Shown here: positions 1 to 44,782 of the stretch, piece by piece
Position numbering within the stretch: the first letter of the stretch is position 1
How the letters are laid out: every line of letters starts with the position of its first letter
Assembly: GCA_002787355.1 (NCBI GenBank)
Contig: PCWN01000009.1
Span: forward strand, 1 to 44,782
Reading direction: 5' to 3'
From: Candidatus Magasanikbacteria bacterium CG11_big_fil_rev_8_21_14_0_20_39_34
Lineage (GTDB): Bacteria > Patescibacteriota > Patescibacteriia > Magasanikbacterales > UBA922
Length of the DNA: 44,782 nucleotides
The notes under the pieces: generated by a model
The model's input: only the letters and a program-made list of their open reading frames with translations
What the model was told of the DNA's origin: nothing
Database searches by the model: none
Position numbers and translations under genes: made by a program

Positions 1-1
1 C

Positions 2-145
2 CCCGACCCGGAGCTGGACGCCGAGGCCGCCGACCCCGACCCGGAGCTGGACGCCGAGGCCGCCGACCCCGACCCGGAGCTGGACGCCGAGGCCGCCGCC
101 GCGCCCAAGGACTTCGAGGCCCGCGAGACGCCTGACCTCGACTAG
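2..145 (+). CDS. 3' end of a GC-rich gene with an acidic repeat tail (partial)
   Basis: Only the C-terminal 47 codons lie in the window, read in frame from base 2 to a TAG stop. The protein is made of an 11-residue acidic unit, DPDPELDAEAA, present almost three times, followed by a short unique end (AAPKDFEARETPDLD). The 33-bp units are identical at the DNA level, which suggests recent tandem expansion. Codons are strongly G/C-ending (GCC, GAC, CTG, CCC), unlike the AT-rich genes nearby. The tail is low-complexity and probably disordered and extracytoplasmic or a linker. The function is unknown because the folded part lies upstream of the window. A hairpin begins at the stop codon. The GC-rich gene at the other end of the window also ends in an acidic Pro-rich repeat and also contains PDPELD. 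Confidence 0.75.
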   Translation, partial: PDPELDAEAADPDPELDAEAADPDPELDAEAAAAPKDFEARETPDLD

Positions 146-164
146 GTCGCGCTGACGCGCGACC
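145..164 (+). terminator. GC-rich hairpin at the stop of the repeat-tail gene
   Basis: A seven-base-pair stem (GGTCGCG with CGCGACC) starts at the last base of the stop codon. There is no T-run directly after it, so it may act as a 3' end stabiliser or in concert with the longer hairpins downstream. Confidence 0.4.
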
Positions 165-266
165 AACACGTGGGTGAGCTCACACGGATGCCACGCTTCC
201 GCCCTACCTGAGCTTGCTCTCCACATCCCCTACCCCAACTCCAACACCACCTGTTGGACCCACCTC

Positions 267-311
267 TTCCCTTCTTTTTTTCCAAGTATTTTTTGGAAGA
301 AGAGAAGGGAA
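267..311. repeat. 19-bp inverted repeat forming a long hairpin
   Basis: The arms at 267-285 and 293-311 pair over 19 positions (17 Watson-Crick and 2 G-U in RNA) around a 7-base loop. The left arm is pyrimidine-rich and the right arm purine-rich. It lies between the end of the first gene and a canonical terminator. I see no coding role for bases 146-430: short open frames here lack ribosome sites and cross these hairpins. Confidence 0.7.
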
Positions 312-329
312 CATTATGTACAAAAAGCA

Positions 330-357
330 AAAACAAGGATTTCAGTCCTTGTTTTTT
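330..357 (+). terminator. Rho-independent terminator
   Basis: The stem AACAAGGA (332-339) pairs with TCCTTGTT (346-353) and is followed by a run of T. It would end transcription of the GC-rich repeat-tail gene just before the promoter that starts at 361. Confidence 0.85.
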
Positions 358-360
358 GTA

Positions 361-389
361 TTGACAAAAAGGGATTTTTTTGATATCCT
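361..389 (+). promoter_or_regulatory. Extended -10 promoter for the small gene at 431
   Basis: A consensus -35 TTGACA (361-366), a 17-base spacer, and TATCCT (384-389) preceded by TGA as an extended -10. The -35 follows the T-run of the upstream terminator directly. The predicted leader is about 35 bases. Confidence 0.65.
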
Positions 390-430
390 TTTTTTTAGAT
401 TCAGGCGCCCTTTGGGCAAAGGGGAGACAC

Positions 431-619
431 ATGGCTGAGGGACTCATTGTACCCCGGGACTGTGGCGAGAGGAAGACGGATCCTCCTCGGATTGAAGGTC
501 ACGTCTTCGCAGATCTCGTGGAGGACTGGACGGATGTCCAGACCGCTCCGCGTGAGCCAGATCCTCCGGCTACCGACCTTCTTTGGAGTGGGAGCCTCCC
601 TCTGCACCGAAGGCGTTGA
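431..619 (+). CDS. Small GC-rich protein of unknown function (62 aa)
   Basis: I chose the ATG at 431 because a strong Shine-Dalgarno run, AAAGGGGAG (417-425), lies five bases upstream and a consensus promoter lies upstream of that. The 62-residue product is hydrophilic, with many Asp, Glu, Arg and Pro, one cysteine and no membrane segment or signal peptide. It ends in Arg-rich HRRR. Codon use is GC-rich like the first gene and unlike the pilus operon downstream. I do not recognise a family. An overlapping minus-strand reading frame (401-745) crosses a terminator and has no ribosome site, so I prefer the plus strand. The gene is monocistronic between terminators, as are the other GC-rich genes here. 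Confidence 0.6.
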   Translation: MAEGLIVPRDCGERKTDPPRIEGHVFADLVEDWTDVQTAPREPDPPATDLLWSGSLPLHRRR

Positions 620-720
620 CCAACACGACCCACCCCTCCACCAATCACAAACAATCATTTCAAAAATATTGAAGTATTGTATTCTATTTTTTTGAAAGGA
701 GAAATCGTGATTGGTGGAAC

Positions 721-755
721 AAAAAAAGACATGGTATACCTCCATGTCTTTTTTT
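721..755. terminator. Bidirectional terminator
   Basis: A perfect 14-bp stem (721-734 with 742-755), loop TATACCT, with A-run and T-run arms. It can end both the plus-strand small gene and the minus-strand pilus operon, whose last stop codon is at 758-760. Confidence 0.9.
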
Positions 756-757
756 AT

Positions 758-1882
758 CTATTTTTTTACAAATTGAAAAATTTCTCGTCCTACGTGTTGG
801 CTTACTCTGTGGTAGAGAAGGGTGTCATCATCTTTGTTAAAAGGGACTTGGACAAATCCCAAAGACAAAATTTCACGTAGACAATCTATAATAATCCATT
901 CTTTTCTATAGTAAAATCGAGGAATAATAAAAATAATAACACCATCATCTTTGAGAATGGTATGAAATTCCCGGAACGCATCGTGATAGAGGTCTTTGAG
1001 TTCTTGTCGTTGTTCTTTTAAGAACAGTTCACCTTCTTTTCCGGTCAAGGGCTTACCCATGTAGGGTTCTGTGGCAATGATGTCTATACTTTTGGGCTGT
1101 AAGCTATGACTGATGTTACGTACATCTTCCAGAAAAACATGTGAAGATAATTTTTGTATTTTTGGTTCTGCCGTGACAATCCATTCAATGTTTTTGTGTG
1201 TATCTTCTATGGCACGAGCGGAATTATCAGAACCAACTACATGGTACCCCATATCCAGTGCTTCCATAAGGAGAACTCCAGAACCACAAAAAGGATCAAG
1301 CACTGTTGCCGGGGGTGTTTTTCTAGCCAGATTTATCATGATTCGTGCAAGTTTTGGTGGAAGCATGCCGGATTTTGCATCAACACCTGGTTTGTCAAAA
1401 TCTCTTTGTGCAAATCCTTCAAGTTTTTGTATGCCAGATATCACAAAGACTTCTCCATGAAGAATAAAAAAGGCTCCTTTTTTTTCTACCAATTTATTAT
1501 GAAGAAGAGTGGCCGTATTTTTATATTCTATGTATCGTGCAGAATAATTAGCATCCTTGAGTTTTCTTTTTATAGCAATACCAAGATTTCTATTTTTTGC
1601 ATTTTCTACGGAAAAAACAATTTTTCCCGTTTGATTTTCAAGAAGAAATTCAAAAATAGTTTGTTCTATGGATTTTCTTTGTTCTATATAGAACCCCATA
1701 AGTTTGGTACCCCCAAGCTGATCCATAAGGGATTCCATATCGAGGGGATCTTCTGTGTAGAGAACAAAGAATCGGTCGGTCTGAAGTTTTTCTTCAAATG
1801 TTACCTGGTGTGCTTTGAGCACGGATTCAATTTCTGCAATGGAAATATGGGGTTGGTGTCCCAGTTCAAAAAGATAGAGCAT
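758..1882 (-). CDS. Trm11/Trm-G10-like RNA (guanine-N2) methyltransferase
   Basis: A 374-residue class I SAM-dependent methyltransferase. The SAM-binding motif I is visible as VLDPFCGSGVLLMEAL near residue 195. The catalytic motif IV reads TEPYMG, which replaces the usual DPPYG and fits the Trm11/TrmG10 tRNA guanine-N2 group better than DNA methylases. The N-terminal half is about the size of the NTD plus THUMP RNA-binding region of that family, but I cannot prove THUMP by eye. The gene is the last of the pilus operon, three bases after the preceding stop, and ends at the bidirectional terminator. A housekeeping tRNA-modification role is likely. Its linkage to pilus genes is probably transcriptional convenience. 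Confidence 0.75.
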   Translation of the reverse strand: MLYLFELGHQPHISIAEIESVLKAHQVTFEEKLQTDRFFVLYTEDPLDMESLMDQLGGTKLMGFYIEQRKSIEQTIFEFLLENQTGKIVFSVENAKNRNLGIAIKRKLKDANYSARYIEYKNTATLLHNKLVEKKGAFFILHGEVFVISGIQKLEGFAQRDFDKPGVDAKSGMLPPKLARIMINLARKTPPATVLDPFCGSGVLLMEALDMGYHVVGSDNSARAIEDTHKNIEWIVTAEPKIQKLSSHVFLEDVRNISHSLQPKSIDIIATEPYMGKPLTGKEGELFLKEQRQELKDLYHDAFREFHTILKDDGVIIFIIPRFYYRKEWIIIDCLREILSLGFVQVPFNKDDDTLLYHRVSQHVGREIFQFVKK

Positions 1883-1885
1883 AAA

Positions 1886-2356
1886 CTATATTTGGGGGGA
1901 TACCTCAGTAGTAGGATCACCGGAATGAATGTCTGAATTGGGGAGAACGTCTAGGAGTGGAATGGGGATATTGGTCTCCAGTGTAGATGTAGAAAAAACA
2001 TTTTGGAAGGTTGTGGTTGGGAGAACTTCGTGTAGGGGTTCTGTTTGTAAGAAGATATTGGATGCAGAAAAAGGATCATAGGCACTCTCCGGAAGGTCGG
2101 TATTCAGTCGCGTATCCCAGGCAGCATTTACTTCATCATACTTGGTAAAGTTTATGGCCTCAATAGAGAGTGTAGCACGAAGTTGGGAAACCTGCTCTGC
2201 ACCGGAGAGAACAGAAAAGATAATATTGTAAAAAAGATAAAAAACGTAGACTCCACCACATAGGAAGAGAAGGGTGAAGAAATAATTTGCATACTTAAAA
2301 CGAAGAAAGTATTTGGATTGTTTCTTTTGGAGTCGGGATATTTTATTGTGTTGCAT
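1886..2356 (-). CDS. Membrane-anchored protein in the PilP position
   Basis: I chose the ATG at 2356 because it overlaps the end of the PilO-like gene by 14 bases, as expected for translational coupling; in-frame ATGs up to 2377 are alternatives. The product of about 156 residues has a basic N-terminus, one hydrophobic segment (roughly residues 24-50, containing FFTLLFLCGGVYVFYLFY) and an extracytoplasmic C-terminal part rich in Thr, Ser, Pro and Leu with no recognisable fold. In classical type IV pilus operons the lipoprotein PilP follows PilO. This protein has no lipobox and I see no PilP homology, so it may be an analogue that completes the PilM-N-O alignment complex. Function is inferred from position only. 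Confidence 0.65.
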   Translation of the reverse strand: MQHNKISRLQKKQSKYFLRFKYANYFFTLLFLCGGVYVFYLFYNIIFSVLSGAEQVSQLRATLSIEAINFTKYDEVNAAWDTRLNTDLPESAYDPFSASNIFLQTEPLHEVLPTTTFQNVFSTSTLETNIPIPLLDVLPNSDIHSGDPTTEVSPQI

Positions 2357-2909
2357 GAGCATAGACAAGTGCATCAAATCGTAGAGTTACATCATTGGTT
2401 GGACCTGATCCATGAGTACTCCACTGAAGTTTATCAATAATGACATAAAATGGCATACTTTCCAATTCACGTAAAAATTGGAGGTGGTGTTTGTATGTTC
2501 CGTGATTCAAAAATGAAAAAACATAATATTTATCTGATATATTACTTTTTGCCATTGCATACCGAACTGTATCCTGAGTTCCCAAAGAAAGATTTTGGTC
2601 AATATCATATCGTTGTGCCAGTTGTTCAAAAAGAGTAATCATAGGGAGCTCTGACCCAACAGGGATAGTACTACTTGTAAATTGTGCAGTGACTTCTTTT
2701 ACGGAATCAAGTTCTTGAAGAGATTTTTTGAGATGTTTCGTTTTGGTATATTCCTGCTCGAGTTCATCATGAGTTTGTTCGATATTTTTTTTCAGTTCAA
2801 AAATATTTTTTGCAGCGGGATAAATAATAAACCCGCCAATAAGGAGAACTACTAGAAGATTTTGAAGTAAGAAAATGATTATCTGTTTTTTGAGTGAAGG
2901 TTGTTTCAT
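2343..2909 (-). CDS. pilO: PilO-like type IV pilus inner-membrane protein
   Basis: This 188-residue bitopic protein starts with a short basic cytoplasmic stretch and one membrane helix (about residues 9-30). A coiled coil (about 31-75, rich in Glu and Lys) and a C-terminal alpha/beta domain follow. This is the architecture of PilO, which pairs with PilN in the periplasm to link PilM and the PilB motor to the fibre. The start overlaps the end of the PilN-like gene by four bases (ATGA-type coupling). Length matches the family. Sequence similarity is low, as is usual for PilO, so the call rests on topology and on gene order pilM-N-O. Confidence 0.75.
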   Translation of the reverse strand: MKQPSLKKQIIIFLLQNLLVVLLIGGFIIYPAAKNIFELKKNIEQTHDELEQEYTKTKHLKKSLQELDSVKEVTAQFTSSTIPVGSELPMITLFEQLAQRYDIDQNLSLGTQDTVRYAMAKSNISDKYYVFSFLNHGTYKHHLQFLRELESMPFYVIIDKLQWSTHGSGPTNDVTLRFDALVYAHATQ

Positions 2910-3442
2910 AGATTCTCTTTGAGCAAAATTTTAAGAGAAAAGATAATGTCTTCTTTTTGTGTAAGTTGCGCAGGGGGAATATCTGCGGATTCTACATAGG
3001 GGAGTGAAAGCATATTCTGCTGCAGGAATAAAAAGGCATCACGAGTATCGGCTGTTCCAGAGAGGATAATTTGATTATTTCTGTAATCCATATTTGTAGC
3101 AGAAAGAGTAATTCCTGTTGGTATGGCATTGAAAAACTCTATTGCCTTTGGAGTAAAGAGAACAAATTCTTTTTGGATGGTTGATGTTTCCGCCAAAATT
3201 TTATTGATCTTTCGAATTTCTTTATTCGTAGCGCCATATTTGAGAGTAATATGATCTCCGGATGCAGCAAGGTCATTAAAATGTTGTTGGAGGACCCACT
3301 GACCTCCAAGTAAAAAAATTCCAACAAGTGCTAAAAAAAATAGTAGCATTTCCAAAAGAGACTTGATGTATTGGTACAAGAGCATTCGTTCCAAGGCTTT
3401 TTGTTTTGTAGGGGAGAGAAGGCTCAACCGTGTTGGAAGCAT
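2906..3442 (-). CDS. pilN: PilN-like type IV pilus inner-membrane protein
   Basis: This 178-residue protein has a cytoplasmic N-terminus that begins MLPTRLSLLSPTKQ, the likely PilM-binding segment. One membrane helix follows (about residues 30-52, LLEMLLFFLALVGIFLLGGQ), then a coiled region and a ferredoxin-like C-terminal part. In the family, the PilN N-terminus docks in PilM and the periplasmic part dimerises with PilO. The gene lies directly between pilM and pilO, with an 18-base gap before and a 4-base overlap after. The call combines topology, size and order; alignment by eye alone would be weak. Confidence 0.75.
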   Translation of the reverse strand: MLPTRLSLLSPTKQKALERMLLYQYIKSLLEMLLFFLALVGIFLLGGQWVLQQHFNDLAASGDHITLKYGATNKEIRKINKILAETSTIQKEFVLFTPKAIEFFNAIPTGITLSATNMDYRNNQIILSGTADTRDAFLFLQQNMLSLPYVESADIPPAQLTQKEDIIFSLKILLKENL

Positions 3443-3460
3443 AGATAAAAATTGGATAGT

Positions 3461-4564
3461 TTACACAGAAATATTTTTTGAAATAGGGTTATTGGCTGCC
3501 CGGAGTGCAAGACCTATTGCGGCAGCGTACCCAAGCGACTCTCCACTTGGGAGCTTATCTGCCTTGCGTACATGGAGGTTTTTCCAAACTTTTCCGGGGC
3601 TTGCTTCAATATTTAACTTTTGTGAGAGGACTTCATCAAGTCTTTTTGTGTATGCCCCCCCTCCACACATAGTAATATGAGTAACTTTATTGGCATTTTC
3701 AAAGTGTGAATAATAAAAATTGAGTGCTTGTTCAATTTCTTTGGTTAGGCCATCTACTAGTTTTGCCATAATATGCCAGATTTCTTTATTTTTTTGCTCA
3801 AATTCACAACCATATTTCACTTTTAATTTTTCTGCTTCATCGTAGGTAATATGCAAGCGTTGTGAAAGTGCGGTATTCATGATTTCTCCAGAAAAGGAAA
3901 GTGTTTTACTAAATTGTACACTATTATTATCAAAAATAATAAGATTGGTTCGAGTTGCCCCAATATCCAAAAGCGCTCTTGCCTCATCAATATATTCCTT
4001 GGAAGCTGTTATCATAGCTCGGGCAATAGCGAGGGATTCAATTTCCAATCCTACCACCCCAAGGCCAACACTTTCCAATAGATAGGTATACATATCCGCA
4101 ATAGTTTTTGGGCATGCCCCAACCAATACAATCGTTTGATCAGTTTCCTGAGATGGAAGAATCTGCCAATCAAGATAATAGTTATTTTCTTCAAATGGAA
4201 GATGCTTTTTTACGGTCAGCAAAATATCCTCTTCAATAATATCATCGGGATCTTTATTGATAATGATTTGTTTTATAAAGTTGTGTGTCTCAGGTAGAGA
4301 CGCTAACACCCAAGGACTACGTATAGGCTTTTGATCCTTTTTGGAATTTCCGGTAATTAAATATTTGAGATACTTACGAACAATTTCCGGCTGTTCAAGC
4401 TCTCCATTTACTATAATTCCGTAGGGGAGAGCAATTGATCGCGCAGCCATAAGTTCATAGCTCAACATTTTATGATAGCGGCCTTGCGCTTTAAGTTGGA
4501 CTACTTTTATAGAGAGGTCTGATATATCAAGTCCAAATGCATTGTAAAAAGGATTATAAAACAC
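3461..4564 (-). CDS. pilM: PilM, actin-like type IV pilus assembly ATPase
   Basis: A 367-residue actin/FtsA-fold protein. The first phosphate-binding motif is visible near the N-terminus (AFGLDISDLSIKVVQLK). A second lies mid-protein (ALLDIGATRTNLIIFD), and the glycine-rich adenosine motif near residue 300 reads MCGGGAYTKRLDEVL. PilM is a cytoplasmic ring protein that binds the PilN N-terminus and the PilB and PilC parts of the machine. Length is close to the family norm. Nine bases separate it from pilC and 18 from the PilN-like gene, so all are read as one transcript. Confidence 0.92.
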   Translation of the reverse strand: MFYNPFYNAFGLDISDLSIKVVQLKAQGRYHKMLSYELMAARSIALPYGIIVNGELEQPEIVRKYLKYLITGNSKKDQKPIRSPWVLASLPETHNFIKQIIINKDPDDIIEEDILLTVKKHLPFEENNYYLDWQILPSQETDQTIVLVGACPKTIADMYTYLLESVGLGVVGLEIESLAIARAMITASKEYIDEARALLDIGATRTNLIIFDNNSVQFSKTLSFSGEIMNTALSQRLHITYDEAEKLKVKYGCEFEQKNKEIWHIMAKLVDGLTKEIEQALNFYYSHFENANKVTHITMCGGGAYTKRLDEVLSQKLNIEASPGKVWKNLHVRKADKLPSGESLGYAAAIGLALRAANNPISKNISV

Positions 4565-4573
4565 AGATTTATT

Positions 4574-5692
4574 TTAAAAATTTTGTACCAAAGAGTACAT
4601 AGGCATTATAACAGCAACGGCCATTCCCGCAACGGCAACTCCCAGAACAAGAATAATAACCGGTTCAATAATGGTTGTAAAATTTTTCATTGTTTTGTCT
4701 ACCGCTTTTGCAAAAAAATCAGACAGTTCATTGAGCATGTGACCAATTTCTCCAGTACGTTCACCCACCATAATCATTTCTGTCACCATTGGTGGAAAGA
4801 GCTTATTATATTCACTGAGGATCTCAGAAAGGGGAGTACCTTGTTGGATGGTTTCGCTTGCTCTGTGAAGGCTGTCTTTGTAGAGTACATTTGAACAGGT
4901 ATCTGCGGTGATATCTACTGCGGTCATGATAGGCACTGTACTTTTGAGAAGTGAAGAAAGGGTTAAAGAAAATCTTGCGAGATTAATTTGTTTAATAACT
5001 TTTCCAAAAATAGGGAGGTGAAGATTTACATTATGGATAAAGCGTTTAAAGCCATATACTTTTCGTAGCAGATAAATATACAGTGTGGTAAAACAAATTA
5101 AGGATATAACAATGACCGTAAGATTAAATGGATTACTTGCAAAGTCGGTAATAACAATGAGAACTTTTGTTGCAAGTGGGAGTTCAGTATCAAAATCTTT
5201 AAATATAACTAACAGTTTTGGGAGAATAACGGTTACCATAAGTGTGGCAACACCGATCATTGCGGTAATGATAACTGCCGGATATATCATGGCCCCACGA
5301 ATACTTGAAATAAGATCATGATTTTTTTGCATTTGAACAACAATTTGTTCCAGTGACTCTTCAAGTTTTCCTGCAATTTCTCCGGCGGCCACCATTTTGA
5401 CGTATATAATGGGAAATGCTTTAGGATATCGCGCCAATACATCTGAAAAAGTCTGTCCTTGTTCTACTTCACTTTTTATACTGGCAATAATCATTTTAAA
5501 TTTTTTGTTTTCTGTTTCCTTTTCAAGAATATCAATCGCCTCAACAAGAGAAAGACCAGCATGGATCATGGTTCGCATGTGGTCAACAAAAAATATTTTT
5601 TCAACATAAGAAATTCTTCCAAAATGCGTGGTGAGCCAGTTATTTACTTTTTGCATTTGTGGTGAAAGTTCTTTTTTTTCTTTCTTTTTCAT
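4574..5692 (-). CDS. pilC: PilC, type IV pilus polytopic platform protein
   Basis: A 372-residue member of the PilC/GspF family with two duplicated T2SSF domains. The first contains VDHMRTMIHAGLSLVEAID near residue 35. The second contains LARFSLTLSSLLKSTVPIM, and MIMVGERTGEIGHML follows later; this is the typical GExTG motif. Three hydrophobic helices are visible, two central (about 135-165 and 185-215) and one at the C-terminus. The protein sits in the inner membrane above the PilB motor and helps move pilin subunits into the fibre. The gene is 27 bases downstream of pilB. Confidence 0.95.
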   Translation of the reverse strand: MKKKEKKELSPQMQKVNNWLTTHFGRISYVEKIFFVDHMRTMIHAGLSLVEAIDILEKETENKKFKMIIASIKSEVEQGQTFSDVLARYPKAFPIIYVKMVAAGEIAGKLEESLEQIVVQMQKNHDLISSIRGAMIYPAVIITAMIGVATLMVTVILPKLLVIFKDFDTELPLATKVLIVITDFASNPFNLTVIVISLICFTTLYIYLLRKVYGFKRFIHNVNLHLPIFGKVIKQINLARFSLTLSSLLKSTVPIMTAVDITADTCSNVLYKDSLHRASETIQQGTPLSEILSEYNKLFPPMVTEMIMVGERTGEIGHMLNELSDFFAKAVDKTMKNFTTIIEPVIILVLGVAVAGMAVAVIMPMYSLVQNF

Positions 5693-5719
5693 AAATATAA
5701 ATAATGTTTGGTGGCATCT

Positions 5720-7450
5720 CTAGTCTCGGGTAACACGTAAGACTTCTTCTATTGTCGTGATGCCTTGTTTTGCTTTTACAATTCCGTCTTGTGCAATACT
5801 TATCATACCGGATGTTGCGGCATATTCTTTTATTTCATCTACGCTTGCTCGTGCATTTATTTTTTTTGCCAGCCCTGGATCAATCTCCATAACCTCATAA
5901 ATACCCACACGTCCTTTATATCCAGATTTACCACATTTTCTGCAGCCTTCTCCACGGTAAAAAACCATAGATTCAAGATTTTTTTCTTGAGTTTTAAGCG
6001 GTACGGAATACTCTTTGAGCAGCTTATTTACTGTAACCATATCTACAATTTTGGAAAGCTCTTTTACTTCATCTTTTTCTAGATTGTATTCTTTTTTACA
6101 GTTTTCACAAATTTTTCTGACAAGACGTTGTGCGACAATAATATTGGCGGTAAAAGCCAACAAAAATGGAGGAATCCCCATATCTAAAAGACGGGGAAGG
6201 GTTGTTGGAGCATCATTGGTATGCAAAGTAGACAGTACAAGATGTCCTGTCATTGCAGCATGGATGGCAATTTCCGCCGTTTCTTGGTCACGAATTTCTC
6301 CCACCATAATAATGTCTGGATCCTGGCGCAAAAAAGCACGAAGTCCTTTGGCAAAGGTATACCCAACACGTTCATTGGTCTGACTTTGATTGATACCAGA
6401 GACATGATATTCAATTGGATCTTCAATAGTTGAGATGTTTACCTCTGATCTGTTGAGAATTCCAAGGAGAGAATAGAGTGTTGTCGTCTTACCACTTCCA
6501 GTCGGACCAGTTACGAGAATAATTCCATGCGGTTTTTTGATAGCTGCACGGACAAGTTTTTCGGGTCCTGGAAGGAAACCAAGGCCTTCTAAGTCAAGTG
6601 GTTTCTGTCCTTCGTGAAGAAGACGGAGTACTATCTTTTCTCCATCATAGACGGGCATGATAGAAACACGAAAAGAAAATTTATCTTCTTGAATTTGAAT
6701 TTTGAAACGACCGTCTTGTGGGACCATGTGTTCATCTATCTTGAGATTTGCCAAGATTTTTATTCTGGCAATAATCCCATTCTTTACTGTTTTGGGCAGT
6801 GACATAACCTGACGTAACATACCATCCACGCGGTAACGGACAAAAACTTCTTTTTCTGTGGGTTCAATATGAATATCGGATGCTCCTTCATATACGGCAT
6901 GTTCAAGAACACTATTTACAATATTAATAATAGGGAGCTCTTCGGCAGCTTTTTTAAGATCTCCGTCATCTTGACCTTCACCATCGGAAAGTTGGGTAAT
7001 GTTGAGTCCTTCTTGTTCAAGATCAGCATGATATCTGCGCAGGGCATCTTTGATATCACTTGGAGTTGTAAGGTATACCTTTGGAATGAGATCTAATTTG
7101 CGTCGAATAAATTCAATAGTCTGAATGTCATCTGGATCAAGCATTGCAAGCATGATCTCGGTATTATTTTTTTCAAAAGCGATGATTTGGTGTGTTTGTG
7201 CAAGGGGAGCAGGGATAAGATTTAAGATATCTTTCTTTATCTCACGTCCTTTGAGTGCAATAAATTCTACCCCAATTTTTTTGGCAAGTTCACTATAGAG
7301 TTCCACTTCGTCCACGATCCCTTCATCCACCAAAAACGCTTCCAATTCACGTTTGGTTTTTTTTGCATCACTGGTATGTTTTTCAATTGTATCTTTGGAA
7401 AATCCGTACGTGGATTTTAGTATATCCAAAATAAGTTTTTCGTGGTACAT
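5720..7450 (-). CDS. pilB: PilB, type IV pilus extension ATPase
   Basis: A 576-residue GspE/PilB secretion ATPase. Visible parts in order: an N-terminal MshEN/T2SSE-N domain (about 1-145), Walker A GPTGSGKT (315-322), the Asp box around EDPIEY (343-348), Walker B with DPDIIMVGEIRD (377-388), a His box (SGH-type motif TGHLVLSTLH, 401-410), and a tetracysteine zinc site (Cys448, Cys451, Cys503, Cys506). All catalytic elements are intact. It powers pilin polymerisation from the cytoplasm. It is the first gene of the operon and is served by an extended -10 promoter at 7501-7529. No retraction ATPase PilT gene is present in the window. Confidence 0.97.
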   Translation of the reverse strand: MYHEKLILDILKSTYGFSKDTIEKHTSDAKKTKRELEAFLVDEGIVDEVELYSELAKKIGVEFIALKGREIKKDILNLIPAPLAQTHQIIAFEKNNTEIMLAMLDPDDIQTIEFIRRKLDLIPKVYLTTPSDIKDALRRYHADLEQEGLNITQLSDGEGQDDGDLKKAAEELPIINIVNSVLEHAVYEGASDIHIEPTEKEVFVRYRVDGMLRQVMSLPKTVKNGIIARIKILANLKIDEHMVPQDGRFKIQIQEDKFSFRVSIMPVYDGEKIVLRLLHEGQKPLDLEGLGFLPGPEKLVRAAIKKPHGIILVTGPTGSGKTTTLYSLLGILNRSEVNISTIEDPIEYHVSGINQSQTNERVGYTFAKGLRAFLRQDPDIIMVGEIRDQETAEIAIHAAMTGHLVLSTLHTNDAPTTLPRLLDMGIPPFLLAFTANIIVAQRLVRKICENCKKEYNLEKDEVKELSKIVDMVTVNKLLKEYSVPLKTQEKNLESMVFYRGEGCRKCGKSGYKGRVGIYEVMEIDPGLAKKINARASVDEIKEYAATSGMISIAQDGIVKAKQGITTIEEVLRVTRD

Positions 7451-7500
7451 AGAAATGGCATCTTCTTTACGAGTGCTTTTTTTTATGTTTAACTATGGGT

Positions 7501-7529
7501 ATTATAACATATATTTTTTTGAATGTAGA
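7501..7529 (-). promoter_or_regulatory. Promoter of the pilBCMNO operon
   Basis: On the minus strand: TCTACA (7524-7529), a 17-base spacer, then TATAAT (7501-7506) preceded by TGT as an extended -10. It reads towards pilB and overlaps the 5' region of the divergent gene at 7533, so the two genes may compete for transcription. Confidence 0.65.
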
Positions 7530-7532
7530 ATT

Positions 7533-8456
7533 ATGATAGAAACCGAAAAACAAAAAGAAGCACTCCGACATGAATATGGGATAGTTTTTGAAAAATTGGA
7601 TGCATACAGAAGATCCCTATTGGAGGGACTTGTTACGTGTGCGGAACAAAAGATAAGTAAGGAATATGAAATAGAAAGTGAAAGTGTGAAAGCTGTTTTA
7701 GAACACATTTCAGATTCTTTCCGAATTCTATTACATGAGAATCCTGAAATATTGGATAATTTTTTACAACAAATGGCAATTGCAGTGGAGCTAAATTTAG
7801 AAATGGACGACAGAGTTAATTTGGATACAGATATTGTGGTGGTTCATACGGGAAAGATTGGAGAAGAATCGGCTCAAGCTCATTTTAAAAATTTAGAAGA
7901 CGGGCTTAATGATACACAAAAGAAGGCCGTGCTATCGATGGCAAGTCTTTTTACTCTACGTTCGGATGTCATCTTAGGACATATCCAGGAGCCGGGTGAA
8001 CTTGATATCTCTGAGGACTATTTTTTAAAAATAGTGTTAACATCAATGATGGAAACATTTTCAGATCTGGAATTAGAACTTCCAGATCAATGGAAGTTTC
8101 TCTTTCGAGGTGCGGGAATAACCACTGACCTTTTTCCAAGCAGAATTCGTGAACTTCGAGATTCCATTCTTTCAGGGAGAAATACCTTTTCATTGGGATC
8201 TGGTATGGAGGTGGATACGGGGAGCGTCATACGAGATCTTGAGGAGTACAGCCCACTCCTTACTACTGGTCCCGCTGACTTTGAGGCAAGTGATGCAGAA
8301 TTTGAGAAAAGACTTGCTGGACGGAGAGAAAAATTATTAAAATTTTTAGAACAGATAACTCAAGTATATGAACATCCAATTGATTTTATTCAGGATATTT
8401 TAGGGTTTAAAACACCAGAAGAACTCAGTTCAATTATTGTAAGTTTAGAAGTATGA
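7533..8456 (+). CDS. Unknown acidic cytoplasmic protein (307 aa)
   Basis: I chose the ATG at 7533 because earlier in-frame starts run back into the pilB gene. The 307-residue product is soluble, acidic and mostly helical, with heptad-like stretches at both ends and no signal peptide or membrane segment. I do not recognise a domain. It overlaps the next gene by four bases (ATGA), so the two are translationally coupled and likely act together; the partner is a small two-helix membrane protein. It is divergent from the pilus operon and shares its promoter region. Acidic helical proteins of this style recur at 31737-36824 in this window. Confidence 0.75.
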   Translation: MIETEKQKEALRHEYGIVFEKLDAYRRSLLEGLVTCAEQKISKEYEIESESVKAVLEHISDSFRILLHENPEILDNFLQQMAIAVELNLEMDDRVNLDTDIVVVHTGKIGEESAQAHFKNLEDGLNDTQKKAVLSMASLFTLRSDVILGHIQEPGELDISEDYFLKIVLTSMMETFSDLELELPDQWKFLFRGAGITTDLFPSRIRELRDSILSGRNTFSLGSGMEVDTGSVIRDLEEYSPLLTTGPADFEASDAEFEKRLAGRREKLLKFLEQITQVYEHPIDFIQDILGFKTPEELSSIIVSLEV

Positions 8457-8722
8457 TAGAACAAAAAATATCAGAATTAGAAAAAAATATTATAGAACTT
8501 CAAGAACGCAATAAACGTGTGGAGGCAGATAAGGCTTGGGAGGTGAGTACGTTTCGTAAGGGCTCAATAATTGGGATAACGTATGGAGTTGCGGTAGTGG
8601 TAATGTTTTCTCTCCATATAAATAAACCACACATAAATGCTATTATTCCAACGGTTGGTTTTTTTCTTTCTACACTCACGCTTCCTTTTCTCAAAAAATG
8701 GTGGATTAAGAATCATCAATAA
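8453..8722 (+). CDS. Small membrane protein with N-terminal coiled coil (89 aa)
   Basis: Residues 1-30 form a charged amphipathic helix (EKNIIELQERNKRVEADKAW). Two hydrophobic segments follow, about 37-55 and 62-79, and the end is basic (KKWWIKNHQ). The ATG overlaps the TGA of the preceding gene (ATGA), so it is coupled to that acidic protein. It probably anchors a partner to the inner membrane, but function is unknown. A strong terminator follows directly. Confidence 0.75.
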   Translation: MIEQKISELEKNIIELQERNKRVEADKAWEVSTFRKGSIIGITYGVAVVVMFSLHINKPHINAIIPTVGFFLSTLTLPFLKKWWIKNHQ

Positions 8723-8727
8723 TTTTC

Positions 8728-8768
8728 AAAAAAAAACATCCGAAAATAGATCGGATGTTTTTATTTTT
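8728..8768. terminator. Bidirectional terminator
   Basis: The stem AAACATCCGA (8734-8743) pairs with TCGGATGTTT (8751-8760), with an A-run before and a T-run after. It serves the plus-strand pair at 7533-8722 and the minus-strand cupin gene that ends at 8793. Confidence 0.9.
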
Positions 8769-8792
8769 TTGGATGGCCTCAAGGTGATGGGG

Positions 8793-9224
8793 TTAGGGGC
8801 AGTTCGTGTAGTTGAAATGTTTGGCGTGATGTCTTCCACAGACCTTGTCTGACAGGTAGCATTCGAGAATTTCTTCCCGAGTTCTAGGAGGTGTTGGAGG
8901 GATTCCAGCCTTCTCGACTAATATCATCGAAGGGAGCATGTGGTAGGCGGAGTGAAAAACTCCGGGGGGAATGACGAGGGGGCGGCTTGAGCTTTTGAGG
9001 GTAACCCAATGCACCGCGCCACCCGTGAGTACACCTACAACGATTTGTCCGTTCTGGACGATGTAGGTCTCCTCACTCCACGCATGTGCATGGGGAACTT
9101 CCAGGGTTCCTACCATGGAGAGATATGTGGTAGCACACACTCTTGCGTGTAAGACGCCACCACGTACCCAGATCTCTCGGCGTGCGTGGTGCGTGGGGTT
9201 GTGAAACTCCTGCACAAGTACCAC
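8793..9224 (-). CDS. GC-rich small cupin-fold protein
   Basis: A single-domain cupin of 143 residues. Cupin motif 1 is visible as HAHAWSEETYIVQNG, which fits HxH-x4-E-x6-G, and motif 2 as LVIPPGVFHSAY, which fits PxG-x2-H. The metal-binding His, His, Glu and His are all present. Substrate is unknown; the layout resembles small sugar-nucleotide or sensor cupins. I prefer the GTG at 9224 over the GTG at 9230 because the AAGGAG ribosome site is then seven bases away rather than one. Codons are GC-rich, unlike the neighbours. It is a single gene with its own consensus promoter (9273-9301) and a terminator, divergent from the PEP-synthase-like gene. Confidence 0.8.
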   Translation of the reverse strand: MVLVQEFHNPTHHARREIWVRGGVLHARVCATTYLSMVGTLEVPHAHAWSEETYIVQNGQIVVGVLTGGAVHWVTLKSSSRPLVIPPGVFHSAYHMLPSMILVEKAGIPPTPPRTREEILECYLSDKVCGRHHAKHFNYTNCP

Positions 9225-9272
9225 GTTCACGCTCCTTAATCTTTCATCCTTGAGGCGCTGTGGGTATTTTCG

Positions 9273-9301
9273 ATACTACTGAGGAAAATTTCCTTTGTCA
9301 A
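9273..9301 (-). promoter_or_regulatory. Promoter of the cupin gene
   Basis: On the minus strand: TTGACA (9296-9301), a 17-base spacer, TAGTAT (9273-9278). The -35 overlaps, on the opposite strand, the -35 of the divergent promoter. The spacer contains a GGAAAATTTCC-like palindrome (9282-9294), a possible operator. Confidence 0.65.
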
Positions 9302-9322
9302 GGGTTTATTTTTTAAGATACT
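9295..9322 (+). promoter_or_regulatory. Promoter of the PEP-synthase-like gene
   Basis: TTGTCA (9295-9300), a 16-base spacer, GATACT (9317-9322). A second possible extended -10 (TGT-TATAGT, 9331-9339) lies downstream, followed by a 14-base palindrome, ACTATA-GG-TATAGT (9351-9364), which could bind a regulator. Confidence 0.5.
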
Positions 9323-9391
9323 AGAAAAAATGTTATAGTGGGGACACTAACACTATAGGTATAGTTTTTTGAAATATAGAGGAAAGAGTGT

Positions 9392-10348
9392 GTGCAATAT
9401 ATACGATCACTAAAAAATATAACCAAAGGGGATGGCCGGATTGCGGGTGGAAAAGGTGCATCACTTGGAGAACTTATTCAGGCGGGTATATCTGTACCAC
9501 GTGGTTTTATGCTTACTACTGCAGCATTTGATTCCTTTCTTCAAAAAATGCAGATACAGGAGGAAATTCATGCATTGGTACAAAAAGTGGATAGACAGAA
9601 AATACATACACTTGAATATGTATCGGAGGTTATCCGAGGGCTTATTCTTTCTGTAGATATGCCAATAGATATGATAGATGAAATTGAACAAGGATTTGCA
9701 AACCTTGGGGTAGCGTCTGTGGCGGTGCGTTCGAGTGCTACACGAGAAGATGGATTGAATGCTGCCTGGGCGGGACAATTAGACAGTTTTTTAAATACCA
9801 CACAAGAAAGACTTATAAAAAATATTCAAAAATGTTGGGCATCGCTGTATACACCGCGTGCTCTTTTTTATAGAATGGAGAACAATTTACAAAATGAAGA
9901 TATTTCTATTGCTGTAATAATTCAAAAAATGATTCAAAGTGAAGTATCTGGTGTTGCATTTTCTGTGCATCCCGTGACAGAGGATCCGGGTCAACTCGTA
10001 ATAGAGGCAGGATATGGGTTGGGAGAAGCACTTGTATCCGGATCTCTTACTCCTGATACATATATAGTGGGGAAAGGAACGCAAGGCATCCTCCAAAAGA
10101 ATATTTCTAAACAAGAAAAGATGATGGTGCAAAATACTCAGGGGGAAGGGGCAAATATGTGGAAAGAGGTTGATGCATCAGTCCAAAAAGAACAAAAACT
10201 TTCAGATGATGCCATTGTCGAGCTTACAAAGATTATAATGGAAGTAGAGAAACATTATGGCTTCCCGGTAGATGTAGAGTGGGTGTGCGAAAATGGGAAA
10301 TTTTTTGTAGTGCAGAGTAGACCGATTACGACTTTGGGAAAAAGTTAA
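9392..10348 (+). CDS. Stand-alone PEP synthase / PPDK N-terminal ATP-binding domain
   Basis: The 318-residue product matches the PPDK_N ATP-grasp domain. Visible motifs are the N-terminal GGKGASLGEL, the VRSSATREDG segment near residue 112, a Gly-rich EAGYGLGEALVSGSLTPD region near residue 207, and the closing VQSRPITT. Full-length phosphoenolpyruvate synthase (about 750-800 residues) continues with a swivelling phosphohistidine domain and a PEP/pyruvate barrel. Here translation stops right after the ATP-grasp domain. Because the end falls on a domain boundary and the reading frame is clean, I think this is a real single-domain protein, not decay. It would need a partner phosphohistidine domain in trans. 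Start GTG at 9392 with AGAGGAAAG upstream. It is monocistronic. Confidence 0.8.
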   Translation: MQYIRSLKNITKGDGRIAGGKGASLGELIQAGISVPRGFMLTTAAFDSFLQKMQIQEEIHALVQKVDRQKIHTLEYVSEVIRGLILSVDMPIDMIDEIEQGFANLGVASVAVRSSATREDGLNAAWAGQLDSFLNTTQERLIKNIQKCWASLYTPRALFYRMENNLQNEDISIAVIIQKMIQSEVSGVAFSVHPVTEDPGQLVIEAGYGLGEALVSGSLTPDTYIVGKGTQGILQKNISKQEKMMVQNTQGEGANMWKEVDASVQKEQKLSDDAIVELTKIIMEVEKHYGFPVDVEWVCENGKFFVVQSRPITTLGKS

Positions 10349-10446
10349 AATGAGGCTTTTCCCCGCATAATTGGGACAAAAATTGTAGGAAAGCTCCTTT
10401 TTCACAAAATTTTCCCTATTCTGGGGTGTTTTGTAGGGATATTGCC

Positions 10447-10475
10447 TTGACATAATTCGGGAATATTGGTATATT
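10447..10475 (+). promoter_or_regulatory. Promoter of the rpsF-ssb-rpsR operon
   Basis: Consensus -35 TTGACA (10447-10452), a 17-base spacer, TATATT (10470-10475) preceded by TGG as an extended -10. It drives the ribosomal protein operon after a leader of about 60 bases. Confidence 0.8.
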
Positions 10476-10543
10476 AAAGGCCAATCAGCGCAAGCGTCCG
10501 CGGGTCGATGTGGACAAGAAAAAACAACTAAAAATGCAGTATT
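10476..10543 (+). promoter_or_regulatory. Structured leader of rpsF, possible S6:S18 autoregulatory site
   Basis: The leader contains GTCC (10496-10499) able to pair with GGAC further on, enclosing a GC-rich CCGCGGG stretch, and a small GCGCAAGC element before it. rpsF leaders in many bacteria carry an S6:S18-binding RNA with a conserved CCG. This is a compatible but unproven match. Confidence 0.35.
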
Positions 10544-11068
10544 ATGAAACAATACGAACTTTTGTGTATTTTACCCGGGACTCTCTCTGAAGAAGAGCAG
10601 AAGCCTGTTTTGGAAAAATTGAAGCAAATTGTTCAGGAATGCGGGGGCGCAAACCTTGAACATGATGAGATCGGTAAAAATCGACTCGCATACCCAATAA
10701 AACATATTCGATACGGATATTTTCATGTAACTCGTTTTGAGTGTGAAGATGGAAAGAATCTTCAGGCTCTTCAGGTAAAACTTGGACTTATTCCAGAACT
10801 TCTTCGTGTTCTTATCCGAAAGTTTGATCCTGCAAAGGCAGACAAGACAAATCAAGACATGTTGGCAAAGGGGACTATTTCCCATATTTCAACAGAAAAA
10901 GAACCAAGACAGCCACGCAAAATTGAAAGACCTACAACTTCAGTGAAAAAAGAAGAAAAACCTGTTGAAGAAGAGGTTGTAGAAGAAGAAAAACCAGCAC
11001 TCGATATGGAAGAGATTGATAAAAAATTGGACGAGATTCTTGTTGACGATATCTCAGCTGACGTATAA
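10544..11068 (+). CDS. rpsF: Ribosomal protein S6 with an acidic C-terminal extension
   Basis: Residues 1-95 are a normal small-subunit protein S6 (begins MKQYELLCILPGTLSEEE; contains NRLAYPIKHIRYGYFHV). The protein is 174 residues long. The extra C-terminal 75 residues are charged, first basic and then very acidic (EEEVVEEEKPALDMEEID), and likely disordered. Extensions of S6 occur in several bacterial lineages, but this one is long. S6 binds 16S rRNA with S18, encoded two genes downstream. The gene is first in the classical rpsF-ssb-rpsR operon, with its own promoter. Confidence 0.95.
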   Translation: MKQYELLCILPGTLSEEEQKPVLEKLKQIVQECGGANLEHDEIGKNRLAYPIKHIRYGYFHVTRFECEDGKNLQALQVKLGLIPELLRVLIRKFDPAKADKTNQDMLAKGTISHISTEKEPRQPRKIERPTTSVKKEEKPVEEEVVEEEKPALDMEEIDKKLDEILVDDISADV

Positions 11069-11092
11069 TTAAATCTCTAATATCAAAAGCAT

Positions 11093-11551
11093 ATGGATCT
11101 CAATAGAGCTACGATAATTGGTAGACTTACACATGATCCCGAGGTGAAGACAACACCAAGTGGTCAAACCGTGTGTACAATTTCATTGGCAACCAACCGT
11201 GCCTGGACAGACAACAGCGGACAAAAACAAGAAAAGTCAGAGTTTCACAACTGTGTACTTTGGGGAAAGTTGGCAGAAATTGCTGGTCAATACCTCAGTA
11301 AAGGACGACGTGCCTATATAGAAGGTCGTCTTCAAACACGTGACTGGGTTGGACAAGATGGAGTAAAGCGGTATCGTACAGAGATTGTGGCAGAAAATAT
11401 GATTATGCTTGATGGTCCCAAAGGGAGTGGTACTCCAAATTCTGGAAACTTTTCTTCACAGAATACATCTTCACAAAATATGCAAAGTAACGATGATTTT
11501 GGGAATAGTGTAGTTGAAGAAGAGATCAAAGTTGAAGATATACCATTTTAG
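11093..11551 (+). CDS. ssb: Single-stranded DNA-binding protein
   Basis: A 152-residue SSB with an N-terminal OB fold (about 1-105; begins MDLNRATIIGRLTHDPEVK and contains EFHNCVLWGKLAEIAGQYL). A Gln/Asn/Ser-rich linker and the acidic tip VEDIPF follow. The tip is the conserved partner-binding C-terminus used to recruit replication and repair proteins. Length and order are typical of the family. It sits between rpsF and rpsR in the same transcript. Confidence 0.97.
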   Translation: MDLNRATIIGRLTHDPEVKTTPSGQTVCTISLATNRAWTDNSGQKQEKSEFHNCVLWGKLAEIAGQYLSKGRRAYIEGRLQTRDWVGQDGVKRYRTEIVAENMIMLDGPKGSGTPNSGNFSSQNTSSQNMQSNDDFGNSVVEEEIKVEDIPF

Positions 11552-11573
11552 AATTTCCTAATTTTTACGATTT

Positions 11574-11795
11574 ATGATGAAAAAGAACAAAACAGAAAAG
11601 CCATGTTATTTCTGTTCAAATAACATCTCTTCTGTAGATTATAAGGATGTACAGGTGCTTCGTCGCTTTGTATCTTCTTACCTCAAGATTGCACCACGTA
11701 GAAGAAGTGGATTATGTGCAATGCATCAGAGAAAAGTAGCCCGTGCTATTAAACAGGCAAGAATTGCAGGACTTATTGCTTTCGTGCCAAAATAA
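11574..11795 (+). CDS. rpsR: Ribosomal protein S18, zinc-type
   Basis: A 73-residue S18 with the typical KDVQVLRRFVSSYLKIAPRR core and KVARAIKQARIAGLI C-terminal helix. Cys11 and Cys14 (CYFC), with Cys and His in the GLCAMHQR segment, form a C-x2-C...C-x2-H set. This is a zinc-binding (C+) version of S18. Two adjacent ATGs (11574 and 11577) are possible starts. It is the last gene of the operon and is followed by a perfect 16-bp terminator stem. Confidence 0.96.
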   Translation: MMKKNKTEKPCYFCSNNISSVDYKDVQVLRRFVSSYLKIAPRRRSGLCAMHQRKVARAIKQARIAGLIAFVPK

Positions 11796-11810
11796 AATTC
11801 AATTCAAAAA

Positions 11811-11848
11811 AAATCAAAAACCTCGAGATATATCGAGGTTTTTGATTT
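11811..11848 (+). terminator. Terminator of the rpsF-ssb-rpsR operon
   Basis: A 16-bp perfect stem (11811-11826 with 11833-11848) with loop GATATA and T-rich 3' arm. Confidence 0.92.
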
Positions 11849-11899
11849 AGAAAGAAAAAGGGGTATAATTCTCTCAAGAGAAAAACAAAATTTAAAAAA

Positions 11900-12370
11900 A
11901 TGTATATGTCTATTGAATTTGAAAAAGGTTTTGAAAATAGGGTAGAGCGACAAGCAGAAAAAAAGGAGTCAAAAGAAGCAGAGAAAGATCCGGAACTTCT
12001 TGCGGCTGCATCCATGGAACGCGCAGATCTTTTGGTGAGAGAAGTAAAGACAAGTAAAAAACAAATGCAAAATATTGCCGTCAATATTGCAAATGTAAAA
12101 AAAACAATTCAGCAACTGCGTGCACAGCTTCAGTTGGCTATTCAGGAAGAGGAAGAAGATCCAGCATCTATAAAGCAAGACAAAAAAGCCTTGGAGGAAC
12201 TTCAAAAAAAGATAGCCTATCATTACGATGAGCTCATAAAAATGCGTGATGAGTTAATACGTGAGAACGTAAAAGACCTTCAACAAAAAATGCCATATCT
12301 TTCTTTTGAAGAGCTTCATGCAAAAGCTGAAGGTATGGTTGATTCCCTTTTGGAGAGTGTAAAGGATTAA
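11900..12370 (+). CDS. Unknown coiled-coil protein (156 aa)
   Basis: A charged, almost wholly helical protein. It has a long predicted coiled coil in the middle (about residues 50-135, many Lys, Glu, Gln and Leu at heptad spacing) and no signal or membrane segment. Starts at ATG 11900 or 11906 are both possible; neither has a clear Shine-Dalgarno site. A TATAAT hexamer at 11874-11879 may be its -10, without a good -35. I do not recognise a family. It lies between the ribosomal protein operon and the pseudopilin genes and might belong to either side or neither. Confidence 0.65.
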   Translation: MYMSIEFEKGFENRVERQAEKKESKEAEKDPELLAAASMERADLLVREVKTSKKQMQNIAVNIANVKKTIQQLRAQLQLAIQEEEEDPASIKQDKKALEELQKKIAYHYDELIKMRDELIRENVKDLQQKMPYLSFEELHAKAEGMVDSLLESVKD

Positions 12371-12405
12371 AAAAATTTTTAAACATGGTTTGGTGTGTGT
12401 AATCA

Positions 12406-12414
12406 TGGTATAAT
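12406..12414 (+). promoter_or_regulatory. Extended -10 promoter of the pseudopilin genes
   Basis: TGG-TATAAT at 12406-12414 is an extended -10 with a perfect hexamer; the -35 (TGGTTT, 12386-12391) is weak. It precedes the three linked pseudopilin-like genes. Confidence 0.5.
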
Positions 12415-12452
12415 GAAGCAAATTCTTTTGAAATATTTGTTTTGTGTTGTCG

Positions 12453-14255
12453 ATGGTTATGCTTTTTTTAAAAAGTAAAAAAAACCAGAGAGGATTTTCT
12501 CTCATTGAAGTTTTGATTGGGATCAGTCTTTATCTTCTTTTTGCTGTAGGAATCTTTGGGGGAATTGAATTTATATTTAAAGTAGTTTATCAATCTCGTG
12601 TTCGTATTTTAGAAACGGCTATTCTCAACGAGCAAATAGAGGTAATACGAAATATGCCGTTTGAAAGTGTAGGTATTATAAATGGAGTTCCTCAGGGAAA
12701 CCTGGATCGGGATATAATTCTTGTAAGGAATGGAATAAGCTTTCAAGTAACGCGAACCATTCGTAATATTGATGATCCATTTGATGGAACAATTGGTGGA
12801 AACCCAAATGACACTGAGCCTACCGATTATAAACTTGTTGAAGTACAAATAAACTGTGCAGATTGCAGTCAACAAGTACCATTGTCTATGACAACCACGG
12901 TTTCACCAAAGTATCTAGAAGGAGATTCAAATACTGGGGCACTCTTTATACAGGTTTTTGATGCACAAGCCAGTCCAGTTCTCGGTGCAGATGTTACGTT
13001 GAATGCTGTTTTTGCAACATCTACGGTAGATATTGCAGATACAACAGATAATGATGGGTACCTGCGTTTGGTAGGATTACCACCGGGGATAGCAATTTAT
13101 AATATCTCGGTATCGAAAAATGGATATACAAGCGACGGTACTGTTCAACCAGATGAAACAAACCCAAATCCTGTGAAGCCTCCAGCATCTGTGGTGGCAC
13201 AAGAGTTAACGGAAATTAGTTTTTCTATAGATAGAGTTTCACAAATAAATTTGAAAACGATTGATAGTACCTGTAGTGCATACCCGGGGGCTATGGTCAA
13301 TCTCGTTGGCACAAAACTTTTTGGGACAGATCCCAATGTATACAAGGTGAATCAAAATATTGTAACCGATGGAGTTGGTGCCCATAATTTTTCAAATTTA
13401 ATTTGGGATTCTTATGGGGTTCAGACAACGGGCGTAGATATTTTGGGTTCTATTCCAGCGATACCAGTTTCTTTACCTCCAAATATCACACAGCCGGTAC
13501 AAGTGGTTGTTGGTCCCAATACGGCAAATTCTTTGGTAGTATTTGTACAAGATAGTGCGACACAACAACCTATTTCTGGTGCATCTGTTCACGTCTTTTC
13601 TGCAGGGTACGATGAAACAAAGACTACAGGAGTAGGGCATATTCGTCAGACAGATTGGTCAGGAGGTTCCGGACAGGAGGATATGGTAAATGCGACACAA
13701 TTTTTTGCAAGTGATGGGAATTTAGAATTAAGTAGTCCCGCAGGAGACGCAAAACTTGCAAAAGTTGGTCTGGATTACGTATCTGATGGATACTTGGAAT
13801 CTTCAACATTTGATTTAGGGATTGAATCAAATTTAGTAAACATAAATTGGGAACCCTTTGCACAATCTCAGCCACATACTTCAAGTGACGTACGATTCCA
13901 AATTGCTTCAAATAGTACCACTACTGCGGCAAGTTGGGACTTTGTAGGGCCAGATGGAACAGCAAGTACCTATTATGATTCTAATACAATTGCAATGAGT
14001 CCCGTACATAATGGTGATCGGTATCTTCGTTACAGAATGTTTTTGCATACCGATGTCGTGACCAGTACTCCGGTAGTTTCTGATTTATCCATTTCCTATA
14101 CAACAAGTTGTACACCACCAGGTCAGGCATACTTTGGAGATATCTTGGCAGATACCTATACGGTGGAAGTCACACAACCAGATTATGTCACGACTTCTCA
14201 GGAGATCGTTGTAGATGGTGATCTATATTTTTCTATTAATTTACTTCCAAACTAG
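12453..14255 (+). CDS. Very large prepilin-like surface protein with repeat-type domains
   Basis: The 600-residue product starts with a class III (type IV pilin) leader: a short basic peptide ending in QRG, then FSLIEVLIGISLYLLF with Glu at mature position 5. PilD-type peptidase would cut before Phe. Most pilins are 130-200 residues. Here the exported part is about 580 residues and contains at least two segments that look like carboxypeptidase-regulatory beta sandwiches (for example GALFIQVFDAQASPVLGADV and SLVVFVQDSATQQPISGASV). The last third could be a laminin/jelly-roll-like binding domain. It probably caps or decorates a pilus, or works as an adhesin. I chose ATG 12453; 12459 is possible. 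Two more pseudopilin-like genes follow with tight spacing. Confidence 0.8.
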   Translation: MVMLFLKSKKNQRGFSLIEVLIGISLYLLFAVGIFGGIEFIFKVVYQSRVRILETAILNEQIEVIRNMPFESVGIINGVPQGNLDRDIILVRNGISFQVTRTIRNIDDPFDGTIGGNPNDTEPTDYKLVEVQINCADCSQQVPLSMTTTVSPKYLEGDSNTGALFIQVFDAQASPVLGADVTLNAVFATSTVDIADTTDNDGYLRLVGLPPGIAIYNISVSKNGYTSDGTVQPDETNPNPVKPPASVVAQELTEISFSIDRVSQINLKTIDSTCSAYPGAMVNLVGTKLFGTDPNVYKVNQNIVTDGVGAHNFSNLIWDSYGVQTTGVDILGSIPAIPVSLPPNITQPVQVVVGPNTANSLVVFVQDSATQQPISGASVHVFSAGYDETKTTGVGHIRQTDWSGGSGQEDMVNATQFFASDGNLELSSPAGDAKLAKVGLDYVSDGYLESSTFDLGIESNLVNINWEPFAQSQPHTSSDVRFQIASNSTTTAASWDFVGPDGTASTYYDSNTIAMSPVHNGDRYLRYRMFLHTDVVTSTPVVSDLSISYTTSCTPPGQAYFGDILADTYTVEVTQPDYVTTSQEIVVDGDLYFSINLLPN

Positions 14256-14262
14256 TTCCCCT

Positions 14263-14877
14263 ATGCGGAAACAATTTTCTCAAAAAGGTTTTACCCTCTT
14301 GGAACTTGTCGTGGCAATTGGTATTTTTCTTTTGTTGGGGGTTGGGTTTGCCTCAATTTTGGTGGTAAGTTTGAGAACAAATGATATTGTTTGGAATCAA
14401 CTGGAATCACAAAATGATGCCAGACATGTACTGCAAGAAGTGGTAGATGATGTGCGACGGGCAGAGTCTTCAAGCATTGGTTCATATGCAATAGTTACGT
14501 CTACAGCATATGAATTTGCGTTTTATGCCAATGTAGATTCGGACTCTCTTCGAGAAGAAGTACGTTTTTGGTTGGATGGGGATATATTAAAAAAAGGAGT
14601 TACCAAGCCCGCAGGGAATCCACTTGTTTATAATGCTGCAAATGAAGAAGTCAGAGAACTAGCCCATAGCGTAGTAAATATAACAGAGGGAGTAAATCTT
14701 TTTGAATATTTTGACGAAACGTATGAAGGAGTTGGCTCGGGGCTTGTGGATCCAATAGATATGACGGCTATTCGAAGTGTAAGGGTCTCATTGGAAATAG
14801 AAAAAGATCCGGATAAAAGTCCAGAACCTTTTCATGCAGAGACATTTGTCCAAATTCGTAATTTAAAAACAAATTAG
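14263..14877 (+). CDS. Pseudopilin / minor pilin (PilW/PilJ-like)
   Basis: A 204-residue prepilin. The leader MRKQFSQKG is followed by FTLLELVVAIGIFLLLGVG, with Glu5 conserved after the Gly-Phe cleavage site. The rest is an exported alpha/beta pilin head. I chose ATG 14263, seven bases after the stop of the preceding pseudopilin gene; an upstream in-frame start would overlap that gene. It lies in an operon with a giant prepilin and a PilX-like protein. The order matches minor pilin operons that prime pilus assembly. Confidence 0.85.
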   Translation: MRKQFSQKGFTLLELVVAIGIFLLLGVGFASILVVSLRTNDIVWNQLESQNDARHVLQEVVDDVRRAESSSIGSYAIVTSTAYEFAFYANVDSDSLREEVRFWLDGDILKKGVTKPAGNPLVYNAANEEVRELAHSVVNITEGVNLFEYFDETYEGVGSGLVDPIDMTAIRSVRVSLEIEKDPDKSPEPFHAETFVQIRNLKTN

Positions 14878-14879
14878 CT

Positions 14880-16289
14880 ATGTGGAAAGGAAAAAATTTT
14901 TGCAAAAAAAACAATACAAAAAATACTCGAGGGAACATTGTTATTTTTTTGTTAGTCTTTGGTACTATTGCAAGCGTCATAATTATCAGTGGAATTGCCA
15001 GTTATGCACTTTTTGAACATAAGGCATCGAATAAGAAATATTCACGAGACCTTTCTTTTCAGATTGCTGAAGCGGGAATTAATTATTATAAGTGGCATTT
15101 GGCACATAACCCAAATGATTACTATGATGGGAATGGTGCTACTTCTTCTTCCCCGTATTTACACGACTATACCGATAAAGATGGAAATAGTATTGGAAAA
15201 TTCTCTCTTGACATTGATCCTCCAGTGGAAGGAGGAACAGTGGTTACGGTACGTTCAACGGGATGGACAAATTGGGATCCTGTAAGGGCAAGAACCATAC
15301 AAGTACGTTTTGGGTTCCCTGCACTCACCGATTATATTTTCCTTTCCAATGCAAATATGTGGTTTAGTTTTACCACAGAAGTTCATGGTGTTATCCATTC
15401 AAACGGTGGAATACGTTTTGATGGGGAAACAGATTCCTGGGTGAGAAGTGCGAAGGATACATATAAGTATGAAAATCAGACGCACAATGGTATTTGGGGA
15501 GGTGGAGGACCGAAATCATTTTGGGAGTATCCTGTACCTGCTATAGATTTTGATTCTGTCTCAGCTGATATGGCAAATATCCGAGACCTCGCAGATAGTG
15601 GAGGTATTCATCTCAATTCTTCCAATGAAGAAGGATGGCATATGGTATTTAATGGGACAACGTTTGACCTCTATGAGGTAAATAGCAGAGATTGTTATCC
15701 CGGCGAGGGAAAATGGCGTTATAATAAATGGGATGGTTGGTATTGGGATGGTGATCAATATTGTTTTGATATTGGGGATGAAACATTCATACAAACGTAT
15801 GATATACCAACAAATGGTGCTCTCTTTGTCGAAGATGATGTGTGGGTAGAGGGAACTATAGATGGGCGTGTAACCATTGCTTCTGGGAGATTTCCAGTTC
15901 AGGAACCCTATCAAAATATTATCATTAATGGCAATATTCTCTACACTGAAAAATCAAGTGATGATGTTGTGGGACTGTTGGCACAGGGAGATATTGTTGT
16001 TCCCTACGAGACCCCAGATAATATGGAAGTCAATGCTGCACTACTTTCTCAGTATGGAAAAAATTACAGACCCTACTATTATGATGATACCAAGAATCAG
16101 TTAAGTATGTTTGGTGCACAGATAGCGTATGAGGGGGGAGGATGGAAATATGTGAACGGTTGGGGGAATGTTATTTCAGGATATATCAATACGCTTCATA
16201 GCTATGATGGAAATCTTAAATTTTATCCTCCACCAGGTTTTCCTGTGAGTGGTTCATATGAGTTACTAAGCTGGGAAGAAATTGAATAG
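14880..16289 (+). CDS. PilX-like exported surface protein
   Basis: A 469-residue protein with a basic N-terminus, one membrane helix (about residues 20-45, IVIFLLVFGTIASVIIISGI), and then SFQIAEAGINYYKWHL. This AEAG-type segment is typical of PilX N-terminal domains, which lack a classical pilin cleavage site. The large C-terminal part is rich in Trp, Tyr, Gly and Asn and looks like a right-handed beta-helix or related adhesin fold (repeated short turns around IDGRVTIASGRF and NIIINGNILYT). It starts three bases after the stop of the preceding gene. It is probably the large tip adhesin or non-core minor pilin of a type IV pilus. Confidence 0.75.
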   Translation: MWKGKNFCKKNNTKNTRGNIVIFLLVFGTIASVIIISGIASYALFEHKASNKKYSRDLSFQIAEAGINYYKWHLAHNPNDYYDGNGATSSSPYLHDYTDKDGNSIGKFSLDIDPPVEGGTVVTVRSTGWTNWDPVRARTIQVRFGFPALTDYIFLSNANMWFSFTTEVHGVIHSNGGIRFDGETDSWVRSAKDTYKYENQTHNGIWGGGGPKSFWEYPVPAIDFDSVSADMANIRDLADSGGIHLNSSNEEGWHMVFNGTTFDLYEVNSRDCYPGEGKWRYNKWDGWYWDGDQYCFDIGDETFIQTYDIPTNGALFVEDDVWVEGTIDGRVTIASGRFPVQEPYQNIIINGNILYTEKSSDDVVGLLAQGDIVVPYETPDNMEVNAALLSQYGKNYRPYYYDDTKNQLSMFGAQIAYEGGGWKYVNGWGNVISGYINTLHSYDGNLKFYPPPGFPVSGSYELLSWEEIE

Positions 16290-16338
16290 CCTCCAATCAT
16301 TGGGCTGGAGAGCACATAGAAATTTTTGAAATTTTTTC

Positions 16339-16367
16339 TTGAAAAAAATAGTCTCATTTGGTATAGT
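16339..16367 (+). promoter_or_regulatory. Promoter of galU and the pilin array
   Basis: TTGAAA (16339-16344), a 17-base spacer, TATAGT (16362-16367) preceded by TGG as an extended -10. The leader is about 35 bases. It is the only strong promoter I see before the overlapping galU and first pilin gene. Confidence 0.8.
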
Positions 16368-16409
16368 GGAGACAGAAATTTATTTATTTTTTATCTAAAA
16401 TAAGCTCAT

Positions 16410-17285
16410 ATGCAAAAGGTGCGAAAAGCTATCGTAAGCGTTGCAGGACTTGGAACGCGTTTTTTGCCTGTCACAAAAGCCATGCCAAAAGAAATGTTGC
16501 CAGTGCTCGACAAGCCTGTATTGCAATATATCGTGGAAGAGTTGGTGGAAAGTGGTATAGAAGAAATAATTTTTGTAACTTCTTCTCAAAAGAGACCTAT
16601 TGAAGACCATTTTGATCGGGATAGAGATTTTGAATCATTCCTCAAAGAAAAGGGAAAGTTAGAGCGTTTGGAACCACTCATTGAACTGTGTAAAAAAGTA
16701 CGATTTTTTTATACACGTCAATCTGAGCCGCTTGGAAATGGTCATGGAATGCTTTGTGGAAGAGAATTTGTAGGAGATGAGCCATTTGTATTTTCGGAAG
16801 GGGATTCTATTATCGATGCAAAAGTTCCGGCCATGAAACAGCTCTTGGATGTTTTTTATAAAGAGGGTGCTTCTGTCATAGGTGTTGGAAAAACAGAGAA
16901 TAAGGAATCCATGATAAAATACGGAAATGTCTACGGAGAAAAGATTTCAGAACGTACCTACAAAATTAGTGAATTTATTGAAAAGCCTCCTCTTGAAAAT
17001 GTTTCTCCACATGGGATCTATATTGCTGGAATGCGTTATGTATTCACTCCGGATATCTGGCCTTTTTTGCAAAATCAGAAAAAAGGGCGTGATGGAGAAA
17101 TTTGGCTTGCTGATGCTGCCAACGCTTTAGCTCAAGAAAAACCCTTCTTTGCCTATGAGTATGAAGGAACCTATTTTGACACAGGAAATAAATTGGCTCT
17201 TCTTAAGGCTGCACTTCATTTTGCCATGAAGGACGAAAATATGAAAAAAGAACTCCAGCAAATTTGCTGTAATCGATTATGTTAA
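16410..17285 (+). CDS. galU: UTP-glucose-1-phosphate uridylyltransferase
   Basis: A 291-residue GalU-type nucleotidyltransferase that makes UDP-glucose from UTP and glucose-1-phosphate. The signature VAGLGTRFLPVTKAMPKEML lies at residues 11-30. Downstream EFIEKPP and the Asp in FSEGDSII (metal and substrate binding) are visible, and the acidic YEGTYFDTGNK end is typical of the family. Length is normal. The last codons overlap the start of the first pilin-array gene (ATGTTAA), so the two are translationally coupled. UDP-glucose could feed the GT28 glycolipid synthase encoded beyond the array, or surface glycans. Confidence 0.93.
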   Translation: MQKVRKAIVSVAGLGTRFLPVTKAMPKEMLPVLDKPVLQYIVEELVESGIEEIIFVTSSQKRPIEDHFDRDRDFESFLKEKGKLERLEPLIELCKKVRFFYTRQSEPLGNGHGMLCGREFVGDEPFVFSEGDSIIDAKVPAMKQLLDVFYKEGASVIGVGKTENKESMIKYGNVYGEKISERTYKISEFIEKPPLENVSPHGIYIAGMRYVFTPDIWPFLQNQKKGRDGEIWLADAANALAQEKPFFAYEYEGTYFDTGNKLALLKAALHFAMKDENMKKELQQICCNRLC

Positions 17286-18532
17286 AACAAATGAAAATAG
17301 CTTCGTTTATACTTCTCCTTGTCTCTTTTTTTGTACCCCAAATTTCCTATGCAGATAATTTAGTCAATTCCATTAATTGTGGTGCTCCAACAGATGAAAA
17401 TCATGTTTATACGGTGTGGGAGTTGGCAGGAAAATATGCAAATAGAGTATGTCTTGAAGTAGAAAAAGGAAAGGAGTCGCTTACGTATTGGGAGTTTTAT
17501 AGTTCGGATCTTTTAAAAGATCACGGACCTTGGGAACAAGTTGGAGCATGGCTTGATCATCGTTGTGAAACTGGACCATCTGCTGGCTTTTGGGAGGGAG
17601 ATCCACTTTTTCCAGATAACCTTCAACGGATGATCTTTCCGCTTAAAGAGCGAATAGCAGGAAGGTTGGGTGCTGAAAATTGTGAGTGGCGCGTAAAATT
17701 AGATACGGAAGACAATCCAACATATATTTACTTTAATGGTTTTCAGGATGAACTTGCAAGTTGGTGTCAAAAAAATGTCACGAATGTGACACTTCCAAGC
17801 GAAATACCACGGCAGTGCCAAAAATTTTTATCTAAGACCGTGAGTGCCGACTCACAGGGGAATCTCTATGTGGGGCAGAGAAACTTATGCACCTGTTCTT
17901 TTCAGATTGTGGGAGAGAATGCATGTTACAAAAGTGCGGTATTTAATCAGTCAACTATTAGTCTGGATTTGGGGAAAGATGATGGTTTTCTGGTAGATCT
18001 TGGAGTACAAATGAAATCCTTGGCAGGTCCTTTGGCCGGTGCGGGTTGTAACCCAATGAAGGATGACGCCTTGCGTCAACAGGCGGCATCTCAAAAACCA
18101 GCGGCATATTCCAAAGAATCATGTGAAGCACTTACAAAGGATCAGACTTTTTTGACACCGATAAACAGTGGTTATTATGTTGTTAAATTTTTTTCCTGTA
18201 AATATAGTACTATAAATCCACAAGAGAAGGTGGAGGAGGAAAAACCCGAACAAGCAAGTGTATTGGAAGTACCATTTGTGGGGGGACTCAATAAAGTGGG
18301 TGATATTAAACCCGACAAGTTTATAGGAAAAATGATTTCTCTGGCGCTCAGTGTGATGGGATCGGTGGCACTTATCATGTTTATCTATGGAGGAATTCTT
18401 TATATGACAGCAGGTGGAAATCAAAATACAGAGCACAAGGCACTCCTTACTTTAGCATGGACGGGGATAGGTATAGTTGTTATTCTTTCAAGTTACTTAC
18501 TCGTACAGTTTGTATTTGAGGCTTTTAAATAA
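17279..18532 (+). CDS. Array pilin 1: Cys-rich ectodomain plus T4SS-pilin core (417 aa)
   Basis: A signal peptide (about 1-25, ending SYA) is followed by a long cysteine-rich ectodomain (about 26-340) and then a two-helix pilin core at the C-terminus (about 347-417). The core contains IMFIYGGILYMTAGGN, a charged turn, and GIGIVVILSSYLLVQFVF. This core resembles the T4SS_pilin/VirB2-TrbC families. The ectodomain contains a CTCSFQIVG module that recurs in array pilins 2 and 4. The core is nearly the same as that of pilin 2 (both end FEAFK). The start ATG 17279 overlaps the galU stop; ATG 17291 is an alternative. Positive residues in the inter-helix turn suggest that both termini face outside. 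Confidence 0.85.
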   Translation: MLKQMKIASFILLLVSFFVPQISYADNLVNSINCGAPTDENHVYTVWELAGKYANRVCLEVEKGKESLTYWEFYSSDLLKDHGPWEQVGAWLDHRCETGPSAGFWEGDPLFPDNLQRMIFPLKERIAGRLGAENCEWRVKLDTEDNPTYIYFNGFQDELASWCQKNVTNVTLPSEIPRQCQKFLSKTVSADSQGNLYVGQRNLCTCSFQIVGENACYKSAVFNQSTISLDLGKDDGFLVDLGVQMKSLAGPLAGAGCNPMKDDALRQQAASQKPAAYSKESCEALTKDQTFLTPINSGYYVVKFFSCKYSTINPQEKVEEEKPEQASVLEVPFVGGLNKVGDIKPDKFIGKMISLALSVMGSVALIMFIYGGILYMTAGGNQNTEHKALLTLAWTGIGIVVILSSYLLVQFVFEAFK

Positions 18533-18533
18533 A

Positions 18534-19430
18534 ATGAAGCAGCATTTTTCAAAAATATTTTTTTTCATGGCTCCACTTTTAGTGGGTATGCTTTTTTTGT
18601 GTAACATAGGTGCTGTCCATGCTGCAAAAGAAGAAGCGTACTATTGCACATGCCAGCTTGAGATCACGGGAAGTGAAGATCCAAATGGAGACCCCACTAT
18701 CGGTGCTTGTACGGATACCTTTGGATTACCTGGGAACATTCCTGTAAAGGATACTGCAAATTTTGGATGGATACAGTACCAGTTGGGTCCTTTAGAAACG
18801 GATCAAAAAGAAATAAATCTTGGTGGGACACTCAATCAGGGTTACGCACAATTTTTGGTTCAAAAGAAAAATTGTTTCCCTATTAAGTTTCGAGATGAAA
18901 ATGGTGTAGTAAGGCAGACCTTAGATAATAGGCCACTTGTTTTAGGTAAAAGTTTTTGTGAAGGGGGAATGGCATTTATAGGAAAAGAAACCTACTCACG
19001 CCTTGCAAGATTTAATGGAGATATTGATGGTCACAATTATGATGGTTACTACAATGTATCCTTTCGAGAATGCAAGTTTGAAAAGCTTCTTCTTTCTAAT
19101 ATTCCCGATCCTTCAGAAAAAAAAGATGAATCAGATCAAACAACGCAACCCAACCTTACCGGTGGTTTTACCTTTCCGGGGAGTCTTGCAAAAGTGCCTG
19201 CGCAGTCTTTGGATAAGTTTATTGGGAGGGGAATTAATGGATCTTTGCTTACTATGGGTTCCATTGCCTTGATCATGTTTATCTACGGAGGGGTACTGTA
19301 TATGACAGCAGGGGGAAATCAAAATAGGGAACACAAAGCACTCTTAACGCTTGCATGGACGGGTATTGGAATTGTCACTATACTTTCCAGTTATGTTATT
19401 GTGCAGTTTATTTTCGAAGCTTTCAAATAA
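18534..19430 (+). CDS. Array pilin 2: Cys-rich ectodomain plus T4SS-pilin core (298 aa)
   Basis: I chose ATG 18534, one base after the stop of pilin 1, because it opens a clear signal peptide (MKQHFSKIFFFMAPLLVG..., cleavage after VHA near residue 29). The ectodomain begins with CTCQLEITG, related to modules in pilins 1 and 4. The C-terminal core (about 228-298) matches pilin 1 almost residue for residue, including MTAGGNQNREHKALLTLAWT and the ending FIFEAFK. The ectodomains have diverged much more than the cores, which suggests duplication followed by replacement or rapid change of the exposed part. Confidence 0.85.
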   Translation: MKQHFSKIFFFMAPLLVGMLFLCNIGAVHAAKEEAYYCTCQLEITGSEDPNGDPTIGACTDTFGLPGNIPVKDTANFGWIQYQLGPLETDQKEINLGGTLNQGYAQFLVQKKNCFPIKFRDENGVVRQTLDNRPLVLGKSFCEGGMAFIGKETYSRLARFNGDIDGHNYDGYYNVSFRECKFEKLLLSNIPDPSEKKDESDQTTQPNLTGGFTFPGSLAKVPAQSLDKFIGRGINGSLLTMGSIALIMFIYGGVLYMTAGGNQNREHKALLTLAWTGIGIVTILSSYVIVQFIFEAFK

Positions 19431-19518
19431 TAGAAAAATTTGGTACACTGCAAGAGAAAGATGGAAAGGTAGGTATAAATTTTTTTTCCATTTTTTTCAC
19501 TTAGTACCGATATATCCT

Positions 19519-20889
19519 ATGAAAAAAATCATTTCAATTTTATTTCTTTTCTTCTTCTTTTCAACACTTGGTTTTGGTTGTAAGGGGCTTTCAACACAAG
19601 AACAACAGGCTATTCGTCCAGTTACCCTCAACTATTGGACGGTATATGATGACTATCCTACACTTAAAAAGTTTGCTACAGACTACAATGCTCTTCGTTC
19701 TTATGTTACGGTCAATGTCCGTCAGATCCGCTATGATGAGTTGCATGAAAGACTTTTGAATGCTTTGGCAGATGATGTTGCCCCAGACATTGTTTCTATC
19801 CCCGTAAATCTTTTGCCTCAATATCAGAAGTGGCTTTCTGCAATGCCAAGTTCTGTACAGGTGGCCAATGTTTACGTAAAAGGACAATATTCTCCTGAAA
19901 CGGTTGTGGAACAACTTACCCAGTCAATGCCTACCATTCAGGAAATAAAAAATAGTTATGTAGGAACCGTTTACAATGATGTCGTTATTGGTGGTAAGGT
20001 GTATGGTCTTCCACTTTCACTGGATACTTTGGCACTTTACTACAACAAAGATCTTCTTGATTTGGCAGGTGTTCCTTCACCCCCAACGACTTGGGACGAA
20101 TTTTTAGATGCCGTGAAAAAAACTACGAGGTATGATTCCAGCGGTAATATCGTTCAATCTGGGGTTGCCATGGGAACTTCTACCAATGTACGAAATTCAC
20201 AAGATATTTTTGCTATGCTCCTTATGCAAAATAAGGTAGATGTCGTAAAAAATGGAGTGGTGCATTTTGCAGACAATATGGAAAAGGCCGATGAAACACA
20301 TCCAACTTTTCAAGCCTTACGGTTCTATACGGACTTTGCAAATCCGCTCAAGGAAGTCTATAGTTGGAATGCAACCATGGATGACTCACTCGATGCATTT
20401 CTTCGTGAAAAAAGTGTATTTTATTTTGGATTTGCAAGAGACTTTGCTCAAATAGGTTCTCGTGCAAAACGACTTAACATTGAGATTCTTCCCGTTCCCC
20501 AGCTGAATCCTTCTGTTCCAGCAAATGTTGCCAGCTATTGGGTAGAATCCGTAACGGATAAGAGTAAAAAGAAAAATGTTGCATGGGATTTTATTCGTTT
20601 CATGGCCAAAGAGAAAGGAGTACGTGAGTACGTAACCGCTACCAAGCTTCCTTCACCACTGCGTGCTCATATAAAACTTTTTGAGACGGATCCAGTTATG
20701 GAACCATTTGAATCACAGGTCTTGTTTGCAAAAAGCTGGTACCAAGGAAAAGATATTGAAACTGCAAATAAGGCTATTGGAAATCTTATTGATACATATC
20801 GTACTCCTGTTCAAGAAGGGGAGGTTGGGATTACTCGAGACAGAAAAATTACCAGTTATGCTGCGCGTATTGTTCAGCAAACCCTTTAA
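19519..20889 (+). CDS. Orphan extracellular solute-binding lipoprotein (family 1)
   Basis: A 456-residue ABC-type sugar-binding protein. I chose ATG 19519, which gives a lipoprotein signal peptide ending LGFG-Cys. Family 1 features include the N-terminal LNYWTVYDDYPTLKKFATDY, then VYGLPLSLDTLALYYNKDLL with PPTTWDEFLDA, and a C-terminal WDFIRFMAKEKGVREYV. The gene interrupts the pilin array, with all genes on the same strand. No permease or ATPase of an ABC transporter is nearby. It may deliver substrate to a transporter encoded elsewhere, or act as a surface receptor linked to the fibre. A weak extended -10 (TGG-TACACT, 19441-19449) may give it its own transcript. Confidence 0.88.
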   Translation: MKKIISILFLFFFFSTLGFGCKGLSTQEQQAIRPVTLNYWTVYDDYPTLKKFATDYNALRSYVTVNVRQIRYDELHERLLNALADDVAPDIVSIPVNLLPQYQKWLSAMPSSVQVANVYVKGQYSPETVVEQLTQSMPTIQEIKNSYVGTVYNDVVIGGKVYGLPLSLDTLALYYNKDLLDLAGVPSPPTTWDEFLDAVKKTTRYDSSGNIVQSGVAMGTSTNVRNSQDIFAMLLMQNKVDVVKNGVVHFADNMEKADETHPTFQALRFYTDFANPLKEVYSWNATMDDSLDAFLREKSVFYFGFARDFAQIGSRAKRLNIEILPVPQLNPSVPANVASYWVESVTDKSKKKNVAWDFIRFMAKEKGVREYVTATKLPSPLRAHIKLFETDPVMEPFESQVLFAKSWYQGKDIETANKAIGNLIDTYRTPVQEGEVGITRDRKITSYAARIVQQTL

Positions 20890-20901
20890 TATCTTTTAAG
20901 T

Positions 20902-21789
20902 ATGTTTTTATCCCTCATTCATCGAGTGTATAGTCAGTTTCATGGGAAAAGATCTGTTCCAATTCTTGGAGTATTTCTTTATACTTTTTTACTGAGCTCT
21001 CTCTTTTTGAGCCCAACGCCCGTAGAAGGAGCAGCTTGTGTGTATTATCGAGTGTTAGTTGTAGGAGGAAAAATATGTCAACCAGGTTTTACAGAAGATC
21101 AATGCAAGAGATGTGATCCTGCAGTAGGAAAAGGGTGTTCATATGCACGAGAAGATAGTCCACTTATCCCAGGAGCAACATATGGTTGTTCTGATACAAA
21201 TATCCAAAACCAGCCCATGGAGAGTGATACGGATTGTGTGGCCTTATGTAAGCTCCCTATCTCTGGTTCGGTAGATGGTTTTTCAGGGAAGGCAAATATA
21301 AAATGTACTTATATTGAAAATGATAACTCATGTAATGTATGGAGTGAGCGAACGGGAATTCGAATTGGTGAGCCCGCCGTAGGGGGGTTTAGTACAGCAG
21401 AAAATAATAAAAATCAGTCCAATGGAGATGGAAATAATGTTGGGTCTGGGAATCCGGATACAGGACTTCCTCCCCAAACTGAGCAAAGTAGTATCCTTCC
21501 CCCATGTGCTTTGGAAGGAACATGCAGAAATATTAATAACCTTTTGGAGGTTGCCATAAATGCGGGAGAATGGGTATTTGGGATCATTGGAAGTATTGCT
21601 TTTGCCGTTTTCATTTATGGTGGTTTCACGGTAGTAACTTCATTTGGTAATGCGGAAAAAGTAAAGAAGGGTTATCAAATTCTTGGCTCCGCACTTATTG
21701 GTATGGCAATTGCTTTTGGTGCATACCTCATGGTGAACTTTATTCTTGATGCTCTACAAGTGGATATTAATTTTAGGGCAATCAAATAA
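20902..21789 (+). CDS. Array pilin 3: Cys-rich ectodomain plus T4SS-pilin core (295 aa)
   Basis: A long signal peptide (about 1-47; hydrophobic stretch FLYTFLLSSLFLSP, likely cut near VEG-AA) is followed by a cysteine-dense ectodomain of about 150 residues (CxxCDP and several more Cys). An Asn/Gly/Pro linker leads to the pilin core (about 215-285, AVFIYGGFTVVTSFGN and IGMAIAFGAYLMVNFIL). A short tail follows helix 2. The MTAGGN motif is changed to VTSFGN, making this the most diverged core of the set. It lies 12 bases after the lipoprotein gene and one base before pilin 4. Confidence 0.83.
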   Translation: MFLSLIHRVYSQFHGKRSVPILGVFLYTFLLSSLFLSPTPVEGAACVYYRVLVVGGKICQPGFTEDQCKRCDPAVGKGCSYAREDSPLIPGATYGCSDTNIQNQPMESDTDCVALCKLPISGSVDGFSGKANIKCTYIENDNSCNVWSERTGIRIGEPAVGGFSTAENNKNQSNGDGNNVGSGNPDTGLPPQTEQSSILPPCALEGTCRNINNLLEVAINAGEWVFGIIGSIAFAVFIYGGFTVVTSFGNAEKVKKGYQILGSALIGMAIAFGAYLMVNFILDALQVDINFRAIK

Positions 21790-21790
21790 T

Positions 21791-22792
21791 ATGCATAAAA
21801 ACATTGTTATTTCTTTCTTGTTTAGTCTCCTGCTCTCAATTTTTTGGGGAGCAGGTACTGTTTTTGCCGCGGACTGCAACTGTCAGTTACAAGTTGGAGC
21901 TACCATTGGAGCGGACAGTTGTAATATAGATAAAAGTTTTTCATATAGTTGGGGTGAAAGTGTTTCTTTGCAAGATTTGATTCTTGCTGTCCCCGCCGCA
22001 GAGTGCCCTCAAAATGTCCAGGGGAACATTGTTTTGCTTCCTGATATAGATAATCAGACACAATTTACAAGAGATGAAGCGACCGGAGAAAACAATTGTG
22101 ATAATCCTGCTCCAAATGATCCTCCCAGACAATACCAACAAAATGGGATTAATCTTAACTTTGCGTGTTCGGCAGCAAATCCAGCCGCTCAGCCAGGACA
22201 GTGTGCATGTAGTGCAAATGTAGACGGACTTTTATGTACTGCTTCTGCACAACATACTTTTGCAGAAGGTGAACAGTTGAATCTTCGACAATTTGTAAGT
22301 TCTCTTTTGACCAATAATGGTTGTAATCTGGCAGCTTCCGCCGCAGAGAGCTTTGTTCCGGATCAGAATGTTGTGGTAGATGCGACCAGTTGTAACAGTG
22401 TAAATCTCTCAGGCAGTGAAGTTGGCCACACATATAGTGTGCAGTGTTCATACTCCGGCCAGAGTAGTGGTGCTGCTGGTGGAACCCCAACACTTACGAA
22501 TGTTCAACCAGACAAAATTGAAAATAAACTTCCAGAAGTAGAACTTCCAAATCCACTTAAGGAAGTGAACCTCAACCGACTGATTGGACGTATAATAAAA
22601 GAAGCCATGGGTATACTTGGGTCCATTACTTTGGTGGTATTTATCTACGGTGGGTACCTCTTTCTTACTGCGGCAGGAAATGAAGAAAAGGTAAAAAAGG
22701 GAGGACGTGCTATGGCATATGCGGCAGTGGGGATATTTATTATTTTGACAAGTTATGTTATACTAAACACAATATTTAGAGCCGTTTTCTAG
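21791..22792 (+). CDS. Array pilin 4: duplicated Cys module plus T4SS-pilin core (333 aa)
   Basis: I chose ATG 21791 for its signal peptide (about 1-27, ending VFA). The ectodomain holds two copies of a module. The first begins CNCQLQVGATIG and ends near FACS (about 30-135). The second begins CACSANVDG and ends near QCSYSG (about 142-225). Each has a later SxxxF/L...C pattern. A Pro/Glu linker leads to the core (about 265-333, VVFIYGGYLFLTAAGN and GIFIILTSYVILNTIF). Odd feature: an internal duplication within an array that is itself made by duplication. Confidence 0.83.
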   Translation: MHKNIVISFLFSLLLSIFWGAGTVFAADCNCQLQVGATIGADSCNIDKSFSYSWGESVSLQDLILAVPAAECPQNVQGNIVLLPDIDNQTQFTRDEATGENNCDNPAPNDPPRQYQQNGINLNFACSAANPAAQPGQCACSANVDGLLCTASAQHTFAEGEQLNLRQFVSSLLTNNGCNLAASAAESFVPDQNVVVDATSCNSVNLSGSEVGHTYSVQCSYSGQSSGAAGGTPTLTNVQPDKIENKLPEVELPNPLKEVNLNRLIGRIIKEAMGILGSITLVVFIYGGYLFLTAAGNEEKVKKGGRAMAYAAVGIFIILTSYVILNTIFRAVF

Positions 22793-22844
22793 AGACAAAA
22801 ATTCCTCAAGTTTAAGCCCTTATTGAAGGAATTTACAGGAAGAA

Positions 22845-22873
22845 TTGACTGAAATGAAAGTTCATGCTAAAGT
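22845..22873 (+). promoter_or_regulatory. Possible internal promoter before array pilin 5
   Basis: TTGACT (22845-22850), a 17-base spacer, TAAAGT (22868-22873) preceded by TGC. An inverted repeat (AATTCCT 22800-22806 with AGGAATT 22827-22833) precedes it and could act as an attenuator or terminator. Pilin 5 has the widest upstream gap in the first part of the array. Confidence 0.5.
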
Positions 22874-22907
22874 GCCTTATTCAACAAGAAGGAAGTATCT
22901 TCCCGTG

Positions 22908-22918
22908 AAAGGAGGTGA
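22908..22918 (+). promoter_or_regulatory. Near-perfect Shine-Dalgarno site of array pilin 5
   Basis: AAAGGAGGTGA at 22908-22918 is complementary to the 16S rRNA 3' end over its whole length and lies five bases before ATG 22924. No other array gene has a site this strong. Confidence 0.85.
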
Positions 22919-22923
22919 GAAAC

Positions 22924-23385
22924 ATGCAAGTACTAAAAAAATTAGCGAAAAGCAAAGCACTACTAACAGTTGCGGCCGCGTTTGTTATGGGTGTAGCGTT
23001 CGTCCCTTCAATAGCTTTGGCAGATGAAGCACAAGATACCTTCGGTATCGGATATGCTTCTGCAACCAGTCTTGGAGATAGAGATGTTCGTGTTACCATT
23101 TCAAGTATTATTAACGTAGCTTTGAGTCTCCTTGGTATCGTTGCGTTGGTTATCATCCTCGCGGGTGGTTTCAAATGGATGACAGCCGGAGGAAATGACG
23201 AAAAAGTAACTGAAGCAAGAAAGCTTATGATTTCAGGTGTGATTGGTTTGGCCATCATCTTGTCAGCATACGCAATTGCTAAATTCGTTCTACAACAGCT
23301 CTCAAGAGCTACCGCTTCCGGAGATGCCGGAGATGCCGGTATTGAGGCAACAGGAACTGCCGTTGAAGCAGATCTCGCCGGATAA
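22924..23385 (+). CDS. Array pilin 5: minimal T4SS-type pilin, candidate major subunit (153 aa)
   Basis: I chose ATG 22924, set by the near-perfect ribosome site. The signal peptide is residues 1-33 (ends IALA). The mature part is short: a 25-residue lead, helix 1 (about 61-83), the motif GGFKWMTAGGNDEK, helix 2 (about 102-124), and a Gly/Ala/Asp-rich tail. This is the length and layout of VirB2/TrbC pilins. A strong ribosome site, a possible own promoter, a 3' hairpin and more regular codons suggest high expression. I infer that it is the main fibre subunit, with the larger relatives as decorated or capping forms. Confidence 0.85.
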   Translation: MQVLKKLAKSKALLTVAAAFVMGVAFVPSIALADEAQDTFGIGYASATSLGDRDVRVTISSIINVALSLLGIVALVIILAGGFKWMTAGGNDEKVTEARKLMISGVIGLAIILSAYAIAKFVLQQLSRATASGDAGDAGIEATGTAVEADLAG

Positions 23386-23403
23386 TATTGGATACAACAC
23401 TCT

Positions 23404-23423
23404 TTGGGGGATCATATGGTCCC
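23404..23423 (+). terminator. GC-rich hairpin after array pilin 5
   Basis: GGGGGA pairs with TCCCCC around an 8-base loop in the 3' region of pilin 5. There is no T-run, so it more likely blocks 3' exonucleases or attenuates than fully terminates. This would raise the level of pilin 5 mRNA over downstream genes. Confidence 0.5.
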
Positions 23424-23503
23424 CCAGAAGAGGTATTACAGGTAGTAAGAAGTAATAAATAACCAGGGATGGTTCTTTCAGAGTTCTTAGTACCTACATT
23501 TAT

Positions 23504-23890
23504 ATGAAAAAAATCAAAGCTGTTATTCTGTCTCTCTTTGCCCTCTCTCTTCTTTTTTCTGTGCCAGCTCTTGCGCAGAATAATGGTCCCTATATTGGTC
23601 TTGACTATGGTCAGGCAACAGGACTGGGAAAAAATGATATCCGTCTTACCATTGCACGAATAATAAATGTTCTTTTGGGGCTTTTGGGAACGGTTGCTAT
23701 TGTTATAATTTTATGGGCTGGATTTAAGTGGATGACGGCGGGGGGAAATAATGAAGATATAGACCAGGCCAAAAAGATACTCATTTCTTCAGTGATTGGT
23801 TTGGCAATTATCCTCTCTGCATATGCAATCTCAAACTTTGTGTTGACTCAGTTATACAAGTCAACAACGGGCTTTGACTATAGAGAGTGA
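23504..23890 (+). CDS. Array pilin 6: minimal T4SS-type pilin (128 aa)
   Basis: A signal peptide (about 1-24, ending ALA) is followed by NDIRLTIARIINVLLGLLG and the core WAGFKWMTAGGNNEDIDQAK, then helix 2 (SSVIGLAIILSAYAISNFVL), with a very short tail. It is the closest relative of pilin 5: the same GYAS/GLDYGQATxLG lead and almost the same core. It could be a second major subunit or an alternative version. It ends in TGA, which supports the standard genetic code. Confidence 0.85.
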   Translation: MKKIKAVILSLFALSLLFSVPALAQNNGPYIGLDYGQATGLGKNDIRLTIARIINVLLGLLGTVAIVIILWAGFKWMTAGGNNEDIDQAKKILISSVIGLAIILSAYAISNFVLTQLYKSTTGFDYRE

Positions 23891-23931
23891 TATACCAAAA
23901 ATATAAGTAAAAATACCACATACCAATTTTT

Positions 23932-24567
23932 ATGAAGCATAAACTCATTTTTCTTACTTCCCTTTTCATCTTTGCTCTTCTTATTGTGCCAAGTGGTGCG
24001 GTTTTTGCAGACTATGGACTTCAAAATACTGCTGATGCAGCGGGTCTTACCAATGCTGCAGGGGGGACAGATATCCCAACTATTTTAGGAAATATTATTG
24101 GTACGGCACTTTCTTTGGTGTCTATTCTTTTCTTTATTCTCATGATTTATGGAGGATTTTTGTGGATGACGGCACATGGAAAAAGTGAACAGACCACAAA
24201 GGCCTTGGATACTATTATTGCTGCCGTTATTGGTATTGTTATTGTGATGGGTGCCTATGCTCTTACCAACTTTGTATTTAATAATGTTGTCGGTGGTGGA
24301 GGGACGACTAATACTCCAACTCCGGTTCAATCACCAGACAATCTACCAGCAGGAGTACCCGCACAGCTTGCATGTAACAACACAGATGAATGTGTGGCAA
24401 GACTTGGAGCCGGGCAAGAATGCAGAAATAACCAGTGTGTAAATTGTGTTGCAAATCCTGAATTATGTCCGGCGGCAGCACCGGTTCCCAATATTGGTGT
24501 CGCTTGTGTGGATAATAGTACTTGTTTAGGTGGTACTACTTGTGTTGCTGGAACTTGTCAGCTTTAG
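23932..24567 (+). CDS. Array pilin 7: T4SS-pilin core with Cys-knot-like tail (211 aa)
   Basis: A signal peptide (about 1-27, ending VFA) and the core (helix 1, IYGGFLWMTAHGKSEQ, helix 2; about 45-120) come first. A Gly/Thr/Pro linker and an 80-residue tail with ten or more cysteines follow. The tail has two repeats of a Cx5C...GxxCxxxxC form (for example CNNTDECVARLGAGQEC and CVDNSTCLGGTTC). Such repeats look like small disulfide-stabilised extracellular modules. Here the decoration is C-terminal rather than N-terminal, which fits a topology with both ends outside. Confidence 0.85.
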   Translation: MKHKLIFLTSLFIFALLIVPSGAVFADYGLQNTADAAGLTNAAGGTDIPTILGNIIGTALSLVSILFFILMIYGGFLWMTAHGKSEQTTKALDTIIAAVIGIVIVMGAYALTNFVFNNVVGGGGTTNTPTPVQSPDNLPAGVPAQLACNNTDECVARLGAGQECRNNQCVNCVANPELCPAAAPVPNIGVACVDNSTCLGGTTCVAGTCQL

Positions 24568-24588
24568 CCTTAAGTTGGATTGATAATT

Positions 24589-25359
24589 ATGAAATCATGG
24601 AAAATAAAATTGGGCTTAGTGACATTAGTATTTTTTATTTTTCAGTTTGGAAATTTAGAGGAAACTTTTGCAAAAAAACAATTTACAGATAATGGAACAG
24701 CACTTTCTACTGCAGTTACAAAAAGTGGATTCGATCAATTTTCACAGTTAAGCAGTTTGCCTGAGTATCTTGGGGGAGGGGTAAAAGCCGCCCTTGGATT
24801 GGTGGGAATCATTTTCTTTGTTTTGATGTTTTATGGTGGGATGAGATGGTTTATATCCCGTGGGGAGGAAGATGGAATTACCAAAGGAAAAGAAACCATT
24901 GTTGCTGCGTTCATTGGGCTCTTGATAATTTTGAGTGCCTATGCCGTCACGGATCTAGTACAGACACGCCTTATAAAAGCGGATAAAAGTTCAGCTGGGA
25001 CAGATGCTTCTGCGCCTGGTGCTGCGGCGGGAGACGGACCTATTGGATGCTGTATTGATGCAATTACTGATCCTGGTCCTGGATTTAACTTTGTTTTCGT
25101 AGAATACACCACTACAAAATCAAACTGTAGTATACGACAGGCGCAAGATGACGTCGCAGGGGCAGAGGGATCTCATTGGTTTTGGTACCAGACCAATGGT
25201 GATAAAAGACTTTGTGAATATATTTTTCAGGAATGTTTTGATGATTCTGCAGGAAGAGTACCCGTGTTGGCACCAATTCTTAATCCAAATGTAGAAAACA
25301 AACAACAATGTGCTGGGCAAGTTATTGAGGCCTATGCCACCGTTGCAAGTGGTGGTTAA
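24589..25359 (+). CDS. Array pilin 8: T4SS-pilin core with CC-motif tail (256 aa)
   Basis: I chose ATG 24589, which opens a signal peptide (about 1-28, ending TFA). The core is FYGGMRWFISRGEEDG with helix 2 (FIGLLIILSAYAVTDLV). It is followed by a Ser/Ala/Gly linker and a 100-residue tail that begins GCCIDAITD and holds further cysteines. The tail start and later Cys spacing match the tails of pilins 10 and 11. The core motif WMTAxG is altered to WFISRG. Confidence 0.83.
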   Translation: MKSWKIKLGLVTLVFFIFQFGNLEETFAKKQFTDNGTALSTAVTKSGFDQFSQLSSLPEYLGGGVKAALGLVGIIFFVLMFYGGMRWFISRGEEDGITKGKETIVAAFIGLLIILSAYAVTDLVQTRLIKADKSSAGTDASAPGAAAGDGPIGCCIDAITDPGPGFNFVFVEYTTTKSNCSIRQAQDDVAGAEGSHWFWYQTNGDKRLCEYIFQECFDDSAGRVPVLAPILNPNVENKQQCAGQVIEAYATVASGG

Positions 25360-25380
25360 AACATATCATAATTATTTCGT

Positions 25381-25752
25381 ATGAATCTTTTCAAAAAAAT
25401 AATACTTTCTCTCTTTTCTCTTGCTCTTCTTTGTGCTCCATCCATGACTTTTGCTTATAACTTGGGAGACTCGGGCACACTTTTTAGAAATTTGGGTTCA
25501 AAGACGGGGATTCAGCAGGATGCACAGATAGAAGACATTGTTGGTGCAGCCATTCGTACAGCACTTACTTTGGTAGGACTAGTTTTTTTGGTATTGATGG
25601 TATACGCAGGATATCTTTGGATGACGGCACGTGGAGAAGATAGTCAGGTAGAAAAAGCAAGAAAAATTGTGTATGCTTCTATTATTGGGTTAGTTATTGT
25701 GATGAGTGCTTACGCAATTACGGTCCTTGTTACTAGTAGATTGGGAACGTAA
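25381..25752 (+). CDS. Array pilin 9: minimal T4SS-type pilin (123 aa)
   Basis: A signal peptide (about 1-23, ending TFA) and a short lead (LRNLGSKTGIQQDAQIEDI in part) precede the core VYAGYLWMTARGEDSQVEKAR and helix 2 (SIIGLVIVMSAYAITVLV). There is almost no tail. Together with pilins 5 and 6 it makes three undecorated members. It lies 21 bases after pilin 8 and 42 bases before pilin 10. Confidence 0.85.
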   Translation: MNLFKKIILSLFSLALLCAPSMTFAYNLGDSGTLFRNLGSKTGIQQDAQIEDIVGAAIRTALTLVGLVFLVLMVYAGYLWMTARGEDSQVEKARKIVYASIIGLVIVMSAYAITVLVTSRLGT

Positions 25753-25794
25753 AAGATTTAAAAATGTTCATTAGAAAAATTATTTATTCAGTCT

Positions 25795-26406
25795 ATGTTT
25801 TCAAAATGTAAAACAATTATTCTTTCTGCATTTCTGTTGAGCTTTTTATTGGTGGGGCATGCGCATGCCTTTGCAGACATAGGTACTTCTCGAATTCATA
25901 AGGGAGCAGAAGCTGGTGGGTACCAGCCGGGAGCCGACGAAACCACATTGGCGTCCATTATAGGAACCTTCATTCAGGCTATTTTGTCTCTGGTTGGGGC
26001 CATTTTTTTGGTCCTTATCTTCTATGCTGGTTTTCAGTGGATGACGGCTCATGGAGATGACTCTATCGTAGAGAAATCCAAAGATATGATTCGTTCTTCG
26101 GTAATTGGGCTTGCTATTGTGGTTGGTGCCTACAGTATTACCAGTTTTGTGGTTCCAAAGATTATCGAAAAAACAACAGGAAGCCAGGTGGGCGGAAGTT
26201 CCGGAACTCCTGCCGGTGGGGAAATTTGGTGTTGTACAAAAATTAATAAAAACAGAAATGAAGTACTCGATAGACATGTTGTGAATAATCCTGGTGAGTG
26301 TATTGAGGGAGGAGGAAGAAGCGGAGATTGTCCAGGTTGGGGAGCGCAGGTTGATGAGCAGTGTAGTGTGGAACAGGTGGATTTGGTAACGGATTGTAAA
26401 CTATAA
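25795..26406 (+). CDS. Array pilin 10: T4SS-pilin core with CC-motif tail (203 aa)
   Basis: A signal peptide (about 1-26, ending AFA) is followed by the core FYAGFQWMTAHGDDSIVEKS with helix 2 (SSVIGLAIVVGAYSITSFV). A Gly/Ser linker and a tail of about 60 residues that starts EIWCCTKIN follow, with later Cys in GECIEGG and GDCPGWG. The tail aligns by eye with that of pilin 11 and more loosely with pilin 8. Core residues are close to pilins 7 and 9. Confidence 0.85.
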   Translation: MFSKCKTIILSAFLLSFLLVGHAHAFADIGTSRIHKGAEAGGYQPGADETTLASIIGTFIQAILSLVGAIFLVLIFYAGFQWMTAHGDDSIVEKSKDMIRSSVIGLAIVVGAYSITSFVVPKIIEKTTGSQVGGSSGTPAGGEIWCCTKINKNRNEVLDRHVVNNPGECIEGGGRSGDCPGWGAQVDEQCSVEQVDLVTDCKL

Positions 26407-26418
26407 AGAGGTCCCATT

Positions 26419-27057
26419 ATGCGTTTTTTAAAAAAACAATTTATAGCCTATTTTTCTTTTTTCTTGCTTCTTGGATCTCTTTTTGGTGTACCTGCGTATG
26501 CTGGGTTAAATGTGAGCATTGAAAGAGATTCAAGATCGGATAGTCTTGCAGATCAAATAAAGCAACAATATCAGACAGGTGCTCAAAAGGCAGAAATTGG
26601 AGAAGCAAAAGATCCACGTTTGGTCATTGCTGAAATGATCAAACTTGCTTTGGAGATGCTCGGTACCGTATTTTTGGTATTGGTAGTTATTGGAGGGTAT
26701 CATTATTTTTCTGCAGCAGGTGACGACCAAAAAACAGAGAAGGGGAAAAGTTATATCCGTAATGCCAGCATTGGTTTCACCATTGTCATGGTATCATATA
26801 GCATTACTCTTTTTGTAGGGCAAAAGATACAGGAGTCTGTGGCACCTGGTTCTACTGCAGGAGGGGTAGATCCAACACAGAGTGTTTTATGTTGTGACCT
26901 CATCTGGAAAGGTGTCGTGACGGATAGGGCAGAGACATTTGTGGTTCAGGACAGAGACCAGTGTTTGCAGTATTGTAGTGGACGCGGGGATGGACAGGGA
27001 GATGATAGCCCAACAACCTGTAATGTAAGTACCCTGCCAAAGGCTGAGTGTAAATAA
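26419..27057 (+). CDS. Array pilin 11: T4SS-pilin core with CC-motif tail (212 aa)
   Basis: A signal peptide (about 1-28, ending AYA) and a charged lead with AKDPRLVIAEMIKLALEML precede the core VIGGYHYFSAAGDDQKTEKG and helix 2 (ASIGFTIVMVSYSITLFV). The tail is SVLCCDLIWKG with later QCLQYCSGRG. WMTA is changed to YFSA. The lead AxDPRxVIAxxI is shared with pilin 12, so these two are sister genes, whereas the tail is shared with pilins 8 and 10. Confidence 0.83.
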   Translation: MRFLKKQFIAYFSFFLLLGSLFGVPAYAGLNVSIERDSRSDSLADQIKQQYQTGAQKAEIGEAKDPRLVIAEMIKLALEMLGTVFLVLVVIGGYHYFSAAGDDQKTEKGKSYIRNASIGFTIVMVSYSITLFVGQKIQESVAPGSTAGGVDPTQSVLCCDLIWKGVVTDRAETFVVQDRDQCLQYCSGRGDGQGDDSPTTCNVSTLPKAECK

Positions 27058-27067
27058 TTTTCTTCGT

Positions 27068-27592
27068 ATGAAAAAAAGTTTGTTTCTTACCTTATGCATT
27101 TCACTCCTTTTTACGGGATTTGTATTTGTAACTCCTGTTCATGCAAATTTCAATAGTAATGTAGACAAACAAACACAAGCACTTGCTGGCAATACGGGAG
27201 CAAGTTTTGGGCAAGCGCGAGATCCACGTATTGTGGTTGCAAACGTTATCCGAATTATTATAAGTATTTTAGGAATGGGATTTTTGGCTTATCTTATTTA
27301 TGCCGGTTCACTTTGGATGACAGCAGGTGGTAATGATAGCCAAGTGGATAAAGCAAAATCTATAATAAGAACAAGCGTTATTGGGCTGGTTATCATATTT
27401 TGTTCGTATATGATAACGATTGCCATCACAAGAATTGCAACAGGGAATCCGCGTGCTTTTCAGGAAGGTATTCAGTTTGAGAGGATAGAAACAGAGCCTT
27501 GTGTTGGTGGAGATTGTTTTAATCAACAAGGCGTTTATGATAGACCCGATAATGCCGATGGATTTTATGCTCCAGGTACCCCTGGAAGATAA
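27068..27592 (+). CDS. Array pilin 12: T4SS-type pilin with short tail (174 aa)
   Basis: A signal peptide (about 1-27, ending VHA) is followed by a lead with QARDPRIVVANVIRIIISIL and the core IYAGSLWMTAGGNDSQVDKA with helix 2 (TSVIGLVIIFCSYMITIAI). A tail of about 45 residues has one Cys pair (CVGGDC) and a Pro/Gly-rich end. It is the last gene of the array and is followed by a strong terminator shared with the convergent glycosyltransferase gene. Confidence 0.85.
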   Translation: MKKSLFLTLCISLLFTGFVFVTPVHANFNSNVDKQTQALAGNTGASFGQARDPRIVVANVIRIIISILGMGFLAYLIYAGSLWMTAGGNDSQVDKAKSIIRTSVIGLVIIFCSYMITIAITRIATGNPRAFQEGIQFERIETEPCVGGDCFNQQGVYDRPDNADGFYAPGTPGR

Positions 27593-27605
27593 GAGAACAC
27601 AGAAT

Positions 27606-27635
27606 AAAAAGAGATGGTTTCAACCATCTCTTTTT
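27606..27635. terminator. Bidirectional terminator between the pilin array and the GT28 gene
   Basis: A perfect 12-bp stem (27606-27617 with 27624-27635), loop TTTCAA, with A-run and T-run. It closes the array on plus and the glycosyltransferase gene on minus. Confidence 0.93.
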
Positions 27636-28760
27636 TTATGAAATATTACGTGATAGAATGCGCAATATTTTTTCTGCGGAAGATATCTTTTTCGAAGATG
27701 TGCGTAAAGAAGATGACCCGCCCAGAAGAAGTCTTTCGAGGTAGAGGAAGAGTTCTTCATGGTTGGAGGCAACGTAGCCAAATTTATTTTTTTCAATAAA
27801 CTGAGCATTTGCTTCTTCTTGTCCGGGGATAGGGTCAATAACCAGTATTGGTTTTTGTAGGGTTATACATTCTGTAGTTGTAATTCCACCAGATTTTGAA
27901 ATGATAACATCTGAGATGCGCATGAGCTCATCTATAGAATTGGTCCACTCAAATACATGAAGCGAAATATTTCGGAGACGCTTTTTGAGTTTGAGAAATT
28001 TTTTGTATAAATGTTGATTGTTTCCTGCGACCGCAATAACCTCAAGAGGAAGATGAATGGAAGTTTCTATTTTCTCAATAACTTTATCAGTCGGGATAAG
28101 ACCTTCTCCACCTGCCAGAACAAGAAGAACTTTTTTCCCCGTCGCAATTTTAAATTTATCTTTGAGTCGCGGAATAGATTTCTTTTCAAAAAAAACAGGT
28201 TGTATGGGAATTCCAGTAATATGAGTTTGGAATTTTTTTGCCCCCATTTTTTCTACTTGTTTTTTGACTTCTTGTGTTGGCACAAAGTAGTCTGAAACTG
28301 CCGGATGGATCCAGAGATTGTGTGCTGCATAGTCCGTAAGTACGACTCCAAGTGGGGTGGTACTACAGTAGGTATAACTTGATCGGCAAAGGACATGTGC
28401 AGGAAGAAAATGCGTAGTAAGAATATAGTCTGGTTTAAAATTTTCAATAAGAGAGAAAAATTTTGCAGCATTAAATTTATTAATAAACCAGGAAAGTTCA
28501 CTTATCGCTTTTGCTCCTGTAGATTTATCCGTGGACTTATACAAAAATTTCCAAAGGCTAGGAAAATTTTTAATGAGAGTATTATAAGAATCTGCTATAA
28601 TTTTTTTGACTGTAGAGGAAACAAAATCAGTCATTTCCATGTGATAGACAGACAAATGAGGATGTGCCATTTTTGCTTCCTTATAAATAGCCTCGGCCGC
28701 GCGAATATGTCCAGAACCTGCGGCCACAGAAATAATAAGGAGTTTCTTTTTTTGTTTCAT
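27636..28760 (-). CDS. MGDG-synthase / UgtP-like glycolipid glycosyltransferase (GT28)
   Basis: A 374-residue GT-B protein. The N-terminal MGDG-synthase motif IISVAAGSGHIRAAEAIY binds the diacylglycerol side. The C-terminal nucleotide-sugar site is visible as ISKSGGITTTECITLQKP, followed by DPIPGQEEANAQFI. The family moves glucose or galactose from UDP-sugar to diacylglycerol at the inner face of the membrane. UDP-glucose would come from galU at the other end of the pilin array. A single gene with its own promoter (28770-28798), convergent with the array. Confidence 0.88.
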   Translation of the reverse strand: MKQKKKLLIISVAAGSGHIRAAEAIYKEAKMAHPHLSVYHMEMTDFVSSTVKKIIADSYNTLIKNFPSLWKFLYKSTDKSTGAKAISELSWFINKFNAAKFFSLIENFKPDYILTTHFLPAHVLCRSSYTYCSTTPLGVVLTDYAAHNLWIHPAVSDYFVPTQEVKKQVEKMGAKKFQTHITGIPIQPVFFEKKSIPRLKDKFKIATGKKVLLVLAGGEGLIPTDKVIEKIETSIHLPLEVIAVAGNNQHLYKKFLKLKKRLRNISLHVFEWTNSIDELMRISDVIISKSGGITTTECITLQKPILVIDPIPGQEEANAQFIEKNKFGYVASNHEELFLYLERLLLGGSSSLRTSSKKISSAEKILRILSRNIS

Positions 28761-28769
28761 ACGTCTTGA

Positions 28770-28798
28770 AGTATACTGAAAATTTCATTTTTACTCAA
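28770..28798 (-). promoter_or_regulatory. Promoter of the GT28 gene
   Basis: On the minus strand: TTGAGT (28793-28798), a 17-base spacer, TATACT (28770-28775). It lies just after the T-rich region that closes the GC-rich gene upstream. Confidence 0.75.
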
Positions 28799-28827
28799 TA
28801 AAACAGAAATGCCAGCGGTGGAGCTGG
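28795..28827 (-). terminator. Terminator of the GC-rich gene at 28828-29331
   Basis: The stem CCAGC/GCTGG (28812-28816 with 28823-28827) is followed on minus by a T-rich stretch. The hairpin begins directly after the stop codon. Confidence 0.6.
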
Positions 28828-29331
28828 TCATGGGGTGGGCGTTTCGAGCACGCGGAGTGCTTCGACGAGTTGTTGGGGGAGTGGCCGGTTGGTGGCTGCT
28901 TCGCGGATGTGTTCGATGACACGATGTACCCAGTCAAATGACATGAAGGTGTCCGAGTAGACGTCGATTGTGCGTGCTTTTTTTGCAGACCAATCATCCG
29001 CTTCGGACTTATCCAGGAACAGGGCGACGCGCATAATCCACCAATGTTCACCCTCCACGTCATCTCCCATGACATCATGGATGGAGTCATCATGGAGTCT
29101 TGTGTTGGGCCAGGTGGACGTTGGAGTGACATCCACGGAGTCGTAGGCAGAGCACCTCACGATGATGCCTACAGCGGGAGCACCATCTCCAAGCTGAAAC
29201 CGGGTAAGAGGCTTGAGTGCGCAGAAGAGTGCGTGGAGCCAGTGGAGGCTCACCTCTTGTGGGGGATCATCGCTCCCTTCGTAGATGGGGGGAAGACCTT
29301 CAGGGAGATCTGGAATTTCGAAGGTGGCCAT
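28828..29331 (-). CDS. GC-rich acidic protein of unknown function (167 aa)
   Basis: The start ATG 29331 has an AGGAGG ribosome site six bases upstream. The 167-residue product is acidic, Trp-rich (HWLHALF, EHWWIMR, FDWVHRV) and lacks a signal peptide or membrane segment. I do not recognise a family. Codons are G/C-ending, in sharp contrast to the flanking genes, as in the cupin gene and the genes at both ends of the window. It is monocistronic, with a terminator on each side, and lies between the GT28 gene and tRNA-His. Its GC-rich form, single-gene unit and tRNA neighbourhood suggest acquisition, but I see no integrase remnant or attachment repeat. Confidence 0.7.
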   Translation of the reverse strand: MATFEIPDLPEGLPPIYEGSDDPPQEVSLHWLHALFCALKPLTRFQLGDGAPAVGIIVRCSAYDSVDVTPTSTWPNTRLHDDSIHDVMGDDVEGEHWWIMRVALFLDKSEADDWSAKKARTIDVYSDTFMSFDWVHRVIEHIREAATNRPLPQQLVEALRVLETPTP

Positions 29332-29368
29332 GGGAGCCTCCTGGTTATTGATGCAAAATTAAACTAAC

Positions 29369-29400
29369 AAAAAAACATGCAATAGTCAATGCATGTTTAA
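29369..29400. terminator. Terminator of tRNA-His
   Basis: The stem AAACATGCA (29373-29381) pairs with TGCATGTTT (29390-29398), with an A-run on the left (T-run on minus) and a T-run on the right. The minus-strand loop contains TTGACT, which could also be the -35 of the GC-rich gene downstream. Confidence 0.85.
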
Positions 29401-29426
29401 AATTTTTTTTTACAAAATCCACATTG

Positions 29427-29500
29427 GGGTGGCTAACGGGGATTGAACCCGTGATAAAGGCACCACAAGCCTCTGTGTTACCACTACACCATAGCCACCC
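29427..29500 (-). tRNA. tRNA-His (GTG anticodon)
   Basis: The minus strand folds into a full cloverleaf. The acceptor GGTGGCT pairs with AGCCACC, with the extra G-1 opposite C73 that is diagnostic of tRNA-His. The anticodon loop is CTTGTGG and the T-arm is GGGTTCAATCC. CCA is not fully encoded. Confidence 0.95.
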
Positions 29501-29673
29501 CATTGGGGACTTTGTAAGCTCAAAGAATTTTAGAGGTTTATATATTGGTGAAAAAATCTGAATTCTTCCTAAGAATTTCGATGTCTCTCAGTATACGAAA
29601 AAAACCTAAATATGTCAAGACAGATCTTTACAAAGAAGAGAGAGGAAAAGAGGACGATTTTTTCGTGAAGAGA

Positions 29674-30411
29674 TTATTTATCTCCCATTTTTTCAAAGGC
29701 ACGGAGAATCTCAAGTGGAACGGCAAATATAACCGTATTTGACTGATCAGAGCTTAAATCATTGAGAGTGTTGAGTGTTCGTAAATGGAGTGCCCCAGAC
29801 TGACTTGAGAGCATTCCAGCTGCTTTTGCAAGATTTTCTGCTGCAATGACTTCACCTCCAGACTTTATGATAACGGCACGTCGTTCACGCTCTGCTTCTG
29901 CCTGTTTTGCGATAACTCGTTGCATATTATCTGGGAGGACAACATCTTTGAGTTCTACAGATTCAACTTTAATTCCCCAAGGATCACTCGCCTTGTCTAC
30001 TTGAGTTTCAATTTTTTTTGCTGCAGCATCACGATTGGCAAGGAGTTCATCAAGTTCCATCTCTCCTACCACGTTACGCATGGTTGTTTGTGCGAGTTGT
30101 GAAACCGCAAACCAAAAGTTTTCTACTTCCAAAATAGCTTTTGAAGCGTCCGTCACCTTGTAGTAGATAACTGCATTAATTTTTGCGGAAACGTTATCTT
30201 TGGTGATGGCTTCTTGGTAGGGGACATCAACGGCTTTTACACGCATGTCCACTTTTGTCATACTTTGCACAACAGGAAAAATGAGACGCCATCCCGGTTG
30301 AACGACACTATGAAATTTTCCAAAAAAAAACTTTACGCCTCTTTGGTATTCGTTTACTTGGCGAATACTTGCGAGAATGAGAATGAGGATGATTACAAAA
30401 AATGGGCCCAT
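29674..30411 (-). CDS. Stomatin/slipin-like SPFH (band 7) membrane protein
   Basis: A 245-residue slipin. It has one N-terminal membrane helix (about 2-16, GPFFVIILILILASI), then the SPFH domain (NEYQRGVKFFFGKF, VDMRVKAVDVPYQEAITKDN, LDELLANRD). A coiled segment rich in Ala, Glu and Arg (AKQAEAERERRAVIIK) and a short C-terminal region follow. SPFH proteins form large rings that organise membrane microdomains. The usual partner NfeD is not adjacent here. An extended -10 promoter lies directly upstream. Confidence 0.9.
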   Translation of the reverse strand: MGPFFVIILILILASIRQVNEYQRGVKFFFGKFHSVVQPGWRLIFPVVQSMTKVDMRVKAVDVPYQEAITKDNVSAKINAVIYYKVTDASKAILEVENFWFAVSQLAQTTMRNVVGEMELDELLANRDAAAKKIETQVDKASDPWGIKVESVELKDVVLPDNMQRVIAKQAEAERERRAVIIKSGGEVIAAENLAKAAGMLSSQSGALHLRTLNTLNDLSSDQSNTVIFAVPLEILRAFEKMGDK

Positions 30412-30447
30412 ATGAAGATATTTAAGAATAAAATTCCTTCTAGCTTC

Positions 30448-30475
30448 ATTATAGCAGTCGAGGAAGTTTGTGCAA
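30448..30475 (-). promoter_or_regulatory. Promoter of the slipin gene
   Basis: On the minus strand: TTGCAC (30470-30475), a 16-base spacer, TATAAT (30448-30453) preceded by TGC as an extended -10. Confidence 0.7.
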
Positions 30476-30530
30476 GTAACAGGGCGGGCAGAGGAGATCT
30501 ACTCCCCAGTACGTAAGAGAGATATATTGG

Positions 30531-30602
30531 TAGGCCCACTAGGAATCGAACCTAGATAACCAGCTTAGAAGGCTGGTGTTCTATCCATTGAACTATGGGC
30601 CC
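30531..30602 (-). tRNA. tRNA-Arg (TCT anticodon)
   Basis: A minus-strand cloverleaf. The acceptor GGGCCCA pairs with TGGGCCT (one G-U), the D-arm contains AGTTCAATGGATAGAAC, the anticodon loop is CTTCTAA and the T-arm TAGGTTCGATTCCTA. The discriminator is A. CCA is not encoded. It lies just downstream of the xer gene. Confidence 0.95.
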
Positions 30603-30657
30603 AGGAATGTGGCTATTTTAGTGGAAAAGGGGAGGAAAGTCAAGATAGAATCTTCTT

Positions 30658-31638
30658 TTAGTCTCCTTTCCTCTTTTTTCCATGAAATTTTTTGTGTATG
30701 TTGCGCAAACCTTGGTCTGTAATATGGGTATAAATTTGTGTGGTAGTAATAGAAGAATGCCCGAGCATGGTCTGCACACTGCGAATATCTGCACCACTCC
30801 CTAAGAGATCTGTAGCAAAAGAGTGACGGAGGGTATGAGGTGTCACAGGCTTGGTAATTCCGGCTACCTTTGCCCATTTTTGAACAATACGCTGGATGGA
30901 TCGTGAGGTAAGGGCAAGATCTTCAGAATTTCCCAATTTTTGCTTATTTCCAGTTCTTTTATCATGAGATATAAAGAGGAACGGGTTTATGTCTGATCGT
31001 GCGTCTAAATAGCGTTTAAGGTGGTATTTTGCCTGTTCTGAGAGAAAGACTATTCTTCTTTTGCTGCCTTTTCCGGTTACAGAGAATTCTTCACGTTTAA
31101 GGTTAACATTTTCTTTTTTGAGTTTTGCAAGTTCAGAAACACGCAGACCGGTACTAAAGAGCATTTCAAGAATGGCCTTATCCCTGAGGAGTATAAGAGC
31201 CGTTGAGGGTACCTTCCTATTTTTTTCTTGCAGAATTTTCATGTTTTTCTGCTTGAGAGGGGCATCCAGAAGTCGGCTTACTTCTGCTTCATCCAAAAAA
31301 GAAACTTCGCGATCGGGCATTTTCATGAGTTCAATTTTTTCCGGGGCAAGTGTTTCTATATCTCTTTTGGAAAGGTATTTCAAAAAAGACCGTAGCGCAA
31401 TAAGATGATAATTTTGAGTATTTTTTTTCAAAGGATCGCCATGGTTGTCTATCAATCTATTGAGCCAAAGGCGATATTGACGGACATCTTCTCCTTGAAT
31501 TTTTCCGGGGTCCTTATCTCCAAACCATTCAACAAACCGTTTGAGATAAAAATCATAATTGCGCAGGGTTTTTTGACTGCGATTTTTTTCTATTTCTAAA
31601 TGTTCAAGAAAATCAATAAGAAGTTTTGAAAGTTTCAT
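30658..31638 (-). CDS. XerC/XerD-type tyrosine recombinase
   Basis: A 326-residue tyrosine recombinase with an N-terminal SAM-like core-binding domain (about 1-100) and a complete catalytic domain. Visible active-site residues are Arg166 (TGLRVSEL), Lys190 (VTGKGSKRR), His268 and Arg271 (HTLRHSF), His294 (MLGHSS) and Tyr303 (IYTHI). Length and the C-terminal HKKF region fit the chromosome-dimer resolvases XerC/D. It is the only recombinase in the window, and many CPR genomes carry a single Xer. It is divergent from the gene at 31737, with overlapping promoters. A dif-like site is not evident here. Confidence 0.9.
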   Translation of the reverse strand: MKLSKLLIDFLEHLEIEKNRSQKTLRNYDFYLKRFVEWFGDKDPGKIQGEDVRQYRLWLNRLIDNHGDPLKKNTQNYHLIALRSFLKYLSKRDIETLAPEKIELMKMPDREVSFLDEAEVSRLLDAPLKQKNMKILQEKNRKVPSTALILLRDKAILEMLFSTGLRVSELAKLKKENVNLKREEFSVTGKGSKRRIVFLSEQAKYHLKRYLDARSDINPFLFISHDKRTGNKQKLGNSEDLALTSRSIQRIVQKWAKVAGITKPVTPHTLRHSFATDLLGSGADIRSVQTMLGHSSITTTQIYTHITDQGLRNIHKKFHGKKRKGD

Positions 31639-31665
31639 AGTACATTGTACATTTCAATATGATAT

Positions 31666-31694
31666 ATTGTACGACACTTATAGAAAAAATTCAA
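31666..31694 (-). promoter_or_regulatory. Promoter of the xer gene, with palindromic GTAC repeats
   Basis: On the minus strand: TTGAAT (31689-31694), a 17-base spacer, TACAAT (31666-31671). Just downstream, the elements TGTAC/GTACA recur in inverted order between 31640 and 31672, a possible operator. Confidence 0.6.
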
Positions 31695-31700
31695 TAAATA

Positions 31701-31709
31701 TGGTTTAAT
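31701..31709 (+). promoter_or_regulatory. Extended -10 for the gene at 31737
   Basis: TGG-TTTAAT at 31701-31709, with a weak -35 (TAGAAA, 31681-31686). It lies back to back with the xer promoter. Confidence 0.45.
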
Positions 31710-31736
31710 GGAGGATGAAAGAAGAAACCAAATAAT

Positions 31737-32114
31737 ATGTCAGAAAAAAAATCATTTCTTGTGCTTGAACATGAGCTCACTCCAGAGCAGCTTCGCATCC
31801 TCAGACAAGAACGCGCTGCTTTTTTAGAAGCGCGGCTCGATCAACTCAGGGGGGTGATGAGGAATGTACGTGGAGATCTCTTATCTTCGCAAGAATTACC
31901 TCAGGCATATGACAAGCTCATGCATTTTATAGATCAAGCAGAAAAAGTGTGTGAACGAGCAGAAAATGGTCAAGGAGATATTACATTTTTGGACGTTTTT
32001 CTGATCCGACTGGGAAATGTGATTGATATGGTGGACTCGCTTGATTTTTCAGAGCTTCCTTTTGAGCGAGAACAGTCAATTCGTGCTATTTTAGAGCTTA
32101 TTGAGGTACATTAA
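31737..32114 (+). CDS. Unknown helical protein (125 aa)
   Basis: A 125-residue, soluble, acidic, all-helical protein. The first half carries a regular Leu/Arg/Glu pattern (LRILRQERAAFLEARLDQLR) that could form a coiled coil. No signal peptide and no family recognised. It is divergent from xer and opens a plus-strand block of mostly unknown acidic genes that continues to 36824. Confidence 0.7.
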   Translation: MSEKKSFLVLEHELTPEQLRILRQERAAFLEARLDQLRGVMRNVRGDLLSSQELPQAYDKLMHFIDQAEKVCERAENGQGDITFLDVFLIRLGNVIDMVDSLDFSELPFEREQSIRAILELIEVH

Positions 32115-32127
32115 AATTTTTTGCCAC

Positions 32128-32156
32128 TTGACAAATGCCCTTTTTTGTGCTATAAT
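32128..32156 (+). promoter_or_regulatory. Perfect consensus promoter
   Basis: TTGACA (32128-32133), exactly 17 bases, TATAAT (32151-32156): both hexamers are perfect. It is the strongest promoter in the window and precedes a 43-codon gene. Confidence 0.88.
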
Positions 32157-32175
32157 GTACATATAGAGTCAAAAA

Positions 32176-32204
32176 GGTCGTAGACCACACGCGTGAAAAA
32201 CACG
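32176..32204 (+). other. Two small hairpins in the leader of the 43-aa gene
   Basis: GGTC-GTA-GACC (about 32177-32187) and GCGTG-AAAAA-CACGC (about 32190-32204) lie in the first 50 bases of the transcript. They are followed by an A-rich stretch that reaches the ATG and contains no Shine-Dalgarno site. Confidence 0.5.
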
Positions 32205-32230
32205 CAAAAAACAAAAATAAAAACAAAAAT

Positions 32231-32362
32231 ATGCAAAAAAATACAAAGAGCGAAAAAGCTCCTATTCAATTTGATTTTTCTCTTGTTTATATTTATCTTT
32301 TGACGGGTATTCTGTTGTTTATATCCGTTTTTTTATTTTTACCAAAAGTGACGATTGGTTAA
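32231..32362 (+). CDS. Small single-helix membrane protein (43 aa)
   Basis: The 43-residue product has a hydrophilic N-terminus (MQKNTKSEKAPIQFDFS), one membrane helix (about 18-38, YIYLLTGILLFISVFLFLP) and a short basic end. It is supported by a perfect consensus promoter 75 bases upstream and a clean start and stop. The A-rich leader lacks a Shine-Dalgarno site. Strong transcription of so short a membrane peptide is unusual; it could be a regulatory subunit, a toxin-like peptide or a leader for the next gene, which starts 20 bases after its stop. No family is recognised. Confidence 0.6.
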   Translation: MQKNTKSEKAPIQFDFSLVYIYLLTGILLFISVFLFLPKVTIG

Positions 32363-32382
32363 TCCATATTTAATACTTTGGA

Positions 32383-33015
32383 ATGTCATATTCTGCAGAG
32401 TCCATTCTGTTGAAGGCGCTTTTAGAGGGGAATCCTACAATAGAAAAAACCCAACTTACTCAGGGGAAACCTTATGTACAACTTGTTTTTGAGATCATGA
32501 GTTATCTTTGGTCTGAAAATAAGTTACCAGATAATTTTTTTGATGAAAATTTTGATCCGTTGAGTTGTGGTGGAGAAGGTTCTCAGATTTGTCAGATAGT
32601 TCGAGTTTTAGAGGATCTCAATAATAAGATAAAAGAAGCACTTTCCATTGAGGATTCGAATGAGGAAGGGGTGTATTTACATGAATGTTCTTCACAAGTT
32701 CTTTCACAGTTAGATAGGGCATTATCTGAATGTGAAAGGAAGTTATTTGATTTACATGTTATAGAGAGGGAAGGTCTTTTAAATTTTACAAACGATCTTC
32801 GGGACAATTTTTTGTATGAAAATGAAGCAAAAGAGGGACAAGAAGTGGATGATGGAGATAATTTTCCAGAGGGTGGTGAATCTCTCTTTGAATATTTTAT
32901 GCGTCCCGATGAGGGGGCTCCGACGTCAGTCCCAAAGGAAAATGCCGTAAAGGAATCCACTGTGAATGGAGTTACGGATTTAGATCAGTATAGAAAGTTA
33001 CGAAAGGGGAAATGA
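32383..33015 (+). CDS. Unknown acidic protein (210 aa)
   Basis: An acidic soluble protein with a helical N-terminal two-thirds and a low-complexity Glu/Asp/Gly-rich segment (about 145-170). A short basic tail (DLDQYRKLRKGK) is of a kind often used as a docking peptide. No signal peptide, no membrane segment and no family recognised. It is likely co-transcribed with the 43-codon gene upstream. It ends in TGA. Confidence 0.7.
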   Translation: MSYSAESILLKALLEGNPTIEKTQLTQGKPYVQLVFEIMSYLWSENKLPDNFFDENFDPLSCGGEGSQICQIVRVLEDLNNKIKEALSIEDSNEEGVYLHECSSQVLSQLDRALSECERKLFDLHVIEREGLLNFTNDLRDNFLYENEAKEGQEVDDGDNFPEGGESLFEYFMRPDEGAPTSVPKENAVKESTVNGVTDLDQYRKLRKGK

Positions 33016-33020
33016 AATTC

Positions 33021-33049
33021 TTGAACAAGAACATTTTTTAAGCTAATAT
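33021..33049 (+). promoter_or_regulatory. Promoter giving a nearly leaderless transcript
   Basis: TTGAAC (33021-33026), a 17-base spacer, TAATAT (33044-33049). The ATG at 33057 lies eight bases after the -10, at the expected transcription start, so the mRNA would be leaderless or nearly so. Confidence 0.55.
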
Positions 33050-33056
33050 ACCGGAT

Positions 33057-33527
33057 ATGCCGCAAAATCTTTATCTTATACTTCCGGATATCCGTTCCTG
33101 TCATAATGTTGGTGCCATGTTTCGTACAGCAGATGCTTGTGGTTTTGACAAGCTTTTTTTAGTTGGCTATACGGCAGAACCACCAAAAATTCAGATAGAT
33201 AAGGTTTCCCTTGGTGCAGAAAAGTGGGTTCCATGGGAAAAGAGGGAAGATATTGTTGAGTTGTTGAGAGATCTCAAAAAAAAAGGAGTTGAAATAGTTG
33301 GCTTAGAAAAAACGGAGGGAAGTGAAGATATTTCCAAAGTAGAGTATAATAGAGAAAAGGATCTTGCCTTGGTGGTGGGTAATGAAGTGGATGGCTTGTC
33401 GGAGAAAGTACTATCACAATGCGACTTTGTTGTTCATATTCCTATGTATGGAAAAAAGGAAAGTTTAAATGTGAGTATTGCTGCGGGAATTGCCATGTAT
33501 CAGATACACAAATATTTTGTTTCTTAA
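33057..33527 (+). CDS. SpoU/TrmH-family RNA 2'-O-methyltransferase
   Basis: A 156-residue single SPOUT domain. The three knot motifs are visible: NVGAMFRTADACG (about 18-30), ALVVGNEVDGLS (about 106-117) and IPMYGKKESLNVSIAAGIAM (about 130-149). The Arg and Asn needed for ribose methylation are present. Without an extra RNA-binding domain it resembles small TrmL/TrmH-like tRNA methyltransferases. It acts in the cytoplasm on tRNA or rRNA; the substrate cannot be told from sequence. It is followed five bases later by a large unknown gene. Confidence 0.9.
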   Translation: MPQNLYLILPDIRSCHNVGAMFRTADACGFDKLFLVGYTAEPPKIQIDKVSLGAEKWVPWEKREDIVELLRDLKKKGVEIVGLEKTEGSEDISKVEYNREKDLALVVGNEVDGLSEKVLSQCDFVVHIPMYGKKESLNVSIAAGIAMYQIHKYFVS

Positions 33528-33532
33528 AAAAT

Positions 33533-35377
33533 ATGGATTCAAAAGAAGCACGACTACGGTACCTTGATGGAGTCAAACAGGTATCTACAGAGGAACATGA
33601 AGGACGTCTTGAAGATATCAAAGCGGCCATTTTGGATTCTGAAAAGACCCGACCTGGGCATCTTTTTTTTACAGAAAAGTTGGCAGATTTTTCTCAAGCC
33701 ATTAAGTCAAAGGAGAAAGAAAATGTACTTCGAGAGGTATTGATGGGGATGTTTCAGCATCCATTGTATGTGGAGGGATTTTTTGATTCAATGGAAAAAT
33801 TGACTGCTTTGAGTGATAAAAATGCTGAGGGTGCGCAGGTTATACAAGATGAACTACGGCGAAATTTGGAGAAAATAATAAAAAAAGACCGAATTGGGGT
33901 AACACAAGAGCATACGGATGTTATGGATCGTTGGCTTGAGTTGTATACCAATAGTGAACGATACCGACCAGTTATTTCCGAACTCCTTCGTCTCTCTATT
34001 GATACCGGGAAAAGTGAACTCCTCCAGGCACAAAGGAAGCATGTTGTAGCAGAAAGCATTTTAAGAGCTTCTGATTTTGAAGTTGTAAAGGCAGGATTGA
34101 AAATTCTCATGATGGATACAGACATCCTTCCTGAAACAGATGGAAATATTGATCGACATCTGGCGGGACTCATAAGCCAAGATGATGAAATTTTAAAGCT
34201 CCATTTAGATATTGATGGAGCTATTGATTTCATAGGAAGGAACTTTCTCCCAGAGGAATTTGTCAGATTTCGTCAAAAGTTAACTGCCTTCTCCAATAAG
34301 GTTCATCAAAAAGGTGATCAACCGAAAGAAAAAAGTAAATTTTTAGAACGGTCTTCCGCTTTGAAAACGACAGAAAAGGGGAGGCAAATTTTGCATTTTC
34401 ATGATTTTGTAAATGATCCGAAAGTAAGAGCAAAGAGTAATTTTGATGGGAAAGTTTATCCATTTTCTTTGATCATGGATCTTACACAAATAACGTCGGC
34501 ACGGAGGCTCTTGAATGAGAGATTGGCTGCGGAGATACGGGACAAAGCAGGAATAAATCTGAGACGGGTATATAACCCATCTCAAGGAGAATTGGTTGAG
34601 GAATTACCACAGGATTATGAAGAGACCCGAAGGTTGGTAGTGTCTTGGTTTCAAAAAGCCGGTGGCTGGCCAGAGATTGCAGATGAAATTGCGTTTGAAA
34701 CGATGCAACTTCTCTTTCCAAAATTAGAGGAATCTACACGGCAACGAATCTCCGAACGTGTGGAAGGGCTACGGGAGAGTCTCAAACATGAACTCCGTTA
34801 TCTGGTGAGTCCCAGAGGAGATAGGATTATCATTGAAGATGAATTTTTGAACTCATTGTCCATTCATGAAATTTCTTTTTCACCACGTGATTCCGCGGTA
34901 GATTTGGATGTTAAAATAAAAATTGGAAATTATTCTTTGTGTTGCCGATTGGATGGGTATTATATGCTTCGCCACGCATTAGAAGAAGGAGACGTATCAC
35001 TCAGAGTATCTCTTGATACAAACCTGGTCTTGGAGGAGCTTATTTTGAGTCAATTGCAGAAGCTTCTTTGCGCAGATAAAGAAGCTCACCGAGGTGGAAA
35101 AGGCGGAGAAACTGATGGCGCCGCGCATTCAAGTACGGTAAGAAGAGCGCACCTCCGTAAACTCCCAAAGGGTCAGAGTTTTACGACAGATCAAGCATGT
35201 AAAATTTTTGAAAAATATGGAATTGACTTATGGCAGATCAACGCTCAGTTGGGGCTGGATAGGGACGCGGGGACGTACACGTGTGTAAAGGCTATTGAAG
35301 CAGGGAGTGATACTGGTTCTGAGCCTGTTAAAACGGTTATACAGAATGGATCTCAGCTTGATTCAATTTTTTTCTAA
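33533..35377 (+). CDS. Large unknown cytoplasmic protein (614 aa)
   Basis: I chose ATG 33533, since the in-frame extension upstream runs through the methyltransferase gene. The 614-residue protein is soluble. The N-terminal 260 residues look like alpha-helical repeats (HEAT/ARM-like in rhythm), the centre is mixed, and a Gly/His/Ser linker (about 535-552) leads to a small C-terminal domain (HLRKLPKGQSFTTDQACKIF...). No catalytic motif or family is recognised. It is tightly linked to the methyltransferase gene and followed by two related unknown proteins behind another promoter. Confidence 0.75.
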   Translation: MDSKEARLRYLDGVKQVSTEEHEGRLEDIKAAILDSEKTRPGHLFFTEKLADFSQAIKSKEKENVLREVLMGMFQHPLYVEGFFDSMEKLTALSDKNAEGAQVIQDELRRNLEKIIKKDRIGVTQEHTDVMDRWLELYTNSERYRPVISELLRLSIDTGKSELLQAQRKHVVAESILRASDFEVVKAGLKILMMDTDILPETDGNIDRHLAGLISQDDEILKLHLDIDGAIDFIGRNFLPEEFVRFRQKLTAFSNKVHQKGDQPKEKSKFLERSSALKTTEKGRQILHFHDFVNDPKVRAKSNFDGKVYPFSLIMDLTQITSARRLLNERLAAEIRDKAGINLRRVYNPSQGELVEELPQDYEETRRLVVSWFQKAGGWPEIADEIAFETMQLLFPKLEESTRQRISERVEGLRESLKHELRYLVSPRGDRIIIEDEFLNSLSIHEISFSPRDSAVDLDVKIKIGNYSLCCRLDGYYMLRHALEEGDVSLRVSLDTNLVLEELILSQLQKLLCADKEAHRGGKGGETDGAAHSSTVRRAHLRKLPKGQSFTTDQACKIFEKYGIDLWQINAQLGLDRDAGTYTCVKAIEAGSDTGSEPVKTVIQNGSQLDSIFF

Positions 35378-35381
35378 AGTT

Positions 35382-35390
35382 TGGTATACT
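35382..35390 (+). promoter_or_regulatory. Extended -10 promoter of the paralogue pair
   Basis: TGG-TATACT at 35382-35390 with TTCAAT about 18 bases upstream as a weak -35. A hairpin (AAATGAGA with TCTCATTT, about 35412-35431) lies in the leader. Confidence 0.55.
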
Positions 35391-35445
35391 GGAAGAAGGG
35401 AACATCCCAAAAAATGAGATATTTTCTCATTTGATATCTGAAACT

Positions 35446-36162
35446 ATGTCAGAAGAAATGATACATTATACGCTCCAAATTTTTGAGCGACTTATTCGTG
35501 AGATTCCACCACTTACTCCAAAGCAGATTCGTGACGATATGCATCAAGCTCTCGAGCAAATGCAGCATAATGTAAGTCTTACGGAGACAGAGTTGGAAGA
35601 AACCATGATCATATTTGGAAAAAAAATTTGGCCATATAGGCAAGCTTTTTTAGAATTTTTTCGTATATCAGAAAGCATTTTGGGAGAAAAAATTTTTTTA
35701 AAAAAAGCATCAGCTGGTCTCAAGAAAAAGTATATGGAATTTAAAGCCTCTGGGGGATCTTTTAGAGATATGTATCGAGGTGGTCCGGCACTTTTTTTTA
35801 CCCCAGATGAACGTCTTGAACTCAATGTACTTATGGTAGAAATTTACCAAGAAGTTAAAGATCATACCCGGCAATCTGTTTTGAGTGTAGAAAGGCAAAA
35901 ATATAAAAAACGTATCAAAGATTTTCACATGGTACTTCAGAATATAGAAGATGAAATAGGGAGACTGCGACAGATGGCAGATAATGAGCAACAACATCCA
36001 GAATTGGCAGATGAAATTCGAGAGCACGTACGTGGTTTTGAACAGGGGATTTGCTTGCTAGGTCCAAGTATTGATTATACAGCCGTCTATAGTTCACAAT
36101 CTCATTTTGAACAAAGAAGGGAATATCAAAAGCTTACTCGTCGCGCCAATATGTTTTTTTGA
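35446..36162 (+). CDS. Unknown helical protein A of a tandem pair (238 aa)
   Basis: I chose ATG 35446. The 238-residue product is soluble and helical with many charged residues. A central region, IWPYRQAFLEFFRI...FLKKASAGLKKKYMEF..GGSFRDM (about 57-108), aligns with the same region of the next protein, so the two form a diverged tandem pair. The C-terminal half is coiled-coil-like. No known family is recognised. It ends TGA, and the next start is two bases later. Confidence 0.7.
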   Translation: MSEEMIHYTLQIFERLIREIPPLTPKQIRDDMHQALEQMQHNVSLTETELEETMIIFGKKIWPYRQAFLEFFRISESILGEKIFLKKASAGLKKKYMEFKASGGSFRDMYRGGPALFFTPDERLELNVLMVEIYQEVKDHTRQSVLSVERQKYKKRIKDFHMVLQNIEDEIGRLRQMADNEQQHPELADEIREHVRGFEQGICLLGPSIDYTAVYSSQSHFEQRREYQKLTRRANMFF

Positions 36163-36164
36163 TT

Positions 36165-36824
36165 ATGAATTATACTAAGCAACTTTTTAAAATTCTTTTA
36201 GACAGAAAGCCAGTTGGTTTGGATGAGGCTGTTTATGATAAAGCAAAAAAGGCATATGCAGACTCGCAGGAAGATGCCCCGCCAGAACAAATTGAAGCAC
36301 TTATGGTAGAGTATGGGATGCATGCGTGGCCTTTGTGGCAAGCGGAATATGAGATGATGCAAGAGATTGGAAACAAAATGCAAGAAGAGTTATTTTTGTC
36401 ATCTCTTGGAGAAGATCTAAAAAATAAATGGCAGAATTTTCAAAAAGAGGGACACAGTTTTCGTGATGGAGATGCATATGAAAAAGCTTTTTCTTCAGAA
36501 GAAGATTTTAAAATAGAAGAAGCGATGGTTGAAGCTGAGCTTAAGACCAGGAAAGAGCTACATCGTTTACTTGATGGAGAAAAACATGAGGAATACCAAA
36601 AGTTGGTAGAAAAATTTTCACAAGAACAGCGCACAATTTTGCAAAAAATGACGGAACTTGAGTCACTCAAAAATAAAAAAACATTAGAGTTAAATAGGGA
36701 AGTAGACGCGACTCTCTTGGATTTGAAGATGGGATTTGCAGAGATTACAGAACGACCAACTGTAGAGAAAGTACAAGAAAATATTGATCGCACACGTGTA
36801 CAGGTGGATCTTCAAAAAAAATAA
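36165..36824 (+). CDS. Unknown helical protein B of a tandem pair (219 aa)
   Basis: I chose ATG 36165. It is a paralogue of the preceding gene: the shared frame is WPxxQAxxE, then an E-x-x-FL segment, LKxKxxxFxxxGxSFRD. The C-terminal half is a highly charged coiled coil (KLVEKFSQEQRTILQKMTEL). No signal peptide. The pair probably makes a hetero-oligomer; function unknown. It is followed three bases later by a cupin-like gene. Confidence 0.7.
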   Translation: MNYTKQLFKILLDRKPVGLDEAVYDKAKKAYADSQEDAPPEQIEALMVEYGMHAWPLWQAEYEMMQEIGNKMQEELFLSSLGEDLKNKWQNFQKEGHSFRDGDAYEKAFSSEEDFKIEEAMVEAELKTRKELHRLLDGEKHEEYQKLVEKFSQEQRTILQKMTELESLKNKKTLELNREVDATLLDLKMGFAEITERPTVEKVQENIDRTRVQVDLQKK

Positions 36825-36827
36825 TAT

Positions 36828-37199
36828 ATGGATGGTGTAAGAGTTACTTTACTGGAAGGCAAAAAAAACAAGACGGAAAAGGGTTGGAATATTCCACTTC
36901 TTTCATACCACGCCGATGGGGTTGGAATTTTTTTTCGTCGTGCTGGGATTATTTCGGGTAAACACTATCATAAGGGGAATTCTCCTTCACGAACGCCTGA
37001 AAAAGGGATCCTGATTGATGGAAAGGCAAAATTTTATTGTAAAAATCTGGAAACAGGAGATGAACAAGAAACTTTTGTGGAGGCTCCTGTAAGTTGGGAA
37101 ATTGATCCAATGATCTATCATGAAATGCATATGATTACCGACTGTACTTTTATAGAAAGAATCCATGAACAAGATGGAAATGACTTCTTTTTTCTTTGA
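36828..37199 (+). CDS. Small cupin-like protein
   Basis: A 123-residue beta-rich protein. GIISGKHYHKGNSPSRTPEK (about residues 41-60) carries the His pair of a cupin motif, then GILIDGKAKFYCKNLETG, a double-stranded turn, and IDPMIYHEMHMITD with further His. This resembles sugar-isomerase/WxcM-like cupins linked to polysaccharide or cell-wall sugars, but the specific family is not certain. Its 3' end overlaps the start region of the following membrane protein gene. Confidence 0.65.
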   Translation: MDGVRVTLLEGKKNKTEKGWNIPLLSYHADGVGIFFRRAGIISGKHYHKGNSPSRTPEKGILIDGKAKFYCKNLETGDEQETFVEAPVSWEIDPMIYHEMHMITDCTFIERIHEQDGNDFFFL

Positions 37200-37434
37200 T
37201 AATGAATATATGTTGTATCTGATGCGTCTATTTGGAACTATTGGTTTAATACTTATTACAACTGCCATTTTTGCCAAAAAAGAAAAAAAACAAGATTGGT
37301 TATTTGTTTGGGGAGGTCTTGGTTTATTGATGTATAGTATTTCTTTAAAAGACCCAATATTTATTCCACTTCAAGTTATTTTTATAGGTGCAAGTCTCTA
37401 CGAGATTTATACACTACGCAATAAAAAATCATAG
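37165..37434 (+). CDS. Small three-helix membrane protein A (tandem pair)
   Basis: About 89 residues with three hydrophobic segments (LFGTIGLILITTAIFA, LFVWGGLGLLMYSISL, IFIPLQVIFIGASLYEI). The start is uncertain: ATG 37165 overlaps the upstream gene, and ATGs at 37174, 37180 and 37210 are alternatives. It aligns with the next gene product over the whole length (GxIGxI...AIF..E..QD...G...L..Y..SI). Function unknown; possibly a small transporter or an anchor for a neighbouring enzyme. Confidence 0.7.
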   Translation: MNKMEMTSFFFDNEYMLYLMRLFGTIGLILITTAIFAKKEKKQDWLFVWGGLGLLMYSISLKDPIFIPLQVIFIGASLYEIYTLRNKKS

Positions 37435-37435
37435 T

Positions 37436-37747
37436 ATGGCAAGTCTTATCCCGTATTTTCCCACCACGCTTCAGGAGCACTTTTTGTACTTGATGGCAGG
37501 TATTGGCATCATCTTTTTGGTATATGCAATCTTTATTGAACAAGAACATAGACAGGATCTTATCCGTGCACTTGGAGCTGCATGTCTTTTTGTATATGCT
37601 GCGTCTATTGAGAATATGTTTTTCATGGTTACCTTTGCAGCTATTGTGGTTGCATCCTTGATAGAATTTTTTGAGATTCTTTTAGGACTTCACAAACACA
37701 GTAAGGAGGATCTAAAAAAATATAAAACACTTTGGAGGTTAAAATAA
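37436..37747 (+). CDS. Small three-helix membrane protein B (tandem pair)
   Basis: I chose ATG 37436, one base after the stop of its paralogue. The 103-residue product has three helices (YLMAGIGIIFLVYAIFI, LGAACLFVYAASIE, FMVTFAAIVVASLIEFFEIL) and a charged QEHRQD loop in the place of KEKKQD in the first copy. The last 20 residues are basic. Tandem duplication with clear divergence suggests a heterodimer. No family recognised. Confidence 0.72.
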   Translation: MASLIPYFPTTLQEHFLYLMAGIGIIFLVYAIFIEQEHRQDLIRALGAACLFVYAASIENMFFMVTFAAIVVASLIEFFEILLGLHKHSKEDLKKYKTLWRLK

Positions 37748-37765
37748 CTCAATTAATAAAATTTT

Positions 37766-38737
37766 GTGTACGATATTCTTTCAATTGGTGATTGTGTTCT
37801 CGATACGCTGCTTCTTATAGACAAAGCCCAGATTCGCTATGGGAAAAAGGGCCATAGACCTGAGGCCCTTTGTTTAAGTTATGCAGACAAAATTGCTATC
37901 GCAAAGGCTGTACAGTCGTTGGGGGGGAATGCTGCCAATTTTGCGGTTGGGGCAAAAAAGCTTGGTACAAAAGTAGCCATTATGAGTCAGATTGGGGAAG
38001 ATATAAATGGACGTATGATCCAAGAAGGACTTAAGAAAAAAAATGTGGATACCACATATCTTACCTTGGGGCGAAATCTTCAGACTCGCTATTCTATCGT
38101 TCTCAATTACGATACAGAGCGGACAGTATTATCAAATCATCCAAAACATCGTTATATTTTTCCTGAAATGCCACAGACCAAGTGGGTGTATTATACTTCT
38201 CTTGGTGAAGGTTTTGAAAGGTTACAAAAAAAATTACGTTCGTGGATTCACAAACATCCAAATGTTCATCTGGCTATGAATCCGGGTTCTTACATGTTGA
38301 AGCATGGTGTAGTGGCAATAAAGGAGATACTTCAGGACTTAGATGTGCTTTTTGTAAACAAAGAAGAGGCAGAACATATTTTACAAATAAAGGCACCTGT
38401 ACAAACGCTTCTTAAAAAATTTTGGAGCTTGGGGGTAGATATTCCGGTAATAACAGATGGTGCTCGTGGCTCATATGCCTACCAAAATGGAGAGTATTTT
38501 TTTATGCCTATATTTCCTGTTAAGCCCATTGCAAAGACCGGTGCCGGAGATGCCTTTGCCGCAGGCTTCATTTCCGCTTTGATCTTTAAAAAGGAAGTCA
38601 AGGAGGCATTGGAGTGGGGAACGGCAAATGCTGCAGGTGTGATACAAAAGTTTGGGGCACAGGAGGGAATTTTAAACAAGAAGGATATCCAAAAACTTCT
38701 CAAAAAGTATCCCAAACAAAGGGCTATACGGATGTAA
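37766..38737 (+). CDS. PfkB-family sugar or nucleoside kinase
   Basis: A 323-residue ribokinase-fold protein. PfkB signature 1 is visible as QSLGGNAANFAVGAKKLG (about 49-66) and signature 2 as KTGAGDAFAAGFISAL (about 255-270) with the catalytic Asp. The substrate (ribose, fructose-6-phosphate, adenosine or another) cannot be told. It starts at GTG 37766 without a clear ribosome site. Ribose-5-phosphate made by a ribokinase could feed the rpiB and rpe-like genes encoded 4 kb away. It ends a run of closely spaced plus-strand genes. Confidence 0.88.
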   Translation: MYDILSIGDCVLDTLLLIDKAQIRYGKKGHRPEALCLSYADKIAIAKAVQSLGGNAANFAVGAKKLGTKVAIMSQIGEDINGRMIQEGLKKKNVDTTYLTLGRNLQTRYSIVLNYDTERTVLSNHPKHRYIFPEMPQTKWVYYTSLGEGFERLQKKLRSWIHKHPNVHLAMNPGSYMLKHGVVAIKEILQDLDVLFVNKEEAEHILQIKAPVQTLLKKFWSLGVDIPVITDGARGSYAYQNGEYFFMPIFPVKPIAKTGAGDAFAAGFISALIFKKEVKEALEWGTANAAGVIQKFGAQEGILNKKDIQKLLKKYPKQRAIRM

Positions 38738-38756
38738 GCTTAGTGAGCTTCTCTCA

Positions 38757-38785
38757 TTGACAAAATGAGTGTTTTGGTGTATACT
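38757..38785 (+). promoter_or_regulatory. Promoter of the ATP-grasp gene
   Basis: TTGACA (38757-38762), a 17-base spacer, TATACT (38780-38785). The -35 lies in the loop of a small hairpin (CTCATT...AATGAG), perhaps left over from an upstream terminator. Confidence 0.82.
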
Positions 38786-38823
38786 AGCGCTCTAAATGAG
38801 CGTATGTCCATGTCTTTTTTATT

Positions 38824-40107
38824 ATGAAGAAACAATCTCAAAAAAATATAATTTTGTACGTAGGAAAATTTTTTGGTTCCATGATTGCGGATCTACGTCG
38901 TTATGAAAAAAAACAGAAGACAAAATTCCGTATTGCCTATTTATTTGATCTAAAGAACACATCTGCTTCATATCAAAACAAACTTGAAAACAATGTAGAC
39001 ATTCTTATTCCGTGTAATCCTTCATCTGATATTTCTATACAGAAGGCGCTTTTACCTTACCAAGATGAGTTGTTCGCCGTTACTTTTAGAGGGGAGGATC
39101 AAGCCTCGTTATTTCAAAAAATTATTCCTCATGTTCCTTACATGAAGACTCCTACAGAGACTTCACTTACCTGGGCAACAGAAAAACTCTCCATGAGAAG
39201 ACGTCTTTATACTGCTGACAAAAAAATTACACCGTCTTATACTGTGGTAAGCGATACGAGTAGGGCTTCTATGAAAAAAATTGAAGAAAAAGTTGGTTTT
39301 CCCTTAATAGTTAAACCATCTGGTTTGGCTGCCAGCAGGCTAGTGAGCATCTGTTATCACAAAGAAGAACTCAAGGTTGTTTTAGACAAAGTTTTTAAAA
39401 AAATACATAAAGTATATAAAGAGACACAGGGACGTGGGGAACCCAAAGTTTTGGTAGAACAGTTCATGGAAGGGGAGATGTATTCTATAGACATCTACAT
39501 TACCAGTAGAGGAAAGGTATATTTTTGTCCATTGGTCCATGTAAAGACAGGAAAACTTATTGGTTTTGACGATTTTTTTGGCTATCAACAAATTACTCCA
39601 ACTCTTTTAAAACCTTCATCAGTGCAAATTGCAGAAGATGTTGCGAAAAAGGCGGTGCACACATTGGGGTTGCGCAGTACTTCTGCTCATGTGGAGCTTA
39701 TGAAGACGGAAGACGGCTGGAAAGTTATAGAAGTAGGACCAAGAATAGGTGGTTTTCGGCATATTATGTATCATCTTTCTTATAATATTAATCACAGTAT
39801 GAATGACGTTCTCATTCATGCTGGAAAAAAACCAATTATTCCAAAAAAGAAGTTAGGGTATTCTGTGGCAATGAAATTTTTTGCTAAAAAAGAGGGAAAG
39901 CTCAAGAAGCTCTCTGGAATAAAAAAGGCGCAAACACTTGCATCATTCAATAGAATTTATATCAATAAAAAAATTGGAGACTCTTGTGCCTACGCAAAAA
40001 ATGGAGGTACGAGTGTTTTTAATATCATCCTTTTCAATAAAGATCGGTCAAAGCTTTTAGCAGATATTCGAAGACTTGAGCAAATGATCCGTATTGATAC
40101 CGTATAG
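38824..40107 (+). CDS. ATP-grasp ligase (carbamoyl-phosphate-synthase/BacD-like)
   Basis: A 427-residue ATP-grasp protein. Visible features are the pre-grasp domain (1-115), FPLIVKPSGLAASRLVSICY (ATP lysine and small-residue loop, about 159-178), VLVEQFMEGEMYSIDIYI (about 212-229) and HVELMKTEDGWKVIEVGPRI (metal-binding Glu and Arg, about 288-307). The family joins carboxylates to amines through an acyl-phosphate, as in L-amino acid ligases. A dedicated promoter and a following acetyltransferase-like gene eight bases downstream suggest a two-gene small-molecule or peptide-modification unit. The substrate is unknown. Confidence 0.85.
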   Translation: MKKQSQKNIILYVGKFFGSMIADLRRYEKKQKTKFRIAYLFDLKNTSASYQNKLENNVDILIPCNPSSDISIQKALLPYQDELFAVTFRGEDQASLFQKIIPHVPYMKTPTETSLTWATEKLSMRRRLYTADKKITPSYTVVSDTSRASMKKIEEKVGFPLIVKPSGLAASRLVSICYHKEELKVVLDKVFKKIHKVYKETQGRGEPKVLVEQFMEGEMYSIDIYITSRGKVYFCPLVHVKTGKLIGFDDFFGYQQITPTLLKPSSVQIAEDVAKKAVHTLGLRSTSAHVELMKTEDGWKVIEVGPRIGGFRHIMYHLSYNINHSMNDVLIHAGKKPIIPKKKLGYSVAMKFFAKKEGKLKKLSGIKKAQTLASFNRIYINKKIGDSCAYAKNGGTSVFNIILFNKDRSKLLADIRRLEQMIRIDTV

Positions 40108-40115
40108 TAAATCGT

Positions 40116-40970
40116 ATGGAAAACATCATTTACCCTCAAAATATTGTTTGGCATCTCGATTTAAGGCAAGCGGAAGATCCGTTGGAATTTTTTGGGAAAA
40201 CAACAAAAAAAAGAATTCGACAGTCTGTGGAGTTACTGAAAGACTCCTCTTTTAAATTCCTATATGAAAAAGTGGATGAGACGTGTTTGAATAAATTTTT
40301 ACCTATTTACAGGGCAAACATTGCTCAAAAGGAGAATCCAAAAATTATAGATATTGTCGGGAGAGTAAAAGAAAAAATTCAAGAAGGAAACACCGTAGAA
40401 TGTTGTTCTTTTTACGATGGAGAAATATTTTTGGGAGGAGTAATCTATCGTTATTCAGAACAAGATCAGGATTTAAAAATTCACTATAGAGTTTTTCCAA
40501 AGGAAATTTCATTGAAACTTCCTATAAACATAAGCATGATTGCAGATTACTTTATTTACAAACGAGCACTTGAGTTGAAAAAGGTCCTTCTCTCACATGG
40601 GCAGGATAGAAATGCATACGGGCTTCACTCTGCTATTGGTCTTGCAATGTTTAAACTTCAAGCGGGATGTGTACCAAAGGTAGCTACGAAGGAAAATATG
40701 CCTATTTTTTCCCGGGATGCGAATGATTTTTTGGGACAAACAGTTATGTTTAACAATGCTCATGAATCTCCTGTTCAGGATGAGACCTTTGTACATGACT
40801 TTACCTCTACGGATGGAGATGTTTTTATTTTTTTAGGGAAAACTCCTGGGGAATATATAGAGGAAGCAGTTTTTTATCTTCGTACTCCTCAAGAAAAAGC
40901 AGAAGAAAAATATTCTATCCTTCTTAACAATCCACACTTCCATACAATCGTTATTCATCTGGATATATAA
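40116..40970 (+). CDS. Acetyltransferase-like (GNAT/FemX-type) protein
   Basis: A 284-residue protein. Residues about 20-190 look like a GNAT or FemX core (FGKTTKKRIRQSVEL, FLPIYRANIAQKENP, FYDGEIFLGGVIYRYSE, DYFIYKRALELKKVLLSHG). This resembles FemX/BioF2-like proteins that use an acyl donor or an aminoacyl-tRNA. The C-terminal part (about 190-284) is not assigned. It is coupled by close spacing to the ATP-grasp ligase. The fold call is moderate; the function is not known. A strong terminator follows. Confidence 0.6.
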   Translation: MENIIYPQNIVWHLDLRQAEDPLEFFGKTTKKRIRQSVELLKDSSFKFLYEKVDETCLNKFLPIYRANIAQKENPKIIDIVGRVKEKIQEGNTVECCSFYDGEIFLGGVIYRYSEQDQDLKIHYRVFPKEISLKLPINISMIADYFIYKRALELKKVLLSHGQDRNAYGLHSAIGLAMFKLQAGCVPKVATKENMPIFSRDANDFLGQTVMFNNAHESPVQDETFVHDFTSTDGDVFIFLGKTPGEYIEEAVFYLRTPQEKAEEKYSILLNNPHFHTIVIHLDI

Positions 40971-40994
40971 TTGTTTTTGCTTAAAAATTAAAAA

Positions 40995-41026
40995 AATAAA
41001 ATTCCCTCTCATTTGGGAATTTTATT
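40995..41026. terminator. Bidirectional terminator
   Basis: A perfect 12-bp stem (40995-41006 with 41015-41026) with A-run and T-run. It separates the ATP-grasp unit from the convergent rpiB operon. Confidence 0.92.
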
Positions 41027-41069
41027 TTATCTCGATATTTGGAATGTTCTTTGATTTTTTGAAAACAAC

Positions 41070-41591
41070 TTATAAACCCATCAGGGTTTGGGCAATAGCT
41101 CTTCCAAAGAGCTCTGCACTACTGGGACCGTCGGCGGTAATAAGATTTTCATCAATGACTACCGGTTCTGGAGTATAAACAACATTATTTTCTGAAAAAA
41201 TTTGAGGCAATTCATTATCTTCATTCCAGCCGGTAGCATGTTTTCCCGTCATCACATGTGCTTTTGCTAAAATTCTTGGTGAAATACAAATAGCACCATA
41301 GGGTTTTTGTAACAACATCGCTTCATTTGCTATTCTATTGGATTCTTGATTATCAAGACAAGAAAGTGCACCTGGCCCTCCAATCCAAAAGATTCCATCA
41401 AAGTTATTGGCTTCCACCTCTTTGAGTTCCACATCAATTTTTTGGACACTTTCGTCACTTCCTACAGCATCACATAAAAGATCAGAGCCGGTAATAACCT
41501 GAATTTCGGCTTTTTCAAGCTCAGCACGGGTTACAGAATATTCATGGGGTTGAAATCCATTACTTGCAATAAGCAGAAGTACTTTTTTCAT
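41070..41591 (-). CDS. DJ-1/PfpI family protein
   Basis: A 173-residue flavodoxin-like DJ-1/PfpI protein. The nucleophile elbow is AICISP with Cys102, and Glu17 (FQPHEY) occupies the usual pairing position. The common His after Cys in PfpI proteases is replaced by Ile, so a protease role is doubtful. Members act as glyoxalases, deglycases, stress chaperones or amidases. It is the last gene of the operon, six bases after the thioredoxin-reductase-like gene, which fits a redox or aldehyde-stress role. Confidence 0.88.
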   Translation of the reverse strand: MKKVLLLIASNGFQPHEYSVTRAELEKAEIQVITGSDLLCDAVGSDESVQKIDVELKEVEANNFDGIFWIGGPGALSCLDNQESNRIANEAMLLQKPYGAICISPRILAKAHVMTGKHATGWNEDNELPQIFSENNVVYTPEPVVIDENLITADGPSSAELFGRAIAQTLMGL

Positions 41592-41597
41592 ATGTAT

Positions 41598-42554
41598 TTA
41601 CTCTTGTTCACGCCATTTGTTAATGTAGTCTATGGCAGAAAGCGCTGCAGTCACTCCTTGACCTGCGGCAATAGCAATTTGTTTATGTGGCACGTTTGTT
41701 ACATCTCCTGCGGCAAAGATTCCTTTGCAACTTGTTTCACATAAAATACTTATATTCAACTCACCATTTTCATTTTTTTCTACGCAATCTACAAAACCAG
41801 AGTTAGGTATCATTCCTATATGAACCATAACACCATTTACATCTAAGTAAACATTTTCTTGTGTATCTTGTTTGGTATAACAGATTTTTTTAACGAGTCC
41901 TTCTCCAGTTATTTCACAAGTATTTGCATTGTAGATAATTTCTACATTTGGAAGAGATTTAACTTTATCAATAAGAATGTTTTCTCCTTTTGGGAAACCT
42001 CCTTTGGTTTCCGGTGTATCTGCAAATTTTGTAATGAGGTATGCTTTTTCTGCAATTTCTGAAAGCATGAGCGCGGACTCAAGTGCAGAGTTTCCCGCAC
42101 CTATGGTAGCGGTAACCTTTCCTTTAAAAAGTGGTCCATCACACACGGTACAGTAGGTTACTCCTTTGCCTTTAAACGCTGCTTCCCCGGGTATATTGAG
42201 CATTCGGGGATGAATTCCCGTTGCCAAGATAACGGTTTTGGTTTTAAAGATGATTTCTTCACCCGTAAATTTTTTTGCAACTACTTCGTGATAATTTTTT
42301 ACTTGACGAATTGCGGTTACTTCCCAGCCATCTTCTATTTCTACGCCATAATTTTTTACATGGGCATGAAAATCTTCTGCAAGTTGTATTCCTGTCGTGT
42401 GGATAGTTCCTGGCCAGTTTTCTACTTCTCCAGAAAGTGCCACTTCACCACCAATATCTTTAGCAATTATTTTAAAATTAAGATTTCTTCGTGATGCATA
42501 AACAGCGGCAGAACATCCAGCAGCCGCAGCACCAACAATAACAAGATCAAGCAT
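41598..42554 (-). CDS. Thioredoxin reductase / AhpF-like flavoprotein
   Basis: A 318-residue FAD-dependent disulfide reductase. I chose ATG 42554 because the FAD motif (VIVGAAAAGCSAA) then lies at the N-terminus; the upstream TTG start adds eight unlikely residues. The redox pair is Cys135-x-x-Cys138 (YCTVCDGPLFKGK, as in AhpF). The second nucleotide motif is GAGNSALESA, and the closing GIFAAGDVTN is typical. The HRRxxxR motif that binds the NADPH phosphate in thioredoxin reductases is absent; the segment reads LITKFADTPETKGG. NADH or another donor may be used. It sits with rpe-like, rpiB and DJ-1 genes. Confidence 0.9.
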   Translation of the reverse strand: MLDLVIVGAAAAGCSAAVYASRRNLNFKIIAKDIGGEVALSGEVENWPGTIHTTGIQLAEDFHAHVKNYGVEIEDGWEVTAIRQVKNYHEVVAKKFTGEEIIFKTKTVILATGIHPRMLNIPGEAAFKGKGVTYCTVCDGPLFKGKVTATIGAGNSALESALMLSEIAEKAYLITKFADTPETKGGFPKGENILIDKVKSLPNVEIIYNANTCEITGEGLVKKICYTKQDTQENVYLDVNGVMVHIGMIPNSGFVDCVEKNENGELNISILCETSCKGIFAAGDVTNVPHKQIAIAAGQGVTAALSAIDYINKWREQE

Positions 42555-42612
42555 ACGTAAACGATTAACAATAAACAAATTACTGATAACTTATTCTAAA
42601 ATCAGCATTAAT

Positions 42613-43269
42613 TTATCTATTGTCTACAAGATTTTTTACAATATTTTTGAGACGCAAATAACTTTCCTGTGCTCCACCATCTCCTTTCCAAATAGCACTT
42701 CCTACACAAAAATTTTCTATTCCTGCTTCAAACAGAAGTGGGATAGTTTCTTCTGAGACATGTCCATCTGCTGAGAGAGGAATTGCGGGGAACTGCTTTT
42801 TAAAGGATTGTATTTTTTCGAGGACTTGGGGTTGAAAGGGTTGACCTTGTTTGCCGGCAATAATGCCCATAAACTGGACCCCATCTATTTGGTTAATTAT
42901 TTCTTTGAGCACTTCAAATGGCGTTTCAATATTGAGACAGACACTTACTTCACGACCAAACGTTTTCATTTTTTCTACTGCTAGAACAATATTTTCCACG
43001 GCTTCGTAGTGAAAAATAATACGTTTCATCTGTGGAATATCCTTCCATTTTTCAATTTCTTCAAGTGGATTCTCCACCATCATATGAAGTTCAAAGTTTA
43101 CCGGACAATATTCTTTGATGAGAGCTGTATCATACCATGTGGTATTATCTACAAATTTTCCGTCCGCAATATCAATTTGCACAAAATCTGTGACCTCATG
43201 AATAGAGGTCATCTGTTTTTTGTATTCAATTTCACTATAGACAAGAATGGATGGAAGAATATTTGGCAT
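42613..43269 (-). CDS. Ribulose-phosphate 3-epimerase-like protein with an altered metal site
   Basis: A 218-residue TIM barrel of the Rpe family. Matches to conserved blocks are VQIDIADGKFVDN (canonical HVDVMDGxFVPN), LHMMVENP (canonical HLMxxxP), PLSADGHVSEET (canonical VDGGI) and FCVGSAIWKGDG. Rpe binds its catalytic metal with two His and two Asp. Three appear to be kept, but the first His is Gln here and the Met of MDG is Ala. It may be a weak or changed epimerase, or act on another sugar phosphate. It lies 14 bases after rpiB, so a pentose-phosphate role is still the simplest guess. Confidence 0.82.
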   Translation of the reverse strand: MPNILPSILVYSEIEYKKQMTSIHEVTDFVQIDIADGKFVDNTTWYDTALIKEYCPVNFELHMMVENPLEEIEKWKDIPQMKRIIFHYEAVENIVLAVEKMKTFGREVSVCLNIETPFEVLKEIINQIDGVQFMGIIAGKQGQPFQPQVLEKIQSFKKQFPAIPLSADGHVSEETIPLLFEAGIENFCVGSAIWKGDGGAQESYLRLKNIVKNLVDNR

Positions 43270-43283
43270 ACAACATATAGGGG

Positions 43284-43742
43284 TTACTTTTCAAGTTCGG
43301 AGACTTTTACGAGTCTTCGTACATGGCGATCTGCGTTGGAAAAAGAAGTTTCCAGCCAACATTTTACTATAGCCATGGCATGGTCTTCGGAGAGTGCCTT
43401 TGATGCAAGGGCAAGTATATTGGTATTGTCATCTTGCATCATGGTTTCTGCTGCCATAAGGTTATATCCTATCCCACATCGAATACCGGGAACTTTATTG
43501 CAGGCAATACTGACACCAATACCATTTTTACATATCACAATTCCACGTCCATTTGTGTGCAAAACTTGCTGAGTAAGGGGATGTGTATAGTCTGGATAAT
43601 CATCTTCCGGAGCATACTCATGAGGACCAAGGTCCTCTATTTTTTGTTTGAGTTCATTTTCTATATAACGTACAAGACGTTTTTTGAGGTGGTATCCACC
43701 ATGATCTGAAGCTATAAAGAGAGGGCCTGAATACATAAGCAT
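43284..43742 (-). CDS. rpiB: Ribose-5-phosphate isomerase B
   Basis: A 152-residue RpiB. I chose ATG 43742 (AAGGAA upstream), which removes a long unlikely N-terminal stretch. Visible features are the phosphate-site start FIASDHGGYHLKKRL, the DYPDYTHPL segment, the catalytic loop IVICKNGIGVSIACNKVPGI with the active-site Cys, and the DDNTNILALASKAL stretch. Typical family length. It interconverts ribose-5-phosphate and ribulose-5-phosphate in the cytoplasm. First gene of a four-gene operon with its own extended -10 promoter. Confidence 0.92.
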   Translation of the reverse strand: MLMYSGPLFIASDHGGYHLKKRLVRYIENELKQKIEDLGPHEYAPEDDYPDYTHPLTQQVLHTNGRGIVICKNGIGVSIACNKVPGIRCGIGYNLMAAETMMQDDNTNILALASKALSEDHAMAIVKCWLETSFSNADRHVRRLVKVSELEK

Positions 43743-43763
43743 AGGGTTAATTCCTTGATTTTC

Positions 43764-43792
43764 ATTATAACATGAGGAAAGAGACTTGCCTA
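43764..43792 (-). promoter_or_regulatory. Promoter of the rpiB operon
   Basis: On the minus strand: TAGGCA (43787-43792), a 17-base spacer, TATAAT (43764-43769) preceded by TGT as an extended -10. Confidence 0.65.
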
Positions 43793-43801
43793 CAGTGGAT
43801 A

Positions 43802-43829
43802 TTGCTTTTATTTTCTTTTTGTATATAAT
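43802..43829 (+). promoter_or_regulatory. Promoter of the terminal GC-rich gene
   Basis: TTGCTT (43802-43807), a 16-base spacer, TATAAT (43824-43829). It is divergent from the rpiB promoter. Confidence 0.7.
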
Positions 43830-43858
43830 TGCCAAGAACTGCGGTAGGAGATTGTGTC

Positions 43859-44782
43859 GTGGCACGTAATGGTAAGAAGGTAAAGAAGGTGAAGGTGGTG
43901 GAGCCCGTTGTGGTCAACGGGCAGGTCTCGTTCTCTGAGAGCGAATTGAAGGCGCTCGAGATCCTCAAGGGGTTTCAGACTTTGAGGGTTACGATCGGAT
44001 CGTACGCCTTTGGGAACCACTCTGACCCAGACCTTGGTCTGGCACCAAGCCGTGTCAGGGGACTCCTCTACAAGGTACTTCACCTGGGGTTCCTGTTCTT
44101 TGGCTTTAGTGCAAAGGCACCGAGGCATCTGGCCAGGTCGCAGGCTGTTGTCTTTGAGGTGAAGACAGCAGATCTCCGTGCATTTCTGTCCGCTGTGGGG
44201 AGTGGCAAAAAGCGAAAGACGGCGGTAACCTACCAGTCAAAGTGGGAGATGGAGGATTGGGCATGGATCCAGTTCTTCTTCGAATTCCACAAGTCTGTTG
44301 CTTCCCCAAACTTCAGGATGCGTGCACTGCTGGCCATGCTGGGGAGTTCTCCAAAGGCAACCCTGTGTCTGCTAGCATGGAAGAAGTACCATCTTATCCG
44401 AGATGGTATGCACGGTGAGTACCAATTCACCGAGTACGTGGGTACATTTCCTCGCCAGCAGGTCCCATTGGGTCCCGTGGTGCTGATGCTCATCCCTGAG
44501 ATGGCGAGGCATATCGGGTTTTATCCTGATCCTGAGCTTGATTTTGTGCACGAATGTCCTCTCGAGCTGGCACAGGAGCCTGAACCTGCCCCGGAGCCCG
44601 AACCCGAACCGGAGCCCGAGCCCGAACCGGAGCCCGAACCTGAACCGGAGCCCGAGCCCGAACCGGAGCCCGAACTCGAACCCGAGCCCGAACCGGAGCC
44701 CGAGCCCGAACCGGAGCCCGAACTCGAACCCGAGCCCGAACCCGAACCGGAGCCCGAACCGGAACCTGAACCTGAGCTCGAA
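43859..44782 (+). CDS. GC-rich protein with a long Glu-Pro repeat tail (partial, runs off the window)
   Basis: The start is GTG 43859, with TAGGAG (43846-43851) upstream and a promoter 30 bases further. The frame is open to the end of the window (308 codons). The basic N-terminus ([14 protein letters not shown]) is followed by a folded part of about 225 residues with several Trp, Phe and His ([18 protein letters not shown]). A tail follows that is almost purely Glu-Pro with a few Leu and Ala (from about residue 240). No signal peptide and no family recognised. Codons are GC-rich, unlike rpiB next door. The tail is encoded by degenerate 6- to 24-base repeats and is still open at the window end. 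Confidence 0.8.
44571..44782 (+). repeat. Degenerate GAGCCCGAACC-type tandem repeats encoding a Glu-Pro tail
   Basis: Hexamers such as GAGCCC, GAACCG and GAACCC alternate in higher-order blocks of about 24-42 bases, broken by CTCGAA. The array continues past the window end. Such DNA is prone to slippage, so tail length may vary between cells. Confidence 0.85.

Follow-up and report, generated by a model that had tools for sequence, protein, structure and literature searches.

Tandem arrays of 2–11 variable VirB2-like pilins with PF18895 or PF04956 domains, sharing an average identity of 25%, are described for Patescibacteria (PMC12102498), and in Southlakia epibionticum, the one relative tested, the pilin series of the T4SS is essential (PMC10633639). 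The array in this study lies in the window, the whole 44,782-nucleotide stretch of DNA that was analyzed (G000:C6:1-44782), which is part of a 1.18 Mb draft genome from Candidatus Magasanikbacteria, and it likewise consists of tandem pilins of low identity, here 12 genes with a T4SS_pilin (PF18895) domain, found by profile search at 17279–27592. As in S. epibionticum, it is a series of predicted pilins in a member of the Patescibacteria; the pilins of that organism, however, lie inside the T4SS cluster (PMC10633639), whereas here the array is on contig C6 and the virB4-like gene on contig C1 of the draft genome, so that gene position does not tie the array to a secretion system. The genes and tail domains discussed below are as follows, with positions counted in the window.

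17279–18532, + strand: p1, pilin core with a long Cys-rich N-terminal domain, 12 Cys past the signal peptide
18477–19430, + strand: p2, pilin core with a long Cys-rich N-terminal domain, 6 Cys past the signal peptide
20902–21789, + strand: p3, pilin core with a long Cys-rich N-terminal domain, 12 Cys past the signal peptide
21746–22792, + strand: p4, pilin core with a long Cys-rich N-terminal domain, 12 Cys past the signal peptide
22915–23890, + strand: p5 and p6 (slots a and b), Cys-free pilins without a Cys tail, cores 70% identical
23932–24567, + strand: p7 (slot c), pilin with a 10-Cys tail starting at about 24373; slot-c tails vary among genera
24580–25359, + strand: p8 (slot d), pilin with the conserved slot-d CC tail; the likelier start is the ATG at 24589
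25039–25272, + strand: slot-d CC tail domain of p8, with CC at 25048, conserved Cys at residues 183 and 212, and a conserved Asp
25381–25752, + strand: p9 (slot e), tail-less pilin; slot e is tail-less in almost every genome
25795–26406, + strand: p10 (slot f), pilin with a lineage-restricted CC tail
26230–26403, + strand: CC tail of p10, Cys at 0, 1, 23, 33, 44 and 55 counted from the first Cys
26419–27057, + strand: p11 (slot g), pilin whose CC tail is absent from all other slot-g orthologues seen
26890–27054, + strand: CC tail of p11, Cys at 0, 1, 24, 28, 43 and 53 counted from the first Cys
27068–27592, + strand: p12 (slot h), pilin with a short two-Cys tail, core clade sister to slot g

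The genes p7–p12 probably form one operon, as the gaps between them are about 10–45 bases and all are on a single strand. PF18895 scores were 29.5 bits for p8, 32.4 bits for p10 and 30.2 bits for p11, against a Pfam gathering cut-off of 26.6, and in p8 and p10 a hydrophobic leader (by eye) is seen together with two core helices separated by a short charged loop, placed by AlphaFold at residues 54–89 and 94–134 of p8 and at 48–84 and 89–127 of p10. The tail of p7 was considered as an EB module (PF01683) and rejected, the score of 18.5 bits being under the Pfam cut-off of 24.3. Inside the array, between p2 and p3, there is also a gene for an extracellular solute-binding-like protein (by eye; 19351–20889), and upstream of the array, at 12444–14877, there are genes for two proteins that bear N-methylation motifs of type IV pilins, one of which has a carboxypeptidase-regulatory-like domain.

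From relatives, 60 array loci were fetched, in which 566 pilin cores were found by iterated profile, and a core tree was built on 73 columns, with supports that are moderate and in some places low. The comparison drew on 46 genomes from one family, Ca. Magasanikbacteria, to which the window also belongs, and since none of the relatives is closer than family level, recent events may have escaped notice. Across the roughly 45 genomes spanned by the tree there is one core clade per array position, and gene position and tree agree closely, the order after the long N-domain pilins being a and b (p5, p6), c (p7), d (p8), e (p9), f (p10), g (p11) and h (p12), with slots c and d together in the tree. 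This comparison shows the array positions to be conserved slots, each of them probably a separately inherited paralogue. As had been read from the sequence alone, the cores of p8, p10 and p11 are not mutual nearest relatives, each grouping with its own slot (d, f and g, respectively), and p11 is indeed closest to p12, slots g and h being sister clades with a support of 0.80. Within the same slots, identity is 47–62% for cores and 24–26% for tails; on these alignments, the tails appear to change fast relative to the cores.

Cysteine makes up 0.08% of the cores and 6.4% of the tails. Every one of the 130 Cys-bearing tails in the family arrays (L051–L094 and the window), which contain from 2 to 36 Cys, has an even number of them, as do all 54 remaining after clustering at 40% identity, 16 of 16 in 37 further loci and 27 of 28 in the other families that were fetched first, compared with 233 even and 214 odd counts in control ORFs of at least 150 aa from the same loci. 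The four long N-terminal domains in the window also have even counts (by eye); long N-terminal domains taken by a script that did not resolve signal-peptide ends gave 34 even and 33 odd. Even Cys counts are favored in exported, oxidized proteins, and the genome has a VKOR gene adjoining a DsbA-like gene, plus four more DsbA-like genes. Because the counts are even without exception in the family, the cores are poor in Cys and VKOR and DsbA-like genes are present, it is very probable that the tails are exported and that all their cysteines are joined in disulfides, with parity indicating pairing in sum and not which Cys pairs with which.

Two lone pilin-domain proteins elsewhere in the genome, on G000:C9 (L196:1326-3646) and G000:C11 (L197:1408-3944), are each encoded directly after a DsbA-like gene, and the second also has lytic-transglycosylase-like and SGNH-hydrolase-like regions (by eye). 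Cys modules repeated in tandem, e.g., CKKHNPNWSCQKLTACG / CEQHNPNWSCQKLTACG, were observed within slot-c-region tails of L069 (12272–13330, minus strand) and in slot c of L087, and tails can therefore grow by duplication inside one gene.

The tails of p8, p10 and p11 were originally singled out in the sequence-only reading by their starts with GCC, WCC and LCC, and these starts had been placed correctly, the CC being at residues 157–158 of p8 (PIG-CC-IDAITD), 146–147 of p10 (EIW-CC-TKINKN) and 158–159 of p11 (SVL-CC-DLIWKG). The further Cys announced 20–30 residues on is present as well, at 183, 169 and 182, respectively, which is 22–25 residues later. Adjacency of the first two Cys by chance has, for the three tails singly, a P of 0.045, 0.076 and 0.081 on shuffling. 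Among the Cys-bearing tails of all fetched arrays, however, 53 of 132 are “CC-first” against 11.7 expected and a maximum of 23 in 1000 shuffles, so the motif is no product of chance.

In the slot-d tail domain, four Cys (CC, C, C) are invariant and an Asp is nearly so, and a CC tail is found on slot d in most genomes of the family, being missing in L052/L076, L067/L084 and L059/L082/L089/L094. A profile of 26 slot-d tails, with the window excluded, finds the tail of p8 (E 1e-5, 19.6 bits), the best of 2,640 decoys with Cys positions fixed reaching 17.4 bits; the tails of p10 and p11 were not found with this profile, and hhalign likewise gave no match for them. In 95 whole genomes the domain has 28 occurrences, in 27 genomes, all on the slot-d pilin and on nothing else, with G005 having it twice, on two contigs with pilin arrays. 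As slot d is its only location in these 95 genomes, the module has stayed in place throughout the family's history as sampled here. Sequence comparison with Pfam and the PDB matched the slot-d tail to no known domain, and it is an uncatalogued domain. The p8 tail is modeled by AlphaFold as beta-beta-alpha-beta-alpha, with a block pLDDT of up to 91; when the whole model was used as the query, Foldseek returned nothing at E 0.001 and VIA-align returned only helical hairpins, matching over the core. Adjacent Cys seldom bond to each other, and for this reason the CC of the minimal, four-Cys slot-d tails (Cys at 0, 1, 25 and 56 in L068) would pair with the two helix cysteines, one per helix.

Two further observations concern the neighborhood of slot d. 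Slot c bears a GCC tail in L084 (L084.2, L084.3, G035), and slot d is tail-less in L067 and L084, which are of one genus; a shift of the tail between slots c and d in L084 may have taken place, the match to the slot-d profile being weak (E 0.17). Additionally, a second recurrent tail, which ends ...C.GG..IVCC and differs from the slot-d domain, is carried by pilins just upstream of slot d in L051, L055, L056, L076 and L078, which represent several genera.

Most genomes have no tail on slot f. CC tails on this slot are present in L063, L079, L088 (two copies), L072/L086/L091 (two copies each) and the window, which are five scattered lineages with tail-less neighbors in a tree of joined cores, and other, quite different Cys tails are present in L055/L056, L068 and L078. 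Slot g has short tails with 0–2 Cys everywhere except in the window. The tail of p10 had no match among the 46 family genomes and that of p11 none among 86 genomes of the order, nor did p11 match anything in a collection of genome contigs; when the slot-f alignment was run against the genome contigs, 79 loci were found, 37 of them new and none with a slot-g CC tail. These comparisons support the tails of p10 and p11 as younger, fast-changing additions with a history unlike that of their cores. The expectation that tail and core histories would differ thus holds at slots f and g, but not for p8, whose tail stays with the slot-d core.

The three tails had also been called homologous, which is upheld for p8 with the other slot-d tails, is suggestive only for p10 with p11, and is not established for p8 with either of them. 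That the p8 tail is directly homologous to those of p10 and p11 was rejected, since in pairwise comparison it scores lower than the Cys-fixed shuffles do on average, and the T-T-x-x-D-C motif of slot d has no match in the p10 and p11 tails. In the pre-CC linker, where slot d often has GG[ET], the slot-f pilin of L063 fits the slot-d pattern (P 0.003), and p10 (P 0.17) and p11 (P 0.24) do not. The tails of p10 and p11 are about one quarter identical, with 198 of 5,000 Cys-fixed shuffles scoring as well, and their Cys spacings agree (P 0.04). Leave-one-out profiles that include the L079 slot-f tail (Cys at 0, 1, 24, 45, 55 and 66) rank p11 about fifth and p10 about tenth among 2,640 decoys, ranks to be discounted about tenfold as L079 was a post-hoc choice of third member. 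The p10 tail is modeled as a beta hairpin and a short helix (pLDDT 60–70), and the models of p8 and p10 open alike, with two strands, the CC in the first, and then a helix with the next Cys. A common, very divergent origin is possible, given the borderline similarity of p10 and p11 and the similar opening of the p8 and p10 models.

The sequence-only reading had proposed that tails were exchanged between array genes, which would be by gene conversion or unequal recombination at the linker, and the presence of CC tails on three slots with non-sister cores, the lineage-specific gain of the p11 tail, and the Cys spacing and weak similarity shared by p10 and p11 are all in its favor. If tails moved within a lineage, however, those on different slots of one genome should resemble each other more closely than those on different slots of separate genera, and no such excess was seen, the mean Z being 0.46 within genomes (11 pairs) and 0.36 between genera (326 pairs). 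Slot-d tails compared with each other across genera have a mean Z of 5.34, and for 28 of 28 the nearest tail in another genus is again from slot d. The expected signal of recent recombination did not emerge either, as the three tails share no stretch of DNA beyond chance; GC3 in the linker and tail of p11 does exceed that of its core (0.405 vs. 0.278), but over 79 codons only. Gene-conversion pilin cassettes were considered as a candidate and rejected, the tails of p10 and p11 having a best local match of only 9 bases at the DNA level. The slot-d tail, found once per array in its 27 genomes and on no other slot in the 95, and the scores of p8 against p10 and p11 below the shuffle mean, also argue against exchange. 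The comparisons contradict exchange for p8 and support gain separately from the core for the p10 and p11 tails, and we consider exchange between array genes unlikely overall, even if the simplest source of the p11 tail within the array, an old copy of a slot-f tail that has since diverged, is possible.

The CC tails on different slots may instead have arisen independently, through lengthening of the C-terminus into the sequence downstream or through capture of small, unrelated exported domains, with their likeness reflecting that a CC pair staples a short post-linker domain well. This would apply to p10 and p11 only and is compatible with the explanation preferred below. Slot-f tails from different genera are unlike beyond their Cys (mean Z 0.41), quite different Cys tails occur on the same slot (L055, L068, L078), and the slot-d and slot-f profiles find neither p10 nor p11, as independent origins would lead one to expect; the p10 model, however, opens as p8 does (CC strand, second strand, Cys-bearing helix), and CC-first tails are strongly enriched in slots d and f. 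On balance, we see independent origin as a plausible account that falls short of being probable. It is far less credible that the tail cysteines bind metal ions instead of forming disulfides, although short Cys-rich CC domains also occur in metal-binding proteins, considering that only even counts occur, up to 36, that Cys is confined to the exported part and that DsbA and VKOR are present in the genome.

The explanation that we prefer, and regard as reasonably probable, is that of a slot-fixed VirB2-type array with conserved cores and fast-evolving, disulfide-locked outer tails, in which the tail of p8 is inherited and those of p10 and p11 are younger. The array would be an operon-like set of VirB2-type (T4SS_pilin) subunits, each position an old paralogue, whose two-helix core would be conserved because it is packed in the membrane or in a filament, with the C-terminal tails on the outer side and turning over fast. 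The p8 tail would have been inherited with the slot-d core as a small beta-beta-alpha-beta-alpha module, its CC bonded to one Cys per helix, and younger CC tails would have been added to p10 and p11, at slot g in this lineage and at slot f in a few lineages. An export-side DsbA/VKOR system would then pair all tail cysteines, and the resulting rigid knobs would decorate the pilus and probably touch the partner. The slots are probably distinct subunits of a pilus or of a membrane pilin assembly, and the tails outward modules for contact with a partner cell. More tentatively, the array may encode a heteromeric T4SS-type pilus of about eleven slot-specific subunits, with replaceable, disulfide-stapled, host-facing tails as an evolving recognition surface on a fixed order of cores, and with small CC domains coming and going at defined slots and leaving the core undisturbed.

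Little is known of the means by which ultrasmall bacteria attach to their hosts and exploit them, and fixed pilin slots with separately evolving, disulfide-locked tails offer a testable idea of the parts that touch the partner. The even-Cys rule is, in addition, a simple sequence marker for exported, oxidized modules in these genomes. The pilE/pilS antigenic-variation cassettes of Neisseria also combine a conserved core with a variable C-terminal part and require near-identical donor DNA; the arrangement of core and variable C-terminus is alike here, but such donor DNA is absent. PilB, a modular type IV minor pilin of Streptococcus sanguinis, likewise has a small core and a C-terminal functional module, although its type IV pilin core is unrelated to the cores here (PMC8179133). 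The two-helix core aligns over its full length with the archaeal conjugation pilin of Aeropyrum pernix (8dfu; 84 residues, rmsd 5.0), with a Z of 6.8, a value that unrelated helical hairpins also reach, and that pilin has no tail. For the VirB2-like arrays of Patescibacteria, the portion of the report available to us counts arrays and does not describe slot-wise orthology, tail modules, a slot-d domain or Cys parity (PMC12102498). The array itself is of a known kind, to which this study adds a slot-fixed domain, the turnover of tails and a strict even-Cys rule.
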